Origin: Rhodoferax sp. OV413
GTDB lineage: Bacteria > Pseudomonadota > Gammaproteobacteria > Burkholderiales > Burkholderiaceae_C
NCBI RefSeq assembly: GCF_900104385.1
Contig: NZ_FNJA01000003.1
Coordinates: forward strand, 434,001-498,000
Length of the DNA stretch: 64,000 nt
Direction of reading: 5' to 3'
Positions 1-64,000 of the stretch are shown here, piece after piece. The stretch's first letter is position 1, and the number at the start of each line of letters is the position of its first letter. The notes under the pieces were generated by a model that was not told where the DNA came from, ran no database searches, and saw nothing but the letters and a program-made list of their open reading frames with translations. Position numbers and translations under genes: made by a program.

Positions 1-532
1 CATCCACTCCAGCCTGGACAACAGCGGCTACAAGATCCTGGCCGAATACGACACGCCGGACTGGGTGCCCGCCAAAGCCCAGCAATGGGCCAGCGGCCAG
101 ATCTCGCGCTTCGGCAAGAAGATCATCGGCGTAGTAGCTGCCAATGACGGCACCGGCGGCGGCGCGATTGCGGCCTTCAAGGCAGCCGGCATGAACCCCG
201 TGCCCTTGGTCTCGGGCAACGATGCCACCATCGCCGCGCTGCAGCTGATCATCGCCGGCGACCAGTACAACACCATCTCCAAGCCCAGCGAAACCGTGGC
301 CGCGGCCGCCGCCCAGGTAGTAGTGAAACTGCTGGCCGGCGAAACCCCGAAAGCCGAGACCACGCTGTACGGCACGCCGTCGCAGCTGTTCGTACCCGCC
401 GTGGTGACGGCCGAAAACCTGAAGGCCGAAATCATCGACAAGATGGTCAGCGGCAAGCCGATCCAGACCCCGGCCGTACTCTGCGTCGACCGCTATGCGG
501 ACGGCTGCAAGAAACTCGGCATCACCAAGTAA
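1..532 (+). CDS. Sugar ABC transporter substrate-binding protein, C-terminal part (5' end outside window)
   Basis: The frame is open from base 2 to the TAA at 530-532, giving about 176 residues of the C-terminal half of a periplasmic binding protein of the Peripla_BP_4 / XylF-RbsB type. The run 'VVAANDGTGGGAIAAFKAAG' and the following 'LVSGNDATIAALQLIIAGDQ' match the ligand-cleft region of this family, and a C-terminal Cys pair (LCVDRYADGC) may form a disulfide. It is followed after 7 bases by the ATPase and then the permease of the same importer, the standard binding protein-ATPase-permease order. The sugar cannot be fixed from this fragment; xylose or a related monosaccharide is likely by family. 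No signal peptide can be seen because the N-terminus is missing. Confidence 0.9.
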   Translation, partial: IHSSLDNSGYKILAEYDTPDWVPAKAQQWASGQISRFGKKIIGVVAANDGTGGGAIAAFKAAGMNPVPLVSGNDATIAALQLIIAGDQYNTISKPSETVAAAAAQVVVKLLAGETPKAETTLYGTPSQLFVPAVVTAENLKAEIIDKMVSGKPIQTPAVLCVDRYADGCKKLGITK

Positions 533-539
533 ACACACC

Positions 540-1361
540 ATGGCTGCACAACCAATACAACACCCTGCTGCTGGACCCACGGCCCGCGAACCGGTGCTGC
601 GTCTGCGTGGCGTCTCCAAGCGCTTCGGCGCGGTGGCGGCTCTGACCGATATCGATCTCGACGTGCATGCGGGAGAGGTGGTTGCCTTGGTTGGCGACAA
701 CGGTGCGGGCAAGTCCACGCTGGTCAAGATCCTGTCCGGCGTGCACCAGCCGACCACCGGCAGCATGCACTTCTGCGGCCAGCCGGTGACCCTGGCCGAC
801 CCCGGCGCCTCCTTGGCGCTGGGCATCGCCACCGTGTTCCAGGACTTGGCACTCTGCGAAAACCTCGACGTGGTGGCCAACATCTTCCTGGGCAAGGAGC
901 TGAGCCCGCTGCACTTGGACGAGGTCAGCATGGAAGTCACGGCCTGGAAACTGCTGAACGAGCTGTCGGCGCGCATTCCCAGCGTGCGCATTCCGGTGGC
1001 CTCGCTGTCCGGCGGCCAGCGCCAGACGGTGGCCATCGCCCGATCTTTGCTGCTGAACCCGAAGCTGATCTTGCTCGACGAGCCCACGGCAGCCCTCGGC
1101 GTGGCCCAGACCGCCGAGGTGCTGGACCTGATCGAACGGGTGCGCGACAAAGGCCTGGGCGTGGTGATGATCAGCCACAACATGGAGGACGTGCGCGCCG
1201 TGGCCGACCGCATCGTGGTGCTACGCCTGGGCAAGAACAACGGTGTGTTCGCGCCCGACGCCTCCAACCAGGAACTGGTCAGCGCCATCACCGGTGCCTC
1301 GGACAACTCCGTCTCGCGCCGCTCCGGTCGGCGCCAGGCCCAACTCAACCAGACAGCATAA
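540..1361 (+). CDS. Sugar ABC transporter ATP-binding protein, single ABC domain (FrcA-like)
   Basis: This 273-residue cytoplasmic ATPase energises the importer encoded on both sides of it. Walker A is GDNGAGKST (residues 52-60), the signature LSGGQ is at 156-160, Walker B is LILLDE near 176-181, and a switch His follows in MISHN. Monosaccharide importers of the Rbs/Xyl class usually have a duplicated ATPase of about 500 residues. This one has a single domain, as in the FrcA branch, so it probably works as a homodimer. I chose ATG 540, just after the upstream stop, because the frame upstream of it is not conserved-looking; no good Shine-Dalgarno is visible, so translation may be coupled to the binding protein gene. 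Confidence 0.92.
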   Translation: MAAQPIQHPAAGPTAREPVLRLRGVSKRFGAVAALTDIDLDVHAGEVVALVGDNGAGKSTLVKILSGVHQPTTGSMHFCGQPVTLADPGASLALGIATVFQDLALCENLDVVANIFLGKELSPLHLDEVSMEVTAWKLLNELSARIPSVRIPVASLSGGQRQTVAIARSLLLNPKLILLDEPTAALGVAQTAEVLDLIERVRDKGLGVVMISHNMEDVRAVADRIVVLRLGKNNGVFAPDASNQELVSAITGASDNSVSRRSGRRQAQLNQTA

Positions 1362-1369
1362 GAACCACC

Positions 1370-2629
1370 ATGACAAGCGCAAACCACACCACGGCATCCG
1401 CCACACCGCTACTCGACCGCAGCGACGAACGCTACAAGGTGGACGCCGGCGTGATGGGCACCATCCGCACCTTCATCGACCGCGTGCGCGCCGGCGACCT
1501 GGGCTCGCTGCCGGTGGTCGTCGGGCTGGCGATCATCTGGACCGTGTTCCAAAGCATCAACCCAATTTTTCTGTCCAGCCAGAACCTGATCAACATGCTG
1601 TTCGATGCATCCACGATTGGCGTGATCTCGCTGGGCATTGTCTGCATCCTGATGGTCGGCGAGATCGATCTGTCGGTGGGCTCGGTCAGCGGCTTCGCCT
1701 CGGCCATCGTCGGCGTGCTGTGGGTCAACCAAGGCTGGCCGGTCGGCCTGGCAATCGCCGCGGCTGTCGCTACCGGTGCCGCTATCGGCCTGCTGTATGC
1801 CCAGCTGTTCAACCGCTTCGGTATGCCCAGTTTTGTCTCGACCCTGGCCGGCCTGCTGGCGATTCTGGGCGCGCAGCTGTATGTGCTGGGCGGCACCGGG
1901 TCCATCAACCTGCCCTACGACTCGCCGCTGGTGAACCTGGGCCAGTCGGTCTTCATGCCGGCGTGGTTGGCCTACGCGGTGGTGGCACTGGCCGGTGGGG
2001 TGATGTTCCTGTCCGGCTTTCGCACCGCGGCCCGCCGCCGCAGTGTCGGCCTGTCGACCGAGTCGCTGCAACAGCTGCTGCTGCGCACGCTGGCCATCAC
2101 CGTGGTGCTGGAGCTGATCACGCTGTACTTCTACCAGGACCGCGGCATCCCCTGGATGTTCGGCATCTTCATGGGCCTGGTGGTGGGGCTGGACTACCTG
2201 CTGAAGCGTACCCAATGGGGCCGCATGGTCAACGCCGTCGGCGGCAACCGCGAAGCCGCGCGCCGTGCCGGCATCGACGTGCGCAAGATCTACAGTAGTG
2301 CGTTTGTGCTGTGCGCCGTGCTGGCGGCTTTCGGCGGCGTGCTGGCATCCTCGCGCCTGGCCTCGGCCAGCCAGCAGGCCGGCACCGGCGACGTGAATCT
2401 GAACGCGATAGCAGCCGCCGTCATCGGAGGCACCAGCCTGTTTGGCGGCCGCGGCAGCGCGTACTCGGCACTGCTGGGCATCATCGTGATCCAGTCGATC
2501 TCCAGCGGCCTGACCTTGCTGGACTTGTCGTCATCGCTGCGCTACATGATCACCGGCGCGGTGCTGGCGATTGCCGTCATCGTCGACTCGCTGGCCCGCC
2601 AGTCGCGGGTATCGCACGGCCGCGCTTGA
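1370..2629 (+). CDS. Sugar ABC transporter permease (XylH/FrcC-like)
   Basis: This is a 419-residue multi-pass inner-membrane protein of the BPD_transp_2 family, forming the channel of the monosaccharide importer. The hallmark loop GEIDLSVGSVSG is present (around residue 100), followed by repeated hydrophobic segments and the C-terminal GGTSLFGGRGS motif typical of the family. It starts 9 bases after the ATPase stop, so the three genes form one operon. A cytoplasmic insert near residues 215-245 is rich in Arg and Gln. The gene ends facing the minus-strand alginate-lyase gene, with a 73-bp convergent gap. Confidence 0.92.
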   Translation: MTSANHTTASATPLLDRSDERYKVDAGVMGTIRTFIDRVRAGDLGSLPVVVGLAIIWTVFQSINPIFLSSQNLINMLFDASTIGVISLGIVCILMVGEIDLSVGSVSGFASAIVGVLWVNQGWPVGLAIAAAVATGAAIGLLYAQLFNRFGMPSFVSTLAGLLAILGAQLYVLGGTGSINLPYDSPLVNLGQSVFMPAWLAYAVVALAGGVMFLSGFRTAARRRSVGLSTESLQQLLLRTLAITVVLELITLYFYQDRGIPWMFGIFMGLVVGLDYLLKRTQWGRMVNAVGGNREAARRAGIDVRKIYSSAFVLCAVLAAFGGVLASSRLASASQQAGTGDVNLNAIAAAVIGGTSLFGGRGSAYSALLGIIVIQSISSGLTLLDLSSSLRYMITGAVLAIAVIVDSLARQSRVSHGRA

Positions 2630-2673
2630 GCCCTTCAGATGTAGGCGGCCACGCACCAAAAACCGAGGCGGGT

Positions 2674-2696
2674 GGCCGGCAGGCGTTCAACGCCGG
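2674..2696. terminator. Possible weak hairpin in convergent gap
   Basis: The 73-bp gap between the permease and the convergent lyase gene contains the perfect inverted repeat GGCGTT-C-AACGCC (2682-2694), flanked by CCGG sequences and followed by a short TTT on the plus strand. It could terminate the ABC operon, but the T-run is poor. Confidence 0.3.
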
Positions 2697-2702
2697 TTTC
2701 GG

Positions 2703-4862
2703 CTACATCAGTGCGGTGATCTCCGCGGCGCTGAGAGCGCCGCGATAGATGCGGAAGTCCTGCACACGGCCCTTCAGATAAGGGTCCGGGTACTGGGACC
2801 GGCCAATCCAGTTCTGTGTCGTGCTACCAAGGCGGAAGGGAGCGAGCATCATCGCCGTGTTGGTTCCGACCACGCTGCCATTGACGTAGAGAGTGCCAAC
2901 TGTGCCGGAAAGGGTGACGGCAACATGCACCCATTGGCCGGTGGGCAATGCCGCGCTGCCATCGATCACCTGCTCGTTGTAGGCATGCACGGTGGCGATG
3001 GCGTAGCGGACAACGCCACTGCCGTTCCGGGGCGTCAGGAACATAGAACGCCGGGTACCCGAGCCAAAGTCGAAGATCCGTGCCCAGGTCCCTGCGGCAT
3101 CCACGTACACCCAGGTTGCAATACTGAAGTCTGCAAGGTCGGCAACCACCCCGTCGGGCAGGCTCACATAGTCATCGACCCCGTCCAGAGACACGGCATG
3201 GTCGGTGCGCCCCACCACCCACAGCGGCCCATTCACCAAGGTGCTGGCGTACCCGTTGCCGCTGGCATCGGCCGCCGTGGTTCCGCTGGTTTCGTTGAAC
3301 CGCAGCCGCGCCAGCAGTTCGGGCGTGAAGATGGCCTTAGCCTCTGCGGAAGGCGCGGTTTCGCCGGCTGCGGTAGTGGCCGTCACCACGTAGTAATAGG
3401 CAGCCGCACCGTCCACATTGGTGTCTGTGTAGGTGAGCAGGTCCGTGATGCCGGAAGCGATGGTGGCTGTGTAGGGGCCGCCCTGGTTGGTGCCACGCTT
3501 GACGGTGTAGCTGGTGGCACCGGGGACACCCCACCACGACAGGATGGCTTGCGGGCCGCTGCATTGCGCGGTCAACCCGCTCGGACTGGTGGTGAGAGGC
3601 TCGCGCGAAAAGGTCAGCGTGCCAAAACCCAGCTGGTCGCCATTACCGCCATCCCGCTCCGGATGCAGCTGCGCCACCTGCAGCGCACAGTAGGGCGCCG
3701 CAATACCGCGGCGGCCCGCGTAATGGTTGTAGACCGACTCCCAGACCGGACGCACACTGCCCTGCCCGGCTGTAGACAATTGCGTTTGCGCGCCTTGCTT
3801 GTTCTTGTTGGTCAGGTACGGCATCGCGTAATACGCGCCGTTGGCGTCCAACAAGTTGGTCTTGGCCACGTACTCAGCACCGGCCAGAAAGCGGCTGTTC
3901 TCATAGCCGTACATATCGTCGCCCTGGTTCCAGGCCATCTCGCAGAACGCGCCTGCCAGCCCAATACCCAGTGTGCAATGGCCCTGGTCACGCCCGCTTT
4001 CCTGCCATTGGCCGAGGTAGCCCGTATGCACGTGGTAGACGGCTTCCAGCCCGGCGCCGTTGCCCTGCCCGTTCTTGTAGTAAGCCATTGCTTCATCGTA
4101 GATATCCACACGGTCGCAGAGCACACCGACGGCCAGGATACAGGCCAGGGCGCACTGGTCCCAGTTGGCCCAGTAGTTGGTGATCTCCGCACCGTTGTGC
4201 CGCACAAGAAAGTCGCTGCTGAGCGGGTAAAACACCGTAAGCATCATGTTCTGGAAGCGCGCGAAATCCGCCGCAGCCCACCCGGAGTAGCTGCGCATGA
4301 TCTCGGCGGCATTGGCGAACTGGTAGCCGTAGATGCCAGCGGCCAGGAAGCGGTCGGCGTTGCCGGTCACAGTCTTCAACGTGGACGACCATGCGTTGAG
4401 GAAGGTCACCGCCAGATCGGCGTAGCGGGTATCGCCCGACACCTGCCAGCGCAAGGCGAGCTGGTAGGCCCGCGAAATATCGATGTACATCTGCGCGAAG
4501 TTCTGATCGGTGCCGCCCCGCACCACGGTTTCCAGGGCGCGCGGGCTCGCGCCTAACTGGGAGCGCCCGTTGGAGGTCAGGGCATTCCATCCGTCGGTCC
4601 AGGGCTGGGCGAGTGCCGCCACCTTGGAACGCATGCGCTCAAAGTCGGCGTCCGTGTGCAATAGCCCGGGATGCACGAATACCCTCGCCGCAGCCGCCTC
4701 CGTGCTTGATTTTGCTGACGTGGTATCGGATGCCATCGCAGTGGATTCCGCCGAGACGGAGGCACCGCCGCCGCAGGCAGGCAGGCCCAGCACACCAAGG
4801 CCAGACAAAAACATGCGCCGCGAAACGCGGTCTACTGTCTGACACGGCTTCAATTTTTCCAT
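2703..4862 (-). CDS. Tat-exported lipoprotein: alginate lyase domain + FN3 + LamG
   Basis: This is a 719-residue secreted polysaccharide-active protein. The N-terminus has a twin-arginine motif (RR at 15-16, SRRMFLSG) and a lipobox ending at Cys30 (GLPAC), so it is probably a Tat-dependent lipoprotein. Residues about 60-400 resemble the alginate_lyase superfamily (PF05426): NYWANWDQC and the RDQGHC signature near the middle fit the all-alpha toroid of such lyases. A fibronectin type III module follows (about 425-510), then a LamG/concanavalin-like carbohydrate-binding module (about 515-719). It lies downstream of, and probably in one transcript with, the PATR lipoprotein whose signal region looks alike. 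The substrate is uncertain: alginate or another uronate polymer. Start ATG 4862 has only a weak GGGGAAAG ribosome site. Confidence 0.8.
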   Translation of the reverse strand: MEKLKPCQTVDRVSRRMFLSGLGVLGLPACGGGASVSAESTAMASDTTSAKSSTEAAAARVFVHPGLLHTDADFERMRSKVAALAQPWTDGWNALTSNGRSQLGASPRALETVVRGGTDQNFAQMYIDISRAYQLALRWQVSGDTRYADLAVTFLNAWSSTLKTVTGNADRFLAAGIYGYQFANAAEIMRSYSGWAAADFARFQNMMLTVFYPLSSDFLVRHNGAEITNYWANWDQCALACILAVGVLCDRVDIYDEAMAYYKNGQGNGAGLEAVYHVHTGYLGQWQESGRDQGHCTLGIGLAGAFCEMAWNQGDDMYGYENSRFLAGAEYVAKTNLLDANGAYYAMPYLTNKNKQGAQTQLSTAGQGSVRPVWESVYNHYAGRRGIAAPYCALQVAQLHPERDGGNGDQLGFGTLTFSREPLTTSPSGLTAQCSGPQAILSWWGVPGATSYTVKRGTNQGGPYTATIASGITDLLTYTDTNVDGAAAYYYVVTATTAAGETAPSAEAKAIFTPELLARLRFNETSGTTAADASGNGYASTLVNGPLWVVGRTDHAVSLDGVDDYVSLPDGVVADLADFSIATWVYVDAAGTWARIFDFGSGTRRSMFLTPRNGSGVVRYAIATVHAYNEQVIDGSAALPTGQWVHVAVTLSGTVGTLYVNGSVVGTNTAMMLAPFRLGSTTQNWIGRSQYPDPYLKGRVQDFRIYRGALSAAEITALM

Positions 4863-4925
4863 GGTCGCTTTCCCCGGGGAGTTGGAATGAGAGAGATGGC
4901 AGCGGGCACATCTCGGTGACAGGCC

Positions 4926-7043
4926 TTACTGGACGATGACGTAAAAACTCGTCGCATCCTGCCCGCCCAGCACGGATGCGCCATTGCTGGTGATGCTGCT
5001 GAATGCACCGCTGACGCTGGCGGCATTGACCAGCACCAGCTTCTGCCCGCTGGTGTAGCTGCCGGTGATATTCAATGTCAGCGTGCCGCCGAGCACGGCC
5101 GCGCCAGCCACCGTCAGCTGGTCAAAATTGACGCCCGGGTTGGAGCCATCGATAGCAAGGGTCAGGTTGCCGCCGTTGCTTTGCTGAAAACCTCCACCCA
5201 TCGCCAAGGCCCGCGTGCTGGTCAGCGCCAAAGCGCCGTTGTTGACCACGCTGCCGGTACCCAGGGCATTGCTGCTGCCCGCCAGCAGCGTGCCGCTGTT
5301 GATGGTGGTACTGCCGCTATAGCTGTTGTTGCGCAAGGTGGTGGTGATGGCGCCGTTATGCACCAGGCTGCCACTGCCGCTGATGTTCGACAGCGTGATG
5401 TTGGTGCTGGTGTTTTGGATGATCAGTTGGCCCACGTTGACGATGGCATTGGTCGAGAGCCCGCCGGTGGACTCGGCCGTCAACAGGCTGGAGTCCCCCG
5501 TATAGGTGGCTTGCAGCACGGTCGTCTTACCTGTGGGGCGCACGGTGATGTAGTTCAGAGGCACGGTGGTGCCCGCACCCAGCCGCAAGATGGCATTGGC
5601 GCCGATGGTGGTGGTGCCGTTGTAGTTCTGGGGCTGGGCAAAGGTCACATCGTTGCCGGCCGTGCCCATGATGGTCACATTGCCCACGCCGATGGCGCCC
5701 GTCCTGTTGGGGCCGCCACCGCCACCGGTGATGCCCACGTTCAGAGTCACCGCGCCGTTGTAATTGAAGGCCAGCGTGCTGCCACTGTGCAGATTGATGT
5801 AAGCGTTTTTGGCACCCAGGGCCGGGGACACCTCGGCAGGCGACGGAGCCGATGGCAAGAAAAAATTATTATGCGTGCCGTCGCCCCATTGCACCGTGCC
5901 CCCGCCCGCTTCGATATTGATGCCACGGTAGCTGCCGTCGTTGCCGTTCACGTCGTTGGCCCCACCGCGGTAGATCACCTTGGCAAAATTCAGACTGGCA
6001 TCGCTCAACCCCGGATCGACCAGGTTGGGACTGTTGTGCGGGCTGTTGTCAGTATGGCTGTAAATGCCGGACATGACGATGGTCGAACTGCCGATCGGGT
6101 GGAAGTTGATGTCGCCACCAAAGGCCGCCTCGTAGATATTCTGCGCGACCTTCACCACGCTGCCCGGCGGGCTCCAGACCAGCCACGAACCCTCGTTCAA
6201 CACAGCTTTTGCATTAGGCAGAGAGGCGGCCACGTGGTTGCTGCCGAAGTCGTGCCCAGTGCTCAGCGACAAGACGCCTTCGAATGCATTGAGCCCGCGC
6301 ATCGAATTGCCGCCCCAGACATTGACGCCTTGCAAGACCGGGCCGCTGCCACTGATTTCGCCCAGCAGGATGAATTGCGCGCTGCTGAGCACGATGCTGC
6401 CGTTGTTGAGGATGTTGTTCAGATTGACTTCGCCGTTGAGCAGGCTGGCGGCGTTCAGGCTGTCCGAAGTGGCGATGATGTTGGGTGCGTTGTCGGCCCT
6501 GGTGTTGGTGCCGATGTGCAGCGTCACCCCCGCATTGATGGTCAGCACCGGCGGGTTGGTGCCAGCGATGTCGAGCCTATAGCCCCCGGTGGCGCTGGTC
6601 TTGGTGACCACCTGGACCTGCTGCGCATCCGGCAAGGTAAAGGTGCTGGCCTGGGTGATGATGAGGGTACTGGGGCTGCTGGTACCACCGGTCGCCGCCA
6701 GAACCAGCGTTCCCTTGCCAGAAATCACCCCGGTGTAGGTAGAGGAACCCACCGGCAGGCGGATGATTGCATCGCCCGTGAGGGTGACATTCTGGTTGGC
6801 CAGAACTGCGGCGGTGATATCGGTGGCACTGCGACCATCGGCTGTAGTCGCGCTGCCTGAGCCGCCACCGCCACAGGCGGACAGGCCCAAGACGCCCACG
6901 CTGTACAGAAAGCTGCGACGCGAAAGCCCATAAGTCATCTCGGCAGGCGGCTCACATGCTGCTGGCGACCCGGTGGCGGAGCACCCGACAAGCGCTGGAA
7001 CCTGTTTAGCGGTTTGATTCAGCTTCCCGTTCTTTACGCGCAT
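4926..7043 (-). CDS. Tat-exported lipoprotein built of autotransporter-type beta-strand repeats (PATR), no barrel
   Basis: The protein has 705 residues if it starts at ATG 7043, which has a good AAGGAAG ribosome site 5 bases upstream. An internal Met36 (6938) would give a more normal signal length. A twin-arginine motif (RR 42-43, SRRSFLYS) and a lipobox at Cys57 (GLSAC, followed by Gly-rich sequence) predict Tat export and lipidation. The remainder is rich in G, T, N and S, with repeats such as GVISGKGTLVLAA and YSGSTTINSGTL, typical of autotransporter-associated beta-helix repeats (PF12951). No C-terminal outer-membrane barrel is present, so this is not a classical autotransporter. It may be a surface or periplasmic beta-helix acting on or binding polysaccharide with the adjacent lyase. 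Function is inferred only. Confidence 0.75.
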   Translation of the reverse strand: MRVKNGKLNQTAKQVPALVGCSATGSPAACEPPAEMTYGLSRRSFLYSVGVLGLSACGGGGSGSATTADGRSATDITAAVLANQNVTLTGDAIIRLPVGSSTYTGVISGKGTLVLAATGGTSSPSTLIITQASTFTLPDAQQVQVVTKTSATGGYRLDIAGTNPPVLTINAGVTLHIGTNTRADNAPNIIATSDSLNAASLLNGEVNLNNILNNGSIVLSSAQFILLGEISGSGPVLQGVNVWGGNSMRGLNAFEGVLSLSTGHDFGSNHVAASLPNAKAVLNEGSWLVWSPPGSVVKVAQNIYEAAFGGDINFHPIGSSTIVMSGIYSHTDNSPHNSPNLVDPGLSDASLNFAKVIYRGGANDVNGNDGSYRGINIEAGGGTVQWGDGTHNNFFLPSAPSPAEVSPALGAKNAYINLHSGSTLAFNYNGAVTLNVGITGGGGGPNRTGAIGVGNVTIMGTAGNDVTFAQPQNYNGTTTIGANAILRLGAGTTVPLNYITVRPTGKTTVLQATYTGDSSLLTAESTGGLSTNAIVNVGQLIIQNTSTNITLSNISGSGSLVHNGAITTTLRNNSYSGSTTINSGTLLAGSSNALGTGSVVNNGALALTSTRALAMGGGFQQSNGGNLTLAIDGSNPGVNFDQLTVAGAAVLGGTLTLNITGSYTSGQKLVLVNAASVSGAFSSITSNGASVLGGQDATSFYVIVQ

Positions 7044-7445
7044 GGGCTTCCTTGGATTACGTGCCGATAAGGCTTAACTACGACAAAGTGCTGCATTGCC
7101 AAGCGCCGCCAGACCTATTCCAATCTGCGTGAAACAGTTACATACAGAGCACTTTCAATGCAGGAATTTGTGACAAATTTTGTCTTAAGGGAAATGACTT
7201 GATAGCGTAAATGTCAGACGCCCAACCCACTGAATGGTGATATCCGTCACGACTACCCAAGTAAATTTCTTCTCACAAGTTTGCATTTCAGATATTTCTG
7301 AAAAACAAGCTTGACGGAAATAGCAAACTCTGGACCAACATGGCTTGTCTTTACAAAAACAATGAGACTACGCAAAGATTAGTAGCTCACATATTTCAGA
7401 ATATGTAACAAAACTATTCCGGATAGACACAGGCATGGTGCAGAC
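7044..7445. other. AT-rich intergenic region, no gene
   Basis: About 400 bases upstream of the PATR lipoprotein hold no convincing reading frame and are much more AT-rich than the flanks. The region probably carries the promoter of the lipoprotein/lyase pair; the palindrome at 7172-7184 is the only clear structure. Confidence 0.6.
7172..7184. promoter_or_regulatory. Perfect short palindrome (operator candidate)
   Basis: GACAAA-T-TTTGTC is a perfect 6+1+6 inverted repeat lying about 130 bases upstream of the PATR lipoprotein start, in an AT-rich stretch. It has the size and symmetry of a repressor site, but no regulator is encoded next to it. Confidence 0.35.
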
Positions 7446-7486
7446 GAAAAAAAAGCCTCTGCACAACCCACGGTTGCGGCAGAGAC
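7446..7486 (-). terminator. Rho-independent terminator of the BON-domain gene
   Basis: Read on the minus strand, the hairpin has arms CTCTGC...GCAGAG with an inner CAACC-GTG-GGTTG stem, followed at once by a run of eight T. It lies about 80 bases downstream of the BON gene stop. Confidence 0.85.
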
Positions 7487-7567
7487 CTATAACCCGGCCA
7501 CGCCTGGCGCACCCTAGGGGCGCACCGGGCGTTCCGGTCACTGGAGAAGATGAATGCGGTTTGCGGT

Positions 7568-7876
7568 TTACTCGTTGCTGTCGCTGGAGAAGGTGCGTAC
7601 CGAGCTATAAGCGTTGTGCACGCCAGGAACCTTGCTGGCCACAAAGCGGGCCTTGGCTTCTTCTTGCGGGCCTTGGGTCCAGCCGTGCAAAGTGACGTTG
7701 CCGTTGTTGGCAGTGACGGTCAGGTTGCTGGCATCGCTGCCCAGCGTATTGCTCAAGCTGGACTGCACGGCAGTAGCCAAGTCGGCGTCATTGGTAGCGG
7801 CTTGGGCAGACATGAAAGGGCCGGCGGCCAGGGCGATCAGGGCGGCAGCAGCGATGCGGTTGATAGAGCGTGTCAT
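7568..7876 (-). CDS. Small periplasmic BON-domain protein
   Basis: The 102-residue product has a Sec signal peptide (MTRSINRIAAAALIALAAG..., probable cleavage after AQA) and one BON domain, with the family hallmark of an alternating beta-strand run (NLTVTANNGNVTLHGWTQ) and the final GV.NAYSSVR strand. BON domains bind phospholipid or the cell envelope, as in OsmY, so an envelope-stress role is likely by family. Start ATG 7876 is chosen because AAAGGA lies 7 bases upstream and the signal peptide begins there; the open frame continues further upstream without support. A strong terminator follows the gene. Confidence 0.85.
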   Translation of the reverse strand: MTRSINRIAAAALIALAAGPFMSAQAATNDADLATAVQSSLSNTLGSDASNLTVTANNGNVTLHGWTQGPQEEAKARFVASKVPGVHNAYSSVRTFSSDSNE

Positions 7877-7996
7877 GGTGAATCCTTTGGGTTGTTTGTT
7901 GCGATGGGGTGATCTTCCCAAGCCGGGGTCAACACCGTGTGTCGGAAACGCGTACTTGTGTTGCATCTGTCATGGAGAATGTCATCGATTGATGGC

Positions 7997-8046
7997 TTGC
8001 TATTAAATTTGCAGCTGCTTGCGCAATAACCATATGCGCTAGCAAC
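7997..8046. repeat. Dispersed palindromic repeat, copy 1 (divergent gap)
   Basis: A copy of the bipartite repeat described in the findings: TTGCTATTAAATTT box followed by a degenerate GCAGCTGCTTGCGCA ... TGCGCTAGCAACC palindrome. It lies between the divergent BON and DUF2214 genes. Confidence 0.7.
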
Positions 8047-8091
8047 CAAAAGTCCTCCATACTCCGGCCATCGCCCTCCCAGGAGACCTGC

Positions 8092-8544
8092 ATGTTGACC
8101 AGCGCCCTGTTTGCCTTCTTGCACTTCGCTGCGGTGTTTGGCATCTTTGCCACGGTGTTCGCCACCTGGCTGCTGCTGCGCCAGGCGCCGACCTGCGCCC
8201 AGGCCCGGCAGATCCAGGTCTGCGACCGCTGGTACGGCCTGTGCGCGGCCACTGTGCTGGGGGTCGGCCTGCTGCGGGTCTTCTATTACGAGAAGGGCGC
8301 GGCCTTCTACGCGGGCAATCCCTTCTTCGGCTTGAAGATGGCCTTGTTTGTGGTCGTCGGCCTGCTGTCCATCTACCCTACCGTGCAGTTCATCCGCTGG
8401 GGCGCGCAAACCCGGCAGGGCTTGCCGCCCGTGGTCAGCGCGCAGCAACTGGCGCGGCTGCGCGGCCTGCTGGGTCTGGAGCTGGCCTTGCTGCTGGGCG
8501 TGGCGCTGTGTGCGGCCCTGATGGCCAAAGGGGTCACGCTATGA
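8092..8544 (+). CDS. DUF2214 family inner-membrane protein
   Basis: This 150-residue protein has about four hydrophobic segments (starting at residues 3, 52, 78 and 125), a conserved RVFYYEKG motif and the FGLKMALFVVVGLLSIYPT stretch typical of DUF2214. The family has no established function. The stop codon overlaps an ATG (ATGA at 8541-8544) that opens a ten-codon frame leading into the antiporter start, so the two genes are probably co-translated. Confidence 0.85.
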   Translation: MLTSALFAFLHFAAVFGIFATVFATWLLLRQAPTCAQARQIQVCDRWYGLCAATVLGVGLLRVFYYEKGAAFYAGNPFFGLKMALFVVVGLLSIYPTVQFIRWGAQTRQGLPPVVSAQQLARLRGLLGLELALLLGVALCAALMAKGVTL

Positions 8545-8573
8545 CTTGCTGCGCCAAGCGCCTGCAGCCATGA
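8541..8573 (+). other. Ten-codon mini-ORF bridging two genes (possible coupling leader)
   Basis: ATG 8541 overlaps the DUF2214 stop (ATGA), and its own TGA (8571-8573) overlaps the antiporter ATG (8570), again as ATGA. The decapeptide MTCCAKRLQP has no recognisable function. The antiporter has no visible Shine-Dalgarno, so relay coupling through this frame is plausible. Confidence 0.35.
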
Positions 8574-9865
8574 ATGGACCTACCGCCTTCACCCTGGGCT
8601 GCATCGTGGTGGGGGCGCTGCTGATCGCCATGACGCTGGGCGGTTCGTTCATCAGCCGCCTGCCCCTGAGTTCGGCCATGCTGTACCTGGGCGTGGGCAT
8701 CGCCATCGGCCCCTGGGGCCTGGGCCTGTGGAAGCTGGATGCGTTGAAAGACACGCAGCTACTGGAACGCTTGACCGAGGTGGCGGTACTGATCTCGCTG
8801 TTCACCGCCGGCATGAAGCTGAAGCTGCCTTTGAAAGACCGGCGCTGGTGGATTCCGCTGCGGCTGGCATCCGTGTCCATGCTGGTCACCGTTGCGGCGG
8901 TCACCGCTATCGGCATCTGGCTGCTGGACCTGCCACCCGGCGCCGCGGTGCTGCTGGGCGCCATCCTCGCGCCCACCGACCCGGTGCTAGCCTCGGACGT
9001 GCAACTGTCCGACCCGGGCGACGGGGACCGCCTGCGCTTTGGCCTGACCGGCGAAGGTGGCCTGAACGACGGCACTGCCTTCCCGGTGGTGATGCTGGGC
9101 CTGGGCCTGCTGGGCCTGCACGACCTGGGCGCCAATGGCTGGCGCTGGGCCGCGGTCGATGTACTGTGGGCGATTGCCGGCGGCCTGGCCCTGGGCAGCC
9201 TGATGGGCGCACTGCTCGGCCATGCGATCCTGTACCTGCGCACCCGCCACCAAGAGGCGCTGGATGCCGACGAGTTCATCGCCCTGGGCCTGATTGCGCT
9301 GACCTATGGCCTGGCGCTGGCCTGCCAGACCTACGGCTTTCTGGCCGTGTTTGCCGCCGGGCTGGCGTTGCAGCGGGTTGGCGAAAAAGCAGCCGCCCCG
9401 GCCAGCGAGTCCACGCCCGACTTAGAGCCAGCCCCACCCACGCCGGCCGAAATGATGCTGGCCGTGCAGCGCTTCAACAGCCAGCTGGAGCGCTTTGTAG
9501 AAGTCGGCATCGTGCTGGCCATAGGCGTGCTGCTGGCGACGGTGCGCTTCCGGGCTGAACTGCTGTGGTTCATTCCCCTGCTGTTTCTGCTGGTACGCCC
9601 ACTATCGGTATTTACCGGCTTGCTGGGCACGAAGGTGCTGGGTGCGCAGCGCCGCCTGATGGCCTGGTTTGGCATACGCGGCATAGGCTCGCTGTACTAC
9701 CTGCTGTATGCCATTACCCACGGGCTGCAGCCCGCGCAGGCCGAGCAGCTGTTGTCGATCACCGTGGGCGTGGTCGTGGCCTCCATCGTGGTGCACGGCA
9801 TTTCCGTGACACCCTTGATGCACCGCTACGAAGCCCGCAAGAAAGCCCGGTCGGGCGCTTCCTAG
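8570..9865 (+). CDS. Sodium/proton antiporter, CPA1 family
   Basis: This 431-residue inner-membrane protein belongs to the Na_H_Exchanger family (PF00999), with about 11-12 hydrophobic segments. The transport-site motifs APTDPVLA and GEGGLNDGTA are intact; the Asn-Asp pair is the CPA1 signature. It should exchange Na+ or K+ for H+ in pH or salt homeostasis. A Pro/Ala-rich cytoplasmic loop lies near residues 275-300. I prefer ATG 8570; TTG 8546 in the same frame would add eight residues, and neither has a good ribosome site. Both it and DUF2214 are probably one transcript. Confidence 0.88.
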   Translation: MNGPTAFTLGCIVVGALLIAMTLGGSFISRLPLSSAMLYLGVGIAIGPWGLGLWKLDALKDTQLLERLTEVAVLISLFTAGMKLKLPLKDRRWWIPLRLASVSMLVTVAAVTAIGIWLLDLPPGAAVLLGAILAPTDPVLASDVQLSDPGDGDRLRFGLTGEGGLNDGTAFPVVMLGLGLLGLHDLGANGWRWAAVDVLWAIAGGLALGSLMGALLGHAILYLRTRHQEALDADEFIALGLIALTYGLALACQTYGFLAVFAAGLALQRVGEKAAAPASESTPDLEPAPPTPAEMMLAVQRFNSQLERFVEVGIVLAIGVLLATVRFRAELLWFIPLLFLLVRPLSVFTGLLGTKVLGAQRRLMAWFGIRGIGSLYYLLYAITHGLQPAQAEQLLSITVGVVVASIVVHGISVTPLMHRYEARKKARSGAS

Positions 9866-9873
9866 CCTGCCGG

Positions 9874-10212
9874 CTACGCCGACCGCGCCGTCCGCCCGAA
9901 GCACAGCCGCGCCAGGGCCGCAGGCCAGGTCCACCGGCTACGGGTAGACACCACCACCCGCGCAGCGGCCAGCGCCTCTATCTCGACCCAGCCGGCGGCC
10001 AGCCGCTGCCGCTCTCCGGCCCGCAGCAGCAGCGGCGCATCCACCCACAGCCCGGCCAGGTACTCGCGCCGGTGCACGCATACAGCGCCCTCGGCGACCA
10101 TGATCTCCGCCCCCCGCGGTAGCGGCTGCCAGCTGCGCTGTGCGGCCGGCAAGTGCAGGGTCAACAGGGGCCTTAGGGAAGTAAGGGCAGTAAGGGCAGT
10201 AAGGAGCGGCAT
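9874..10212 (-). CDS. DUF2917 family protein
   Basis: The 112-residue product has a Leu/Thr-rich start (residues 3-20), then a small cupin-like beta domain: RGAEIMVAEGAVCVHRREYL followed by LLLRAGERQRLAAGWVEIEAL. The core pattern of 'W..G.VWVT....DVLL..G....L' is that of DUF2917, common in Burkholderiales beside regulators. ATG 10212 is supported by AAAGAGG seven bases upstream. It is divergent from the MocR regulator, and a second DUF2917 gene sits next to a LysR regulator at 63 kb. Function is unknown. The LTALTALTSL repeat in the N-terminus comes from a 9-bp tandem DNA repeat. Confidence 0.72.
   Translation of the reverse strand: MPLLTALTALTSLRPLLTLHLPAAQRSWQPLPRGAEIMVAEGAVCVHRREYLAGLWVDAPLLLRAGERQRLAAGWVEIEALAAARVVVSTRSRWTWPAALARLCFGRTARSA
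10178..10204. repeat. 9-bp tandem repeat
   Basis: The unit AGTAAGGGC is repeated almost three times within the start of the DUF2917 gene and encodes its LTA repeat. Copy-number change would stay in frame. Confidence 0.6.
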
Positions 10213-10283
10213 ACAAGACCTCTTTGTGAAAGTAGCTGTAGCGTAGAAATTCCAGCCGCCATCGAACAGCCACAGACCGCCGC

Positions 10284-10353
10284 CATCTGTTACGCAACAG
10301 TTCAGAAAATGCGCATCTGTTATGGTCTGTTTTGCTTCCGTCTGTACCTGTTC
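10284..10353. promoter_or_regulatory. Direct repeats in the MocR/DUF2917 divergent promoter (operator candidate)
   Basis: CATCTGTTA occurs at 10284-10292 and again at 10314-10322, exactly 30 bp apart (about three helical turns), with further CTGT-containing copies at about 10326-10331 and 10341-10350. MocR regulators are known to bind spaced direct repeats near their own promoters. Confidence 0.5.
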
Positions 10354-10386
10354 AGTCCACCCCCGGCCCCGCATGATGGAGGGCCT

Positions 10387-11907
10387 ATGACCATGCCCGC
10401 AGCCCACGCCTCCCCGCCCAAATACCAAAGCCTGGCCGAGCACTACCGCAGCGCCATCCAGGCCGGCAGCCTGCTGCCGGGCCAGCGCATGCCCTCGCTG
10501 CGCGAGCTGATGCGCCAGCATGCGGTCAGCCTGTCCACCGCCATGCAGGTCTGCCGTCTGCTGGAGAGCGAAGGCACGCTGGAGGCCCGGCCGCGCTCAG
10601 GCTACTTTGTGCGGACACCCGAGCGTTCGCGGCTGGCGCCGGTGAACGACCCACCGATGCAGCGCGCACCCGACCCAGCCCAGTACGTGGGCATCCACAC
10701 CAAGGTGTCGGAATTCCTGGCGCTGGGCCGCATGCAGCGCTTCAAGACCAATCTGTCCACCGCCCGCTGCGCGCCCGAGCTGTATCCCAGCCAAGCGCTA
10801 AACCTGGCCGCCCAGCGAAGCCTGCGGCAAGACCCCGAGCAGCTGGTGCGGGCCGCGCCGCCACAGGGCTGCCTGGAATTCCGCGAAGTGCTGGCCCAGC
10901 GCGCCATGGGCGCCGGCATGCACTTGTCGGCCAACGACATCCAGGTCACCAATGGCTGCACCGAGGCGCTGAACCTGGTGCTGCGCGCCGTAGCCCAACC
11001 CGGCGACACGATTGCGGTGGAGTCACCCACCTTCTACGGCCTGCTGCAGACCCTGGAAAGCCTGGGCCTGAAGGCGCTGGAGATCCCCACCAGCCCGCGC
11101 ACCGGCATCTCGGTGGACGCAGTGGAGCTGGCGCTGCGCAACACCCAACGCATCAAGGCCGTGGTGGTCATCCCCTACCTGCAAAACCCCACCGGCAGCA
11201 TCATGCCCAACGCCCACAAGCAGGCGCTGCTGCGCCTGTGCCAGCAGCACGATGTGGCCTTGATCGAAGACGATACCTACAGCGCGCTGGTGGACGACAG
11301 CGTGCTGCGCGAAGAGCCGCTGCGCGCCATCAAGTCCTGGGACGACAGCGGCCACGTGGTGTACTGCGCCTCGCTGCACAAAAGCCTGGCACCCGGCCTG
11401 CGCCTGGGCTGGGTCAGCGCCGGGCGCTGGCAGGCGCGGGTGGAGATGCTGAAGTTCGCTGCCTCGCGCAGCAACGAGCGGCTGGCGCAACGTGCCGCCG
11501 CCAGCTTCATAGGCTCGGCCGCCTATGACCGCTACCTGCGCCGGCTGCGCGGCATCCTGGCCACGCAGCGCACCCAGACCGCCCAGGCAGTGGCCAGCTA
11601 CTTCCCGCCCGGCACCCGGCTGACCGTGCCGCGCGGCGGCCTGTCGCTGTGGGTCGAGCTGCCGCACCAGCTTTCGGCCACCGCGCTATTCCACGCGGCG
11701 CTGGCCGAAAACATGGTGATCGCGCCCGGCACCATCTTCACCAATTCGAACCGCTTCGAGAGCCATCTGCGGGTCAACTGCGGCTGGCCGTTCACGCCCG
11801 AGATCGACCACGCATTTGCGCGGCTGGGTCAGATGGTGGCAGCATTGGCTGCGGAAGGAAAATCAGCAGAAAAAGTGCCTGCAGCGCTGATTAAATCAGC
11901 GCGATAA
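10387..11907 (+). CDS. MocR-type transcriptional regulator (GntR winged helix + class I aminotransferase fold)
   Basis: In this 506-residue protein a GntR wHTH occupies residues about 12-80 (LPGQRMPSLRELMRQHAVS...) and a PLP-binding aminotransferase-like domain spans about 105-490. The Schiff-base lysine is in SLHKSLAPG (Lys332), and the upstream NPTG motif (LQNPTGS) is intact. MocR proteins sense amines or amino acids through PLP and control adjacent genes; here the neighbour is the DUF2917 gene. ATG 10387 has GGAGG just upstream. The last dozen codons lie in a palindromic repeat copy, so the C-terminal LIKSAR is repeat-derived. Confidence 0.9.
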   Translation: MTMPAAHASPPKYQSLAEHYRSAIQAGSLLPGQRMPSLRELMRQHAVSLSTAMQVCRLLESEGTLEARPRSGYFVRTPERSRLAPVNDPPMQRAPDPAQYVGIHTKVSEFLALGRMQRFKTNLSTARCAPELYPSQALNLAAQRSLRQDPEQLVRAAPPQGCLEFREVLAQRAMGAGMHLSANDIQVTNGCTEALNLVLRAVAQPGDTIAVESPTFYGLLQTLESLGLKALEIPTSPRTGISVDAVELALRNTQRIKAVVVIPYLQNPTGSIMPNAHKQALLRLCQQHDVALIEDDTYSALVDDSVLREEPLRAIKSWDDSGHVVYCASLHKSLAPGLRLGWVSAGRWQARVEMLKFAASRSNERLAQRAAASFIGSAAYDRYLRRLRGILATQRTQTAQAVASYFPPGTRLTVPRGGLSLWVELPHQLSATALFHAALAENMVIAPGTIFTNSNRFESHLRVNCGWPFTPEIDHAFARLGQMVAALAAEGKSAEKVPAALIKSAR

Positions 11908-11924
11908 GCTATCTTTTAAATAGC
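11877..11924. repeat. Dispersed palindromic repeat, copy 2 (overlaps MocR 3' end)
   Basis: The arms GCGCTGATT/AATCAGCGC are followed by GCTATCTTTTAAATAGC. The left part is coding (MocR C-terminus); the right part lies in the convergent gap with the lactonase gene. Confidence 0.55.
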
Positions 11925-11933
11925 GACCAGCGG

Positions 11934-12818
11934 TTAACCCCAGACCGCCGGCACCAGGCCGCGCACGCCGGTGCGCAACACAAAGGCCGATCCTGCCAGC
12001 GGCTGCTCGGACAGTTGCTCGGCCGACAGGCCGGCCCGGGCGCTGGTGACCAGCATCAGGTCCAGGTTCTCGCCGCCGAACGCCACATTGGTGATCTGAC
12101 TGGCGGGTAGGTTGATGCGCTGCAGCTCGTCGCCGGCCAGGTTGAAGCGGCGCAGGCAGCCACCGCCCCAGAACGCCACCCACAGATGGCCTTCGGCGTC
12201 GAAGGTCATGCCATCGGGTTCGCCCTCTTCAACCGCAAAGCGCTTCCACAGGCTCTTGCCTTGCAGCTGGCCGTTGGCACCCAGGGTGTAGCGGTAAATG
12301 CTGCGCAGCAGGCTGTCGGTGTGCAGCATCACCGTGCCATCGGCCGAAATCGCCGGGCCGTTGGCGATGTGGATGTTGCGCTCGGCAATCTCGATGCGGC
12401 CGTCGGGGTGCAGGCAGGCCAGCTGGCCCAGCGGCTGCTGGGGGTTTTCATGGTGCATGGAGCCGGCCCAGATGCGGCCGGCGGGATCGGCCTTGGCGTC
12501 GTTCAGGCGCAGGCCCGGCTGGTCGGGGTGCGGCGAGCCCAGGCGCTCGATCTTCAGCTCGGGCTCCAGGGTCAGGCGCACAAAGCCCGACTGGAAGCCG
12601 GCCACAAAGGCCTGGCCATCGGCACAAGGCACCAACCAGCCCACCTTTTCGGGCACGAGCCAGGTCTGGCGGGTATCGGTGCTGGGCGCCCAGGCGTGCA
12701 CTGCCTGGCCCAGGATGTCGACAAAGAAGAAGCGTGCGCTGGCGGCATGCCAGAGCGTGCCCTCGCCGAGTTGCAGGTTCGCGGGCCAGATGGGGGTGGC
12801 GGTACAGGGCAGGGGCAT
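11934..12818 (-). CDS. SMP-30/gluconolactonase family sugar lactonase
   Basis: This 294-residue six-bladed beta-propeller (SGL, PF08450) has the family's metal-site motifs: Glu in LGEGTLW near residue 19, Asn in IANGPA, Asp in GEPDGMTFD. It should open an aldonolactone, here probably D-galactono-1,4-lactone, to galactonate. The substrate is inferred from its place next to a sugar dehydrogenase and in a locus with galactosidases, galactonate-type dehydratase, KDGal kinase and aldolase. It is the last gene of the minus-strand series and is separated from the dehydrogenase gene by a strong palindromic repeat. No clear ribosome site is visible at ATG 12818. Confidence 0.85.
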   Translation of the reverse strand: MPLPCTATPIWPANLQLGEGTLWHAASARFFFVDILGQAVHAWAPSTDTRQTWLVPEKVGWLVPCADGQAFVAGFQSGFVRLTLEPELKIERLGSPHPDQPGLRLNDAKADPAGRIWAGSMHHENPQQPLGQLACLHPDGRIEIAERNIHIANGPAISADGTVMLHTDSLLRSIYRYTLGANGQLQGKSLWKRFAVEEGEPDGMTFDAEGHLWVAFWGGGCLRRFNLAGDELQRINLPASQITNVAFGGENLDLMLVTSARAGLSAEQLSEQPLAGSAFVLRTGVRGLVPAVWG

Positions 12819-12845
12819 AGTGCGCAGGGTGCTACAGTTTTCAAC

Positions 12846-12910
12846 TACTAAAAAGATAGCTGCCAGCGCATATTGAATATGCGCTGGCAGGCTGTTTAAT
12901 TAGTGGTATT
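12846..12910. repeat. Dispersed palindromic repeat, copy 3 (15-bp perfect stem)
   Basis: CTGCCAGCGCATATT-G-AATATGCGCTGGCAG (12860-12890) is a perfect hairpin, flanked by AT-rich TAGC boxes. It lies between the dehydrogenase and lactonase genes of the galactose pathway and could reduce read-through between them. Confidence 0.85.
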
Positions 12911-12936
12911 TTGGCTCTAAAACAAGAATTCAGGCC

Positions 12937-13698
12937 TCAGGTCCAACCCGCATCCACCACGAAGTCCTGGGCGGTGACCATGCTGCTGTCGTCGGCCGCC
13001 AGGAACAGCGCCATGTTGGCGATGTCGGCACCGACGATGCGGCCGGGCAGGCACTGGTTGTCGTCCATGGCGCGCTCGCCTTCGGCGTCGACCCACTGGG
13101 TCAGCTGCTTCTCGGTCATGATCCAGCCGGGGGTCAGAGTGTTGACGCGGATGTTGTCCGGCCCCAGATCCCGCGCCAGGCTGCGCGACAGGCCTACCGT
13201 GGCCGACTTGCAGGTGGCGTACACCGGGTAGCCCTTGCCCTTGATCTTCCAGCTGGTCGAGCCTAGATTGACGATGACCCCGCCGCCCAGGCGCCGCATA
13301 CCCGGCACCACGGCCTGCACGGCGAAGAAGTGCGGCCGCAGGTTGACGGAGACGCGCCAGTCAAAGTCGTCCGGCGTCACGGACATGATGTCGTGGCGCT
13401 GGTCGTTGGCCACGTTATTGACCAGCACGTTGATGTCGCCATGGGCGCCGGCCGCTTGGGCAATCGCCGCCTGCAGCGCCGCCACATCGGAGGCTTCGCT
13501 TTGCAGGAACAGCGGCGTAGGGCCCACCGCGCTGGCCTCGGCCACCACTTTGGCGGCCGACTCGGCATTCCGGCCAGTGAACGCCACCTTGGCGCCCTGG
13601 CGGGCAAAGCCGACCACGATGTCGGCACCGATGCCCGAGCTGCCGCCGGTGACGAACACGCTGCGGCCCTCCAGGCTGGGGTAATGTGCGGTTTTCAA
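12937..13698 (-). CDS. SDR-family sugar (probably galactose) 1-dehydrogenase
   Basis: This 253-residue short-chain dehydrogenase has the cofactor motif TGGSSGIG near residue 17, the NNVAN strand, the catalytic Ser in GSTSW and the Tyr-Lys pair in YATCK. The sequence type (GSTSWKIKGKGYPVY) is that of beta-proteobacterial aldose dehydrogenases. By context it oxidises D-galactose to galactonolactone, the substrate of the neighbouring lactonase. The start is TTG 13698: AAGGAG lies exactly seven bases upstream and no ATG fits. The gene begins just after the terminator of the upstream operon, so it needs its own promoter or read-through. The specific sugar is inferred. Confidence 0.85.
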   Translation of the reverse strand: MKTAHYPSLEGRSVFVTGGSSGIGADIVVGFARQGAKVAFTGRNAESAAKVVAEASAVGPTPLFLQSEASDVAALQAAIAQAAGAHGDINVLVNNVANDQRHDIMSVTPDDFDWRVSVNLRPHFFAVQAVVPGMRRLGGGVIVNLGSTSWKIKGKGYPVYATCKSATVGLSRSLARDLGPDNIRVNTLTPGWIMTEKQLTQWVDAEGERAMDDNQCLPGRIVGADIANMALFLAADDSSMVTAQDFVVDAGWT

Positions 13699-13723
13699 AG
13701 CAATGCTCCTTGGTCTGTCTGAA

Positions 13724-13768
13724 TAAAAAAACGCGTGCCTGCTCAGCCCTCTGAGGCAGGCACGCTGG
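13724..13768 (-). terminator. Strong rho-independent terminator embedded in the galactosidase 3' end
   Basis: Arms GCGTGCCTGC/GCAGGCACGC with an inner TCAG-CCCT-CTGA stem are followed on the minus strand by TTTTTTTATT. One arm is the last coding bases of the alpha-galactosidase gene. Confidence 0.85.
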
Positions 13769-15902
13769 AGAATGAATAAACAAGAGCCGACTCGGGGTGC
13801 ATCACCGGCACTGGCCAGCCCACCTGGGCCAGTTCCTCGCCCTGCACCCGCCCGCCGCCGCTGCGCAAGGCATCGCCCCACACGTCAGGCGCATCGCCGC
13901 GCGCCCGTGCCTGGCCGGCACTGCCCAGCAGGCGCGCCTGCCAGGCCCCGCTACCGGCCAAGGACGGCAGGCGCAGGCCGGGCTGGTAGCTGTAATTGGG
14001 TGGCGAGACGGTGAACACGCCGAGCACTGCCTGCCCAGCCGTCTGGACCAGCCACCAGACCACGCCATCCACCGTGCGGCCCTGGCTGAAGCGGCCGCTA
14101 TGCAGTACCTCGCGCAGCGACTTGTGTAGCGCGATCCAGTGCGCCAGGGTGGCGCGGTCGGCCTCGCCCAGTTGGCGCACATCGGCCTCTACGCCCATGT
14201 GGCCAAAGCAGGCCACGGCGCAGCGGAAAGCCATGCTCTGGCTGCGGCCGGTGGCATGGGCCGGGGCCGGGCCGACGTGGCTGCCCATCAGCTCCAGCGG
14301 GAATAGGCGCGCGGCGCCGCTCTGTATCGCCACCCGGGATACGGCGTCGTTGTTATCGCTGGTCCACAGGCGCTGGGTGTGGCGCAACATGCCCAGGTCG
14401 GCACGGCCACCGCCGGACGCACAGGTTTCAATTTCCAGCTGCGGATGGGCGGCGCGCAGCCGCTCCAGCAGCGCATATAGGGCCGGGATCTGGCTGCGCA
14501 TGGCCAGGCGGCCGTCCTGCCCCGCGGCGTGCGCAAAGATGCGGTTCATGTCCCACTTGAGATAGGCAATCGGGTGCGCGGCCAATACCGCGTGAAGCTT
14601 GTCGAACAGGTAGGCGCTGACCTCGGGACGCGACAAGTCCAGCACCAGCTGGTTGCGGCCCAGCACCAGTGCACGGCCTGCCAGCTGCAGCGCCCAGTCG
14701 GGGTGGGCGCGGAACAGCTCGCTGTCGGGGTTCACCATCTCGGGCTCGACCCACAGGCCGAACTCCATGCCCAGACTGTGCACATGGGCGATCAGCGGGC
14801 CCAGGCCCTCGGGATACTTGGCCGGATCGGGCCACCAGTCGCCCAGGCCGGCGCGGTCGTCCTTGCGGGCCGGAAACCAGCCGTCGTCCAGCACAAAACG
14901 CTCTACGCCCACGCTGGCCGCGGCCCGCGCCAGGTCGAACAAAACATCGGCCTGGTGGTCGAAGTACACCGCCTCCCAGGTATTCAGGTGCACCGGCCGG
15001 GCCCGCATGCGGCCGCCGGGCCACTGCAGCACCTGGCTGCGGATATAGCGCTGCAGCCGGGCGCTGGCGCCGTTCAAACCAGCTTTGGACCAACCCAGGT
15101 GCAGCAGCGGGGTCGCCAGGCTGGTGCCGGGTGCCAGCTGCACCTCGCCCGGGGCGAACCATTCGCCGGCTTGCAAATTCAGCCGGCCGTCGTCGGCGCG
15201 GTCCAGCGCGAAGCGGTGGTTACCGCTCCAGGCCAGCTGCGCGGCCACCACCTCGCCGGTGTGCTCTCCCGCATCGCTGGCCAGCACAAACACTGCAGGC
15301 GGCGCCTCGTGCGAACTGCGGCCGCTGCGGTTGTCGCGCTGCCAGCCCACCTGGGGCACGGCCTGCCGGGTCCATTGGAATTCATGCGACCACTGGCCGT
15401 GGAAGCTGCCCAGTTCCTGCAGCGCAGCCGGCATCGGTACGGTAGCGCTGGCCAGATGGTCGAGGGTGAGCGGCGTGCTACCGGTGTTGTGCAGCACGCT
15501 GTGCAGGCTGAGCACATCGCTGTCGGCGCACAGATGCAGAAAGAGCTGTACCGAGATGCTGGCAACCGCGTCCTCCAGCGTCAGCTGCAGGGTCTGCGGA
15601 TCGGGCTGGGCGAAGCCGGTGGCGCGCAAATCTTGCACCGCGTCCAGGCCGGCGCGGTGCACGCGCAGCGCCGGCGCGCCCAGCTCGCCATTGCCAAAGC
15701 AGGGCAGCACGGGCAGGCCACCCAGGCGGTCCAACGTGCCCGGCGCCAGGCGCTGCAGCCGCGCCGCCGGCCAGGCATGCAGCAGTAGCGTATCTGGCAG
15801 CCGCGCGCCAAAATGCCGCCACACCGGCATCTGGCCGAGCGCAAATTCCAGCACCACCGAGACGTTCTGCCCATCCAGGCGCAGCAAACGGGACATCGCC
15901 AT
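13743..15902 (-). CDS. Alpha-galactosidase, GH36
   Basis: This 719-residue protein has no signal peptide, so it is cytoplasmic. It has the three-part GH36 layout: N-terminal beta-supersandwich, central TIM barrel, C-terminal beta domain. The nucleophile is Asp451 in YLKWDMNR, and the acid/base is Asp516 in TSDNND, following the ETCASGGGRAD motif. It would release galactose from imported melibiose- or raffinose-type alpha-galactosides. ATG 15902 overlaps the permease stop (TGATG), indicating coupled translation; Met at 15896 is an alternative. It is the last gene before the terminator of the import operon. Confidence 0.93.
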   Translation of the reverse strand: MAMSRLLRLDGQNVSVVLEFALGQMPVWRHFGARLPDTLLLHAWPAARLQRLAPGTLDRLGGLPVLPCFGNGELGAPALRVHRAGLDAVQDLRATGFAQPDPQTLQLTLEDAVASISVQLFLHLCADSDVLSLHSVLHNTGSTPLTLDHLASATVPMPAALQELGSFHGQWSHEFQWTRQAVPQVGWQRDNRSGRSSHEAPPAVFVLASDAGEHTGEVVAAQLAWSGNHRFALDRADDGRLNLQAGEWFAPGEVQLAPGTSLATPLLHLGWSKAGLNGASARLQRYIRSQVLQWPGGRMRARPVHLNTWEAVYFDHQADVLFDLARAAASVGVERFVLDDGWFPARKDDRAGLGDWWPDPAKYPEGLGPLIAHVHSLGMEFGLWVEPEMVNPDSELFRAHPDWALQLAGRALVLGRNQLVLDLSRPEVSAYLFDKLHAVLAAHPIAYLKWDMNRIFAHAAGQDGRLAMRSQIPALYALLERLRAAHPQLEIETCASGGGRADLGMLRHTQRLWTSDNNDAVSRVAIQSGAARLFPLELMGSHVGPAPAHATGRSQSMAFRCAVACFGHMGVEADVRQLGEADRATLAHWIALHKSLREVLHSGRFSQGRTVDGVVWWLVQTAGQAVLGVFTVSPPNYSYQPGLRLPSLAGSGAWQARLLGSAGQARARGDAPDVWGDALRSGGGRVQGEELAQVGWPVPVMHPESALVYSFSSVPASEG

Positions 15903-16753
15903 CAGCCCTTGGTGGCACCGAAGGTCAGACCGGCGATGAAGTGTTTTTGCATCAAAAAGAAGATCAGCACCGGCGGCATGGCAGCCACGATGGAGCCGGC
16001 CGACACCAGATGCCACTGCGCCACCCACATGCCGTTCAGCGACTTCAACCCGCCGGTCACCGGCATCGCGTGGTTGCCCTGGATCAGCACCGTGGCCCAG
16101 AAGTAGTCGTTCCAGATGAAGGTGAACACCAGTACCGCCAGCGCCGCCACCGCCGGGCGCACCAGGGGCAATACCACCTTGAAGAAGATCTGGATTTCTG
16201 ACGCGCCCTCGACCCGCGCGGCCTCGATCAGCTCGCGCGGCAGCTCGCGGATGAAGTTGCGCATAAAGAAGGTGCAAAAACCGCTCTGGAAAGCGATGTG
16301 GAACAGCGCCAGCCCGGTGATGCTGTCGTACAGGCCCAGGCGCAGGCTCAGGTCGCGCACCGGCACCATCAGAATCTGGAACGGCACGAAATTGCCGCCC
16401 ACGAACAAAAAGAACACCAGCAGGTTCAGCTTGAAGCGGTACACGCCCAGCGCAAAGCCGGCCATGCAGGCCAGCGTCACCGCGCCGATGACGGTGGGAA
16501 TGGTGACCAGAAAGCTGTTGATGATGTAGGCCGCCAGCGGGGTCTTGCTGAACACCGCGGAGTAGTTCTCGACCAGCCGCCATTCGGTGGGCAGGCCCCA
16601 GTAGTTGCCGGTGTTCAAGTCAGCGGCGCCGCGAATCGAGGTAACCGCCACGGCAATGATGGGCAGCAGCCAGACCAGCATGGCCACGGGCAGGCCCAGG
16701 CGGTACAGCAGCTGGGTCGTGAGGCTGGTTTTTTGGATCGGGGTAGGGAACAT
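15902..16753 (-). CDS. Carbohydrate ABC transporter permease (MalG/LacG-type)
   Basis: This 283-residue inner-membrane protein has six hydrophobic segments and the conserved EAA loop ELIEAARVEGASEIQIFFKV, which contacts the ATPase. It pairs with the MalF-type permease encoded upstream; its ATG shares a base with that gene's TAA (TAATG). Together with the binding protein and the MsmK-type ATPase it should import galactosides into the cytoplasm for the two galactosidases. Confidence 0.93.
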   Translation of the reverse strand: MFPTPIQKTSLTTQLLYRLGLPVAMLVWLLPIIAVAVTSIRGAADLNTGNYWGLPTEWRLVENYSAVFSKTPLAAYIINSFLVTIPTVIGAVTLACMAGFALGVYRFKLNLLVFFLFVGGNFVPFQILMVPVRDLSLRLGLYDSITGLALFHIAFQSGFCTFFMRNFIRELPRELIEAARVEGASEIQIFFKVVLPLVRPAVAALAVLVFTFIWNDYFWATVLIQGNHAMPVTGGLKSLNGMWVAQWHLVSAGSIVAAMPPVLIFFLMQKHFIAGLTFGATKG

Positions 16754-17688
16754 TATTCGGTTTCCTGCTCTTGTTTGTAGACTCTACGCAGGACAAAAAT
16801 GATGTAGACCAGCATCAGTAAAAACAGCACTGTGGCGATAGCTGTGCCATAGCCCATGCGGTAGCCGTATTCGCTCAAGGCCTTCTCATACATGTAGTAG
16901 GCGAGCACCCGCGACTGGCCGAAGGGCCCGCCCTGGGTCATGATGGAGACCATGTCGAAGCTGCGCAGCGAGCCGACCACGGTGACCACCACGGCGATAA
17001 AGGTGGCAGGGCGCAGCTGGGGCAGCACGATCTTCCACAGCATGGTCCAGCCCTTGGCGCCTTCCAGGCGCGCGGCTTCGATCAGGTCCGGGCGCAGGTT
17101 GTTTAGGCCGGTCAGGTACAGAATCATGCAGTAGGCGATCTGCGGGTACAGGCCGGCGATGACGATGCCGTAAGTGACCAAGGTGTCGTCTGACAGGATG
17201 GCGATAGGCTCCATGCCGAAGAAGCCCATCACGTGCAGCAGCACGCCGTTCGTGGGGTCGTAGAACCAACTGAACACCAGGCCGATCACCACCTGCGAAA
17301 TCACGAACGGAAAGAAAAACAGCGACTTCGCCAGGCGGATGCCGAACACCTTCTGGTTCAACAACAGAGCCAGGCCCAGGCCCGCGGGAATCGCCAGCAA
17401 AAAGCCGAAGAACCAGATCACATTGTTCTTCAGCGCAATATAAAAGTCCTCGTCACCAGCCAGCTCTACGTAGTTGCCAAAGCCTATGTACTTGGGCGTG
17501 CCCAAGCCGTCCCAGTCGTAAAAACTCAGCGCGATCGACTCGAAGATCGGGCCGATCACGTACACGCCGAACATCACCAGCGCGGGCAGCAGAAACAGCC
17601 ATGGCACCACGCTGATCTGGTGTTTGGACCACCAGCTGGCAGCGGGTGGGGCGAGTGGAGCAATGGGTTCGGAGGATGGGGTCATCAT
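16753..17688 (-). CDS. Carbohydrate ABC transporter permease (MalF/LacF-type)
   Basis: This 311-residue permease has a cytoplasmic N-terminus and six hydrophobic segments. The EAA loop is LIEAARLEGAKGWTMLWKI. I chose the first ATG of an ATGATG pair at 17688 because AGGA lies about seven bases upstream; the frame extends upstream without support. It is preceded by a hairpin that separates it from the binding-protein gene, as often seen in maltose-type operons, which would lower permease relative to binding-protein synthesis. Confidence 0.92.
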   Translation of the reverse strand: MMTPSSEPIAPLAPPAASWWSKHQISVVPWLFLLPALVMFGVYVIGPIFESIALSFYDWDGLGTPKYIGFGNYVELAGDEDFYIALKNNVIWFFGFLLAIPAGLGLALLLNQKVFGIRLAKSLFFFPFVISQVVIGLVFSWFYDPTNGVLLHVMGFFGMEPIAILSDDTLVTYGIVIAGLYPQIAYCMILYLTGLNNLRPDLIEAARLEGAKGWTMLWKIVLPQLRPATFIAVVVTVVGSLRSFDMVSIMTQGGPFGQSRVLAYYMYEKALSEYGYRMGYGTAIATVLFLLMLVYIIFVLRRVYKQEQETE

Positions 17689-17700
17689 GCAGTTTCCTGA

Positions 17701-17726
17701 CCGGGAGACCCTCACGAGCCTCCCGG
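17701..17726 (-). other. Intercistronic hairpin between binding-protein and permease genes
   Basis: CCGGGAG and CTCCCGG pair across a 12-base loop just after the binding-protein stop, without a T-run. Such hairpins protect upstream mRNA from 3' exonucleases or attenuate, giving excess binding protein. Confidence 0.55.
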
Positions 17727-17733
17727 GGCGGGA

Positions 17734-18969
17734 TTACTTGTAAACGCTCTTACGCACCTTCTCCAGGCGCTCCAGGATCTTGGCGCGCTCGCCCGGCTTC
17801 ACCATATATTGCTGAAAACCGTCCATGCCGGCCTTGGCCATTTCAGCCGGCGCATCGCGGTCATAGAACTGGCCCAGCGCGTAGGCGTTGGACAGCATGG
17901 AGAAGCCGGCCTTCAGGTAGGTGTCCATGGGCATCTTGGCGTCCTTGTTCACCGGCAACTGGCCCAGGATGGTGTTCATCTCGGCCTGCACTTCGGGCTT
18001 GGACAGGTAGGCCAGGAAGCGGCGTGCATCAACCTTGTTCTTCGCCTTGCTCGGGATGTGGAAGGACTCGGTAGGTGCGTCCTCCGCCTTGGGCAGGCCG
18101 GGGGTGATTTCCGGGAACTGCATGAAGCCGAGCTGGGCTTCGGTCAGGCCGGCTTCCTTCATCGGTGCCACCGCAAAATTACCCATCAGGTACATGGCTG
18201 CATCGCCCTTGATGAAGGCGGGCAAAGCTTCTTGCCATTTGTACGAAGCGTGGTTGGCCAGGTAGTAGCCGGGCTTGACCAGATCGTCCCACTTGTCGAA
18301 CACGGCTTGCACGCGCTTGTCGGTATAGGGCACTTTGCCGGCCGTCAGGTCCATGTGGAACTCATAGCCGTTGACGCGCATGTTCAGGTAGTCGAACCAG
18401 CCGCCGGTGGGCCAGGTTTCCTTGGTGCCGATGGCGAACGGGGTGATCTTGTTGGCCTTGAGCTTGGCGCTGGCGGCCACCAGTTCGGCCCAGTTCTTGG
18501 GTTCGGCGATGCCCAGCTTGGCGAACAAATCCTTGCGGTAGTAGATGCCCCACTGGTAGTAGCTATAGGGCATGCCCCACTTTTTGCCGTTGATGGTCAT
18601 AGCCGAGGAAGCCGACTTGAGCTTCTCGTTCAGGCCTTCCTTGGCCCAGACATCGGACACGTCTTCGAACAGCCCGGCGTTGACAAACGGGGCCATGCGG
18701 TTGCCCGCGTACCAGGTACACACGTCAGGCGCTTCGGCCGTCAAGAAGTTGCGGATCGAGGTCTTGTAGCCCTCGTGGTCGAACACGTTGACCTTAACCT
18801 TGACGTCGGGGTTGGCGGCTTCGAAGCCCTTCACCAGCGCCTCGAACGCGGCACGCGGTGCCGGGTCGGATGCGTCGTTGTTGAACACCAGCTCACCGGC
18901 CAGGGCCGACAGACTGCAAGCCAGTAGGGCCGCTGCAGCCAGCACCTGTTTGACGGGTTTGAACACCAT
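17734..18969 (-). CDS. Carbohydrate ABC transporter substrate-binding protein
   Basis: This is a 411-residue protein of the SBP_bac_1 (MalE-like) family. The N-terminus is a Sec signal peptide (MVFKPVKQVLAAAALLACS..., cleavage likely after ALA). The mature protein begins ELVFNNDASDPAPRAAF and has the two-lobed family pattern, including the TYLKAGFSML region. It captures the imported saccharide, presumed to be an alpha- or beta-galactoside from the two adjacent galactosidases. ATG 18969 has AGGAG nine bases upstream. Confidence 0.93.
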   Translation of the reverse strand: MVFKPVKQVLAAAALLACSLSALAGELVFNNDASDPAPRAAFEALVKGFEAANPDVKVKVNVFDHEGYKTSIRNFLTAEAPDVCTWYAGNRMAPFVNAGLFEDVSDVWAKEGLNEKLKSASSAMTINGKKWGMPYSYYQWGIYYRKDLFAKLGIAEPKNWAELVAASAKLKANKITPFAIGTKETWPTGGWFDYLNMRVNGYEFHMDLTAGKVPYTDKRVQAVFDKWDDLVKPGYYLANHASYKWQEALPAFIKGDAAMYLMGNFAVAPMKEAGLTEAQLGFMQFPEITPGLPKAEDAPTESFHIPSKAKNKVDARRFLAYLSKPEVQAEMNTILGQLPVNKDAKMPMDTYLKAGFSMLSNAYALGQFYDRDAPAEMAKAGMDGFQQYMVKPGERAKILERLEKVRKSVYK

Positions 18970-18988
18970 TCTTTTGTCTCCTAAATAT

Positions 18989-19001
18989 GCGTTTGAAACG
19001 C
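18989..19001. promoter_or_regulatory. Palindrome upstream of the binding-protein gene (operator candidate)
   Basis: GCGTTT-G-AAACGC is a perfect 13-bp inverted repeat just upstream of the binding-protein ribosome site. It resembles small LacI-type half-site arrangements. No LacI gene is present in the window. Confidence 0.35.
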
Positions 19002-19027
19002 GTTGTACGGAAGCCCTAACGTGAAAG

Positions 19028-20980
19028 CTACAGCTTCCAGATCGACACGGCCTGGGGGGCCAGATCACGCGCACCCAGCAGGCACTGCGCGTGTGTTGCC
19101 GGTGCAAACTGCACCTCGGAACCCGAAAAATTCATCACGAACTGCAAGTCGCCGCAGCGGCGAGTCCGCACGTCCGGCGGCAGATCCTGCACAGTCAGCT
19201 GCGCAGCCTGGGCAGCCAGGCCCAGCACCCGGCGCCAGCCCGCGGCATCCAGCCAGCCGGCGGTGTACCAGGTGCTGCCGTTATGGGTCACAGCCGGGCG
19301 GTTGTCGGCAAACACGGCCACCGGGGCGGCTGTGGTGCAGGCCAGGTCTTCGCGCCAGCGGCTGGCTTCGGTATGGCCGCCATCGTTCCAGTGCACGCTG
19401 TCCACCAGGCCAGGCGGCAGGGAAGCGACGCGCTGCACCGTGACACCGGCCAGCTCGGCAAACGCGCCGGGCGGCATGTTGCCGGGGAAGGCCAGGGCCT
19501 CGCTCTTGGAGCCACTGCGCGGGCCCAGTACCACCTGGGCCTTGCTGCGGGCCAAGCGCGCGGCCAGGGCTGTGTCTTCGCGCAGGTGGGCGGGCAGCAC
19601 CACCAGGGCGTAGCCATCGAGGTCGGCGCTGCTGGAAACGATGTCCACATCCAGCCCCATCTGGCGCAGCATACTGTAGGCGCGAAAGCTCAGTTCCACG
19701 GCATTGAAGTCCGCACCCTGGGGTTGGATCTTGGCCATCCAGATGCTGGTGAAGTCGAACACCAGGGCCACGGGCGCCTGCTGGTAGGTCGTCGGCAAAT
19801 GGGCTTGCAGCTGGCGCAGTTCCTGGGCCACCTGGGTGGCTTCCAGGCCGCCTTGGTCCAGCGTGCGGTCGGGGCGGTTCAGGCCGGCGTGCATCTGCTC
19901 TTGGGCAAACGGCGCCTGGCGCCAGCGGAAGTAGCTGACCACCTCGGCCCCATGGGCGAAGGCCTGCCAGGTCCAGAGCCGCACCATCCCGTCCAGCGGC
20001 GCGGGGTTCCATTGGGCCCAGTTGACCGGGCCGGGCTGCTGCTCCATCACCCACCAGCGGCCCTTGCACATGCCGCGGTACAGGTCGTGGTGGAAGGACG
20101 CGATATCTGGGTGGCCGATGCGCGCGTAGTGGCGCTTTTCTTCGGGCGTGAGGAAGAAGTTCTGCGTGAAACCCAGCGGGTAGCTGTCCCAGGTGGCCAC
20201 GTCCAGGTCGGCCGACAGCGTGTGGTGGTCGAACTCGGTGAAGAAACCCATGAAGTTGTGCACCACATCACGCCCCGGCGAGTGCTGGCGCAGGATGTCG
20301 ACCTGGATGCGGTTAAACGCCACCACCTCGTCCGAGGCGAAGCGCTGGTAGTCCAGGCGCTGCGCGGGGGTGACTTCGGTTACCGTGCCCACAGGCGCAT
20401 CGACTTCTTCAAAATTGCGGTACTCCTGGCTCCAGAACACCGTGCCCCAGGCCGTGTTCAGTGCGGTGATATCGCTGTAGCGCTGCTGCAGCCAGGCGCG
20501 GAAGCCCTGGCGCGCGGCTGCGCTGTAGCTGACCACGGTGTCGTGGCATCCGTACTCGTTGTCGGTTTGCCAGGCCACCACCGCCGGGTGCTGGCCATAG
20601 CGCTCGCCCAGAGCCGTGGTGATGCGTGCCGACTGGGCGCGGTAGCTGAGACTGGAGAAGCAGTAGTGCCGACGCGAGCCAAAGCCGCGCGTCTGGCCAT
20701 GGGCATCCACGGCCAGCATGCCGGGGTCGGCATCGACCAGCCATTTGGGCGGCGTGGCGGTGGGCGTGCACATCACCACCTTCAGGCCGGCCGCATGCAG
20801 CGTGGCAATCGCACGGTCCAGCCACTCCCAGGCAAACACGCCGGGGCTGGGCTCGATGCGGCTCCAGGCGAATTCGGCAATCCGCACGTACTGGATGCCG
20901 ACTTCGACCATGCGCCGGGCATCGTCTGGCCACCAGCTCTCGGGCCAGTGTTCGGGGTAATAGCAAACGCCTAATTTCAT
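19028..20980 (-). CDS. Beta-galactosidase, GH42
   Basis: This 650-residue protein has no signal peptide and is cytoplasmic. It has the GH42 start KLGVCYYPEHWPE and the full A (TIM barrel), trimerisation and C-terminal domains. The acid/base is Glu142 in TDNEYGCHD and the nucleophile is Glu313 in WWVMEQQPGP. It releases galactose from beta-galactosides. ATG 20980 is chosen from the family N-terminus and the AAGGA upstream. It lies between the ABC ATPase gene and the binding-protein gene. Confidence 0.94.
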   Translation of the reverse strand: MKLGVCYYPEHWPESWWPDDARRMVEVGIQYVRIAEFAWSRIEPSPGVFAWEWLDRAIATLHAAGLKVVMCTPTATPPKWLVDADPGMLAVDAHGQTRGFGSRRHYCFSSLSYRAQSARITTALGERYGQHPAVVAWQTDNEYGCHDTVVSYSAAARQGFRAWLQQRYSDITALNTAWGTVFWSQEYRNFEEVDAPVGTVTEVTPAQRLDYQRFASDEVVAFNRIQVDILRQHSPGRDVVHNFMGFFTEFDHHTLSADLDVATWDSYPLGFTQNFFLTPEEKRHYARIGHPDIASFHHDLYRGMCKGRWWVMEQQPGPVNWAQWNPAPLDGMVRLWTWQAFAHGAEVVSYFRWRQAPFAQEQMHAGLNRPDRTLDQGGLEATQVAQELRQLQAHLPTTYQQAPVALVFDFTSIWMAKIQPQGADFNAVELSFRAYSMLRQMGLDVDIVSSSADLDGYALVVLPAHLREDTALAARLARSKAQVVLGPRSGSKSEALAFPGNMPPGAFAELAGVTVQRVASLPPGLVDSVHWNDGGHTEASRWREDLACTTAAPVAVFADNRPAVTHNGSTWYTAGWLDAAGWRRVLGLAAQAAQLTVQDLPPDVRTRRCGDLQFVMNFSGSEVQFAPATHAQCLLGARDLAPQAVSIWKL

Positions 20981-20997
20981 CTTCGGGGTTCCTTGGT

Positions 20998-22152
<1,155 letters not shown>

Positions 22153-22184
22153 ACGGGCGGGCCTTCGGAAATGGAGTGAGGCTG

Positions 22185-22213
22185 GCGCAGCACCCGCACC
22201 GCGGACACTGCGC
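22185..22213. other. Possible hairpin between dehydratase and ATPase genes
   Basis: GCGCAG and CTGCGC form a 6-bp stem around a GC-rich loop in the 78-bp gap. There is no T-run; it may only be an mRNA structure. Confidence 0.25.
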
Positions 22214-22230
22214 TAATCTTTGGGAAAAAG

Positions 22231-23961
22231 TTAGTGGGAGTCGCGCGGTACGGCGGCGCCGCGGCAACCGACCAGGAAGTCCATGTCGGCACCCTGGTCG
22301 GCCTGCAGCACATGGCGGTGGTACATGCGCACATAGCCGGAGGCCGGCTCGGGCGGCGGCACCCAGGCGGCGCGGCGGCGGGCCAGTTCCTCGTCGCTCA
22401 CATGCAGGTGCAGGCCACGGCCCGCCACGTCCAGCTCGATCTCGTCGCCGTCCTGCACCAGGGCCAGCGTGCCACCCGCTGCGGCTTCAGGCGCCACGTG
22501 CAAGACCACCGTGCCGTAGGCTGTGCCGCTCATGCGGGCATCCGAGATGCGCACCATGTCGGTAATGCCCTTTTGCAGCAGCTTGGGCGGCAGGCCCATA
22601 TTGCCGACCTCGGCCATGCCGGGATAGCCCTTGGGGCCGCAGTTCTTCAGCACCATCACGCAGTTTTCGTCGATGTCCAGGTCCGGCTCCATGATGCGTT
22701 CCTTGTAGTGTTCGATGTTCTCGAACACCACGGCACGGCCCCGGTGCTGCAGCAGCTTGGCCGTGGCCGCAGACGGCTTGATGACCGCGCCCTGCGGTGC
22801 CAAATTGCCGCGCAGAATCGCCAGGCCGCCCTGCTCCACCAAAGGCTTGTCCAATGGACGGATCACCTTGTCGTTGAAGCACTCTGCGTGCTCGACGTTT
22901 TGCGCCTGGGTGCGGTTGTTGACGGTGATCGCGTCACCATGCAGCAGGCCGGCTTCCAGCAGGCGCTTCATCACCACCGGCAGGCCGCCGGCGTAGTAGA
23001 AGTCTTCCATCAGGTATTCACCCGATGGCATCAAGTTGACGATGGTCGGGATGTCCTTGCCCAGGCGATCCCAGTCGTCCAGCGACAGTGGCACGCCCAT
23101 GCGGCCGGCGATGGCGATCAGATGGATGACCGCATTGGTCGAGCCGCCGATGGCGCCGCAGACGCGAATGGCATTTTCAAAGGCTTCGCGGGTCAGCACC
23201 TGCGACAAGCGCATATCGCGCTCGACCATGTCGACGATCATGCGGCCGGAGCGCTGCGCCAACTCCAGGCGGCGCGAATCAACGGCCGGAATCGCGGCAT
23301 TGGTGGGTAAGGAAACACCTAGCGCCTCGACCATGCTGGCCATGGTCGAAGCCGTGCCCATGGTCATGCAGACGCCGGCGGAGCGCGACATGCAGCTCTC
23401 GGCCTGCATGAACTGCGGCAAGGTCATCTTGCCGGCGTTCACAGCCTCGGAGAACTTCCACACATGGGTGCCCGAGCCAATCGCTTCACCGCGGTAGTTG
23501 CCGTTCAGCATCGCGCCGCCAGACACCACCAAGGTCGGCAAATCGACGCTGGCCGCGCCCATCAGGGTGGCGGGCGTGGTCTTGTCGCAGCCGGCCAACA
23601 GCACCACGCCGTCCAGCGGATGGGCGCGGATGGCTTCTTCCACGTCCATGCTGGCCAGATTCCGGTACAGCATGGCGGTGGGGCGCATCAGGGTCTCGCC
23701 CAGCGAGGACACGGGGAATTCCACCGCAATGCCACCGGCCTGCAGCACGCCGTGCTTCACGCGCTCGGCGATCTGGCGGAAATGCTGGTTGCAGGGCGTG
23801 AGCTCGCTCCAGGTATTGCAGATGCCGATGACCGGACGGCCATCAAAGCTATCGTCCGGCAGGCCTTCGCTCTTCATCCAGCTGCGGTGGATGAAGTTGT
23901 CCTTGCTGGTGCCGCCAAACCAATGCTGGGAACGGCGTTTTTTGGGGGATTCGGTGGTCAT
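22231..23961 (-). CDS. IlvD/Edd-family sugar-acid dehydratase (probably galactonate/arabonate type)
   Basis: This 576-residue protein has the [2Fe-2S] cysteine set Cys57 (ELTPCN), Cys125 (AGCDKTTP) and Cys198 (AGVCMT), which matches the spacing known for pentonate/hexonate dehydratases of this family. Lys127 fits the carbamylated metal ligand. It removes water from an aldonate to give a 2-keto-3-deoxy acid. In this locus, the lactonase before it and the KDGal kinase and aldolase after it favour D-galactonate. It is unrelated to the enolase-type DgoD, so it is a non-orthologous replacement. A shared regulator site lies 34 bases upstream of the start. Confidence 0.88.
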   Translation of the reverse strand: MTTESPKKRRSQHWFGGTSKDNFIHRSWMKSEGLPDDSFDGRPVIGICNTWSELTPCNQHFRQIAERVKHGVLQAGGIAVEFPVSSLGETLMRPTAMLYRNLASMDVEEAIRAHPLDGVVLLAGCDKTTPATLMGAASVDLPTLVVSGGAMLNGNYRGEAIGSGTHVWKFSEAVNAGKMTLPQFMQAESCMSRSAGVCMTMGTASTMASMVEALGVSLPTNAAIPAVDSRRLELAQRSGRMIVDMVERDMRLSQVLTREAFENAIRVCGAIGGSTNAVIHLIAIAGRMGVPLSLDDWDRLGKDIPTIVNLMPSGEYLMEDFYYAGGLPVVMKRLLEAGLLHGDAITVNNRTQAQNVEHAECFNDKVIRPLDKPLVEQGGLAILRGNLAPQGAVIKPSAATAKLLQHRGRAVVFENIEHYKERIMEPDLDIDENCVMVLKNCGPKGYPGMAEVGNMGLPPKLLQKGITDMVRISDARMSGTAYGTVVLHVAPEAAAGGTLALVQDGDEIELDVAGRGLHLHVSDEELARRRAAWVPPPEPASGYVRMYHRHVLQADQGADMDFLVGCRGAAVPRDSH

Positions 23962-23994
23962 GGATGGGCCTCAGGGGTCACAAAAGCGTGGAAT

Positions 23995-24009
23995 TAATAA
24001 ATCATACAA
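23995..24009. promoter_or_regulatory. FadR-type operator candidate, site 1
   Basis: TAATAAATCATACAA lies upstream of the dehydratase gene and is identical over 15 bases to the site at 24873-24887 in front of the kinase gene. The regulator gene lies between the two sites. Confidence 0.7.
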
Positions 24010-24055
24010 ATGACTTTGCATTCTACGATCAGGGGAAACCCTTGAGAACCCGGCT

Positions 24056-24832
24056 TCAGACCTCCGGCACCACCTCCTCCGCCCGCACATCGGCCAGCAT
24101 GTCGGAGCGCTGCATCAGCTCGCGCGTGTCCGACAGCATCACCGCCATGCGATGCAAGGCGCGCTGCGCATCGCCCATGCGGATGGCATCCAGCACCTTG
24201 CGGTGGTCGGGCAGCGCATCGTTAAAGCCCCCAGCTTTGCGCGCAGAAATCCCCAGCAAGGACTCGAGCGCGCTACCAATAATGGCTGCCAGCGGCACCA
24301 GCAAGGGGTTGTTGGTGGCCTGCAGCACCGCACTATGAAAAGCCAAGTCCGCCTCGACCCACTGGTTCACATCGGCAGCGTTTTCCATGGCCGCAAAAGC
24401 CGCCTCCAGATCCGCCAATTGGGCAGGGCTGCGGCTGCGCGCCGCCAGGGCGGCCGCTGCGGGCTCGATGATTTCGCGCATCTCGGTCAGGTGGCGCAAA
24501 AACTGCGCATCCGGCCCGGTGGCGCAGCGCCAGGACAGCACATCCGGGTCCAGCATGTTCCAGCTGGACTCGGGCCGCACCCAGGTGCCGACGCGCGGGC
24601 GCGACTCCAGCAAACCCTTGGCCGCCAGCACCTTGATGGCTTCGCGCAACGCGGTGCGGCTCACATCCAGCGTACGGCACAGCTCCTCCTCATTCGGAAG
24701 CAGCTCGCCTGCCGGGTAGGTGCCGCCCAGCACCCCATGGCCCAAGGCCTTGACCACCTGGCCATGCAGGTTGCGGCCGGTATAGGTGGCCGAGGTGTTT
24801 TGACTGGCTTTCGCGGGGACAGGGGACTTCAT
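24056..24832 (-). CDS. GntR-family regulator, FadR/FCD subfamily (DgoR-like)
   Basis: In this 258-residue protein, residues about 20-90 form the winged helix (LPNEEELCRTLDVSRTALREA) and the rest is an all-helical FCD ligand domain with the metal-site Asp/His pattern (EADLAFHSAVL and LPDHRKVLDAI). It most likely represses the galactonate pathway and is released by galactonate or a 2-keto-3-deoxy intermediate, as known for DgoR. Two identical 15-bp sites flank its gene, one on each side, consistent with control of both operons and of itself. Confidence 0.88.
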   Translation of the reverse strand: MKSPVPAKASQNTSATYTGRNLHGQVVKALGHGVLGGTYPAGELLPNEEELCRTLDVSRTALREAIKVLAAKGLLESRPRVGTWVRPESSWNMLDPDVLSWRCATGPDAQFLRHLTEMREIIEPAAAALAARSRSPAQLADLEAAFAAMENAADVNQWVEADLAFHSAVLQATNNPLLVPLAAIIGSALESLLGISARKAGGFNDALPDHRKVLDAIRMGDAQRALHRMAVMLSDTRELMQRSDMLADVRAEEVVPEV

Positions 24833-24872
24833 TGCGCATCACTCCAAAGCACGAAACCGTGTAATAAGCCCA

Positions 24873-24887
24873 TAATAAATCATACAA
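24873..24887. promoter_or_regulatory. FadR-type operator candidate, site 2
   Basis: TAATAAATCATACAA occupies the 83-bp divergent region between the regulator gene and the kinase gene. It is an exact 15-base copy of the site at 23995-24009. Confidence 0.7.
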
Positions 24888-24915
24888 TCTCATAAAAACA
24901 GAGGCGACAAACACC

Positions 24916-25845
24916 ATGGCACATTCTCATACCCCCTGGATCGGCGTGGACTGGGGCACGACCCACCGCCGCGCATACGCGCTGGACGCAGCCGGCCAGT
25001 GCAGCACCGAGGCATCCGACGACCAGGGCGCGCTCACTACCCGGGGCCGCCACGCCGAGTCGCTGGCCGCCTGGCTGCCCTCGCTGACCAGCAACGCCGA
25101 CAGCCCGGTCGTCATGTCCGGCATGGTCGGCAGCGCGTTTGGTTGGGTCGAGGCCCCGTATCTCGGCCCGGAAGTCGCACTGGAAGCCATACCGCAGCAC
25201 CTGGTCGCGGTACCCGGCCAGGCGCGGCGCCACATCGTGCCCGGCTACTGCGTACGCGATGCCACAGGCCAGCCCGACGTGATGCGCGGCGAAGAAACCC
25301 AGTTGTTGGGCGCAGTCGCCATGGGCTTGCGCGACGGCTGGTTTGTGCTGCCCGGCACGCACAGCAAATGGGTGCTGCTGCGCGACGGCCGCATTGAGCA
25401 GCTGCGCACCTATATGACGGGCGAGTTGTTCGCCCTGCTGTCGACCCACGGCACGCTGGCCGCAGCCGCCCAACCCGCTGGTACGGAACCGCTGTGGAGC
25501 CAGGCCGCGTTTGCCGACGGCGTGGCCGCGGGCGCGCCGGGCGCACTGGCCCACCAGCTGTTTGCCTGCCGTGCCCGCGTGGTCACCGGCACGATGCCGG
25601 CCAGCCAGGCCCAGGCCTACCTCAGCGGCCTGCTGATCGGCAGCGAGCTGCAGGACGTGCTGCGCGACCTGGACCCGCATACCGCGACTACCGACGGCCG
25701 GCCGCAATTCCATTTGATCGGCTCACCCGCCCTGGCCGAGGCCTACCAGGTCGCGGCCCGCCAGCTCGGCAGCGCGCTCACCGTGCTGTCGCCGCGCGAG
25801 GTGATCCTCAGCGGCTTCCATTACATCCAAACCCACGGAGCTTGA
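24916..25845 (+). CDS. dgoK: 2-dehydro-3-deoxygalactonokinase
   Basis: This 309-residue kinase of the DgoK family (PF05035) has an actin-like phosphate-binding start WIGVDWGTTHRRAYALD, followed by HSKWVLLRDG and a C-terminal LIGSPALAEAY nucleotide-site motif. It phosphorylates 2-keto-3-deoxy-galactonate. The aldolase gene starts two bases after its stop, so the two are one operon, divergent from the regulator. An operator candidate lies 29 bases upstream of ATG 24916. Confidence 0.93.
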   Translation: MAHSHTPWIGVDWGTTHRRAYALDAAGQCSTEASDDQGALTTRGRHAESLAAWLPSLTSNADSPVVMSGMVGSAFGWVEAPYLGPEVALEAIPQHLVAVPGQARRHIVPGYCVRDATGQPDVMRGEETQLLGAVAMGLRDGWFVLPGTHSKWVLLRDGRIEQLRTYMTGELFALLSTHGTLAAAAQPAGTEPLWSQAAFADGVAAGAPGALAHQLFACRARVVTGTMPASQAQAYLSGLLIGSELQDVLRDLDPHTATTDGRPQFHLIGSPALAEAYQVAARQLGSALTVLSPREVILSGFHYIQTHGA

Positions 25846-25847
25846 CC

Positions 25848-26465
25848 ATGCACGCACCCCACCCCCCTCTGGTCGCCATCCTGCGCGGCCTGGACATTGC
25901 TTCGGCCGAGGACGTAGGCCAGGCCTTATTCGACGCCGGCTTCCGCATCCTGGAAGTGCCGCTGAACCGCCCGGGCGCGCTGGAATGCATACGCCTGCTC
26001 TCGGCCATGGCCCCGGCCGACGCCCTGGTCGGCGCCGGCACGGTGCTGCGCACCGCCGATGTGGATGCGGTCAAAGCTGCCGGGGGCAAGCTGATCGTCT
26101 CGCCCAACTGCAATCCCGAGGTGATACGCCACAGCGCCGCCAGCGGCCTGTACAGCGCCCCCGGCATCGCCACCCCCAGCGAAGCCTTTGCCGCGCTCGA
26201 CGCCGGCGCCCATGCGCTGAAGATATTCCCCGCCGAGCAGGTGGGCACCGCTGGTTTGAAGGCCCTGCTGTCGGTGCTTCCCAGCGGCACGCCGATCTGG
26301 CCGGTGGGCGGCATCACGCCCGAGAGCATGGCGGCCTGGGTCAAGGTCGGCGCTACCGGCTTTGGTATCGGCGGCCAGCTGTACGCGCCCGGCACACCGG
26401 CCGACCAGGTGCGCACGCGGGCCGCGGGCTTTGTCGCCGCCTGGCAGGCTTGCCAGCCGGGTTGA
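25848..26465 (+). CDS. dgoA: 2-dehydro-3-deoxy-6-phosphogalactonate aldolase
   Basis: This 205-residue class I KDPG/KDPGal aldolase has the opening LVAILRGL, Glu36 in ILEVPLN and the Schiff-base Lys125 in ALKIFPAEQ, all intact. It splits KDPGal to pyruvate and glyceraldehyde-3-phosphate, the last step of the galactose route in this locus. ATG 25848 follows the kinase stop by two bases. Confidence 0.93.
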   Translation: MHAPHPPLVAILRGLDIASAEDVGQALFDAGFRILEVPLNRPGALECIRLLSAMAPADALVGAGTVLRTADVDAVKAAGGKLIVSPNCNPEVIRHSAASGLYSAPGIATPSEAFAALDAGAHALKIFPAEQVGTAGLKALLSVLPSGTPIWPVGGITPESMAAWVKVGATGFGIGGQLYAPGTPADQVRTRAAGFVAAWQACQPG

Positions 26466-26470
26466 ATTGA

Positions 26471-26523
26471 TTTGCTATTGAATAAATAGCTACTGGCGCA
26501 GGTAATATCTGCGCTAGCGGCCT
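26471..26523. repeat. Dispersed palindromic repeat, copy 4 (convergent gap)
   Basis: The TTTGCTATTGAATAAATAGC box is followed by a TGGCGCAGGTAATATCTGCGCTA palindrome. It fills most of the gap between the convergent aldolase and LDH-like genes and may serve as a bidirectional terminator. Confidence 0.8.
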
Positions 26524-26530
26524 AAAAGGC

Positions 26531-27454
26531 TTAAAAATCCACCGACGCAATCGCGGCCCGCAGCACCTCGGCGGAACGCAGCAGCGCGGTGCGCTCGTCG
26601 GCCTCCAGCGCTGGCTCCAGCACCTGCAGCGCGCCGCCCGCCCCCACCACCGCGGGCAAAGACAAGGCCACGCCGAACAAACCCAGCGCGCCGGTCTGCA
26701 CGCGGGTCACCGTCAGTACGCGGCGTTCGTCGCGCAGCATGCCGTGCAGCAGATGCGCGGTGACCAGGCCGATCGCGTGGTTGGTCGCACCCTTGCGCTG
26801 GATGATCTCGTAGGCGGCGCGGCGCACCTGCAGGGCGATCTGCGCCTCGTCGGCACGCTGCCAGCCCGGCCAGCTGCGTAGCGGCACACCGCCGACCTCG
26901 GCACCCGACCACAGCACCACCTCGGAATCGCCATGTTCGCCCAGCACCTGGGCGTGGATGGAGCGCGGGTCCAGCGCCAGCCGCTGGCCCAAGATCTGCC
27001 GCAGCCTCGCCGTGTCCAGCATGGTGCCGGTACCAATCACCCGTTCGGGCGGCAGGCCCGAAGCCTGGGTGAAGTCGTAGACCAGCACGTCGATAGGATT
27101 GCTGACGATGACCACGATGCCCTGGTAGCCGCGCAGCTGCAGCGCAATGCCGCGCAGTATGGCCAGGTTGTCGCGCAGCAGGTCCAGCCGCGACTGGCCG
27201 GGCGCGCCGTTCTTGCCGGCGGTGATGACGATGGCCTGGGTGTCCAGCATCTCGGCCAGCGACCCGGCGCGCACCGTGGCCGAGGGGTAGAACGAGGCGC
27301 CATGCGCCAGGTCCATGGCTTCGCCCTCGGCCAGGCCGTCGCGCGCGTCGAACAAAATCAGCTCCTGCGCCGCCCCGGCCTGCAGCACCGAAATCGCCAC
27401 GCTGGCCCCGACCCAGCCGGTGCCGATGATGCCAATGGAAATGCGTGGGTGCAT
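26531..27454 (-). CDS. L-lactate/malate dehydrogenase family 2-hydroxyacid dehydrogenase, atypical substrate pocket
   Basis: This 307-residue protein has the Rossmann motif GTGWVG at 11-16 with an acidic Asp36, indicating NAD. Catalytic residues are present: Arg89 (active-site loop), Asp147 and Arg150 (LDTARLR), His174 (GEHGDSE). The specificity-loop position that is Gln in lactate and Arg in malate dehydrogenases appears to be Gly83 (AGKNGAPGQSR), so the natural substrate may be a different or bulkier 2-oxoacid. The gene follows the M20 peptidase gene, with a perfect palindrome in between. It is convergent with the aldolase operon and may have no link to it. Confidence 0.82.
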   Translation of the reverse strand: MHPRISIGIIGTGWVGASVAISVLQAGAAQELILFDARDGLAEGEAMDLAHGASFYPSATVRAGSLAEMLDTQAIVITAGKNGAPGQSRLDLLRDNLAILRGIALQLRGYQGIVVIVSNPIDVLVYDFTQASGLPPERVIGTGTMLDTARLRQILGQRLALDPRSIHAQVLGEHGDSEVVLWSGAEVGGVPLRSWPGWQRADEAQIALQVRRAAYEIIQRKGATNHAIGLVTAHLLHGMLRDERRVLTVTRVQTGALGLFGVALSLPAVVGAGGALQVLEPALEADERTALLRSAEVLRAAIASVDF

Positions 27455-27490
27455 GGGGAGCCTTTTGCAAAGTTACTTCATCGATCGCGT

Positions 27491-27509
27491 GGCAGTAAGC
27501 CTTACTGCC
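27491..27509. promoter_or_regulatory. Perfect 19-bp palindrome between M20 peptidase and LDH-like genes
   Basis: GGCAGTAAG-C-CTTACTGCC begins directly after the M20 stop codon and lies 37 bases upstream of the LDH-like start. There is no T-run on the minus strand, which argues for an operator or mRNA hairpin rather than a terminator. Confidence 0.5.
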
Positions 27510-29234
27510 CTATTGCATCTGCGGCAGGTTGCCTATGCGCACCAGCATCTCGGTGAACATCTGCATGTCGGCGTCCAGGTCGACCACTTCCTTGAACTCC
27601 TTGGCATTGTGCGCCGTGTACTTCTTGCCCGGCATGGCGGGGCCGAAGTTGATGGCATTGGGCATCAGCTTCGCGGTGGTGCTGCCGGCGGTGGGCACGG
27701 GCTTGGCCTCCAGGCCGGTGGTGTCGCCAAAGATGTTCAGCAGCGTGGCCAGCCACGCGCCCTTGGGGTCGCGCGCCATCCAGTCGCCCTGGTCGTAGCT
27801 GATCTCTAGCGGCGCCTGCTGGGCGCTGGACCAGGCGTTGACCTTGGCAGTCACCGCGGCCGTCAGCTCGGCTGGCGTGCGGCCGCGCGGCATGCGCACA
27901 TTGGCAGTGACTTCCAGCTTGCCGTCTTTCTCGCGGATCAGGTTCGGCGAAAAGGTCAGCGGCCCCATGAAGTCGTCGCGGTAGCCCAGGCCCATCTTTT
28001 CGCCCAGGTAGCCGGTGCCGTACAGGTCGCCCAGGTACTGCACGGCCCGCGCGTAGTGGTTGCGCGCCAGTGGCACGCCAGACTCCTGCAGGAACAGCGC
28101 CAGGCGCGGCAGCGGGTTCACGCCTTCTTCGGGCCGCGAGCCATGCGCCGAGACGCCGACCACCTTGATGTCCACACTGTCCGCACTGCTGCTGATGGCA
28201 ATGCTGAACGCGCCGCCCTGGGCACTGTACTTCTGCACAAAGGCGGCCTTGGCGGCTTCCAGCTGGGCCGCGACGGCCACCAGGTTGCCACCGCGCAACT
28301 GGGCTGTGGCGTTCTGCGGCACGGCATTGGCCGCGGCCGCGCCTGCCATGGCGACGATGGCCGTGCTGCTGGCATCGGTCGGCACCGCGGGGAAGAACAC
28401 CTTGAGCGCGCCCGAGCCCTTCTCGGCCACCACGGCCGGGTACTTGCTGTCGAGCACGATGTTGTAGTTGGGCAGCGGGTTTTGCGCGCGGTAGTACTTC
28501 ATCGCGTCGCCGCCGGTTTCCTCGGTGGTTTCGACCATCAGGCGGATCGTGCGGTCCAGCGGCAGGCCGCTGTCCTTGACGGACTTCATCGCATACAGCA
28601 CGGCGGCAATCGAACCCTTGTCGTCGATGGTGCCGCGGCCGTACAGGTAGCCACCGACGCGGGTCAGCTTGAACGGGTCGAGCTTGGTGCCGTCGTCCAG
28701 CACCCATTCATCGGCCACCACCGGCACCACGTCGGCATGGGTCAGGATGCCGAATTCCTCCTGGCCACGGCCGGCCAGCTTGATCTCGAAAATCCGGTTG
28801 TCCACATTGCGGTACTGCAGGCCGAAGTCTTTGGCCATGGCCTCCAGCAGCGTGCCGAAGGCGATGGTGTTCGGATTCTGGTGCGGTGGAATCTTGTCGT
28901 CGCGCACCGTCGGGATGGCCACCATCTGGGCGATGGAGGCAATCACCGCCGTCTGGTTGTGCAGCCGGTTGTACAGACCGAGCAGGCGGCTGATGTTGGT
29001 CAGCGCGTCGCCGGTCAACACCGCCTTGGCCCGGTAGGCCGCTACATCCGCTTGCAGCCAGGGGTTGGCCTGGGCTGCAGCCGCCAGAAAGGCGTTGAAG
29101 TCCGGCGCGGGCTGGGCCTGCTGGGCTGCGGCAAAGCGGTCGAGTGCGGGCTTCTGCAGGGTCTCGGCCTGCGCGGCGGGCATCCAGGCGAGGGCCATGC
29201 TCGCACACAAAACGGCCAGGGAAAATCGTTGCAT
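27510..29234 (-). CDS. Exported M20-family metallopeptidase (dipeptidase-like)
   Basis: This 574-residue protein has a Sec signal peptide (MQRFSLAVLCASMALAW..., cleavage likely after QA). The di-zinc peptidase motifs are GILTHADVVP, LYGRGTIDDKGS and the catalytic TTEETGG, followed by a dimerisation domain. It probably hydrolyses short peptides in the periplasm for amino-acid uptake. ATG 29234 is chosen for the signal peptide and the AAGAGG upstream. It is longer than cytoplasmic PepV-type enzymes (about 470 residues), partly from the N-terminal extension. Confidence 0.87.
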   Translation of the reverse strand: MQRFSLAVLCASMALAWMPAAQAETLQKPALDRFAAAQQAQPAPDFNAFLAAAAQANPWLQADVAAYRAKAVLTGDALTNISRLLGLYNRLHNQTAVIASIAQMVAIPTVRDDKIPPHQNPNTIAFGTLLEAMAKDFGLQYRNVDNRIFEIKLAGRGQEEFGILTHADVVPVVADEWVLDDGTKLDPFKLTRVGGYLYGRGTIDDKGSIAAVLYAMKSVKDSGLPLDRTIRLMVETTEETGGDAMKYYRAQNPLPNYNIVLDSKYPAVVAEKGSGALKVFFPAVPTDASSTAIVAMAGAAAANAVPQNATAQLRGGNLVAVAAQLEAAKAAFVQKYSAQGGAFSIAISSSADSVDIKVVGVSAHGSRPEEGVNPLPRLALFLQESGVPLARNHYARAVQYLGDLYGTGYLGEKMGLGYRDDFMGPLTFSPNLIREKDGKLEVTANVRMPRGRTPAELTAAVTAKVNAWSSAQQAPLEISYDQGDWMARDPKGAWLATLLNIFGDTTGLEAKPVPTAGSTTAKLMPNAINFGPAMPGKKYTAHNAKEFKEVVDLDADMQMFTEMLVRIGNLPQMQ

Positions 29235-29296
29235 CTCAGTGCCTCTTGATCGAAGGAAAAAGGGCTGTGGGCGCGGCCCGCAGACAGCCAAGGATG

Positions 29297-29722
29297 TTAC
29301 GCCGGCCAGCGGTAGCCGAGCACGCTGGCCAGCGGATAGCTGTTTTCGCACACGCAGTCCAGCTGGTTGCCGCCCAGCAGCACGATCTGCCCTGCTTCAT
29401 GGCGCAGGTAGAAGCCCACATGGCCTTTCCAGCCCGTCGGGTCGTCGCGGGTCAGCACCACGATGCAGCCGGGCACCGGCTGGTCCAGGGCTTTGCCCCA
29501 GTCCAGCCAGGAGCGCGCCAGCGCCGAGCCGGTGCCGGTGATGCCGACCTGGGCCAAAGTCCAGTTGACGAAAGACGAGCACCACGAAGCCTTGTCGTCG
29601 TAACCGGCGATGTTGGTGAGCGCGTGGTATGCGGTGACGCGCGGATTACTCTGGCCCGGCGCGAAGGTGTGCACGCCGATTTCGGTGCGGGCCACGGGTA
29701 TCCAGGCGGGTTCGGCCGGCAT
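29297..29722 (-). CDS. TIGR02594-family protein (CHAP-like, cysteine-peptidase fold)
   Basis: The 141-residue product has the family pattern IGV.T.APGQSNPRV, then ASWCSSFVNW with the probable catalytic Cys, GHVGFYLRHEAG with the His, and GGNQLDCV near the C-terminus. Such proteins resemble NlpC/P60-CHAP amidases and may act on peptidoglycan, but no signal peptide is visible. ATG 29722 fits the domain start, although no Shine-Dalgarno is present; TTG 29770 is possible. Confidence 0.72.
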   Translation of the reverse strand: MPAEPAWIPVARTEIGVHTFAPGQSNPRVTAYHALTNIAGYDDKASWCSSFVNWTLAQVGITGTGSALARSWLDWGKALDQPVPGCIVVLTRDDPTGWKGHVGFYLRHEAGQIVLLGGNQLDCVCENSYPLASVLGYRWPA

Positions 29723-29777
29723 CTTAGAACGTGTTTTCGGTAAATTTGAGACTGCTCCCAACGCCAGCAACCTCTAG

Positions 29778-32099
29778 CTATTGAACAACGACTGAGAACA
29801 AATCAGTCCCCGCCTCACCCGCCGCATCTATCACGTCCAATGCAAAAACGAATCGGGTCCCACGAGCGACATTGCTTCCAACTTTCACACGCATGTAATC
29901 ACCATCGTCAGACAAAACCATCGCAGACAAATCATTGGACGCTCCATAGACCAACCTCCAAACCTTTGTATCCAGCCTGCGGGTCGATGTTGAATTAATA
30001 GAAGAAAGCGAAATAAAGCCACCGCTCACAACTTGATTCGAACCTGATATTTTTGCAACTGGAATATTTGAGGGTTGGTGATTCAGCCAAATTCGCGCAT
30101 AGCTGGAATTTTCCTCGACAATTCCCAGCACCACACAATTGATACGTAAAAATGCGGACATGCTTCGTATATTTCCAACATCGTTTGGATCTCGATCCAA
30201 ATCACCAATCAGCAAGTTCCCAATTTGATGCCCGCATGCGGCGCCAGATCCAACATTATCCATTGCGATTGAAGAAATATCATCAAAGGCCTCAAATCCG
30301 CCACCTGTACCAAAATCCCAATACTCCCCCGCAGCCAAAGTACTCCCTTTGGGGCTCATCAATGCCACGTTATATCTCCCAACATTCCCTGATGAACTCA
30401 ACCCTTCAATTGCCACATTGACACGCTCAATAGTTTGATTTTCATAAACCGAACCCAAACTCAAATATTTAGGAACATAGAATTTTGCACTCGAGTCGTA
30501 AAAATTATTATCAGACCCCAAACCATCGCCGCGCGCAATAAAACCCTTCCCCCAAACTTCAAATTTACTCTGCTTATCCAAGTTTGATTTCATGATCACG
30601 GATACAACGTCACTTGACGTCAACCCACTTTCCGTCTCAACGGTTAATTTCAGCTTGGAAATTCCACCTCCATTTGGCAATAATGGGGAATAAGTTTTAC
30701 AAATCAATTGCGCACATTGACTCAAATCCAAACTCGGCCCAGACTCTTGCGTCCAATGCGCCTTGACAATCTTGGACGCAGGACTCCAAGAGCGGCTTCC
30801 ATCCAAAACCAATAACTTACCCTCGCCAGTACCAACGTCGGCTCCAGCAACCGCAAAAACCTGTTGCAGTACCGATGGAACTGTTGAGTTGTAGCGAACC
30901 ACTCCTTGCAATTGATTGTCGCCTCCGCCGCAGTTATACGAAAAATCTGCCGCAAAGTTCAACACACGACCATTTCCATCAATACCTACCTCATGTAAAT
31001 AATAAGCATTAATACCGGGAGAGCACCCTCTACCCGGAGTGGTCACCACCATTCCAGGATAAAGACCATCAAGCAACCATGCGCTAGTGGCAACTTTATT
31101 AAGCCCCAGCTTATACTCATATGCTCCTCCCTGCGTCGAAGGATCACGATAAATAGTCGGCAATGTTCTATTGGGTAAAAATTCAACTTCATTGCCACCA
31201 AAACCAATTTTGATGGACTTATACAATGAGACTGCCAGCGGCTGATACGAGGGAGTTTCTGAATATATAAGCTGATTTGAAGTTAAATACTCAAATATTG
31301 AGCCATCCCCTCTTAGCCAGAAAACATTTTTTGAACTAGTTGTACTGGGTGGTCTCGGAGCTGGTGGAAATCCGCCAGTTCCAGTTCCAGTTCCAGTTCC
31401 AGTTCCAGTTCCAGTTCCAGAGGTATTTAGGGGCGGAACAATGCCTGATAAAACGGCACCGGTTGAGGCCCCAACGCGAAGATCATCAATTGTTTTTCCC
31501 GCAGTGACCATTGCCAAGCCAAGAGCGTCCAACACTTTGTCATTAGCATCCCCCACTACAAACACTCCGCTCATAGGATCAATAGTGGAGGATGCCCCGG
31601 CAATAGCGGCTATTTGCGTAGCCACATACGATTTGGCCGCAGCAAGCCCGCTATTAATAGATGCACCCTGTGCAGCAGAAAAGCTGCCGAATGCAACAGC
31701 AGGACTGCCTGCCAGGACTCGAGACAAAACCAACTCCGTAATCGGAGAAATGTTGACGCGACCAGATGCAGTGGCAAAACTATGCAGTGTCACAGAAGGG
31801 GAACCGCCACTCACTTGCAGCATACATGGCGGCAAATGTGTCGCCGTCAATGCCAACGAAAAGGCACCGCTTGAATCCGTTGTTCCGCTAAGGGCTGGGC
31901 CACTGACACAGTGCGCCACAACACTTCCATTTGCAATAGCAGCGCCTACAGCGGCAACCCCAGAAAGCGTGCTTGGGGCTTCAACGTTAGAAACTCCGCC
32001 ACCGCCACCGCCACCGCCACCGCCACCGCCACCGCCACCGCCACCGCCACCACAAGCAACGAGCAGAAAAGCACTAATGGTTACTGTAAATATTTTCAT
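29778..32099 (-). CDS. Large AT-rich lipoprotein with poly-Gly and Thr-Gly tracts and a PKD-like domain
   Basis: This 773-residue protein has the lipoprotein signal MKIFTVTISAFLLVAC, followed by about 19 consecutive Gly. Residues 35-200 recall a carboxypeptidase-like bacterial surface start (SGVAAVGAAIANGSVVAHC). A TG repeat lies near residue 235, and a PKD/REJ-like module (LLVLDGSRSWSPAS... HWTQESGP) lies around 440-530. The rest is not recognisable. Its base composition is far more AT-rich than all neighbours, which suggests acquisition by transfer. ATG 32099 places the lipobox normally; ATG 32132 would add 11 residues. Neither has a ribosome site. Likely a surface or adhesion protein. Confidence 0.65.
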   Translation of the reverse strand: MKIFTVTISAFLLVACGGGGGGGGGGGGGGGGGGGVSNVEAPSTLSGVAAVGAAIANGSVVAHCVSGPALSGTTDSSGAFSLALTATHLPPCMLQVSGGSPSVTLHSFATASGRVNISPITELVLSRVLAGSPAVAFGSFSAAQGASINSGLAAAKSYVATQIAAIAGASSTIDPMSGVFVVGDANDKVLDALGLAMVTAGKTIDDLRVGASTGAVLSGIVPPLNTSGTGTGTGTGTGTGTGGFPPAPRPPSTTSSKNVFWLRGDGSIFEYLTSNQLIYSETPSYQPLAVSLYKSIKIGFGGNEVEFLPNRTLPTIYRDPSTQGGAYEYKLGLNKVATSAWLLDGLYPGMVVTTPGRGCSPGINAYYLHEVGIDGNGRVLNFAADFSYNCGGGDNQLQGVVRYNSTVPSVLQQVFAVAGADVGTGEGKLLVLDGSRSWSPASKIVKAHWTQESGPSLDLSQCAQLICKTYSPLLPNGGGISKLKLTVETESGLTSSDVVSVIMKSNLDKQSKFEVWGKGFIARGDGLGSDNNFYDSSAKFYVPKYLSLGSVYENQTIERVNVAIEGLSSSGNVGRYNVALMSPKGSTLAAGEYWDFGTGGGFEAFDDISSIAMDNVGSGAACGHQIGNLLIGDLDRDPNDVGNIRSMSAFLRINCVVLGIVEENSSYARIWLNHQPSNIPVAKISGSNQVVSGGFISLSSINSTSTRRLDTKVWRLVYGASNDLSAMVLSDDGDYMRVKVGSNVARGTRFVFALDVIDAAGEAGTDLFSVVVQ
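31375..31420. repeat. Hexanucleotide tandem repeat (CCAGTT), about 7.7 copies
   Basis: It encodes the Thr-Gly tract of the lipoprotein. Slippage would change tract length by two residues without a frameshift. Confidence 0.9.
31996..32052. repeat. Hexanucleotide tandem repeat (CCACCG), about 9.5 copies
   Basis: It encodes the poly-Gly spacer directly after the lipid-anchoring Cys. It is a likely slipped-strand hot spot, altering spacer length in frame. Confidence 0.9.
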
Positions 32100-32132
32100 T
32101 GATATGTAATTTTTTATGTCCACTCTTTGCAT

Positions 32133-32451
32133 GTTATGTCACACGAGATAGCGGCCAACAAAAAACATCGCATCAATGAATGAAGCATGGCGGCATCACA
32201 TCCGACTCCACGCCAGCCGATGAAAAGTCAACATTCAAAGCAGCATTGCGACGAGGCCCGGTCCCAAGTGGATGGGGTCACGACAAACTTAAAACCCGAT
32301 CCCGTACGCGTGACCAAGTCAAAAATATCGCGGGGTTCCAGTCAATATGACAGAGCGGTACCCATCGAGCTAGTTGAATCACATGTCGCGGCTGGCAGCC
32401 ACAAGATATTTGGGTAGAGAAGGGCTATTGCAAATGGTGCTACGGACGGCA
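32133..32451. other. Intergenic region without recognisable gene
   Basis: These 319 bases lie between the AT-rich lipoprotein and the SRAP gene, and composition shifts here from AT-rich to the genomic level. I see no convincing gene, RNA or hairpin. Confidence 0.55.
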
Positions 32452-33138
32452 TCAGAACAGCCCTTGCGGCACCTTGTCCGCCTTGTCTTCCACCGGGTTC
32501 GCGGCCAGCCAGTTGGCCGGGTACTGGCGCATGAATTCCTTGGCCTTTTCGATGCGCACCGTCAGCCAGGCATCCACCGCGCCTTCGTTCAGGATCACCG
32601 GCATGTGCCGGTCGTTGCCTTCGGGGCCGTAGCGGCGCATCAGGGCGTGGTTGTTGGCGTTGATGGTCAATAGGGTGTAGCTGAGGAAGGGCACGCCGTC
32701 CGGCCCGGTCCAGCTGGCCCACAGCCCGGCCACGCCCATGGGCTTGCCATCGATGCGCGAGATGCGCGTGGGCACGGCTTTTCCGCTGCGCCAGTCGTCC
32801 ACAAAAAACGCCTGCATGGGCACGATGCAGCGCTGGTTTTGCAGCCAGGCATCGCGGAAATTCTGCGTGGTGCTGGCCGTCTCTGAGCGCGCATTCACCA
32901 GCTTGGGCGCACGCAGCTTACCGTCGGACGCCGACTTGACCCAGTGCGGCACCAGACCCCATTGGGCGGGCAGCAGTTCGCGGGTCGGTGGCGCATCGCC
33001 CTCGCCGGACACCGGCCGGATGCAAAACCCCGGCTTGCGCGGCCACATATGGCGCTCGCCTACAGCGGCAGGCGGTTCGACGTTGAAGGCGTCGCGGTAG
33101 GCAGCGGCTTGCTGCAGAGATTCGTAGTGGGTGGTCAT
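32452..33138 (-). CDS. SRAP (HMCES/YedK)-family protein lacking the catalytic Cys2
   Basis: This is a 228-residue SOS-response-associated peptidase-fold protein. HMCES/YedK cap abasic sites in ssDNA through the N-terminal Cys2 of an MCGR start. Here the N-terminus reads MTTHYESLQQ, with Thr in place of Cys and no alternative upstream start offering Cys. The Asn of LVNARSET and the His of NDRHMPVIL are retained. The usual GFYEW motif is MQAFFVDDW, so the active-site Glu also appears changed. It may be a non-covalent ssDNA-binding variant or have another role. The gene is divergent from the gene before recJ, a DNA-repair context. Confidence 0.8.
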   Translation of the reverse strand: MTTHYESLQQAAAYRDAFNVEPPAAVGERHMWPRKPGFCIRPVSGEGDAPPTRELLPAQWGLVPHWVKSASDGKLRAPKLVNARSETASTTQNFRDAWLQNQRCIVPMQAFFVDDWRSGKAVPTRISRIDGKPMGVAGLWASWTGPDGVPFLSYTLLTINANNHALMRRYGPEGNDRHMPVILNEGAVDAWLTVRIEKAKEFMRQYPANWLAANPVEDKADKVPQGLF

Positions 33139-33178
33139 GGGGGGATGGTAGCGCTGCGCCATCCCGGACAATAGCCCC

Positions 33179-34129
33179 ATGTCCACCCTCTCCCATTTGC
33201 TGATTCCCTTCGCCGCCAGCGACTCCGAAGGCTGCCGCGCTGCGCTGGCCACCCTGCGCCTGCCCCATCTGGAGCGGCTGCTGGCGCGCCTGACGCCCAC
33301 CACCCGCGACAGCGGGCCGGAAGACAGCCTGTCGCCGCCGCACGAACGCGCGCTGGCCCGGCACCACGGCCTGGCCGCTGCCGACGGACTCATCCCCTGG
33401 GCCGCTTGGCGGGCCTCGCAGGCTGGGCAGGACGGCGCCTGGGCCTTCATTACCCCCTGCCACTGGCAGGTGATGACCGACCACATCGTGATGGCCCGCC
33501 CCGACACCCTGGGCCTGGATGAAGCCGATTCGCGCGCCGTGCTGGCCGCGGTGCGGCCGTATTTCGAAGAAGACGGCATCGCGCTGGAATACGCCCACCC
33601 CACGCTGTGGCTGGCGCGCAGCGAGATCTTCCACGGCCTGGCCACGGCCTCGCTGGACCGCGTGGTCAGCGGTGTTGGCAGCCGCAATGTGGACGACTGG
33701 ATGCCGCCCACTGCCCAGGGCGGGCCGCTGCGGCGGCTGCAAAGCGAGATGCAGATGCTGCTCTACACCCACCCGGTGAACGACGCCCGCGCCGAGCGCG
33801 GCCTGCTGCCGATCAACTCGTTCTGGGTCAGCGGCAGCGGTGCCCTGGCCGCCCCACCGCCGCCGGTGGCCGCCCCCCGCATGCCCCTGGCGCTGCTGCA
33901 CGCCGCCCAGAATGAGGACTGGGCCGGCTGGACCACCGCCTGGCAGCAGATCGACGCCGAAGACTGCGCGGCCCTGCTGGTGGACGTAGAACAAGGCACG
34001 CAGGTACAGCTGACGCTGTGCGGCGAACGCAATGCCCAAAGCTTCGAGGCCGCGCCACGCAGCTTCCTACAGAAAATATCAAGCATTTTTAGCCGCCAGC
34101 GCTTATCCGCTGTGCTGGAGCAGCTATGA
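33179..34129 (+). CDS. Conserved protein upstream of recJ (COG4255-like, sometimes labelled phosphoglycerate mutase)
   Basis: This 316-residue cytoplasmic protein has motifs including PCHWQVMTDHIVMARP and LLPINSFWVSGSGAL. The type is widespread before recJ in beta-proteobacteria and is loosely linked in databases to cofactor-independent phosphoglycerate mutase, a link I cannot support from the sequence. The stop overlaps the recJ start (ATGA), so translation is coupled. Its last 15 codons, SIFSRQRLSAVLEQL, come from a palindromic repeat copy, so the C-terminus is probably not conserved. Confidence 0.78.
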   Translation: MSTLSHLLIPFAASDSEGCRAALATLRLPHLERLLARLTPTTRDSGPEDSLSPPHERALARHHGLAAADGLIPWAAWRASQAGQDGAWAFITPCHWQVMTDHIVMARPDTLGLDEADSRAVLAAVRPYFEEDGIALEYAHPTLWLARSEIFHGLATASLDRVVSGVGSRNVDDWMPPTAQGGPLRRLQSEMQMLLYTHPVNDARAERGLLPINSFWVSGSGALAAPPPPVAAPRMPLALLHAAQNEDWAGWTTAWQQIDAEDCAALLVDVEQGTQVQLTLCGERNAQSFEAAPRSFLQKISSIFSRQRLSAVLEQL

Positions 34130-34131
34130 AA
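34085..34131. repeat. Dispersed palindromic repeat, degenerate copy spanning two genes
   Basis: TTTAGCCGCCAGCGCTTATCC followed by GCTGGAGCAGCTATGAAAAT matches the repeat core and tail. It encodes the C-terminus of the upstream protein and supplies the recJ start codon region. Confidence 0.5.
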
Positions 34132-35850
34132 ATTACAGCACGCGATATTCCCCCGCGCGCCGTCTGGGCGCTCGAACAGGCCGGCGTCCATCCGCTGCTG
34201 GCGCGCCTGTTCGCCGCCCGCGGCGTGGCCGACAAGGACGCGCTGGACGACGGCCTGGGCCGCTTGCTGTCGCCCGCCAGCATGCTGGGCACGCAGGCCG
34301 CGGCCGTGCTGCTGGCCGACGCCATTGCTGCCGATAAAAAGCTCTGCATCGTCGCTGACTACGACTGCGATGGCGCCACCGCCTGCGCCGTCGGCCTGCG
34401 CGGCCTGCGCCTGCTGGGCGCCAAACACGCCGACTACATCGTGCCCGACCGCGTCACCGACGGCTACGGCCTGACCCCCAGCATCGCCCGCCGCGTCAAG
34501 GACAGCGGCGCCGACATGCTAGTCACCGTGGACAACGGCATCGCCAGCCTGGAAGGCGTGGCCGAGGCCAAGGCGCTAGGCCTGCAGGTGCTGGTGACCG
34601 ACCACCATCTGCCCGCGCTGAAAGACGGCCAGATCGTGCTGCCGAATGCCGACGTGCTGGTGAACCCGAACCAGCCGGGCTGCACGTTCGAGAGCAAGTC
34701 GATTGCCGGTGTCGGCGTGATGTTCTACGTGCTGCTGGCGCTGCGCGCCGAGCTGCGCAGCCGAGGCGTCTTCACGGCCGAAAACCAGCCCAAGCTGGAC
34801 CCGCTGCTGACCCTGGTAGCCCTCGGTACCGTGGCCGACGTAGTAAAGCTGGACGCCAACAACCGCCGCCTCGTGGCCCAAGGGCTGAAACGGCTGCGGG
34901 CGCAGGCACAACCTGCGGGACTAGCTGCGTTATTTGTAGCAGCGGGGCGCCAGGCCAAGGTCGCCACCACCTTCGATTTCGGCTTTGCGCTGGGCCCACG
35001 CATCAACGCCGCCGGCCGCCTGGCCGACATGACCTTGGGCATCGAATGCCTGCTGACCGACGACCCGGCGCGCGCCACCGAACTCGCCACCACGCTGGAC
35101 AAGATCAACCGCGAACGCCGCGAAATCGAAGGCGGCATGCGCGACCAGGCGATGCTGGTGGCCGAGTCGTTGTTCGATGAATCCGAAGAGCCGCCACCGG
35201 CCGTCTGCGTGTTCGACCCGGACTTCCACGAGGGCGTGGTCGGCATCGTGGCCTCCCGGCTGAAGGACAAGCTGCACCGCCCGATCTTCGTCTTCGCCGC
35301 CAGCAAGGCCCCGGGCAAGGAGCATGAACTCAAGGGCTCGGGCCGATCGATCCCCGGCTTCCATCTGCGCGATGCACTCGACCTGGTGGCCAAGCGGCAC
35401 CCGGGCGTATTGCTGCGCTTTGGCGGCCACGCGATGGCGGCCGGCTGCACCGTGCACGAAGACAACTTCGAGCAATTCGAACAAGGCCTGCAGCAGGTGG
35501 CGCTGGAATGGCTGGACGCCGCCACCTTGACGCGGCGACTGGAAACCGACGGCCCGCTAGCGCCCGAATACCGCCGCGCCGAACTGGTCGACGTGCTGCA
35601 CAAAGAGGTCTGGGGCCAGGGCTTTGCGCCGCCGACATTCAGCGAAGAAGTCGAAGTGGTGTCGCAGCGCCTGGTCGGCGAAAAGCATTTGTCGCTAAAG
35701 CTGAAGCACCAGGGCCAGCCAGTGGACGGTATCTGGTTCGGCCACACCGAGAGCCTGCCGGCCCGGGTGACCCTGGCCTTCCGCCTCGACGTGAACGAGT
35801 GGCAGGGCCAGCGCCGGGTGCAGTTTCTGGTGGAAGCCGCGGAGCTTTAG
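34126..35850 (+). CDS. recJ: Single-stranded-DNA-specific exonuclease RecJ
   Basis: This 574-residue enzyme is a 5'-3' ssDNA exonuclease of recombination and mismatch repair. DHH-domain motifs include VADYDCDGATA (metal-binding Asp residues), VTVDNGIAS and the DHHLP motif; the DHHA1 part contains FRFGGHAMAAGCT-like sequence (LLRFGGHAMAAG). A C-terminal OB-fold ends near HVQFLVEAAEL. Length fits the family. Confidence 0.96.
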   Translation: MKITARDIPPRAVWALEQAGVHPLLARLFAARGVADKDALDDGLGRLLSPASMLGTQAAAVLLADAIAADKKLCIVADYDCDGATACAVGLRGLRLLGAKHADYIVPDRVTDGYGLTPSIARRVKDSGADMLVTVDNGIASLEGVAEAKALGLQVLVTDHHLPALKDGQIVLPNADVLVNPNQPGCTFESKSIAGVGVMFYVLLALRAELRSRGVFTAENQPKLDPLLTLVALGTVADVVKLDANNRRLVAQGLKRLRAQAQPAGLAALFVAAGRQAKVATTFDFGFALGPRINAAGRLADMTLGIECLLTDDPARATELATTLDKINRERREIEGGMRDQAMLVAESLFDESEEPPPAVCVFDPDFHEGVVGIVASRLKDKLHRPIFVFAASKAPGKEHELKGSGRSIPGFHLRDALDLVAKRHPGVLLRFGGHAMAAGCTVHEDNFEQFEQGLQQVALEWLDAATLTRRLETDGPLAPEYRRAELVDVLHKEVWGQGFAPPTFSEEVEVVSQRLVGEKHLSLKLKHQGQPVDGIWFGHTESLPARVTLAFRLDVNEWQGQRRVQFLVEAAEL

Positions 35851-35864
35851 AAGCCCAATAAATT

Positions 35865-36167
35865 TCAGGCTTGCGCCGCCTGCGCCAGCAACTTGTCCAT
35901 CCGCCGGGCCACTTCGGTCTCGATCTTGTCCTGGAACGCGCTGAACAAGAAGCCCAGCTCGGCGTCCAGCACAAAGCGGTCTTCGGTGACCTGCACCGTG
36001 CCGCTCACACCGGCGCGCGCAAAGGAAATCTCGTCGCAGCTCGCGCCCTCGACATAGGTGCAGCTCAGGCCCAGCCGGCTTTCAGCTTGCTCCAGCCATT
36101 CGTTGGCGAGCTTGCGTGCGGCAGGCAAGCCCAGGGTATGTTCACGCTGCATATGGATGTCGGACAC
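35865..36167 (-). CDS. Polyhydroxyalkanoic acid system family protein (PHA_gran_rgn)
   Basis: The 100-residue product matches the small PHA_gran_rgn family (TIGR02610/PF09650): start MSDIHMQREHTLGL..AR, centre FARAGVSGTVQVTEDRFVLDAELG, and the final F..KIE.EV...MD..L. These are found near PHA granule functions in beta-proteobacteria; biochemical role unknown. The start is GTG 36167 with AGGAG eight bases upstream. It is convergent with recJ. Confidence 0.85.
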   Translation of the reverse strand: MSDIHMQREHTLGLPAARKLANEWLEQAESRLGLSCTYVEGASCDEISFARAGVSGTVQVTEDRFVLDAELGFLFSAFQDKIETEVARRMDKLLAQAAQA

Positions 36168-36315
36168 TCAAAATCTCCTGTGGGAAATGGACATGGCCCA
36201 GGCGGCACCCGACCAGCGGGATAGCGCACATCCTAGGGAAGTTACGGGCCGGATCATGCCAGTCTAACGGCAGCAAGCCGGGCACAATGGTGACACCATT
36301 TCCAAAGGAGGCTCC

Positions 36316-36618
36316 ATGATCTACAAATTCAAATCCAAGGCGGACGGCGACCTTGTCATGCTCGAACCGAATGGCCGCCAGATACTGGATATTCTGGGCA
36401 AGACCACCGGCGCCCACGGCATCATCCTGCCTGCCGAAATCCCTGGCGCGATCAGCGCGCTAGAGGCGGCCATCGTGCAAGACAACGCCGCCCGCCGGGC
36501 CGCTACCGCCGAGGCCAAGGCCCATGAAATGGACAGCGTCACACTGCAACAGCGCGCCAAACCCTTCATCACCATGCTGCAACGCTGCGCTCAGGACAAC
36601 GTCGAAATCGTCTGGTAA
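36316..36618 (+). CDS. DUF1840 family protein
   Basis: A 100-residue small cytoplasmic protein with the DUF1840 signature MIYKFKSKADGDLVML, then ILPAEIPGAISALEAAI and a C-terminal QRAKPFITMLQRC segment. No function is established. A strong AAAGGAGG precedes ATG 36316 and a bidirectional terminator follows. Confidence 0.88.
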   Translation: MIYKFKSKADGDLVMLEPNGRQILDILGKTTGAHGIILPAEIPGAISALEAAIVQDNAARRAATAEAKAHEMDSVTLQQRAKPFITMLQRCAQDNVEIVW

Positions 36619-36619
36619 A

Positions 36620-36659
36620 TAAAAAAGCCGCTGGGCCTCGCGGCGCAGCGGCTTTTTGC
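36620..36659. terminator. Bidirectional rho-independent terminator
   Basis: AAAAAGCCGCTG (36622-36633) pairs with CAGCGGCTTTTT (36646-36657). It has A and T runs on both sides and lies exactly between the convergent DUF1840 and Bug-protein genes. Confidence 0.92.
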
Positions 36660-36671
36660 AACACAACGCAG

Positions 36672-37646
36672 TTAGTCCGCGTACACGCCCGCAGCCTTGA
36701 TGATGGGGCTCCACTTGGCGATTTCAGCCAACACGTATTTCTTGTGCTCCGCCGGTTCCACGCGTTTGTCGTTCACCACCACCGCGCCCAGGCCTTCTTG
36801 TTTCTTGATGAAGTCTGGATCTTTCAGCGCCACTTTCAATGCCGCGTTGAGCTTGGCCAGTACGTCCGGTGGCGTGCCTTTGGGGGCATACAGGCCGTGC
36901 CAGATGGTGACTTCAAAGTCCTTCAAGCCCAGTTCCTGCAGCGTGGGCAGATCCTTCAGGGCCGGGGTCGTCAGGCGCTTGCTGCTCGCCACGGCAAACG
37001 CCTTGACCTTCTTGGCTTCGATCTGGCCCGAAGTGTTGGTCGTCTGGTCACACATCAGATCGATCTGGCCGCCGATCAGGTCGGTCATCGCCGGGGCCGC
37101 ACCTTTGTAGGGCACGGTGGTCATGTCGGACTGCAAGGCGCTCTGGAACAACAGGCCGCACAAATGCGATGCCGAACCCACACCCGCATTGCCCAGATTC
37201 ACCTTGCCCTTGTTCTGCGCCAGCCAGGCGGTCAACTCTTTGTAGTTATTGGCCGGCATGCTGGGCTTGGTCACCAGGGTCATGGGCACTTCATTGACCA
37301 TACCGAGGTATTCAAAGTCGCTATCCACCTTGAAAGGCAGGTTGCGCACCAGCCCAGGCATGGTCGCCATGCCGATGTGGTTCAGCAGCAAGGTATAGCC
37401 ATCGGGCGTAGCCCGTGCGACCTTGGCGGAGCCGATCGAGCTACCTGCACCGGCGACGTTGTCCACCACGATGCTGACACCGCCCAGGGGCTTGCGCAAG
37501 GCTTCGGCCAGGTCACGGGCTACCCGGTCGGTAGGGCCGCCAGCCGAGAACGGCACGACGATGCTGACCGGCTTGCTGGGGAAATCGGCCGCCTGGCTGC
37601 ACACAGCGACAGCCGCCAATGCGACCAAGGTAACTAGTTTTTTCAT
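36672..37646 (-). CDS. Tripartite tricarboxylate transporter-type binding protein (Bug/TctC family)
   Basis: This 324-residue periplasmic protein has signal peptide MKKLVTLVALAAVAVCSQA and mature start DFPSKPVSIVVPFSAGGPTD, which is the family signature. The ligand is probably a carboxylate. No TctA/TctB membrane genes accompany it, as is common for the expanded Bug family in Burkholderiales. Confidence 0.92.
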   Translation of the reverse strand: MKKLVTLVALAAVAVCSQAADFPSKPVSIVVPFSAGGPTDRVARDLAEALRKPLGGVSIVVDNVAGAGSSIGSAKVARATPDGYTLLLNHIGMATMPGLVRNLPFKVDSDFEYLGMVNEVPMTLVTKPSMPANNYKELTAWLAQNKGKVNLGNAGVGSASHLCGLLFQSALQSDMTTVPYKGAAPAMTDLIGGQIDLMCDQTTNTSGQIEAKKVKAFAVASSKRLTTPALKDLPTLQELGLKDFEVTIWHGLYAPKGTPPDVLAKLNAALKVALKDPDFIKKQEGLGAVVVNDKRVEPAEHKKYVLAEIAKWSPIIKAAGVYAD

Positions 37647-37753
37647 GGATGCTCCTGTTGAACTGGGGCGATCATAGCCAAGCCCCTGTGTTTCAGCGTA
37701 TGGGAAACCACGTAGGCCGGAGCATGGGAAATCACCTAGTCCGGGCAGAAAAA

Positions 37754-38221
37754 TCAGACCGTTTCCTCGAATTCTGGTTCTGATTCCGGCGCCTCACTTG
37801 GCTTGATCAGCATCACCGGCACCTTGGCCGCATGCAGCACCTCGTGCGACACCGAACCCAGCAGCGCGCTGCGCAGGCTGCCCTTGTCGCGCGCGCCCAT
37901 CACCACCATGTCGCAGGCAAAGCGCTCCACGATGTCGATCAACGTATGCGCCGGATCGCCGGTGGCTACCTCGGTGGCGTACGGAATAGCCGCATGCCGC
38001 AGCAAGGCCTCGCCGGCCTTCAGCGCCTTGGCGCCGGCCTGGGCACTGGCCCGGGCAATCAGTGCCGGGTCGGCCGCCATCACCATCTCATACAGGTGCG
38101 CGGGCTCTTGCACATTGGCCAGCACCACCTCGGCCTGCAGGCCCTGGCGCACCATGCTGATGACCTGGCGCACGGCCTGCAGCGACACCTCGGAGCCGTC
38201 TAGGGGTAACAAGATCTTCAT
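37754..38221 (-). CDS. Universal stress protein, UspA family
   Basis: The 155-residue product starts MKILLPLDGSEVS and ends with the ATP-site motif VVMGARDKGSLRSALLGSVS followed by VLHAAKVPVMLIK. The retained Gly pattern suggests the ATP-binding subclass. It is divergent from the alpha/beta hydrolase gene, 70 bases away. Confidence 0.9.
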   Translation of the reverse strand: MKILLPLDGSEVSLQAVRQVISMVRQGLQAEVVLANVQEPAHLYEMVMAADPALIARASAQAGAKALKAGEALLRHAAIPYATEVATGDPAHTLIDIVERFACDMVVMGARDKGSLRSALLGSVSHEVLHAAKVPVMLIKPSEAPESEPEFEETV

Positions 38222-38291
38222 GGCGTATTCTCCCGGGGTTTGAATACGGCCAGCATAGGCCAATTTTCCCCCTCCGCCCGAAGATTCCCGC

Positions 38292-38996
38292 ATGCCCCAA
38301 CTGATTCTGATCCCCGGCCTGGCAGCCGATGCCGAGATGTGGTTGGACCAGCTCGCCGCCCTGCCGCCCCGCTGGCGCACCGCGGTGACCGACGTGCACG
38401 CCCGCCACGGCGACATTGCGGCCATGGCCCAGGCGCTGCTGCAAGAACATGCGGGCGAACTGGTGCTGTGCGGCGCCTCCATGGGTGGCATGGTGGCCAT
38501 GGAAGCCGCCCGCCAGGCGCCGCAACGGGTCCGCGGCCTGGCCTTGCTGGGTACCGGCGCGCGGCCCGAAAGCGCACTGCACCGGCGCCAGCGCGAAGGC
38601 GCTATCCAGATGTTCGAGCAAGGCCGGGTGTCGGAATTCGTGCGGGCCAGCGCCTCCCTGGCCTTCTCGCGTGAGCAGGCAGGCAACAAGGCCTTGACCC
38701 GGCGCTACAAAGACTTGGTGCTGCGCGCCGGCACGGCCCAGTGGATACGCCAGAACCGCGCCATCATGGACCGGCCCGACGCCCGCCTGCACCTGGCCCT
38801 GGTGCGCTGCCCGACCCTGGTGCTGTGCGGCGAATCCGATCTGCTGACGCCACCTGCGCTGTCGCAGGAAATCGCCGCGCTGGTGCCCGGCGCCGAGCTG
38901 CAATTGCTGCCCCAGTGCGGCCATATGCTGACCATGGAGCAGCCGGAGGCCGTGAATGCGGCGTTACTGGCCTGGCTGACCCGGCTGGGCCGCTAG
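38292..38996 (+). CDS. Alpha/beta hydrolase
   Basis: This 234-residue hydrolase has nucleophile Ser63 in the elbow GASMGG, oxyanion region LIPGLAAD, acid Asp in CGESDLLTP and His in QCGHMLTMEQP, so the triad is complete. The substrate is unknown. Its 3' end overlaps the convergent coaD gene by 33 bases. Confidence 0.88.
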   Translation: MPQLILIPGLAADAEMWLDQLAALPPRWRTAVTDVHARHGDIAAMAQALLQEHAGELVLCGASMGGMVAMEAARQAPQRVRGLALLGTGARPESALHRRQREGAIQMFEQGRVSEFVRASASLAFSREQAGNKALTRRYKDLVLRAGTAQWIRQNRAIMDRPDARLHLALVRCPTLVLCGESDLLTPPALSQEIAALVPGAELQLLPQCGHMLTMEQPEAVNAALLAWLTRLGR

Positions 38997-39482
38997 GCTG
39001 CGCACTTTGGCGTCCAACTGCTGCTGCACGAAGGGCGAAACAAACTTGTGCACCTCGCCGCCCAGCAGGGCGATCTCGCGCACAAAGGTGCTGGACACGA
39101 ACTGGTAGCCGTCGCTGGGCGTCAGGAACACGGTTTCCACGTCCGGCATCAGCGTACGGTTCATGCCGGCCAGCTGGAATTCGTAGTCGAAGTCGGTGAC
39201 CGCGCGCAGGCCGCGCACCATGGCCTTGCCGCCGCGCGCCACCACGAAGTCGCGCAGCAGGCCCGAAAAGCTCTCCACCCGCACCTGCGGATAGGCCTTG
39301 ACCGATTCGCGCACCATCTCCATGCGCTGCTCCAGGCTGAACAGAGTCTTCTTGTGGTGGCCCGCCGCTACGGCCACGATCACCTGGTCGAACAGCTGGG
39401 CCGCGCGGCGCACCACGTCCTCGTGGCCCAGGGTCATGGGGTCGAAGGTGCCGGGGTAGACGGCCAGAACCGGCGGATTCAT
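38964..39482 (-). CDS. coaD: Phosphopantetheine adenylyltransferase
   Basis: This 172-residue nucleotidyltransferase of the penultimate coenzyme A step has motifs YPGTFDPMTLGHEDV (TxGH-type), MVRGLRAVTDFDYE and SSTFVRE. ATG 39482 overlaps the rsmD stop (ATGA). It is the last gene of the M16-M16-rsmD-coaD operon. Confidence 0.96.
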   Translation of the reverse strand: MNPPVLAVYPGTFDPMTLGHEDVVRRAAQLFDQVIVAVAAGHHKKTLFSLEQRMEMVRESVKAYPQVRVESFSGLLRDFVVARGGKAMVRGLRAVTDFDYEFQLAGMNRTLMPDVETVFLTPSDGYQFVSSTFVREIALLGGEVHKFVSPFVQQQLDAKVRSLAAQPGQPGQ

Positions 39483-40135
39483 GCAGCTTCTCCGGCGTCT
39501 GCGCCCAGGGCTTGCAGCAGATGCGCATGCACAGCGCCGGCCTTCAGGTAGCGGTAGACGTGCAGGCCGAACGGGGCCAGCAACTCATCGGTCCATTTGC
39601 TCGGGCCTTCAAGGTAGATGAAGCCCTTGGGCTGCAGCGCCTTGGCCGCGGCGCCCAGCGCCGGCTCATACAGGCCGGATTCGAACGGCGGGTCCAGAAA
39701 CACCAGGTCCACGCTGGCCAGTGCCAGCTGGCGCAGTGCCGCCACGCCATCGCCGCGCTGGATCTGGGTGCTGCCGGCCTGCAGCTTGATCTGCGTGGCT
39801 TTCAGCTGGGCCACCAGCGCCGGGTCTTGTTCAAAGATATGCACCTCGGCCGCGCCGCGCGATGCCGCTTCGAAGCCCAGCACGCCGGTGCCGGCAAACA
39901 CATCCACGCAGCGCCAGCCGCCCAGGTCCTGGCCCAGCCAGTTGAACAGGGTTTCGCGCACCCGGTCGGGCGTGGGGCGCAGGCCGGGCTTACTGGCCAC
40001 GGTGAGGCGAATGCGCTTCCACTGACCGCCGATGATGCGGATCTCCCCAGGTTTCCCACCTACGGGGTGCGGGTCTGATGGGCGGGGTTTGCTCTTCTTG
40101 ACTGCTTTTTTGGGGGGACGTTGCAACGTGCTCAT
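39479..40135 (-). CDS. rsmD: 16S rRNA (guanine(966)-N(2))-methyltransferase
   Basis: This 218-residue SAM-dependent enzyme has the start GEIRIIGGQWKRIRL, SAM motif VFAGTGVLGFEAASRGA and catalytic DPPF (FLDPPFESG). A Lys/Pro-rich N-terminal tail of about 25 residues is likely disordered. Its start overlaps the upstream M16 stop (ATGA). Confidence 0.95.
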   Translation of the reverse strand: MSTLQRPPKKAVKKSKPRPSDPHPVGGKPGEIRIIGGQWKRIRLTVASKPGLRPTPDRVRETLFNWLGQDLGGWRCVDVFAGTGVLGFEAASRGAAEVHIFEQDPALVAQLKATQIKLQAGSTQIQRGDGVAALRQLALASVDLVFLDPPFESGLYEPALGAAAKALQPKGFIYLEGPSKWTDELLAPFGLHVYRYLKAGAVHAHLLQALGADAGEAA

Positions 40136-41475
40136 GGGTTTTCTCCGACCACCACGGTGGCCATTTTTTCGGGTTGCAAGATACGCTGGAAAGCCAATTG
40201 GATGTCGGCTTGCGTCACGCGTTCGATCTGCTGGGTCCAGTGGTCCAGGTAGTCCAGCGGCAGATGGTTCCAGGCGATGTTAGCTACGTTGTCCAGCAGT
40301 TTGCGGTTGCTGTCGATGCGCAGCGCAAATCCGCCAGCCAGATTGTCCTTGGCGGCCTGCAGCTCGGCGGCCGTCGGCCCCTCGGCCACAAACCGGGCCA
40401 GCACCTGTTTCGCCACCTGCACCGCCTGCGCGGCCTGGTCGGGCCGGGTTTGCAAGCCGATGGTAAAGGCCCCGGCGTGCAAGCCCGGGCCGAAGCCGCT
40501 GTAGACGCTGTAGCTCAGGCCGCGCTTTTCGCGCACCTCGCTGGTCAGCCGCGAACCAAATCCGCCACCGCCCAGGATGTGGTTGCCGACCAGCAGCGCA
40601 AAAAAGTCCGGGTCGCTGCGCGGGTAGCCGCGCTGGCCGATCATCACCTGGGCCTGGGCCGAGTCAAAGGGGATGCGCTGATCACTGGCCTGGGCCAGTG
40701 GCGCCACCTCCGGCAGCGTCGGCAAGGGCGCGCAGGCGGTCTGCGGCAGGCGGGCCAGCAGCCGGGTGACCAGCGCATCGGCCTGGGCCCGGTCCACCGC
40801 GCCGACCAGGCTGACGGTGGCCCGGCAGGGCAGGATGCTGCGCGCATAGAACGCCCGCATGTCGGTGGTCTGGATGCGCGTCAGCGTCGCTTCGGTCAGC
40901 TGGTAGCCATAGGGGTGGCTGCCGTAGACCGCTGCCGCCAGCGCCCGGCCAGCCACCGTGCCGGGGCGGGTGGCGGCTTCCTTCAGCTGGGCCGCCACGC
41001 GCTGGCGCTCGCGCTGCCACAGGCTGTCGCTGAACGCCGGCTCGCCGATCTGCCGTGCGGCCAGCGCCGTGGCCTTGTCCAGCAGGTCGGGGTAGGTCAG
41101 GCTGCGCAGCGAAAAGCTCATGCGGTCGGCACTGGCGCTGCTGCCCAGCGAGGCGCCGAGATCGGCCCAGGCCTCGCCCACGGCGTTGTCGTCCAACGCC
41201 GGGTCTTTGCCGACGGCACGCACGCCCTGGGTGGCCATATTCGCCGTCATGCTGGCCAGGCCGGCCTGCGCGGCCGGATCGCGGCGGCTGCCGGCGTCGA
41301 AGTCAAGCTGCACGTCCAGCATCGGGATCGCCGGGCTGGCCACCAGGAAGACCTGGGCGCCGCTGGGCTGGGTCCAGTGTTGCACCGGAATCGCCGCTGC
41401 TGCAGAATTTATAAGAAAAAGGCTTCCAGCGCATATAGAACCTGCGCAAGAAGCTATATTTTTAATAGTAAACAT
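40132..41475 (-). CDS. M16-family peptidase-like protein, non-catalytic partner
   Basis: This 447-residue protein has the two-domain M16 fold, but the zinc motif HxxEH is absent at the expected place (sequence there is AGLASMTANM). Late motifs (GGGGFGSRLTSEVREKRGLSYSVYS) are well conserved. It most likely forms a heterodimer with the catalytic M16 protein encoded just upstream; the two genes overlap as TGATG. ATG 41475 opens a signal peptide (MFTIKNIASCAGSICAG...) that is encoded by a palindromic repeat copy, an unusual origin for an export signal. Confidence 0.88.
   Translation of the reverse strand: MFTIKNIASCAGSICAGSLFLINSAAAAIPVQHWTQPSGAQVFLVASPAIPMLDVQLDFDAGSRRDPAAQAGLASMTANMATQGVRAVGKDPALDDNAVGEAWADLGASLGSSASADRMSFSLRSLTYPDLLDKATALAARQIGEPAFSDSLWQRERQRVAAQLKEAATRPGTVAGRALAAAVYGSHPYGYQLTEATLTRIQTTDMRAFYARSILPCRATVSLVGAVDRAQADALVTRLLARLPQTACAPLPTLPEVAPLAQASDQRIPFDSAQAQVMIGQRGYPRSDPDFFALLVGNHILGGGGFGSRLTSEVREKRGLSYSVYSGFGPGLHAGAFTIGLQTRPDQAAQAVQVAKQVLARFVAEGPTAAELQAAKDNLAGGFALRIDSNRKLLDNVANIAWNHLPLDYLDHWTQQIERVTQADIQLAFQRILQPEKMATVVVGENP
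41404..41473. repeat. Dispersed palindromic repeat, copy inside coding sequence (encodes a signal peptide)
   Basis: Read on the minus strand: AT-rich box, then ATAGCTTCTTGCGCAGG ... TGCGCTGGAAGCC. It matches the intergenic copies, and its translation is residues 2-24 of the M16-like protein. Confidence 0.75.
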
Positions 41476-42881
41476 CAGCGCAGTTCTCCGGTGGGCAGGG
41501 GGCGTTTCTTGGGTCGGTTCGGGTCCAGCGGCTGGGGCCGCAGCGCCGCCACGGTGAGCTGGTCGTCGCCAAAATAGCGGGCAGCCACCGCCTGCACCTG
41601 GGCCGCGCTGATACCGCGCAGCCGCGCAATCAGCCGGTCGTTGGCGTCCAGCGGCAGGCCTTGCACCCAGTTGCTGCCCAGCTCGCGCGCCTGGTTGAAC
41701 ACCGAATCCAGCTTGTACACCGCGTTCGACACCCACTGGGTCTTGACCCGGCTGAGCTCGGCCTCGGTCACGCCGTTCTGCGCCACCAGGGCCACCTGGG
41801 CGCGCAGGGCGGCTTCCACTTCTTCCGTGGTGTGGCCGGCGGCCGGCACGCCGTCCAGCATGAACAGCTGGGGGCCGCGGCCGACCAGGCCGTTGTAGGC
41901 ACCGGCGCTGTCGGCCACCGGGCCGCCGGCCTGGCCGCGGTCCTGGGTCAGCGCGCGTTCCAGCCGGGCGCCGCTGTAGCCGTCGAGCACGGCGGCCAGC
42001 ACGGTCAGGGCCAGGGCGTCGTCGTTATCCTCGGCCAGCTTGGGCACCTTGAAGGCCAGGGCCACGTAGGCCTGTTCGGCCGGGGCCTTGTAGTCGAGCC
42101 GGCGGATGCCGACCTGCTGCGGCTCCAGCCGGGGCTTGCGGACCGGCACGGCGCGCGCCGGGATGCTGCCGTAGTGCTTCTGGGCCAGCGCGCAGACCTG
42201 GGCCGGCTCCACATCACCAGCCACCACCAGGGCCGCGTTGGCCGGCACGTACCAGCGCTGGTAGAAGGCCCGGGCGTCGTCGGCGGTCATGGCCTCCAGG
42301 TCGCTCATCCAGCCCACCACCGGGCGGCGGTAGGGCGAGGCGGTGAAGACGGTGGCGGTCAGCGCCTCGTGCATCAGCGAGCGCGGTGCATCCTCCACCC
42401 GCATGCGGCGTTCTTCCTTCACCACCTCCAGCTCGCGCTTGAATTCGTCGTCGCTCCACTGGTTGTGGGCAAAGCGGTCGGCCTCCAGCTGCATCACCGC
42501 TTCCAGCTTGGCCGCCGGAATCTGCTGGTAGTAGCCGGTGTTGTCCTTGGCGGTGAAGGCGTTCTCGCGCCCGCCCAGGGCCGCCACCCGGCGCGAAAAC
42601 TCGCCCGGCGCCAGGCTGGGCGTGCCCTTGAACAGCATGTGCTCCAGAATGTGGGCCACGCCCGAGGTGCCGTCCACCTCGTCCATGGCGCCGACACGGA
42701 CCCACAGCATTTGCACCGCCGTGGGGGCCCGGTGGTCGGGCTGGACGATGACCGTCAAGCCGTTCGCCAGCCCGCATTGCGTGGCCGTGGTGGGGGTGGT
42801 GGAAGGGGCGACAGACGGGGCAATCTGGGCATTCGCCAGGGCACTGAGGCTGCAGCACAACAGGGGCAAGAGGCGTTTCAT
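41475..42881 (-). CDS. Exported M16-family zinc metallopeptidase, catalytic subunit
   Basis: This 468-residue protein has signal peptide MKRLLPLLCCSLSALANA. The inverted zinc motif HILEH (VAHILEHMLFKGT) is followed by the downstream Glu region. It degrades peptides in the periplasm together with the partner encoded downstream. ATG 42881 is chosen from the signal peptide; the frame continues upstream across ftsY without support. The gene is divergent from ftsY with only 28 bases between starts, so the promoter must overlap coding sequence. Confidence 0.92.
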   Translation of the reverse strand: MKRLLPLLCCSLSALANAQIAPSVAPSTTPTTATQCGLANGLTVIVQPDHRAPTAVQMLWVRVGAMDEVDGTSGVAHILEHMLFKGTPSLAPGEFSRRVAALGGRENAFTAKDNTGYYQQIPAAKLEAVMQLEADRFAHNQWSDDEFKRELEVVKEERRMRVEDAPRSLMHEALTATVFTASPYRRPVVGWMSDLEAMTADDARAFYQRWYVPANAALVVAGDVEPAQVCALAQKHYGSIPARAVPVRKPRLEPQQVGIRRLDYKAPAEQAYVALAFKVPKLAEDNDDALALTVLAAVLDGYSGARLERALTQDRGQAGGPVADSAGAYNGLVGRGPQLFMLDGVPAAGHTTEEVEAALRAQVALVAQNGVTEAELSRVKTQWVSNAVYKLDSVFNQARELGSNWVQGLPLDANDRLIARLRGISAAQVQAVAARYFGDDQLTVAALRPQPLDPNRPKKRPLPTGELR

Positions 42882-42909
42882 AGAATGGTTGATTCTAAGA
42901 ACGCCCTTT

Positions 42910-43989
42910 ATGTTCAGCTTTTTCAAGAAAAAACCTCCTACCCCCGAGATTCCCGCCCCCGCCGCGGCGCCTGCGCCCCTGCCAGCCGCCCCATCCACGC
43001 CCGTCCCCGAAGCCCCGGCCTCCAGCTGGCTGCGCAACCCCTTCGCGGCCAAGCCGGCTGCCGATCCCGTGCCCGCAGCCCCGGCCGCCCCGCGCGCCGA
43101 CTGGCTCGGCAAGCTGAAGAACGGCCTGCGCAAGACCGGCTCCAGCATTGCCACCGTGTTCACTGGCACGCAGATCGACGACGCGCTGTACGAGGAGCTG
43201 GAAGACGCGCTGCTGATGGCCGACACCGGCGTCAAAGCCACCCAACACCTGCTGGCCGACCTGAAGCAACGGGTCAAGGCCGCCAAGGCCACCGAGCCGC
43301 AGGCCGTCAAAGCCCTGCTGGTCGAGTCCATCACCGCCCTGCTGGCGCCGCTGGAAAAAGCCCTGGTGATCGGCCAGCACACGCCCACCGTCATCATGGT
43401 CACCGGCGTCAACGGCGCCGGAAAAACCACGTCGATTGGCAAGCTGACGCGCCACCTGTCTGCGTCAGGCGCTAGTGTTTTACTAGCAGCCGCAGACACC
43501 TTCCGGGCCGCCGCGCGCGAGCAGCTGGGCGTCTGGGCCGACCGCAATACGGTAGAAATCATCAGCCAGGAAGGCGGCGACCCGGCCGCCGTGGCCTTCG
43601 ACTCGGTGAGTGCCGGCAAGGCCCGCGGCCGCGACGTGGTGCTGGTGGACACGGCCGGCCGCCTGCCCACCCAGCTGCATCTGATGGAAGAGCTGAAGAA
43701 AATCCGCCGCGTGGTGCAGAAGGCCGACGCTACAGCGCCGCACGAGGTGCTGCTGGTGATCGACGGCAATACCGGGCAGAACGCCGTCAGCCAGGTCAAG
43801 ATTTTTGACGACGCGATCCAGCTCACCGGCCTGATCGTCACCAAGCTGGACGGCACGGCCAAAGGCGGCGTGCTGGCGGCGATTGCCCAGGAGCGGCCAA
43901 TTCCGGTGTACTTCATCGGCGTGGGCGAGCAGCTGGAAGACCTGGAAACCTTCAACGCGCGCGAATTCGCGCAGGCGCTGCTGACCTAA
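42910..43989 (+). CDS. ftsY: Signal recognition particle receptor FtsY
   Basis: This 359-residue SRP-receptor GTPase acts in membrane-protein targeting. A short Pro/Ala-rich A domain (about residues 8-60) precedes the NG domain. GTPase motifs are GVNGAGKTTSIGKL, DTFRAAAREQL, DTAGRLP and TKLDGTAKGG. Near the G1-G2 segment, codons at 43471-43490 (GCT AGT GTT TTA CTA) are unusually AT-rich for this gene and form a hairpin. Confidence 0.96.
   Translation: MFSFFKKKPPTPEIPAPAAAPAPLPAAPSTPVPEAPASSWLRNPFAAKPAADPVPAAPAAPRADWLGKLKNGLRKTGSSIATVFTGTQIDDALYEELEDALLMADTGVKATQHLLADLKQRVKAAKATEPQAVKALLVESITALLAPLEKALVIGQHTPTVIMVTGVNGAGKTTSIGKLTRHLSASGASVLLAAADTFRAAAREQLGVWADRNTVEIISQEGGDPAAVAFDSVSAGKARGRDVVLVDTAGRLPTQLHLMEELKKIRRVVQKADATAPHEVLLVIDGNTGQNAVSQVKIFDDAIQLTGLIVTKLDGTAKGGVLAAIAQERPIPVYFIGVGEQLEDLETFNAREFAQALLT
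43457..43498. repeat. Hairpin within ftsY (possible repeat remnant)
   Basis: TGTCTGCG (43457-43464) pairs with CGCAGACA (43491-43498), with an inner GCTAGT/ACTAGC stem. It lies in a locally AT-rich codon run inside a conserved region. Confidence 0.35.
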
Positions 43990-43999
43990 ACCGCCATCC

Positions 44000-44776
44000 T
44001 CAAGGCGCGCGGCTGTCGCACTTGCCTTCGAACAGCAGCTTGCCGCTGCCGCCCAACAGGCGTGCGTGGCGGGCCTGGCGGTCGACGATCCATTGGGCAC
44101 CGCTGCCGAACACCACCTCGGTGTCGCTCACAAAGCCCGAACTCAGCCACTGGTGGTTCACCGCCACCGCGTCGTCCTGCGCGCTGAAGCGCACTTCCAC
44201 GCCGCGCCGGGTCTCATTGCTGCCGTCGGCCTGCAGATCGCAATACACGCTCTGCATGTCGGGCGGGCCGCCTTTTTCGCGCAACTGCCGGGCAATACGG
44301 CGGGCCGCGCCCGGCTGGCTGCTGCTGCGGCAGGCGAATTCAGCTACCAGCCAGGTGCCGTCCAGCATGTGTACCGGCGCGAAACTCAGGCTCTCCAGGT
44401 CCAGCGCCGTGGCGCGGCGCGGCAGCAAAGGCGGCGGCTCAGGCTGCAGCGAACCCGACGGCAAGGTAGACGACAAGGTGGCAATGCGCAGCGGCCCCTG
44501 GCAGTCGGCCACAAAGTCCGCATAGCCGGCCACCGGGCTGGGCCGGCGCAGATTGATCAAGAAGTAGGTGCCGGCCACATGGCGGCGGCCCAGAATCTCC
44601 AGCGACACCGCATCCACCCCGACCAGCACGTCGTCGATGCGCTGGACGATCTGCATGTCCTTGCTGGCCGGTGCGTCCGCGGCCCACGCCAGGGGCCCAC
44701 AAAATGCAAGGCAGACGGATAGCGAGAGGCAGTGGCGCAGAAAGGGCATGCGGGCGATTTTGCCCGGCTTCACCAT
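44000..44776 (-). CDS. Hypothetical exported protein
   Basis: The 258-residue product has a hydrophobic signal segment (MPFLRHCLSLSVCLAFCGPLAWA), followed by a globular region with two Cys pairs (VADCQGP, EFACRSS, VYCDLQ, GKCDS), suggesting a periplasmic disulfide-containing protein. The family is not recognised; the pattern resembles small surface-adhesin-like proteins of beta-proteobacteria. AAGGAG lies two bases before ATG 44776 and five before the next GTG codon (44773), so either may be used. Met at 44749 would give a cleaner signal peptide. Confidence 0.6.
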   Translation of the reverse strand: MVKPGKIARMPFLRHCLSLSVCLAFCGPLAWAADAPASKDMQIVQRIDDVLVGVDAVSLEILGRRHVAGTYFLINLRRPSPVAGYADFVADCQGPLRIATLSSTLPSGSLQPEPPPLLPRRATALDLESLSFAPVHMLDGTWLVAEFACRSSSQPGAARRIARQLREKGGPPDMQSVYCDLQADGSNETRRGVEVRFSAQDDAVAVNHQWLSSGFVSDTEVVFGSGAQWIVDRQARHARLLGGSGKLLFEGKCDSRAP

Positions 44777-44838
44777 AGCTCCTTAGAATCACTACCCTCC
44801 TGATGCCGCGAACCTGCGGAAAACCCTTAGTACGCACT

Positions 44839-45519
44839 ATGACCAATCTTCTGCAGCGCATTGAAATCGAAACCGCGCCCCACCCCACCGCCGCCATCAT
44901 CTGGCTGCACGGCCTGGGCGCCAGCGGCGACGATTTTGCGGCCATCGTGCCCGAACTGGACCTGCGCGGCTGCGCGCCCATCCGCTTCGTGTTTCCGCAC
45001 GCGCCGACCATGCCGGTCAGCATCAACAACGGCTATGTGATGCCCGCCTGGTACGACATCAAGAACGTCGACCTGGTGCGGCAGGAAGACGCGGCCGGCA
45101 TCCATGCCTCGGCGCTGGCCATCGAAGCCCTGATTGCCCACGAGGTGGCCCGTGGTATCGCGCCCGAACACATCGTGCTGGCCGGCTTCTCCCAGGGCTG
45201 CGCCATGGCCTTGCACACTGGGCTGCGCCACAGCGCCCGGCTGGCCGGCATCATGGCCTTGTCCGGCTATCTGCCGCTGGCTGCGACCCTGGCCGCCGAG
45301 CGGCACGCGGCCAACGCCAAGACCCCCATCTACATGGCGCACGGCACGGCCGACCCGGTGGTCGTGTTGCCGCGCGCCGAAGCCTCGCGCCAGGCCTTGC
45401 TAGCCCTGGGCTACCCGGTGCAATGGCATACCTACCCGATGCCGCACAGCGTGCATCCCCAGGAGGTGGCTGACATCAGCCGCTTTCTGCAGTCTGTTCT
45501 GGGGGCGACCAAGGGATGA
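44839..45519 (+). CDS. Carboxylesterase/phospholipase-family hydrolase
   Basis: This 226-residue alpha/beta hydrolase of the acyl-protein-thioesterase-like family has the oxyanion motif IWLHGLGASGDDF, nucleophile Ser118 in AGFSQGCA, Asp in HGTADPVV and His in MPHSVHP. No signal peptide is present. It overlaps the Hsp70-like gene start by ATGA. Confidence 0.92.
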   Translation: MTNLLQRIEIETAPHPTAAIIWLHGLGASGDDFAAIVPELDLRGCAPIRFVFPHAPTMPVSINNGYVMPAWYDIKNVDLVRQEDAAGIHASALAIEALIAHEVARGIAPEHIVLAGFSQGCAMALHTGLRHSARLAGIMALSGYLPLAATLAAERHAANAKTPIYMAHGTADPVVVLPRAEASRQALLALGYPVQWHTYPMPHSVHPQEVADISRFLQSVLGATKG

Positions 45520-46772
45520 TGCTCGGTATCGACTTCGGCACCTCGAACACCGTGGCGGCGCTGGTGCGCGCCGACGGCAGCCTGGACACCATCGCGCTGG
45601 ACGCGGGCAAGCCCACGCTGCCCACGGCGCTGTTCTTCTCGCACGAAGACCAGCACACCAGCTTTGGCACGGCCGCCATGCAGGCCTACCTGGCCGGCAC
45701 CGACGGGCGGCTGATGCGCTCCATCAAAAGCCTGCTGGGCAGCAGCCTGATGGACGAAAAAACCGTGGTCAACGGCCAGCTGATGAGCTTTACCGACATC
45801 CTGGGCCTGTTTTTCAAGGAGCTGAAGAGGCGCTCCGAAGCCCATTTAGGCCATGCGGTGCAGCACGCCATGCTGGGCCGGCCGGTGCATTTTGTCGACG
45901 GCAACCCGGCCCGCGATGCGCTGGCCCAAGCCACGCTGGAGCATGCCGCACGCGCCGCCGGCTTTGACGAAGTGCAGTTCCAGCTGGAGCCGATTGCCGC
46001 GGCCTTCGACTTCGAACGCCGCGTCACCCAAGACACCACCGTGCTGGTGGTGGACATTGGCGGCGGTACCTCCGACTTCACCGTGGTGCGGGTCGGACCA
46101 GGCCGCCAGGCGCTGGGCGACCGCAGCCGCGACATCCTGGCCACCACCGGCGTGCACATAGGCGGTACCGACTTCGACCAGATCCTGAACCTGCGCCACG
46201 CCATGCCGCTGCTGGGCCTGGGCCATACCGGTCCCAGCGGGCGCGAAGTGCCATCGGGCGTGTTTTTCGATCTCAGCACCTGGCATCTGATCCACCAGTC
46301 GTATTCGCGCAAAAGCCTGTCCCAGGCCGCCGACCTGCGCGACGCCTATACCGACCGCCGGCTCCACCAGCGCCTGCTGCAGGTGCTGCAGGACCGCGTA
46401 GGCCACCACATCCTGGCGAATGTAGAAGCCGCCAAGATCGCCTGCTCGCTCAGCGCGGCGCCGGCCGACATCGACCTGGACTGTATAGAGCGCGGCCTGG
46501 ACGCCCAGATCACGCCCGAAGGCCTGGCCCAGGCGCTACAGGCCCAGCTGGCCCGGGTGGTGCAATGCGCGCAGGAATGTGTGGAACTGGCGGGGGTGGA
46601 GCGGCCGGACGCGATGTACGTGACCGGCGGCTCGTCGGCGCTGGCGCCGCTGCAACAGGCTTTGCAAGCCCTGTTCCCGCAGTCGCGCATGGTGGTGGGC
46701 GACCGCTTCTCCAGCGTGGCGGCCGGATTAGCCTATGCAGGCTCGGTGGCGCGGGAATTGGCCACGGCCTGA
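45516..46772 (+). CDS. Hsp70-family protein (YegD-like)
   Basis: This 418-residue protein is an actin-like ATPase domain with phosphate loops GIDFGTSNTVAAL and VVDIGGGTSDFTVV and the adenosine motif VTGGSSALAPL. It lacks the C-terminal substrate-binding domain of DnaK, as in the YegD group. Its role is unclear; possibly a chaperone-like ATPase. It is translationally coupled to the esterase. Confidence 0.9.
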   Translation: MMLGIDFGTSNTVAALVRADGSLDTIALDAGKPTLPTALFFSHEDQHTSFGTAAMQAYLAGTDGRLMRSIKSLLGSSLMDEKTVVNGQLMSFTDILGLFFKELKRRSEAHLGHAVQHAMLGRPVHFVDGNPARDALAQATLEHAARAAGFDEVQFQLEPIAAAFDFERRVTQDTTVLVVDIGGGTSDFTVVRVGPGRQALGDRSRDILATTGVHIGGTDFDQILNLRHAMPLLGLGHTGPSGREVPSGVFFDLSTWHLIHQSYSRKSLSQAADLRDAYTDRRLHQRLLQVLQDRVGHHILANVEAAKIACSLSAAPADIDLDCIERGLDAQITPEGLAQALQAQLARVVQCAQECVELAGVERPDAMYVTGGSSALAPLQQALQALFPQSRMVVGDRFSSVAAGLAYAGSVARELATA

Positions 46773-46781
46773 AACCGGAAG

Positions 46782-46840
46782 CAATTGCTATCTAATAAAT
46801 AGCTGCTAGCGCAGCTAGCACCTGCGCCAGAGCCATATTC
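46782..46840. repeat. Dispersed palindromic repeat (convergent gap)
   Basis: The TTGCTATCTAATAAATAGC box is followed by GCTAGCGCAGCTAGCACCTGCGCCAGAGCC. It lies between the convergent Hsp70-like and DUF2059 genes. Confidence 0.8.
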
Positions 46841-46847
46841 CTTAGAT

Positions 46848-47390
46848 TTACTTGGCGGGTTGCGCGGCGGCTTCCAGCCGCTTGCCGATGGATTGCTCCA
46901 GGGTCTTCAGCTTGGGCTCGATCTGGCCCTTGGTGTCGGCCACCAGCTTGTCGACCAGCGACTTCTGGATTTCCTGGCCCATTTGGTTGAATTTACGCTG
47001 TACCGGCGACTCCAGCAGGGCGATCAGCTGGCGCAGCTCGTCTTCTGTGAACTTTTCATCCAGCAACACGCCGATGGTCGAAGGGGCCAGTTTGCTCGCG
47101 CGCTCACGCAGCAGCGGGCGGGCTTCATCGATGTATTTCTTGACGTCGCCCTGGATTTCCTTGCCCAGCGCTTCGCGGCGTTCGGGCGGCACACGGAACT
47201 GGACAGCGGCCTCCACTTGCTGCTTCAGGCGCAACAAGGGTTGCTCGGCCAGGGCCGATGCAGTCACGTCCACCGCAGGTTGCTGGATCTGCAGCAATTT
47301 ATTGATCAGTTCTTTTTTTGCGGGATTGGGTTCGGCATGGGCCATGGCAGCGACCGCCAGCAAAGTGGCGGCAAGGAGTGTTTTCTTCAT
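46848..47390 (-). CDS. Exported DUF2059-family protein
   Basis: The 180-residue product has signal peptide MKKTLLAATLLAVAAMAHA and a helical DUF2059 domain with the core EKFTEDELRQLIALLESPVQRKF. It is a periplasmic protein of unknown role. ATG 47390 fits the signal peptide. Confidence 0.85.
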   Translation of the reverse strand: MKKTLLAATLLAVAAMAHAEPNPAKKELINKLLQIQQPAVDVTASALAEQPLLRLKQQVEAAVQFRVPPERREALGKEIQGDVKKYIDEARPLLRERASKLAPSTIGVLLDEKFTEDELRQLIALLESPVQRKFNQMGQEIQKSLVDKLVADTKGQIEPKLKTLEQSIGKRLEAAAQPAK

Positions 47391-47468
47391 TATCGATTCT
47401 TTCAGTAGAAGTAATCTGGGTGGCACAGGGCCACGGACCCACAGCGTCGTGTGCGGATTATCGCCATG

Positions 47469-48218
47469 CTAACCCGCCGCCAAGGTAAAGCGCACGGTGC
47501 AGCCCCCATCCTGCACCGCCTGTGCGGACATGCTGCCGCCATGGCGCTGCACGATCTTGCGCGCCAGGGCCAGGCCGATGCCGGCGCCCTCGAACTCAGA
47601 TACCGTGTGCAGGCGCTGGAACAGTTCAAACATCGTGCCGCTGGCCGCGGGGTTGAAACCCACGCCGTTGTCGCGCACCCAGAAGCTGAAACCGTCTGCC
47701 GCCGGCTCCCAGCCGATGGTGATCTGCGCTTGCGGCCGGGGCCGGGTGAACTTGATGGCGTTCGACAGCAGATGCCGCCACAGCTGGCGCAGCAAGGCGG
47801 CGTCGCCGCTGAGCGACGGCCAAGCTTCAGGCAACTGCCAGTCGATATGGCGGCCCGCGCTGTCGGCGGCCAGCTCGCGCCGGGCCTCGGCGACCAGCGC
47901 GGCCATGTCCAGTGGCTGGCATTGCAGCGGGATGCGGCCCAGGCGCGACAGTTCCAGCAGCGCATCAACCATGCGGGCCATGCTGCGGGCCGACTGCTCC
48001 AGCGTGTCCAGGCAGGGGGCAGGGTCTTCGCCCTCGGCCAGCATCTCGCGCACCAGCGGCGCATAGGCGCTGATATGGCGCAGCGGCGCCCGCAGATCGT
48101 GCGAAACATTGCGCACAAAGTGCTCGAGCTCGTCCTGTAGCGCCGCATTGCGCGCCTCGCTCTGCTGCAGGCGGGCCTGCAGCTCGGCTATCTGGTTGGC
48201 GGTATCCGGCTGGGTCAA
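47469..48218 (-). CDS. Sensor histidine kinase, cytoplasmic, no sensor domain
   Basis: This 249-residue protein begins with a coiled coil (about 8-35), then HisKA with phospho-acceptor His40 (NVSHDLRAPLRH), then HATPase_c with LLSNAIKF, DNGVGF and GAGIGLALARK. There are no membrane segments and no response regulator nearby; a partner must be encoded elsewhere. The TTG start at 48218 overlaps the glmU stop (TTGA). The short N-terminus suggests it may be a phytochrome-type kinase core detached from its sensor. Confidence 0.82.
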   Translation of the reverse strand: MTQPDTANQIAELQARLQQSEARNAALQDELEHFVRNVSHDLRAPLRHISAYAPLVREMLAEGEDPAPCLDTLEQSARSMARMVDALLELSRLGRIPLQCQPLDMAALVAEARRELAADSAGRHIDWQLPEAWPSLSGDAALLRQLWRHLLSNAIKFTRPRPQAQITIGWEPAADGFSFWVRDNGVGFNPAASGTMFELFQRLHTVSEFEGAGIGLALARKIVQRHGGSMSAQAVQDGGCTVRFTLAAG

Positions 48219-49615
48219 GGCTTGGCCTTTTTCGGGCGGTTCCAGTTGGCAATCGCCACCTGGCGGCCGCGGGCCACGCTCAAGGCACCTGCGGGTGCGT
48301 CCTTGGTCAGCGTGGAGCCACCGCCCACGGTGCCGCCTGCGCCCAGGGTGATGGGCGCCACCAGCACGCAGTTGCTGCCCACGTGCACGTCGTCGCCGAT
48401 GACGGTGCGGTGCTTGTTAGCGCCGTCGTAGTTGGCGGTAATGCTGCCGGCGCCAAAGTTGACCCGCGCGCCTACGCTGGCGTCGCCCAGGTAGGCCAGG
48501 TGGTTGGCCTTGGCGCCATCGCCCAGGGTGGAATTCTTCACCTCGACAAAATTGCCGATGTGCACCTCGGCCCCCAGCTGGGCACCGGGGCGCAGCCGGG
48601 CGAACGGGCCGATCAGGCTGCCCGCGCCCACCGAAACGCCGGCTTTTTCGCCGTCGATATGGGTGAAGGGGTGCACCACCACGCCGGCCGCCAGGCGGGC
48701 ATTGGCGATCACGCAGTTGGCGCCGATGCGCACACCCTCGCCCAGCCCCACCGTGCCTTCAAACACGCAGTTCACGTCGATGGACACATCCTGCGCGCAT
48801 TCCAGGCTGCCGCGTATGTCGAGCCGCGCCGGGTCGGCCAGGCGCACGCCCTGCTCCATCAAGGCCAGGGCCTGCTGGCGCTGGTAGGCGCGCTCCAGCT
48901 CGGCCAGCTGCACAGGGCTGTTGACGCCGGCGACCTGCAGCGCGTCAGTGATCTTGTGCGCTACGACCGGCACGCCATCGGCCACGGCCATCTTGACGAT
49001 GTCAGTCAGGTAGTACTCGGACTGGGCGTTGCGGTTGTCCAAGCGGCCCAGCCAGGTGCGCAGGCGGGCAGCCGGCACGGCCAGGATGCCGCTGTAGATT
49101 TCGCGGATCGCGCGCTGGGCGTCGCTTGCGTCCTTGTGCTCGACGATGGCCTGCACCGCATCGCCCTCGCGCACGATGCGGCCGTAACCGGTGGGGTCGG
49201 GCAACTCCAGGGTCAGCAAGGCCAGCTTGTCACCGCCGCCCACCGCCAGCAGCTGGCGCAAGGTGTCGGCATGCGTCAGCGGCACGTCGCCGGACAGGAC
49301 AATCACCACACCGTCGTCTGCGAGATAGGGCAAGGCCTGCTGCACCGCGTGGCCGGTGCCCAGCTGCGGCTCCTGGCGTGCGAAATTTAAAGAAAATGGG
49401 GCGCTAGCGCTGATGTAGCCTGCGAGAGCCGCTTCAACTTCTGTAGCACCGTGGCCGGTAATCAGCACCACATTGCGCGGCTGCAGGGCGCTGGCGGTAT
49501 CCACCACATGGGCCAGCAATGCGCGCCCGGCCAAAGAATGCAACACTTTGGGCAATTTGCTTTTCATGCGGGTGCCTTTACCCGCCGCCATGATGACTAC
49601 ATCGACTTCTGCCAT
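48215..49615 (-). CDS. glmU: Bifunctional UDP-N-acetylglucosamine pyrophosphorylase / glucosamine-1-phosphate N-acetyltransferase
   Basis: This 466-residue enzyme provides UDP-GlcNAc for peptidoglycan and LPS. The N-terminal pyrophosphorylase has IMAAGKGTRMKSKLPKVLH and LGTGHAVQQ; the C-terminal left-handed beta-helix has hexapeptide repeats (SVGAGSLIGPFARLRPGA) and acetyltransferase His in VVHPFTHI. A palindromic repeat copy lies inside the pyrophosphorylase domain and encodes GYISASAPFSLNF. The ATG (49615-49613) shares bases with the start codon of the divergent DUF6279 gene. Confidence 0.95.
   Translation of the reverse strand: MAEVDVVIMAAGKGTRMKSKLPKVLHSLAGRALLAHVVDTASALQPRNVVLITGHGATEVEAALAGYISASAPFSLNFARQEPQLGTGHAVQQALPYLADDGVVIVLSGDVPLTHADTLRQLLAVGGGDKLALLTLELPDPTGYGRIVREGDAVQAIVEHKDASDAQRAIREIYSGILAVPAARLRTWLGRLDNRNAQSEYYLTDIVKMAVADGVPVVAHKITDALQVAGVNSPVQLAELERAYQRQQALALMEQGVRLADPARLDIRGSLECAQDVSIDVNCVFEGTVGLGEGVRIGANCVIANARLAAGVVVHPFTHIDGEKAGVSVGAGSLIGPFARLRPGAQLGAEVHIGNFVEVKNSTLGDGAKANHLAYLGDASVGARVNFGAGSITANYDGANKHRTVIGDDVHVGSNCVLVAPITLGAGGTVGGGSTLTKDAPAGALSVARGRQVAIANWNRPKKAKP
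49383..49430. repeat. Dispersed palindromic repeat, copy inside glmU
   Basis: On the minus strand: GGCTCTCGCAGGCTACATCA, then GCGCTAGCGCCCCATTTTCT and TTAAATTT, which matches the repeat core plus its AT-rich tail. The codon run there (TTT TCT TTA AAT) is atypical for this gene. Confidence 0.55.
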
Positions 49616-50558
49616 GTCTTGTTTCTTTAGAGGTAAATGGAACGGCTTGCGCAGCGTCCGAAGGGGTATCCAACAGGCTTTCCAGCCGCTGCGCAGGCAC
49701 GGGTGGATTCGGATTATCGGCCTGTTGGTGCTGGCCGCCGCGCTGCCCGGCTGCACCGGCATCAAGCTGGGCTACAACAACGGCGTGGACCTGGCGGTCT
49801 GGTGGCTGGACGGCTATGTCGATCTGGACAGCACCCAAACCCGGCAGCTGCGCGAAGACCTGGTCGTGCTGCAGCGGCAGCACCGCCAGCAGCAGCTGCC
49901 CAGCTACGCCGAATGGCTGAACCAGGCCCAAACCCTGGTGACCGGCGACCTGGCGCCCGAGCAGATCTGCAGCATGGGCAACCAGGTGCGTGGCTTTGTC
50001 GACGAACTGCTGCTCAGCGGCGAATCGGCCGCCGCCACCCTGGCGCTGAGCCTGACGCCGGCCCAGCTGGCACAGCTGGAACGCAAATACGCCAAGAACA
50101 ATGCCGAGTTCCGCAAGGAGTGGCTGGCGCCGGAGCCCGCGGAGATGCGCGCCAAGCGCTACGACAAAGCCCTGGAGCGCGCCGAAATGGTCTATGGCCG
50201 CGTCACCCCTGCACAGAAGGCCTTGATCCGCCAGCAGGTGGAGCAATCGAGCTTCGATCCGCAGCTGCTGCACGCCGAGCGCCAACGCCGGCAAACCGAC
50301 ATCCTGCAAACCCTGCACCAGTTGCAGCGCGCCGCCCCCGGCGCCGCCGACAGCCTGCAAGCGGTCCGCGGCCTGCTGCAGCGGGCCACGCACTCGCCCC
50401 AGGCCGCCTATCGCAGCTATGCAGCGGCCCTGGCCCAGCAGGACTGCCAGGGCATGGCCGCGGTGCACAACAGCACCACCGCCAAGCAACGTGAAGCCGC
50501 GGTGCGCTGGCTGGGCAGCTATGAGAAGTCGCTGCAGGAACTGGTGGCGCAGCGCTGA
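49614..50558 (+). CDS. DUF6279-family lipoprotein
   Basis: This 314-residue protein has a basic N-region, a hydrophobic stretch (IRIIGLLVLAAALPGC) with a lipobox Cys, then a helical, Gln/Arg-rich body beginning GIKLGYNNGVDLAVWWLDGYVDL, the DUF6279 signature. It is an envelope lipoprotein of unknown role. ATG 49614 gives a long 31-residue N-region and overlaps the glmU start codon. TTG 49647, with AGAGG upstream, is a plausible alternative. Confidence 0.78.
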   Translation: MSCFFRGKWNGLRSVRRGIQQAFQPLRRHGWIRIIGLLVLAAALPGCTGIKLGYNNGVDLAVWWLDGYVDLDSTQTRQLREDLVVLQRQHRQQQLPSYAEWLNQAQTLVTGDLAPEQICSMGNQVRGFVDELLLSGESAAATLALSLTPAQLAQLERKYAKNNAEFRKEWLAPEPAEMRAKRYDKALERAEMVYGRVTPAQKALIRQQVEQSSFDPQLLHAERQRRQTDILQTLHQLQRAAPGAADSLQAVRGLLQRATHSPQAAYRSYAAALAQQDCQGMAAVHNSTTAKQREAAVRWLGSYEKSLQELVAQR

Positions 50559-50566
50559 ACCTTGCC

Positions 50567-50646
50567 GGCGGTTACGCCTTGATGAAAACCACAAACCAGG
50601 GTTTTTGGTGCATGCATCACAAAATCCGCCCCCCAAAGTAACCGCC
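50567..50646. repeat. Long-range inverted repeat upstream of the LuxR-type gene
   Basis: GGCGGTTAC (50567-50575) and GTAACCGCC (50638-50646) are perfect 9-bp arms 62 bases apart in the intergenic region, with CCTAG-AAACA-CTAGG right after. It may be a regulatory structure or chance. Confidence 0.35.
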
Positions 50647-50751
50647 TAGAAACACTAGGTTTACATATGCTTGGTACCAGCCACGCTGCCTACCGCATTC
50701 CATGCATCGGCCTGCATACCGCAGGACCAGCGGGCTCCCAGGGAATCCGCC

Positions 50752-51429
50752 ATGTTGCACTCTACTTTCGCCGCTCTCGCCTCCGAATCCGTCAATTACA
50801 TCGACGAACCCAGCACCAGTGAATCCCCCGACGCGCTGGGCCTGATGCAGTGCGTGCTGGAGCAGATGGATTACGGCCTGGCCCTGGTGCACATGGCAAC
50901 CCGCCAGATCCGCTTTGCCAACCGCCTGGCGCACGACGGCCTCAACGGCCCCGGCAGCCTGCGCAGCGGCCTGTGCGTAGTGGGCGGACGTCTGAGCACT
51001 CTGCTGCCTACCGACCATGCGCAACTGGAACGCGCCCTGCTGCGTGCCCACAGCGGCGTGCGGGCCCTGATCAGCCTGGGTGGCGAAGACTGCACCACCA
51101 GCGTCGCCGTGGTTCCGCTGAATGCCCCGACACCCACCCCTTATGCCTTGCTGGTATTTGCCAAGCAGCAGCTGTGCGACAGCTCGACCATGGCACTGTT
51201 CGCACGGGAACGTGGCCTGACCAGCGCCGAAAGCAATGTGCTAGCCTCGGTTTGCAGCGGCATGCGCCCCACCGAAATCGCCCAGCACCACGGCGTGCAG
51301 ATCTCCACCGTGCGCAGCCAGCTGCGCAGCATCCGGCTCAAAACCCGCTGCGACACCATCCGCCAACTGGTGGAAACCGTGTCCATCCTGCCGCCCATGG
51401 CGCGGCACATGGCGGCAGTGCAACACTGA
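50752..51429 (+). CDS. LuxR-type helix-turn-helix transcriptional regulator
   Basis: In this 225-residue protein, the N-terminal part (about 30-145) has a PAS-like pattern (QMDYGLALVHMATRQIRFAN). The C-terminal HTH (about 155-215) reads RGLTSAESNVLASVCSGMRPTEIAQHHGVQISTVRSQLR. No receiver domain is present. It is followed by the Crp/Fnr gene after 90 bases, same strand. Confidence 0.85.
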   Translation: MLHSTFAALASESVNYIDEPSTSESPDALGLMQCVLEQMDYGLALVHMATRQIRFANRLAHDGLNGPGSLRSGLCVVGGRLSTLLPTDHAQLERALLRAHSGVRALISLGGEDCTTSVAVVPLNAPTPTPYALLVFAKQQLCDSSTMALFARERGLTSAESNVLASVCSGMRPTEIAQHHGVQISTVRSQLRSIRLKTRCDTIRQLVETVSILPPMARHMAAVQH

Positions 51430-51519
51430 AGCCATCGGCCCGCCAGCCGGGCTTGCATTCGTCTTTCCACAGGCTTGCCATGGCTTAGACTGGCGTGCGC
51501 CGCTTGCGCCCGTCTATCC

Positions 51520-52182
51520 ATGCAAACCCCACTCCCGACCCTGACCCAACGCTTCTGCGACGACCCCAGCCACCCCCAACTGGTGCGTGAACTGGTGCCG
51601 CTGGGTGAAGTACGGCGCTACCGCAAGGGCTCGATCCTGATCCACGAGGCCGACGCCGGCGATACGCTGTTTGTGGTGGTGGACGGACGTGTCAAGGTGT
51701 ACTGCACCGACGACAACGACAAGGAAATCACCTTTGGAGTGATCGGCCCCGGCGAATACTTTGGCGAAATGGCACTGGACGGCGGCCCCCGCGCCGCCAG
51801 CGTGGTGACCCTGGAGTCCACCGTTTGCGCGCTGCTGACGCGCAATACGCTGCTGGGTTTCATCGCCCGGCAGCCGGAATTTGCGCTGCACCTGCTGTCC
51901 AAGGTGATCCGCCGCGCCCGTATGGCCACCAATAGTGCGCGCAACCTGGCCTTTGTCGACGTCTATGGCCGACTCAGCCAGTGCCTGCTGGGGCTGGCCA
52001 CTCCGCAGGAAGACGGAACGCAAAAAATCACCGAGCGCCTGACCCACCAGGAAATCGCCAGCCGCACCGGCTGCAGCCGGGAAATGGTCAGCCGGATACT
52101 GAAAGATCTGGAGAACGGCGGCTACGTGCGCATCGAAAACCGCCAGATCGTGCTGATGCAGCCGCTACCAGCGAGGTGGTAA
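51520..52182 (+). CDS. Crp/Fnr-family transcriptional regulator
   Basis: This 220-residue protein has a cyclic-nucleotide-binding beta-roll (about 20-135) with phosphate-binding cassette GEYFGEMALDGGPRAASV, where the Glu and Arg needed for cAMP/cGMP contact are retained; there are no Fnr-type Fe-S cysteines. The C-terminal wHTH is LTHQEIASRTGCSREMVSRILKDL. It should bind a cyclic nucleotide. A class III cyclase is encoded about 1 kb downstream, past the oppositely oriented GNAT gene. Confidence 0.9.
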   Translation: MQTPLPTLTQRFCDDPSHPQLVRELVPLGEVRRYRKGSILIHEADAGDTLFVVVDGRVKVYCTDDNDKEITFGVIGPGEYFGEMALDGGPRAASVVTLESTVCALLTRNTLLGFIARQPEFALHLLSKVIRRARMATNSARNLAFVDVYGRLSQCLLGLATPQEDGTQKITERLTHQEIASRTGCSREMVSRILKDLENGGYVRIENRQIVLMQPLPARW

Positions 52183-52205
52183 CTCCACCGCGCCAGATTT
52201 ATGCT

Positions 52206-52265
52206 TTTTAGGCCTCTAGCGCTTATGCAACAAGCACAAGACGCTACTTAATCAATAGCAAATCA
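52206..52265. repeat. Dispersed palindromic repeat (convergent gap)
   Basis: TTTTTAGGCCTCTAGCGCTT, a degenerate centre, then GACGCTACTTAATCAATAGCAAATC. It lies between the convergent Crp/Fnr and GNAT genes. Confidence 0.65.
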
Positions 52266-52790
52266 ATCCAGCGCGCGTTTCAGGCGAATTTCTTCGATCT
52301 TGATGTCGCCCATGGGCACGGTCTTGGCGGTGTTGAGTTCGCGCTTGAAGCCGGCCAGGTCAAAAAACCGCAGTGCGCGCTCGTTGCGCAGCGGAATCCA
52401 GACGGTGACGGTGGTGCAGCCTTCTTCGACCAGGGCTTCGCGGGCGGCATCCCACAGGGCCAGGCCCACGCCCTTGTCCCAGTGGCTGGCGGCGACGTAG
52501 ATCGACCAGATTTCGCCTACGGTGTTCTTCGTGCCTTTGTCGCGCGAGCGGTCGAAGCCCACAAAGCCGACGATCTTGTCGCCATCCAGCGCCACCTGCA
52601 CCTGCGGATCGCCGTATTCGATGGCTTCACGCCACAGGCTCAGGCGCTTGGGCATGGGCAAGGTGTTCAGATGCTCGTCCGGCACCAGGCCTTGGTAGGC
52701 GTCGGCGGTGGCGCTGACGTGCAAATCGGCAATCGCCTGGGCCTCGCGCAGCACGGCGGGGCGAACATCAATAGAGAGAGGACTGGTCAT
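52263..52790 (-). CDS. GNAT-family N-acetyltransferase
   Basis: The 175-residue product has a GNAT fold with the acetyl-CoA segment IWSIYVAASHWDKGVGLALWDAA, a V..KG.G variant of the usual Q/RxxGxG/A motif, and the later RNERALRFFDLAGFKRE. The substrate is unknown. ATG 52790 is taken from the domain start; no clear ribosome site. It is divergent from the ferredoxin gene. Confidence 0.85.
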   Translation of the reverse strand: MTSPLSIDVRPAVLREAQAIADLHVSATADAYQGLVPDEHLNTLPMPKRLSLWREAIEYGDPQVQVALDGDKIVGFVGFDRSRDKGTKNTVGEIWSIYVAASHWDKGVGLALWDAAREALVEEGCTTVTVWIPLRNERALRFFDLAGFKRELNTAKTVPMGDIKIEEIRLKRALD

Positions 52791-52908
52791 GGGGAAGTAA
52801 CGGCCAACAGCGGCCAAAGAACGAAAGTATTTCGGGGGAGCAGGATTGTCGCCGCAAAACGCAGGCTCTTGGCACCGGAGGGTGGCTCAGACTAAACTCA
52901 AGCCACCC

Positions 52909-53214
52909 ATGCCATCAGAAGCAACCCGTTACAAAGTCAGCCTTCTTCCTGAGGCCGAACACTTTGATGCCCCACCCGACCTGCCTGTGCTGGTGTCGGC
53001 CGAGCACGCGGGTCTGCTGCTCGCCAGTTCCTGCCGCAACGGCAGCTGCCGCAGCTGCATCTGCCGGATGCTGAGCGGGCGGGTGCGCTACCAGATCGCC
53101 TGGCCTGGCCTGAGTGCCGAGGAAAAAGCCGAGGGCTACATCCTGCCCTGTGTGGCTTATCCGATGTCTGACATGGTGGTCCAGCTGCCCCCGCGGGCAG
53201 GCTACACCTTCTGA
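52909..53214 (+). CDS. Plant-type [2Fe-2S] ferredoxin
   Basis: This 101-residue protein has cluster ligands Cys42, Cys47, Cys50 and Cys81 in the pattern CRNGSCRSC...LPCVAYP, the chloroplast-type spacing (C-x4-C-x2-C-xn-C). It carries electrons to an oxygenase or similar partner. It lies 24 bases upstream of the cyclase/ATPase gene and in the same direction as the P450 and DyP genes, so it may serve that P450. No reductase gene is present in the window. Confidence 0.88.
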   Translation: MPSEATRYKVSLLPEAEHFDAPPDLPVLVSAEHAGLLLASSCRNGSCRSCICRMLSGRVRYQIAWPGLSAEEKAEGYILPCVAYPMSDMVVQLPPRAGYTF

Positions 53215-53238
53215 CCCGGCCGCCGACGGAGCTGCGCA

Positions 53239-56200
53239 GTGCATACCTTTGACGCCCCCGCCCTGACCATGACGGTGCTGCTGGAAGAGTCGCGCATGTC
53301 GATGGCGATTTCCGACGGGCGTGCCATCGGCCTCATCACCAGCCTGCAGCTGGCGCCCTGCACGCTGGCGCCCCTGGCCGAACCGGCCCCGGCCAGCCAC
53401 CTCGAACTCCAGACCCGGGGCGCCGGCCTGTTTGCGCGGCTGTTCCCGGAAAAAATCCGCCTGCTGCTGCGCCACAGCCCGCCGCGCGACCTGTGCCTGC
53501 AGCTGGATGCGAAGCTGCTCGACATCCCCTGGGAAATGGCCTTCGATGGGAAGAACTTTCTGGGCGAAAAATTCCAGATTGCCCGGCGCATCGTGTCCGA
53601 TGCCACGCTGGCCTTCACGCCGCGCGTAGATCTGCACCGCGAAACCCTGCGGGTGCTGCTGGTGCTGGGTACCGGCAGCAGCCAGGCCCACAACGATTAC
53701 AGCAATGCCTTGGCCACCCGGCTGCGGGCCATGGAATACCTGGTCGTCACCGAGGCCAGCGCCCAGGCCCTGGAGCGCCCCGCCCTGCTGCGGCTGGCCG
53801 ACGAAAGCGACGTGGTGCATTGCATAGACGCGATCGACCCCAGCCTGCACCCCGCCACGGCGCACACCCTGCCGCTGGTCTGGAACGACCTTGCGCGCCA
53901 GGCCAAAACCGCCCAGCTGCTGGTATTCGACAGCCTGGCCAGCACAGCCGGCCACACCAGCAACACAGCCTGGCTGCAAACCGCCTGCCACCGCAGCGCT
54001 CCCGTATTGGTCCAAACCCATTGGACGGACGGGCACAACAGCGTCGACGGCATGCACTCGCTGTACCGAGGGCTGGCGCAAGGCATGGGTCTGGGCGAAG
54101 CCGTGCGCCTGGCCCGGGTAGAAGGCCTGCAGCACAGCGCCCATGGCGACACGGCCGGCCGGCGCCCCTGGACCCCGGCGCTCTACGGCGACGCCAAACT
54201 GGTCTTGCAGCCGGCCAGCGACCGCCCAGGGCTGGGCGACCATTTGCGCCAGGTCACCGCCATGTCCTGCGACCTGGTGGACTCGACCAAGCTGCTGGGC
54301 GTATGGGGCGCCGAACGCTACAGCGACATGCTCGACAGCTACCACGCAGCCTGTGCGGGCATCGTCGCGCGCTGGGGCGGCATATCGGACAGCCCCCAGG
54401 GCGACGACGGCGTGATGTGCTACTTCGGCATTCCGCTGGCCTACGAGGACTCAGCCGCGCGGGCACTGCGGGCCGGGCTGGAAATCCTGCAAATGGTCAC
54501 GCAGCTGGGTATCCAGGTGCGCCTGGGCGTGGTCACCGGCCACGTAGTGGTCAAGGGTGGCCAGCCTTTTGGGGTATCGCTGCACCTGGCGGCGCGGCTG
54601 CAGTCGATCGCCCGCCCCAACACCCTGGTGGCCAGCGACTCGACGCGGCAGATCGTCAAGAACAAGTTTATTTTTGAACGGCTGGACAGCCTGCCGCAGC
54701 TCAAGGGTTTTTCGCTGACCACCACCGCCTACCAGGTGCTGGGCGAAGTGCTAGACGGCACCACGCAGCCACGCGAAGGCGCCCCACCGCGGACCCCGTT
54801 TGTGGGCCGAGATTCCGAAATCCACCTATTGGAAACCCACTGGACCGGCGTGCAAACCGGCACACTGCGCAGCGTCCTGGTATCGGGCGAGGCCGGCATG
54901 GGCAAATCGCGCCTGGCCAGCGAGTTCCGCCGCCGGCTCGCAGCGCGCAGCCACCGCGCCATCGAATGCCGCTGCACGCCAGAGCACACCCATAGCGCCT
55001 TCCATCCGCTGATCGACCTACTGCGCCGGCGCCTGCGCCTGGGCGACGACGACACCACCGAAGCCAAGCTCGACAGGATCCGACACCGGCTGCCGCAAGC
55101 GATGGTGGACGACAGCAATCTGGCGCTGGTCGCTTCCCTGCTGTCGGTGCCGGTAGAAGGCCATCTGCCACCGCTGAAAGCCTCTGCCGAGAAACAACGC
55201 CAAGGCACCCTGGACGTACTGGTCGCCTGGCTGCTGCAGGAAACCCGGCGCGGTCCGGTCTGCCTGGTGGTCGAAGACCTGCAATGGATAGACCCGTCGA
55301 CCCGCGAGTTCCTGCACCGCGTGGTGGCTGAGGCAGAACAAGTCCCGCTACTGATCTTGCTGACCATGCGCTCGGAGCAGCCGCCCCCACACGACCCGGG
55401 CTTTGCGGTCCACGAAATCGCGCTCAAGGGTTTGTCGCCCGACGCCACGCGGGCCATGATATTGACCGCCTGCGGCCCCTCTGCCGTACCGGGCGAGATG
55501 GTTCAACTGCTGGCCGAAAAAGCCGACGGCGTGCCTTTGTTCATTGAGGAATCGGCGCGCATGGTGATGGACCTGGGGGTGCAGGCGCACAGCGGCGACG
55601 CCGCCCTGGCCGCCCGCTTCTCGGTGCCCTCCACCATCCACGACCTGCTGATGGCCCGGCTGGACCGGCTGGCCGGCGCCAAACAGGTAGCCCAGGTGGG
55701 TGCCACCATCGGCCGCGAATTCTCGCTGCCCTTGCTGCAGGCCATCCTGGGCCACGAAACCTCGCCCATCGGCCTGAACCACCTGCCAGCCCAGCTGGCC
55801 ACCCTGGTGCGCTCGGGCCTGCTGGTCGAAAAAGGCAGCGCCGCCAGCGCCAATTACTTCTTCAAGCATGCGCTGGTGCGCGACGCCGCCTACGGCTCGC
55901 TGTGGGAGCGTGACCGCAAACGCCTGCACCGCACCATTGCCAACGTGGTGCGTGAGCAATTCCAGGATCTGGCGCAAAGCCAGCCCGAGCTGCTGGCCCA
56001 CCATTTCGCGCAATCCGGCAACGACGCCCAGGCCCTCGAATACTGGGAACGCGCAGCCCGCCGCGCCGCCGCCCGCTCGGCCCACATGGAGGCCACCAAC
56101 CACCTGCGCAGCGGCTTGGGCCTGCTGGCCCGGTTGCCGGCCGTACCAGAGCGCGACCGCACCGAACTGCGCCTGCAGCTGATGCTGGCCGGGCAACTGA

Positions 56201-57348
56201 TCGCCACCCACGGCTATGGTGCCGACCAGGTTGGACATGCCTACGAGCGCGCGGCCGAACTCTGCCAGCGGGCCGGCGACGAAGCCGCGCAGATGAAAAC
56301 CCTGCTCGGCCTGGAGGGTTACCACTTCATGCGTGCCGACTTCGAGCGCGCCCACATCATCGCCCGCCAGGCCACCGCCATGCTGGGCGACTCGGTCGAC
56401 CCGATACGCAAGATCCAGCTGCAATGGGCAGTGGGCAACATCCTGTTCCACCAAGGCGAATTTGCGGCCACGGTGGAGCGCCTCGACGCCTGCCTGGTCG
56501 CCTACGACGCCATCCCCCACCATCCGAGCATGGTGCAGGACCCGGGTGTGATCTGCCTGTGCTATTCGGCCTGGGCCCTGTGGGAGATCGGCCAGGCCGA
56601 CCAGGCCCTGGCGCGCGCCCAGAAAGCCGTTGCCGTGGCCGAGCAGCTCGAACACAAATTCAGCATGGCCGAAGCCTATGCGTTCTGCGCCTCGGTGCAT
56701 TTGTTCCGCGGGGAGCACCCGCAAGCCCTGCAATGCGCCCAGCGGGCCCGGGACATCTGCCAGGAGAACGGCTTTGCGGTCTGGCTGGCCTATGCCCAGC
56801 TGCTGCACGGCCGCCTGGTAGCCGAGCTGGGTGACCCCGCAGCCGGGGTCGAAGAAATGCGGCAGGCCTATGGCATGTGGGTATCCACCGGCGCGGTCGT
56901 GACCCGCCCGCTGTACCTGGCGATGCAGGCCGAAGGCCTTGCCCTCGCCGGACGTCCCGATGACGGCCTGGCCGTGCTGGCCCAGGCCTTCGAACTGGTC
57001 TGCCAGTACAAGGAGCACTACCACGAGGCCGAGGTCCGCCGGCTCACCGGCGAGCTGATTCTGCAGTCGGCCGCCCAGCACGGGCAGGACCGCAGCCTGG
57101 AAGCCCAGCAGTGGCTGCTGGGTGCACTCGAATTTGCCCGCGCCCACCAGCACCATGCAGCCGCCTTGCGCAGTGCCACCAGCCTGGGCAGGTTGTGGCA
57201 GGCCCAGGGCCGGCCGCACGATGCCTGGCACATCCTCAAATTAGAGTATGACGCTGTAACAGAAGGTTACTACACTCAGGACGTGCAAGCTGCGAGCGCA
57301 TTGCTGGAACAGCTGCAGCTCGCCAGCAGCACACCCATCCTGGCATAA
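53239..57348 (+). CDS. Multidomain signalling protein: CHAT-like region, class III nucleotide cyclase, AAA/STAND ATPase, TPR tail
   Basis: This is a 1369-residue cytoplasmic protein. The start is GTG 53239, with GGAG seven bases upstream. Residues about 60-325 resemble a CHAT (caspase-like) domain (DIPWEMAFDG, then VVHCIDAID and LLVFDSLAS), but the AHG and NAC catalytic motifs are lost. Residues about 335-510 are a class III adenylate/guanylate cyclase: metal Asp345 (CDLVDSTKL), Asp390 (GDDGVMCYFG), Arg453 (LAARL); the transition-state Asn is replaced by His449. The AAA ATPase has Walker A GEAGMGKSR (from residue 550) and Walker B LVVED (676-680). From about 930 the sequence is helical and TPR-like. 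It likely senses a partner or ligand and controls the P450 and DyP genes downstream, directly or through a cyclic nucleotide. Confidence 0.82.
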   Translation: MHTFDAPALTMTVLLEESRMSMAISDGRAIGLITSLQLAPCTLAPLAEPAPASHLELQTRGAGLFARLFPEKIRLLLRHSPPRDLCLQLDAKLLDIPWEMAFDGKNFLGEKFQIARRIVSDATLAFTPRVDLHRETLRVLLVLGTGSSQAHNDYSNALATRLRAMEYLVVTEASAQALERPALLRLADESDVVHCIDAIDPSLHPATAHTLPLVWNDLARQAKTAQLLVFDSLASTAGHTSNTAWLQTACHRSAPVLVQTHWTDGHNSVDGMHSLYRGLAQGMGLGEAVRLARVEGLQHSAHGDTAGRRPWTPALYGDAKLVLQPASDRPGLGDHLRQVTAMSCDLVDSTKLLGVWGAERYSDMLDSYHAACAGIVARWGGISDSPQGDDGVMCYFGIPLAYEDSAARALRAGLEILQMVTQLGIQVRLGVVTGHVVVKGGQPFGVSLHLAARLQSIARPNTLVASDSTRQIVKNKFIFERLDSLPQLKGFSLTTTAYQVLGEVLDGTTQPREGAPPRTPFVGRDSEIHLLETHWTGVQTGTLRSVLVSGEAGMGKSRLASEFRRRLAARSHRAIECRCTPEHTHSAFHPLIDLLRRRLRLGDDDTTEAKLDRIRHRLPQAMVDDSNLALVASLLSVPVEGHLPPLKASAEKQRQGTLDVLVAWLLQETRRGPVCLVVEDLQWIDPSTREFLHRVVAEAEQVPLLILLTMRSEQPPPHDPGFAVHEIALKGLSPDATRAMILTACGPSAVPGEMVQLLAEKADGVPLFIEESARMVMDLGVQAHSGDAALAARFSVPSTIHDLLMARLDRLAGAKQVAQVGATIGREFSLPLLQAILGHETSPIGLNHLPAQLATLVRSGLLVEKGSAASANYFFKHALVRDAAYGSLWERDRKRLHRTIANVVREQFQDLAQSQPELLAHHFAQSGNDAQALEYWERAARRAAARSAHMEATNHLRSGLGLLARLPAVPERDRTELRLQLMLAGQLIATHGYGADQVGHAYERAAELCQRAGDEAAQMKTLLGLEGYHFMRADFERAHIIARQATAMLGDSVDPIRKIQLQWAVGNILFHQGEFAATVERLDACLVAYDAIPHHPSMVQDPGVICLCYSAWALWEIGQADQALARAQKAVAVAEQLEHKFSMAEAYAFCASVHLFRGEHPQALQCAQRARDICQENGFAVWLAYAQLLHGRLVAELGDPAAGVEEMRQAYGMWVSTGAVVTRPLYLAMQAEGLALAGRPDDGLAVLAQAFELVCQYKEHYHEAEVRRLTGELILQSAAQHGQDRSLEAQQWLLGALEFARAHQHHAAALRSATSLGRLWQAQGRPHDAWHILKLEYDAVTEGYYTQDVQAASALLEQLQLASSTPILA

Positions 57349-57395
57349 AGCGGGCCACAGCCATCTCGGTCAGTCGGCCCCATCACGGAGCTCCC

Positions 57396-59264
57396 ATGAC
57401 CAAGCTACTGAGTACCTTCGACGCGCCCGATACCTCGGCGTTCCAGCAAAACCGCCTGCTGTTCAGCTGGCTGAGCGACGAGCAGCAACGCGCCACGCTG
57501 TACCGCGAACTGCTATACACCCCACGCGTGCTGCCCTTCACCAGCCGCGCCGACACCAAGGCCCGGGCCAGCGATCCCGGCGACTCGCAGTACCACCAAA
57601 CCGTCTACCTGCTGACCCAGCGCGCCCATATCGAGCAGGCGCTGACCGACACCGCATCCTTCAGCAACTCGCCCTACCTGGCCCTGGGCAGCGGCACTTT
57701 CATGCTGGGCCTGGACAAAGACCAGCCCACGCCTGCCACCGACGAACACAAGGCCCAGCGCCAGTTTGCGATGGGCGCGTTCAAGTACGACGGCCGCACG
57801 ATTGCGGCGCTGTCGGCGCTGGCTTACCAGGCTGCCTCGGTGCTGCCGTTGAAAACCCGTGAGTTCGACCTGGCCTACCTGAGCGAACAGGCGGCGCTGC
57901 GTTTCGTCGGCTTTCTGTTCGGCTTTGCCCAGTCGGACGTGGGCCTGCTGGAGCAGACCATGCGCATGGCCTACAACGGCATGAGCTACCAGATGTTCGC
58001 CCGCCACTTTGTAGCCAACCCGCTGGCCGTGCCCCAGGCCTCGGGCGCGATGGGCATGCTGCTGGTGCGCGTAGGCCAGCTGATCGACCAGTACCAGCAG
58101 GCCATCGGTAAAAAAGAGCAAGACGATGTCGCCGCGCTGCAGCTGGAGCTGAAAGAGCTGCAGACCTTTGCCTTCCCGCCGCAGGGCGCCCAGCTGTTGA
58201 AGGATTTCGAACCCATCCTGCCGCGGCTGGCGCGCACCGCAGCCCAGTATTCCGGTACCGAGCTGGCAGCCATTGTGGTCGGCTCCATCGCCGGCATCAT
58301 CGGCAATGTGCAGGCCAGCGTCAGCATTGCGGTCAGCCAGTTTTTCACCCTGAACCAGATGCCGCTGGCCAAGGCTGCGGCGCTGCGTGCGGCGCAAAAC
58401 CCGGCCGATGGCGCTGCCCTGAGTGCGCTGATCCTGGAGGCACTGCGCCTGCAGCCGCCCGCACCCTTCTTGCCGCGCCGGGTGTTGAAGGACAACCCAT
58501 TTGGCGACGTGGACGGCGTGCGCGTCCCGGCCGGATCGCTGGTCATCCTGGCGGTGGGGGCCGCCACCCGCGACGATGGCCAGCCGCACCCGCACGAGTT
58601 CCGTGCCACGGCCACCAAAGACGACCCGCTGATCTTCGGTGGCGACCCCGGCGACCACCTGCACCAGTGCCTGGGCAAGTACATCGCCATGCCGCTGGTC
58701 GCCCAGGTGGTGCAGCAGGTGCTGCTGCTGCCCGGCCTGGCGCAAACGCTGGACCCGACCACTGGTGATGCCAACCGGCTACAAAAACACTGGGGTTTCA
58801 ACTGCAGCAGCTACCCCCTGCAGTACACCGTGGACAAACGTGTCATCCAGCAGTCGCTGAACGTGGTGATGGAAATCAAGAAGCCGCTGGCCGTGCATGC
58901 CGAGGCGCTGAAGCAGATCATCGTCTACGGTGCGCCGCGCATCGAGCTGCGACTGCAACAGGCGCGGCATGTGCACTTCGCGTTCTTCGAGTTTCTGGAG
59001 AACGACAGCAAGCTGGTGCTGCACACGATTTTCGACGGCGATTTCGATGCCTACATCGAACACTTCGCGCTGCAGATCGGCCCGCTGTTCGACCTGCTGT
59101 TCGAGCACATCGAGCATGCACCGCCGCTGCCGGTGGCCGAGTTTCCGAAGGAATTCATCGACGCCATCCGCCTGCACAACAAGGCGCCGGCCGGGCGTTA
59201 TTTCTACAGCGCCTATCCGCTGCGCACCGTGGCCGACATCGTCTCCAGTCCGGAGGTCCGCTAA
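57396..59264 (+). CDS. Cytochrome P450 with an additional C-terminal domain
   Basis: In the 622-residue product, residues about 30-450 are a P450: ExxR is EALR (Glu348/Arg351), and the heme-ligand loop is FGGDPGDHLHQCLGKY with Cys425. The I-helix region (VGSIAGIIGNVQAS) lacks the usual acid-alcohol (D/E-T) pair for O2 activation, hinting at peroxide use or isomerase chemistry. Residues about 465-622 form an extra domain (VHFAFFEFLENDSKL...) not found in ordinary P450s. I cannot name this domain with certainty. ATG 57396 is preceded by GGAG. The gene is followed immediately by the DyP gene (TAAATG). Confidence 0.85.
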   Translation: MTKLLSTFDAPDTSAFQQNRLLFSWLSDEQQRATLYRELLYTPRVLPFTSRADTKARASDPGDSQYHQTVYLLTQRAHIEQALTDTASFSNSPYLALGSGTFMLGLDKDQPTPATDEHKAQRQFAMGAFKYDGRTIAALSALAYQAASVLPLKTREFDLAYLSEQAALRFVGFLFGFAQSDVGLLEQTMRMAYNGMSYQMFARHFVANPLAVPQASGAMGMLLVRVGQLIDQYQQAIGKKEQDDVAALQLELKELQTFAFPPQGAQLLKDFEPILPRLARTAAQYSGTELAAIVVGSIAGIIGNVQASVSIAVSQFFTLNQMPLAKAAALRAAQNPADGAALSALILEALRLQPPAPFLPRRVLKDNPFGDVDGVRVPAGSLVILAVGAATRDDGQPHPHEFRATATKDDPLIFGGDPGDHLHQCLGKYIAMPLVAQVVQQVLLLPGLAQTLDPTTGDANRLQKHWGFNCSSYPLQYTVDKRVIQQSLNVVMEIKKPLAVHAEALKQIIVYGAPRIELRLQQARHVHFAFFEFLENDSKLVLHTIFDGDFDAYIEHFALQIGPLFDLLFEHIEHAPPLPVAEFPKEFIDAIRLHNKAPAGRYFYSAYPLRTVADIVSSPEVR

Positions 59265-60680
59265 ATGCCACACACCGCCCGGCTGGAAAAAGCCCACATC
59301 CAGAACATCGTGGCCAACGGCTACGACTTCCACTGCAGCCGCTACCTGGTGCTCAGCATCACCCAGGCCGATGCGGCACGGCAGTTTCTGCGCGCACTGC
59401 TGGACGGCGGCTGGGTGGTCTCGGCCACCGCCTCGCGCGCGGCTGCCGAACGGCTGAAGACCGAGCAGCGCTGCCCGATGGGCATAGGCTTCACCTTCCA
59501 AGGTCTGCAGCAATTGCAGCTGCCGTCGGTCTACCTGCGCGCCTTCCAGGACCGTGCGCCGGCCTTTGCCCAGGGCGCCTACCAACGCGCCGCGCACCGC
59601 CTGGCCGACACCGGCCCCAGCGCTGCCGAGCAGTGGGATACCAGCTTTAGGCCGAATACCGCGCACGTCTTCCTCACCCTGCATGCCGACACCCAGGCCG
59701 AGCTGGACCAGGCCCAGGCCACGCTGCAGCAGCTGGCCGGCGCGGCGTTTGCGCCCGAGGGCTGGACGGCAGCCTTCCAGGGCGGCCACCTGAACCGCGA
59801 GCGCAAAAAGCGCCGCATCCACTTCGGCTACCTGGACGGTCTCACCAACCCGCTGATCAACGGCCTGCACCCGCATGCCGCCCACTATGCCGACCTCAAG
59901 TTGCAGCCGCAGTTCCACGCGCCGGGCGAGTTCCTGCTGGGCCACGACAACGACGAGGGCTACAACCGCTGGCTGCTCAGCACCGAGGACGAGCCGGTGC
60001 GCCAGTTCTTTGCCAACGGCAGCTTCTCAGTCTTCCGCAAGATGGCGCAGGACACCGCGGCATTCGAGTCCTTCGTCGACAAGGCCGCCAGCGACGCCCC
60101 ATCGGCCGACTACGTGCGCGCCAAGATGCTGGGCCGCTGGCACGACGGCCGGGTGCTGGATGCAGCATCGCCCAACCAGCCCGGGCCAGACCACAGCCCC
60201 CAGTCCAACGCCGAGCTGAACGACTTCGACTTCTCGACCGACAAGCAAGGCCTGGGCTGCCCGTTCGGCGCGCACATCCGGCGCATGAACCCGCGCGCCG
60301 ACCCGGTCGTGCCGTTCCGCCGCCGGCCGCTGCTGCGCCGTGGCATTCCCTACGGTCCGCCCACCGGCGCCGACACGGCAGAGCTTGACCGCGGCCTGCT
60401 CGGCCTGTTCTTTTGCGCCAGCCTGGAAGACCAGTTCGAGCATCTGGTGTCCGAGTGGGGCAACAAGAACCCGTTTGGCGTGCCCAACCACAGCACGGCC
60501 AAAGACCCGCTGATCGGCAACCACGAAGGCAGCGGCGGCCAGTTCGACATCCCGCTGGGCGGGGGGGCGAACAAACCGCTCAGCGGCTTCACTCCCTTCG
60601 TCACCACGCGCGGCACGCTGTACACCATGTTCCCCAGCCTGCCGGCGCTGCGGGTGCTGGCCGAGCCACCGGCGGGCTGA
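59265..60680 (+). CDS. DyP-type heme peroxidase
   Basis: This 471-residue enzyme has the GXXDG motif FGYLDG with the distal Asp, proximal His in PFGAHIRRMNPR, and distal Arg in RRGIPYG, all intact. It is longer than the compact bacterial classes and nearer to the larger DyP subfamilies. No Tat or Sec signal is visible, so it is cytoplasmic, unless carried by a partner. GGAGG lies eight bases upstream of ATG 59265, within the P450 3' end. It uses H2O2 to oxidise an unknown substrate, perhaps sharing peroxide or product with the P450. Confidence 0.92.
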   Translation: MPHTARLEKAHIQNIVANGYDFHCSRYLVLSITQADAARQFLRALLDGGWVVSATASRAAAERLKTEQRCPMGIGFTFQGLQQLQLPSVYLRAFQDRAPAFAQGAYQRAAHRLADTGPSAAEQWDTSFRPNTAHVFLTLHADTQAELDQAQATLQQLAGAAFAPEGWTAAFQGGHLNRERKKRRIHFGYLDGLTNPLINGLHPHAAHYADLKLQPQFHAPGEFLLGHDNDEGYNRWLLSTEDEPVRQFFANGSFSVFRKMAQDTAAFESFVDKAASDAPSADYVRAKMLGRWHDGRVLDAASPNQPGPDHSPQSNAELNDFDFSTDKQGLGCPFGAHIRRMNPRADPVVPFRRRPLLRRGIPYGPPTGADTAELDRGLLGLFFCASLEDQFEHLVSEWGNKNPFGVPNHSTAKDPLIGNHEGSGGQFDIPLGGGANKPLSGFTPFVTTRGTLYTMFPSLPALRVLAEPPAG

Positions 60681-60689
60681 TGCAAGCCT

Positions 60690-60747
60690 AATAGGCTGCT
60701 GGCGCAGGCACCACCTGCGCCAGTGGCTATTAATACAATAGCAAATG
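60690..60747. repeat. Dispersed palindromic repeat after the DyP gene
   Basis: CTGGCGCAGG-CACCA-CCTGCGCCAG is a perfect 10-bp stem, followed by the second small palindrome GCTATT-AATAC-AATAGC. Confidence 0.85.
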
Positions 60748-60756
60748 TAGATCTGG

Positions 60757-60777
60757 AAGCCCCCACCGTGGGGCTTT
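60757..60777 (+). terminator. Rho-independent terminator after the DyP operon
   Basis: AAGCCCC and GGGGCTT pair across a 6-base loop, with a short T stretch. It follows the repeat and closes the P450-DyP operon. Confidence 0.65.
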
Positions 60778-60838
60778 CGTGCAGCGGGCACGCGGCTGCG
60801 CTATAAAACGCCTTTCGCCCGCAGAAAGCTCTCCCACC

Positions 60839-61645
60839 ATGACCACCACCCTGCCCACCTACTTCATCTCCCATGGCGGCGGCCCCTGGCCGTACATGGA
60901 AGAAATGCGCCCCATGATGCGCGTGCTGGCCGAGTCGCTGGCCGATATGCCGCGCCAGATCGGCGTCACCCCAAAAGCCGTGCTGTGCATCTCGGCGCAC
61001 TGGGAGGAAAGCGCCTTCACCGCCATGTCCCACCCGCAGCCGCCCATGCTGTACGACTACGGCGGCTTCCCGGAGCACACCTACCACGTGGTCTACCCGG
61101 CCCCCGGCGCACCAGAACTGGCGCAGCGCGTGCACGACCTGATTGCCGCCGCCGGCCTGCCGGCGCGGCTGGACCCGCAGCGCGGCTTTGACCACGGCAC
61201 GTTTTCGCCGCTGGTGGTGATGTACCCGCAGGCCGACGTGCCGGTGCTGCAGCTGTCGCTGAAGACCGGGCTGGACCCGGCCATCCACCTGGCGCTGGGC
61301 CGGGCCCTGGCCCCCCTGCGCGACGAGGGCGTGCTGATCGTCGGCAGCGGCCTGAGCTACCACAACCTGCGCATGTTCGGCCCGGCGGCCCGGGCGCCAT
61401 CCAAGGCTTTTGACGACTGGCTGCAGGACACCGTGGCCGCTACCCCGGCCGAGCGCGAAGCCCGCCTGCTGGCCTGGGCCAACGCGCCGGCAGCCCGCCT
61501 GGCGCATCCGCGCGAGGAACATCTGATCCCGCTGATGGTCGCCGTGGGCGCCGCTTTCAACGACCCGGCCACCTGCGTCTACCACGAGGAAGCCATGTAC
61601 GGCGGCGTCACCGCCTCCAGCTTTCGCTTCGACACCAAGGCATAA
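60839..61645 (+). CDS. Class III extradiol dioxygenase (LigB/DODA-type)
   Basis: This 268-residue protein has the LigB fold with likely zinc or iron ligands His12 (ISHGGGP), His54 (SAHWEES) and a C-terminal His in EEHLIPL; His119 (FDHGTFSP) is the usual catalytic His. Bacterial members include YgiD-type DOPA dioxygenases acting on catechols. A terminator before it separates it from the DyP operon, so a functional link is uncertain. Confidence 0.9.
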   Translation: MTTTLPTYFISHGGGPWPYMEEMRPMMRVLAESLADMPRQIGVTPKAVLCISAHWEESAFTAMSHPQPPMLYDYGGFPEHTYHVVYPAPGAPELAQRVHDLIAAAGLPARLDPQRGFDHGTFSPLVVMYPQADVPVLQLSLKTGLDPAIHLALGRALAPLRDEGVLIVGSGLSYHNLRMFGPAARAPSKAFDDWLQDTVAATPAEREARLLAWANAPAARLAHPREEHLIPLMVAVGAAFNDPATCVYHEEAMYGGVTASSFRFDTKA

Positions 61646-61701
61646 ACAGGCCGCCAGCGCATATACCACCTGCGTAAGCAGCTACATATTCAATAGCAAA
61701 A
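61644..61701. repeat. Dispersed palindromic repeat between dioxygenase and MORN-like genes
   Basis: GGCCGCCAGCGCATATACCA ... TGCGTAAGCAGCTACATATT followed by CAATAGCAAA. It fills the gap and forms the immediate 5' leader of the next gene. Confidence 0.8.
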
Positions 61702-62855
61702 TGCATTTTCCCTCCCTCACCGCCCTGTGTGCGGCCCTGCTCTGCGCCAGCGCGGCCCACGCCGTACAGGACTGCGAACTCAACGGCCAATCCGTCAACC
61801 CCGACAACGGCAGCACCACGGCCGGCAAGACTGGCGTGATGCGCTGCAAAGACCGCGACAGCGGCCAGTTGGTGCACGAGCAAGAGCTGCAGAACGGCCG
61901 CTTCATGGGCCTGGACCGCTTCTACCAAAACGGCAAACTGCTGCGCGAACGCCAGATCAACGAACGCGGCAACAACCACGGCAAGGTGCGCGAATTCGCC
62001 CCCGACGGCACGGTGCTGCGCGAATCCACCTATGACAACGGCAGCGAAGTCGGCCTGGTGCGGCGCAACCACGCGAACGGCGCCCTGCAGCGCGCCACCT
62101 ACTACGGCGCCGGCAACCTGGGCGAACTAGCCTACGCCGAATTCACCCCGCGCGGCCAACTGCGCAGCCTGCGCTGCGGCGACAAGCCGCTACTGGCGCC
62201 GCTGGTGGACGACGCCAAGCTCTGCGGCTTCGGCAGCAGCCCGGCCCAGGTGGAGATGTTCAACGACGCCGGCGTGCTGCAGATGCGTGCCCGCTACGCC
62301 AACGGCCAACGCCAGCGGCTGGAAGACCTGTACCCCAGTGGCAAGCCCGAGCGCGTGGAAGAAACCAAGGACGGCATCCGCTCCGAGCGCCGTTTTGCCG
62401 AAGACGGCACGCTGCGCCGCGAAACCCTCTGGCAGCTGGACGGTAAAACATCCAGCAAAACGCTGGAGCGCGAATTCTCCGAAAGAGGCAGCCTGGTGCG
62501 CGAGCAGAAATGGGCCGAGCGCCGCGCGGTGAGCGACGCCAGCTTCTACCTGAACGGCCAGCCCAAGAGCCGCATGCTGTACAGCCGCGACGGCAACACC
62601 GACTACGTGGACGAAACCGACTTCTACGACAGCGGCAAGCCGAACCGCACCGGGCGCTATGCCCAGGCCGACCGCTACAACCGCACGCCTGTGGGCACCC
62701 ACCAGTCCTTCAACGCCCAAGGCAAGTTGGTGGGCGAATCCGTCTATGACAGCCGTGGCCGCATCAGCCGCGAACGCGACTGGGACGACGACGGCAAGCT
62801 CTTGCACGACGACGAGGTGTTTGAAGACGGCTCGCGCAAGTCCTACGCAAAATAA
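61701..62855 (+). CDS. Exported MORN/YwqK-like repeat protein
   Basis: This 384-residue protein has signal peptide MHFPSLTALCAALLCASAAHA. The body consists of about ten repeats of the type 'G...R...Y.NGK..R', for example FYQNGKLLRERQINERG and RYANGQRQRLEDLYPSGK. These match the YwqK/MORN_2 fold, often labelled toxin-antitoxin YwqK, but no toxin gene is adjacent. It is probably a periplasmic binding or scaffold protein. The ribosome site is replaced by the repeat tail AATAGCAAA before ATG 61701. Confidence 0.82.
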   Translation: MHFPSLTALCAALLCASAAHAVQDCELNGQSVNPDNGSTTAGKTGVMRCKDRDSGQLVHEQELQNGRFMGLDRFYQNGKLLRERQINERGNNHGKVREFAPDGTVLRESTYDNGSEVGLVRRNHANGALQRATYYGAGNLGELAYAEFTPRGQLRSLRCGDKPLLAPLVDDAKLCGFGSSPAQVEMFNDAGVLQMRARYANGQRQRLEDLYPSGKPERVEETKDGIRSERRFAEDGTLRRETLWQLDGKTSSKTLEREFSERGSLVREQKWAERRAVSDASFYLNGQPKSRMLYSRDGNTDYVDETDFYDSGKPNRTGRYAQADRYNRTPVGTHQSFNAQGKLVGESVYDSRGRISRERDWDDDGKLLHDDEVFEDGSRKSYAK

Positions 62856-62887
62856 AAAAAGGCACTGCGGGTCTGCAGTGCCTTTCT
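62855..62887. terminator. Rho-independent terminator after the MORN-like gene
   Basis: AAAGGCACTGC-GGGTCT-GCAGTGCCTTT has an 11-bp perfect stem, with A-run before and T-run after, so it can act in both directions. Confidence 0.9.
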
Positions 62888-62893
62888 GGTCAG

Positions 62894-62959
62894 TTTTATA
62901 AAAGTAAGCTGCCAGCGCAGGCAGTACCTGCGCTGACAGCTATTTATTCCATAGCATAC
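62894..62959. repeat. Dispersed palindromic repeat (convergent gap)
   Basis: AGCTG-C-CAGCGCAGG, loop CAGTA, then CCTGCGCTG-A-CAGCT (one mismatch), then TATTTATTCCATAGC. It lies between the terminator and the end of the second DUF2917 gene. Confidence 0.85.
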
Positions 62960-62963
62960 AGGT

Positions 62964-63461
62964 TTATGCGGTGCGGCCGCGGCCAGCCACCAGGGTGTCA
63001 CCCAGGCCCACCAGGCCCATGGCCAGGCGGCCAGCAGCCGTGGCGGCGGAACGCAGCGCCCAGGCCAGGTCGCGGCCCGGCTGGACCACGCCACCGCGCC
63101 ACTGGGCACCGGCGCTGGCGGCTTCCTGGCGGCCGTCCCAGACAGCTTCGGTGGCGGCTTCCCAGCTGAAGTAGGCCGCTCCGGCCTGGCTGGCGCCTTC
63201 GCCCAGGTACCAGGACTCGATCACCATGCGCTGGCCGGCCTGCAGGCGCAGCGTATCGCCGGCCTCCAGGATGTGGTCGCCCAGCACCATGGTGTGGCCA
63301 GTGTGCGGGCCGTCCAGAGTCGCCCACACCTTGCCCTGGGTCACGCGGAACACGCCGGTCTGGTGCGGTTGCAAGGTGGTGGCATGGCCCGCGTCCAGCT
63401 TCCAGCATTCCGTCAATGCCGAAGCAGAAGGGGAGGATTGCAGTGCAAGGGTAGCGGACAT
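62964..63461 (-). CDS. DUF2917 family protein (second copy)
   Basis: The 165-residue product has an N-terminal cupin-like core (GVFRVTQGKVWATLDGP, then HTMVLGDHILEAGDTLRLQAG and QRMVIESWYL), the DUF2917 pattern. A C-terminal extension carries a weakly hydrophobic stretch (WALRSAATAAGRLAMGLVGLG). ATG 63461 has GGAG six bases upstream. It is divergent from a LysR gene, the same arrangement as the first DUF2917 copy and its MocR neighbour. Function unknown. Confidence 0.82.
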   Translation of the reverse strand: MSATLALQSSPSASALTECWKLDAGHATTLQPHQTGVFRVTQGKVWATLDGPHTGHTMVLGDHILEAGDTLRLQAGQRMVIESWYLGEGASQAGAAYFSWEAATEAVWDGRQEAASAGAQWRGGVVQPGRDLAWALRSAATAAGRLAMGLVGLGDTLVAGRGRTA

Positions 63462-63579
63462 AGGGTTCTCCAAATAAATACGTTTCGGGAATGAATCATC
63501 GTTGCCATAGGCACCCGGGTCCAATGAAATCGGGTTAGGCTATTGATTCCCAAACCGCATGAATGCAAAGCCCCCCTAA

Positions 63580-64000
63580 ATGCTGCAACCCCAAACCCAT
63601 TTGCGCACCCGCCCGATCAGCGTGGGCCAGTTGCGCGCTTTTGCCGCCGTGGCCAGGCACCTGAACTTCCGCGCCGCGTCCGAAGAGCTGGCGCTGACGC
63701 AGTCGGCCGTCAGCCGGCAGATCCAGGCGCTTGAGGAAGAAGTCGGCGTGCCCCTGTTCCTGCGCCACACCCGGGCGGTGGAACTGACCGGCGCAGGCTC
63801 GCAATTGATGCGCAGCGTGACGCATACGCTGGAGCAGCTGGACAGCACGGTGCGCATGATCCGGCGCAGCGCGGGGCGTAAAAGCGTGGCCGTCAGCACC
63901 TGGGCCTCGTTTGCGTCCATGTGGCTGATCACCCGGCTCGAGGCCTTCCAGACCGAGTACCCGGACATCGACATCCGCATCGACGCCACCGACAACCTGG
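63580..64000 (+). CDS. LysR-family transcriptional regulator, N-terminal part (cut by window end)
   Basis: The frame is open from ATG 63580 to the window end, giving 140 residues. The wHTH is ISVGQLRAFAAVARHLNFRAASEELALTQSAVSRQIQAL, followed by the linker helix and the start of the ligand-binding domain (SVAVSTWASFASMWL). The ATG directly follows a TAA in the same frame and lacks a ribosome site. By LysR habit it should regulate the divergent DUF2917 gene across the 118-bp shared region. Confidence 0.9.
   Translation, partial: MLQPQTHLRTRPISVGQLRAFAAVARHLNFRAASEELALTQSAVSRQIQALEEEVGVPLFLRHTRAVELTGAGSQLMRSVTHTLEQLDSTVRMIRRSAGRKSVAVSTWASFASMWLITRLEAFQTEYPDIDIRIDATDNL

Follow-up and report, generated by a model that had tools for sequence, protein, structure and literature searches.

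What joins an atypical cytochrome P450, a DyP-type peroxidase and a very large switch-like protein in one stretch of the Rhodoferax sp. OV413 genome? An earlier note, made from the letters of the window (the whole stretch of DNA analysed, 64,000 nucleotides), had read these genes as a regulated heme-oxidation module. As it stated, a ferredoxin, a 1369-residue protein, a P450 with an extra domain (here Cdom) and a DyP peroxidase lie closely spaced on one strand, with intergenic gaps of 24, 47 and 0 nt (Table 1). A Crp/Fnr-type gene is also present upstream, although it does not adjoin the ferredoxin gene, since a GNAT gene on the opposite strand lies between them; the latter is in place across the genus, was seen in none of the diverged loci and is probably a bystander. 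Hairpins do follow the DyP gene, where a terminator had been placed, but the terminator scan output lists neither of them, and termination at this point is therefore only possible. The scan of positions 50600-61700 found one promoter-like hit against 1.3 expected by chance; its -10 element is identical in the window and all four aligned congeners, and its -35 element in three of the four (not in L021). The downstream LigB-type gene is probably not part of the module.

Table 1. Features of the locus, in window coordinates
Feature	Coordinates	Strand	Evidence or remark
LuxR-type regulator (GerE-like HTH), neighbour	50752..51429	+	GerE E 0.008, under cut-off
Crp/Fnr-type regulator, possible member of module	51520..52182	+	PF00027, PF13545
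GNAT acetyltransferase, between Crp and ferredoxin	52263..52790	-	In place across the genus
Candidate operator, 16-nt block identical in window and 4 congeners	52843..52858	+	Upstream of promoter-like site
Promoter-like TTGGCA-18-TAAACT	52869..52898	+	Promoter scan and congener alignment
[2Fe-2S] ferredoxin	52909..53214	+	PF00111
STAND-type switch protein, 1369 aa, GTG start	53239..57348	+	AAA_16, TPR_12, CHAT-like, class III cyclase homology
P450-Cdom, whole ORF, 622 aa	57396..59264	+	PF00067
Atypical cytochrome P450 domain	57396..58841	+	Heme Cys425, I-helix Asn304
Cdom, C-terminal domain of P450 protein	58848..59261	+	Ferredoxin-like, ABM-like fold in model
DyP peroxidase	59265..60680	+	PF21105; catalytic Asp191, His337, Arg359
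Perfect 10-bp hairpin, possible terminator, without T run	60699..60723	+	After DyP
Second hairpin, then TTTC	60756..60778		After DyP
LigB-type extradiol dioxygenase (DODA-like), neighbour in window's clade	60839..61645	+	Downstream of DyP

The STAND protein, the P450-Cdom protein and DyP form a conserved unit, usually together with a patatin-like phospholipase. The earlier note had staked its module on conservation beyond this strain, and the STAND protein is indeed followed by P450-Cdom in all 28 window-type loci found, with DyP downstream in 25/25 loci that extend that far, which supports a conserved, co-directional heme-oxidation module with a STAND-type protein. Patatin comes next in 16 of the 23 testable loci and shares one frame with DyP in two of them (L062 and, by coordinates, L063); GxSxG is found in all 16 patatins and DGG in 14, contig ends truncating the remaining pair (L047 and L060). 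The window's clade has no patatin at the locus and carries the ferredoxin there instead, the patatin homologue of the window's genome being located elsewhere. The earlier note had missed this phospholipase, which is part of the system in most of the relatives. As a control, none of eight unrelated P450 loci (second-tier hits, ±1.5 kb) matched the DyP or Cdom models. A chance neighbourhood of unrelated genes, in favour of which nothing was found, is thus refuted by the 28/28 loci, together with single-frame fusions and Cdom-DyP proximity in 30/30 loci (see below). Viral contigs contained no relative of the P450 and plasmids no near DNA match; tblastn of plasmids with the P450 protein matched only Cdom, which led to the link with DyP described below.

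The expected co-occurrence did not extend to the ferredoxin, which was detected in 6 of the 28 window-type loci, exactly the window's clade, a count to be read with several contigs outside the clade starting inside the switch gene; within the clade it adjoins in 6/6. This ferredoxin argues for an electron-fed P450 and against action on hydroperoxides. Crp, proposed to belong to the module, is in place throughout the genus wherever the contig extends to its position, but of the 22 window-type loci outside the clade (many contigs being short) four contain a Crp homologue and four a LuxR homologue, and the LuxR-Crp pair also stands alone, both being present in genome G004, which is without the P450. 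LuxR homologues were seen in L030, L054, L063, L064 and L066. Crp is thus a possible but unproven member.

The large protein has the STAND-type build and the CHAT, cyclase and ATPase domains that had been assigned to it, but with losses at key residues. AAA_16 and TPR_12 score above cut-off, CHAT does so (27.3 vs 24 bits) only with the N-terminus searched by itself, and the cyclase homology, searched as a segment, falls just under it (21.4 vs 21.9 bits). Class III nucleotide cyclases use two metal-binding Asp residues and a transition-state Asn and Arg, and CHAT proteases a His and a Cys. Among 26 aligned sequences the cyclase Asn is replaced by His in 25 and by Val in one, the metal Asp residues and the Arg being retained wherever that part is present; the CHAT His and Cys were not seen in 19 aligned CHAT-like sequences, several of them partial. 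Because these catalytic residues are lost, neither domain is likely to be catalytic. For the same reason, the loss of the cyclase Asn, we do not favour a scheme for the window type in which the large protein produces cAMP and Crp responds to it. Such a scheme may still hold for wider clusters such as L070, in which the Asn appears by eye to be retained.

Conservation is lowest in the CHAT-like part, with 42-54% identity between the window and five congeners against 69-86% for the NTPase and cyclase parts. An arms race behind this rapid change is weakened as an explanation, because genomes G000 and G005 show a pattern resembling segment replacement, their P450-DyP-LigB segments being 89-94% alike and their upstream genes no closer than to other congeners. 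The variable N-terminus, the STAND build, the patatin in most loci and the resemblance of the L102 patatin to a CBASS lipase (124 bits, cut-off 200) would also suit an immune or altruistic-suicide system, with a STAND sensor, a membrane-attacking patatin as effector and heme enzymes that make toxic lipid products. We regard such a system as very unlikely: PADLOC gave no match for the P450-Cdom or DyP proteins, only a weak PycC match for the STAND protein (17.6 bits) and cyclic-nucleotide-domain matches for Crp, the neighbours are the same throughout the genus, patatin is absent from the window's lineage and the CHAT catalytic residues are missing.

The P450 is a true member of its fold (Foldseek, best E 4.6e-12) and has the heme-thiolate Cys425 in 28/28 sequences, although PF00067 covers only residues 342-405, around ExxR, and does not reach this Cys. 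ExxR itself is degenerate, with E in 15 and R in 18 of 27 aligned sequences. With the I-helix register set by alignments to P450eryF and 6gmf, Asn304 is invariant (28/28), no sequence of the 28 has Asp or Glu at the acid position and one has Thr at the alcohol place, so that the acid-alcohol pair of a conventional P450 monooxygenase is lacking. An axial distal Asn occurs in PGIS (Asn287), plant AOS (Asn321) and fungal LDS/EAS, but some enzymes of this kind can do without it, and TXS and fungal AOS lack it (PMC13049297, excerpt). This Asn position is all that the window P450 has in common with hydroperoxide-isomerising P450s: kinship to CYP74, CYP8A or fungal LDS/AOS was not seen, the listed PDB sequence matches being bacterial P450s, CYP19A1 and CYP51, and the Asn is missing from the wider-family P450s (L107-L117). 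As evidence for hydroperoxide chemistry, the residue is not decisive.

These active-site features also bear on a different role, close to what the earlier note had in mind, in which a ferredoxin-fed P450 monooxygenase and DyP degrade or detoxify an aromatic or xenobiotic compound and LigB supplies the ring-opening step. The adjoining ferredoxin and the downstream LigB/DODA gene of the window's clade are consistent with it, as are the aromatic substrates known for DyPs (PMC10820274, excerpt), but the remaining 22 window-type loci yielded neither gene (several contigs ending before the ferredoxin place), the O2-activating acid of the I-helix is absent in 28/28, and patatin recurs in 16/23. We therefore consider this role rather unlikely.

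No Pfam or NCBIfam model matches Cdom above its cut-off; the modelled structure has a ferredoxin-like, ABM-like fold (pLDDT 88.5), for which the Foldseek matches were ABM-like and all weak (best E 0.013). The DyP, whose Dyp_perox_C match lies just below cut-off, is of class V type and keeps the GxxDG Asp (25/25), the proximal His (25/25) and, where that part is present, the distal Arg (24/24), residues whose roles are given in PMC10820274 (excerpt). Cdom and DyP together form a wider unit, with either a P450 or a catalase-like protein as second heme enzyme. In the loci located through Cdom, DyP lies within 1221 nt in 30/30 and within 307 nt in 26/30, and the unit is present in all 11 plasmid loci opened. 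In the reverse direction Cdom adjoins DyP in 18 of 22 places, 17 of the 22 having already been found through Cdom or through the window itself, and two of the five new places having Cdom. The second heme enzyme of the 30 Cdom loci is a P450 in 13, a catalase-like protein in 11 and neither in 6, the label "catalase family" being taken from plasmid records and from similarity to the proteins in them; scans of two of these proteins (L031 and L104) gave no Pfam or NCBIfam match. P450, Cdom and DyP are fused in a single frame in L107, L108, L111 and L116 and on Novosphingobium aromaticivorans pNL2, and in a 75-row tree of DyP sequences 12 changes suffice for the partner labels, against a shuffled mean of 40.6. 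Judging from these sequences, DyPs of this type usually have Cdom as their partner, and do so in several phyla. The earlier note had not recognised the extra P450 domain as such a partner.

Some of these loci suggest tailoring of a secondary metabolite or signal, a peptide or polyketide being modified by the heme enzymes under SARP, LuxR or STAND control. One Cdom-DyP pair adjoins TOMM genes in Gloeothece, a SARP regulator accompanies the Novosphingobium fusion, the nearest Cdom folds include polyketide cyclases (weak matches), and the STAND protein matches TIGR03903 (TOMM_kin_cyc) with 504.1 bits. This score is, however, below the cut-off of 705.75 and the kinase half is absent, the recurrent extra gene is a patatin, and no biosynthetic core gene was noticed by eye in three ORF lists, and we find tailoring quite unlikely.

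Lipid-type enzymes occur near Cdom in 6 of 30 loci, the other 24 being without any of those modelled; a constant association with a fatty-acid dioxygenase was therefore rejected. These are an alpha-dioxygenase homologue in L113 (PDB 4kvj, E 8e-57), a RoxA-like protein in L103, patatins in L102 and L132, and, in L104 and L105, two-CXXCH proteins adjoining Cdom-DyP with weak, below-cut-off family matches. Two-CXXCH proteins had no oxygenase match in the PDB and are present in 8/8 genomes of the genus, including G004, which is without the P450. The window's genome gave no lipoxygenase or animal-heme-peroxidase match, and this, like the scarcity of lipid-type enzymes in the Cdom loci and the separate position of the patatin homologue, counts against action on lipid hydroperoxides.

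Taken together, we propose, with evenly balanced confidence, that the locus encodes a STAND-regulated enzyme module acting on fatty-acid (or other lipid) hydroperoxides; lipid oxidation, one of the options raised in the earlier note, is the best-supported chemistry. In most relatives the patatin would free or deliver the acyl substrate, the pair of DyP and the ferredoxin-fold Cdom would make or reduce the hydroperoxide, and the P450, with a distal Asn like that of AOS and prostacyclin synthase and no oxygen-activating acid, may rearrange or split the O-O bond, the job of coral catalase-related allene oxide synthases and lyases. Signal sensing might fall to the CHAT-like and cyclase-like domains of the STAND protein, which are divergent and probably non-catalytic, and the protein would then switch the enzymes or their expression. 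Because patatin is absent and a ferredoxin present in the window's lineage, the module there may draw its substrate from another source and perhaps also differ in its need for electrons. It is conceivable, though we doubt it, that class V-type DyP and Cdom are a two-part enzyme that makes the hydroperoxide, in the manner of a dioxygenase, in an as yet unrecognised oxylipin pathway of bacteria. This pathway would be phospholipase-fed and STAND-gated, with P450 and catalase-like proteins as interchangeable second steps, and would parallel the eicosanoid cascade with unrelated components.

What DyP peroxidases do in nature is described as unsettled (PMC10820274, PMC11107159, excerpts), and PMC11719350 (excerpt) had no match for DyP. 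The regular association of one DyP type with a single unnamed small domain, mostly along with a P450 or catalase-like enzyme, gives DyP a concrete partner and a candidate substrate class, and would add a regulated lipid-oxidation pathway to bacteria. In agreement with the earlier note, which knew of no such system, our literature search found no title or abstract start describing this composition.

Among known systems, the fungal dioxygenase-P450 fusions (linoleate diol, epoxy alcohol and allene oxide synthases) have, to our knowledge, no counterpart of Cdom, patatin or STAND. In them a heme peroxidase-type enzyme works with, or is fused to, a self-sufficient P450, some of these P450s having an Asn at the distal site (PMC13049297, excerpt); similarly, single-frame P450-Cdom-DyP proteins exist here, but the peroxidase is a DyP instead of a COX-type enzyme and the chemistry is predicted. 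The coral allene oxide synthase/hydroperoxide lyase joins a catalase-like heme protein to a lipoxygenase, the hydroperoxide-making enzyme (PMC5617202, excerpt), and a catalase-like protein likewise takes the place of the P450 in some Cdom loci, with DyP-Cdom where the coral has lipoxygenase. The Pseudomonas oleate diol synthase pathway uses FadCcp and RoxA-like di-heme proteins (PMC4496055, excerpt); in L103-L105 a protein of RoxA-like or two-CXXCH type lies beside Cdom-DyP, with a weak family match in L104 and L105, but none lies next to the window's P450. TOMM kinase/cyclase fusions (TIGR03903) share the cyclase homology-STAND-TPR order of the window protein, which differs in having a CHAT-like N-terminus where the kinase is and a score below cut-off. 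Finally, Deinococcus radiodurans DrDyP (DR_A0145), the protein of PDB 8RE2/8RE3, which are also the best PDB matches of the window DyP, has Cdom upstream and a catalase-like protein downstream, and no P450 or STAND within 6 kb. It was studied alone and was inactive at physiological pH (PMC10820274, excerpt). Because this protein lies in a Cdom cluster, the partner idea is testable, and the absence of Cdom is a simple possible reason for such inactivity.

The ferredoxin, switch protein, P450 and DyP genes of the window are separated by gaps of 24, 47 and 0 nt, and LuxR-like and Crp/Fnr genes lie upstream of this block, from which they are separated by a GNAT gene on the opposite strand. A promoter-like site precedes the ferredoxin gene. 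Since the promoter scan returned one such site against 1.3 expected, the weight of this site rests on its conservation, its -10 element being identical in the window and four congeners and its -35 element in three of the four.

Features of the window and of related clusters
Feature	Position	Strand	Remarks
16-nt block	52843-52858		identical in window and all 4 congeners
Promoter-like site	52869-52898		5' of ferredoxin; promoter scan and congener comparison
Ferredoxin	52909-53214	+	window
Switch protein, 1369-aa multidomain protein	53239-57348	+	window
P450, 622 aa	57396-59264	+	window
DyP	59265-60680	+	window
Fatty-acid alpha-dioxygenase homologue, 1008 aa	L113:3271-6294	-	divergent from Cdom-DyP-catalase-like cluster
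Second Cdom-DyP cluster, own genome (G000)	G000:C5 ~896-905 kb (L104:1350-10420)		two-CXXCH protein, GMC oxidoreductase, double Cdom, DyP, catalase-like protein

The C-terminal domain of the P450 protein (Cdom; residues 485-622) gave a single Pfam match at a loose limit, to UPF0128 at 13.6 bits, below the cut-off of 21, and three Cdoms had no NCBIfam match at E 0.001. By tblastn, plasmids of Sphingomonas, Paracoccus and Acinetobacter were found to encode Cdom as a free "hypothetical protein" next to genes for DyP and a "catalase family protein". A profile built from 19 Cdoms matched 23 genomes out of 397 in the Pseudomonadota set and 10 out of 399 in the set for the order, three of the latter being already in the first set. 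In all 30 distinct Cdom loci analysed, the window's own excluded, a DyP gene lies on the strand of Cdom at a distance of at most 1221 nt (at most 307 nt in 26; 831-1221 nt in L112, L114, L115 and L118). In the reverse search, the window DyP matched 22 places in 19 of 299 genomes at E 1e-15, and Cdom adjoins DyP at 18 of these places with the original model and at 19 with a widened one, three being without Cdom even with wider flanks; 17 of the 22 were the window's own or previously known via Cdom, and two of the five new places have Cdom. On plasmids, 74 records had a DyP match, and all 11 analysed, picked for taxon spread among the matches listed (40 of 74), carry Cdom upstream of DyP, four of them scoring only 30-41 bits; Cyanobacteriota, Actinomycetota, Deinococcota and Acidobacteriota are included among the taxa. 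A Cdom structure model built on 34 sequences reached a mean pLDDT of 88.5 and shows a ferredoxin-like core of beta-alpha-beta-beta-alpha topology. Because the Foldseek matches, to ABM-like dimeric ferredoxin folds, have high probabilities yet E values above 0.01, this fold class is likely for Cdom, while kinship to these folds is not established.

The second heme enzyme varies: among the 30 Cdom loci, four of which (L107, L108, L133 and L134) come from a single genus, it is a P450 in 13, a catalase-like protein in 11 and neither in six. P450, Cdom and DyP share one reading frame of 1411-1535 aa in L107, L108, L111 and L116, and on Novosphingobium aromaticivorans pNL2 they are annotated as one gene, SARO_RS19865, adjoined by a SARP regulator. 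In a DyP tree with 75 sequences, window-type proteins form one side of a branch (100/100), and the partner labels require 12 changes compared with a shuffled mean of 40.6. A class III cyclase homologue occurs in 10 of the 30 loci, along with STAND in six, and a Crp-like gene in six. Beside other Cdom-DyP pairs we observed TOMM peptide genes (SagB-type dehydrogenase and leader-binding protein; L136, Gloeothece verrucosa plasmid Cy782202) and, by eye, a SIR2-like protein and another small NTPase-like gene 3' of the pair (L072:12274-14531).

With the P450 protein as query, 18 of 100 relatives gave matches: 10, own genome included, to the full P450 plus C-terminal domain, seven to the P450 only and weakly, and one to the C-terminal domain only. 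Seven of the eight genomes of the genus (own included) have P450-Cdom, the exception being the congener G004. A scan of genome contigs gave 152 pattern matches and 31 relatives, 25 with full P450-Cdom, all named as Burkholderiales or unclassified (beta)proteobacterial, and six with Cdom without a fused P450. After removal of seven duplicates, the scan loci together with the window, L024 and L025 make up 28 distinct window-type loci, in all of which a STAND/TPR part lies directly upstream of P450-Cdom; all 25 loci that reach far enough have DyP directly downstream, the contigs of L049, L050 and L053 ending before its place. A patatin-like phospholipase gene (PF01734) follows DyP in 16 of the 23 loci with room, and is absent at the window, L024, L025, L042, L043, L046 and L052; DyP and patatin share a single open frame in L062 and, by coordinates, in L063. 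Ferredoxin model matches were confined to the window, L024, L025, L042, L043 and L046 among the 28 loci, several other contigs starting inside the switch gene, and these six are the starred clade of the DyP tree (100/99). The simplest account is one patatin loss and one ferredoxin gain in the window's lineage. Two Cdom matches, instead of one, were seen behind the P450 core in L048, L061 and L066.

Compared with the congener G005 (L021), the P450, DyP and LigB of window positions 57396-61645 are 89-94% identical, while Crp, LuxR, ferredoxin and switch protein match G005 no better than they match other congeners, at 42-79% identity for the parts of the switch protein; a segment replacement with its break between switch protein and P450 is probable. 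Crp and LuxR are both in place across the genus where contigs reach, and outside the clade, where many contigs are short, each has homologues in four of 22 window-type loci (Crp in L058, L063, L064 and L066; LuxR in L054, L063, L064 and L066). In 13 genomes searched the pair is often located elsewhere, and both are present in G004, which is without the P450. Crp and LuxR are possible members of the module.

At the catalytic Asn position of the cyclase homology domain, 25 of 26 switch proteins have His and one Val, the metal Asp residues and Arg being kept wherever that part is present, and the His/Cys motif was not seen in 19 aligned CHAT-like sequences, several of them partial. Given this degenerate cyclase and these CHAT-like residues, the protein is more likely to be a sensor or switch than a source of cyclic nucleotide. 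Its match to TIGR03903 is below cut-off, and identity between the window and five congeners is 42-54% in the CHAT-like part and 69-86% in the cyclase and NTPase parts.

The P450s of all 28 window-type loci keep the heme Cys and Asn304; none has Asp/Glu at the O2-activating acid position, and one has Thr at the alcohol position. Asn304 aligns with the Gly of the A-G-x-[DE]-T motif in HMMER alignments to P450eryF and 6gmf and, by eye, lies in the same register as PGIS QGN287 and plant AOS FN321, as given in PMC13049297. Because the distal Asn is dispensable in some such enzymes and absent in others, according to the same paper, and is missing from the P450s of L107-L117, Asn304 is a hint and not proof.

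Lipid-type enzymes occur near Cdom-DyP in six of the 30 loci (L102, L103, L104, L105, L113 and L132). The best PDB matches of the animal-heme-peroxidase protein of L113 are fatty-acid alpha-dioxygenases (E 8e-57). L103 has a RoxA-like protein; according to PMC4496055, the fatty-acid dioxygenase and the diol synthase of P. aeruginosa are relatives of this family. Proteins with two CXXCH motifs in L104 and L105 have weak family matches and no oxygenase match in PDB; the one of L104, which belongs to the window genome, was found in all eight genus genomes, so that it may be a source of hydroperoxide acting in trans, or may be unrelated. Patatins lie near Cdom-DyP in L102 and L132, one is annotated in the plasmid locus L140, and patatin is the recurrent extra gene of window-type loci. 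These neighbours suggest that the module may act on lipid hydroperoxides. Against this, the window's own lineage lacks patatin at the locus and has ferredoxin instead, and searches of the window genome for lipoxygenase and animal heme peroxidase gave no match. A lipoxygenase match in another genome (G490 contig C3: 124758-125783; PF00305, 172.6 bits) apparently lies on the contig that carries L063, one of the P450 loci, at a distance of over 20 kb. In L140 (3234-13131; Sphingomonas naphthae plasmid) genes for a catalase-like protein, Cdom, DyP, a thioesterase and patatin form one run with a set of efflux transporters, which raises the possibility that the catalase variant includes export.

In a D. 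radiodurans record (L142), a Cdom gene, the DyP of structure 8RE2/8RE3 (DrDyP, DR_A0145) and a catalase-like gene stand in a row. According to PMC10820274, DrDyP shows no activity at physiological pH and might be under the control of other proteins; Cdom is a candidate for such a partner. The main text of that paper contains neither "operon" nor "catalase", and "upstream" in one cloning sentence only. A text search of the DyP review PMC8197335 returned nothing on P450s, fusions, fatty acids or lipids. Full-text literature searches, whose coverage mostly excludes subscription papers, gave no description of the module among the matches listed. Its lipid-hydroperoxide chemistry is putative. To our knowledge, the composition of the module resembles no known system, and its putative logic would be that of a new, unrelated version of the peroxidase-plus-P450 oxylipin cascades.
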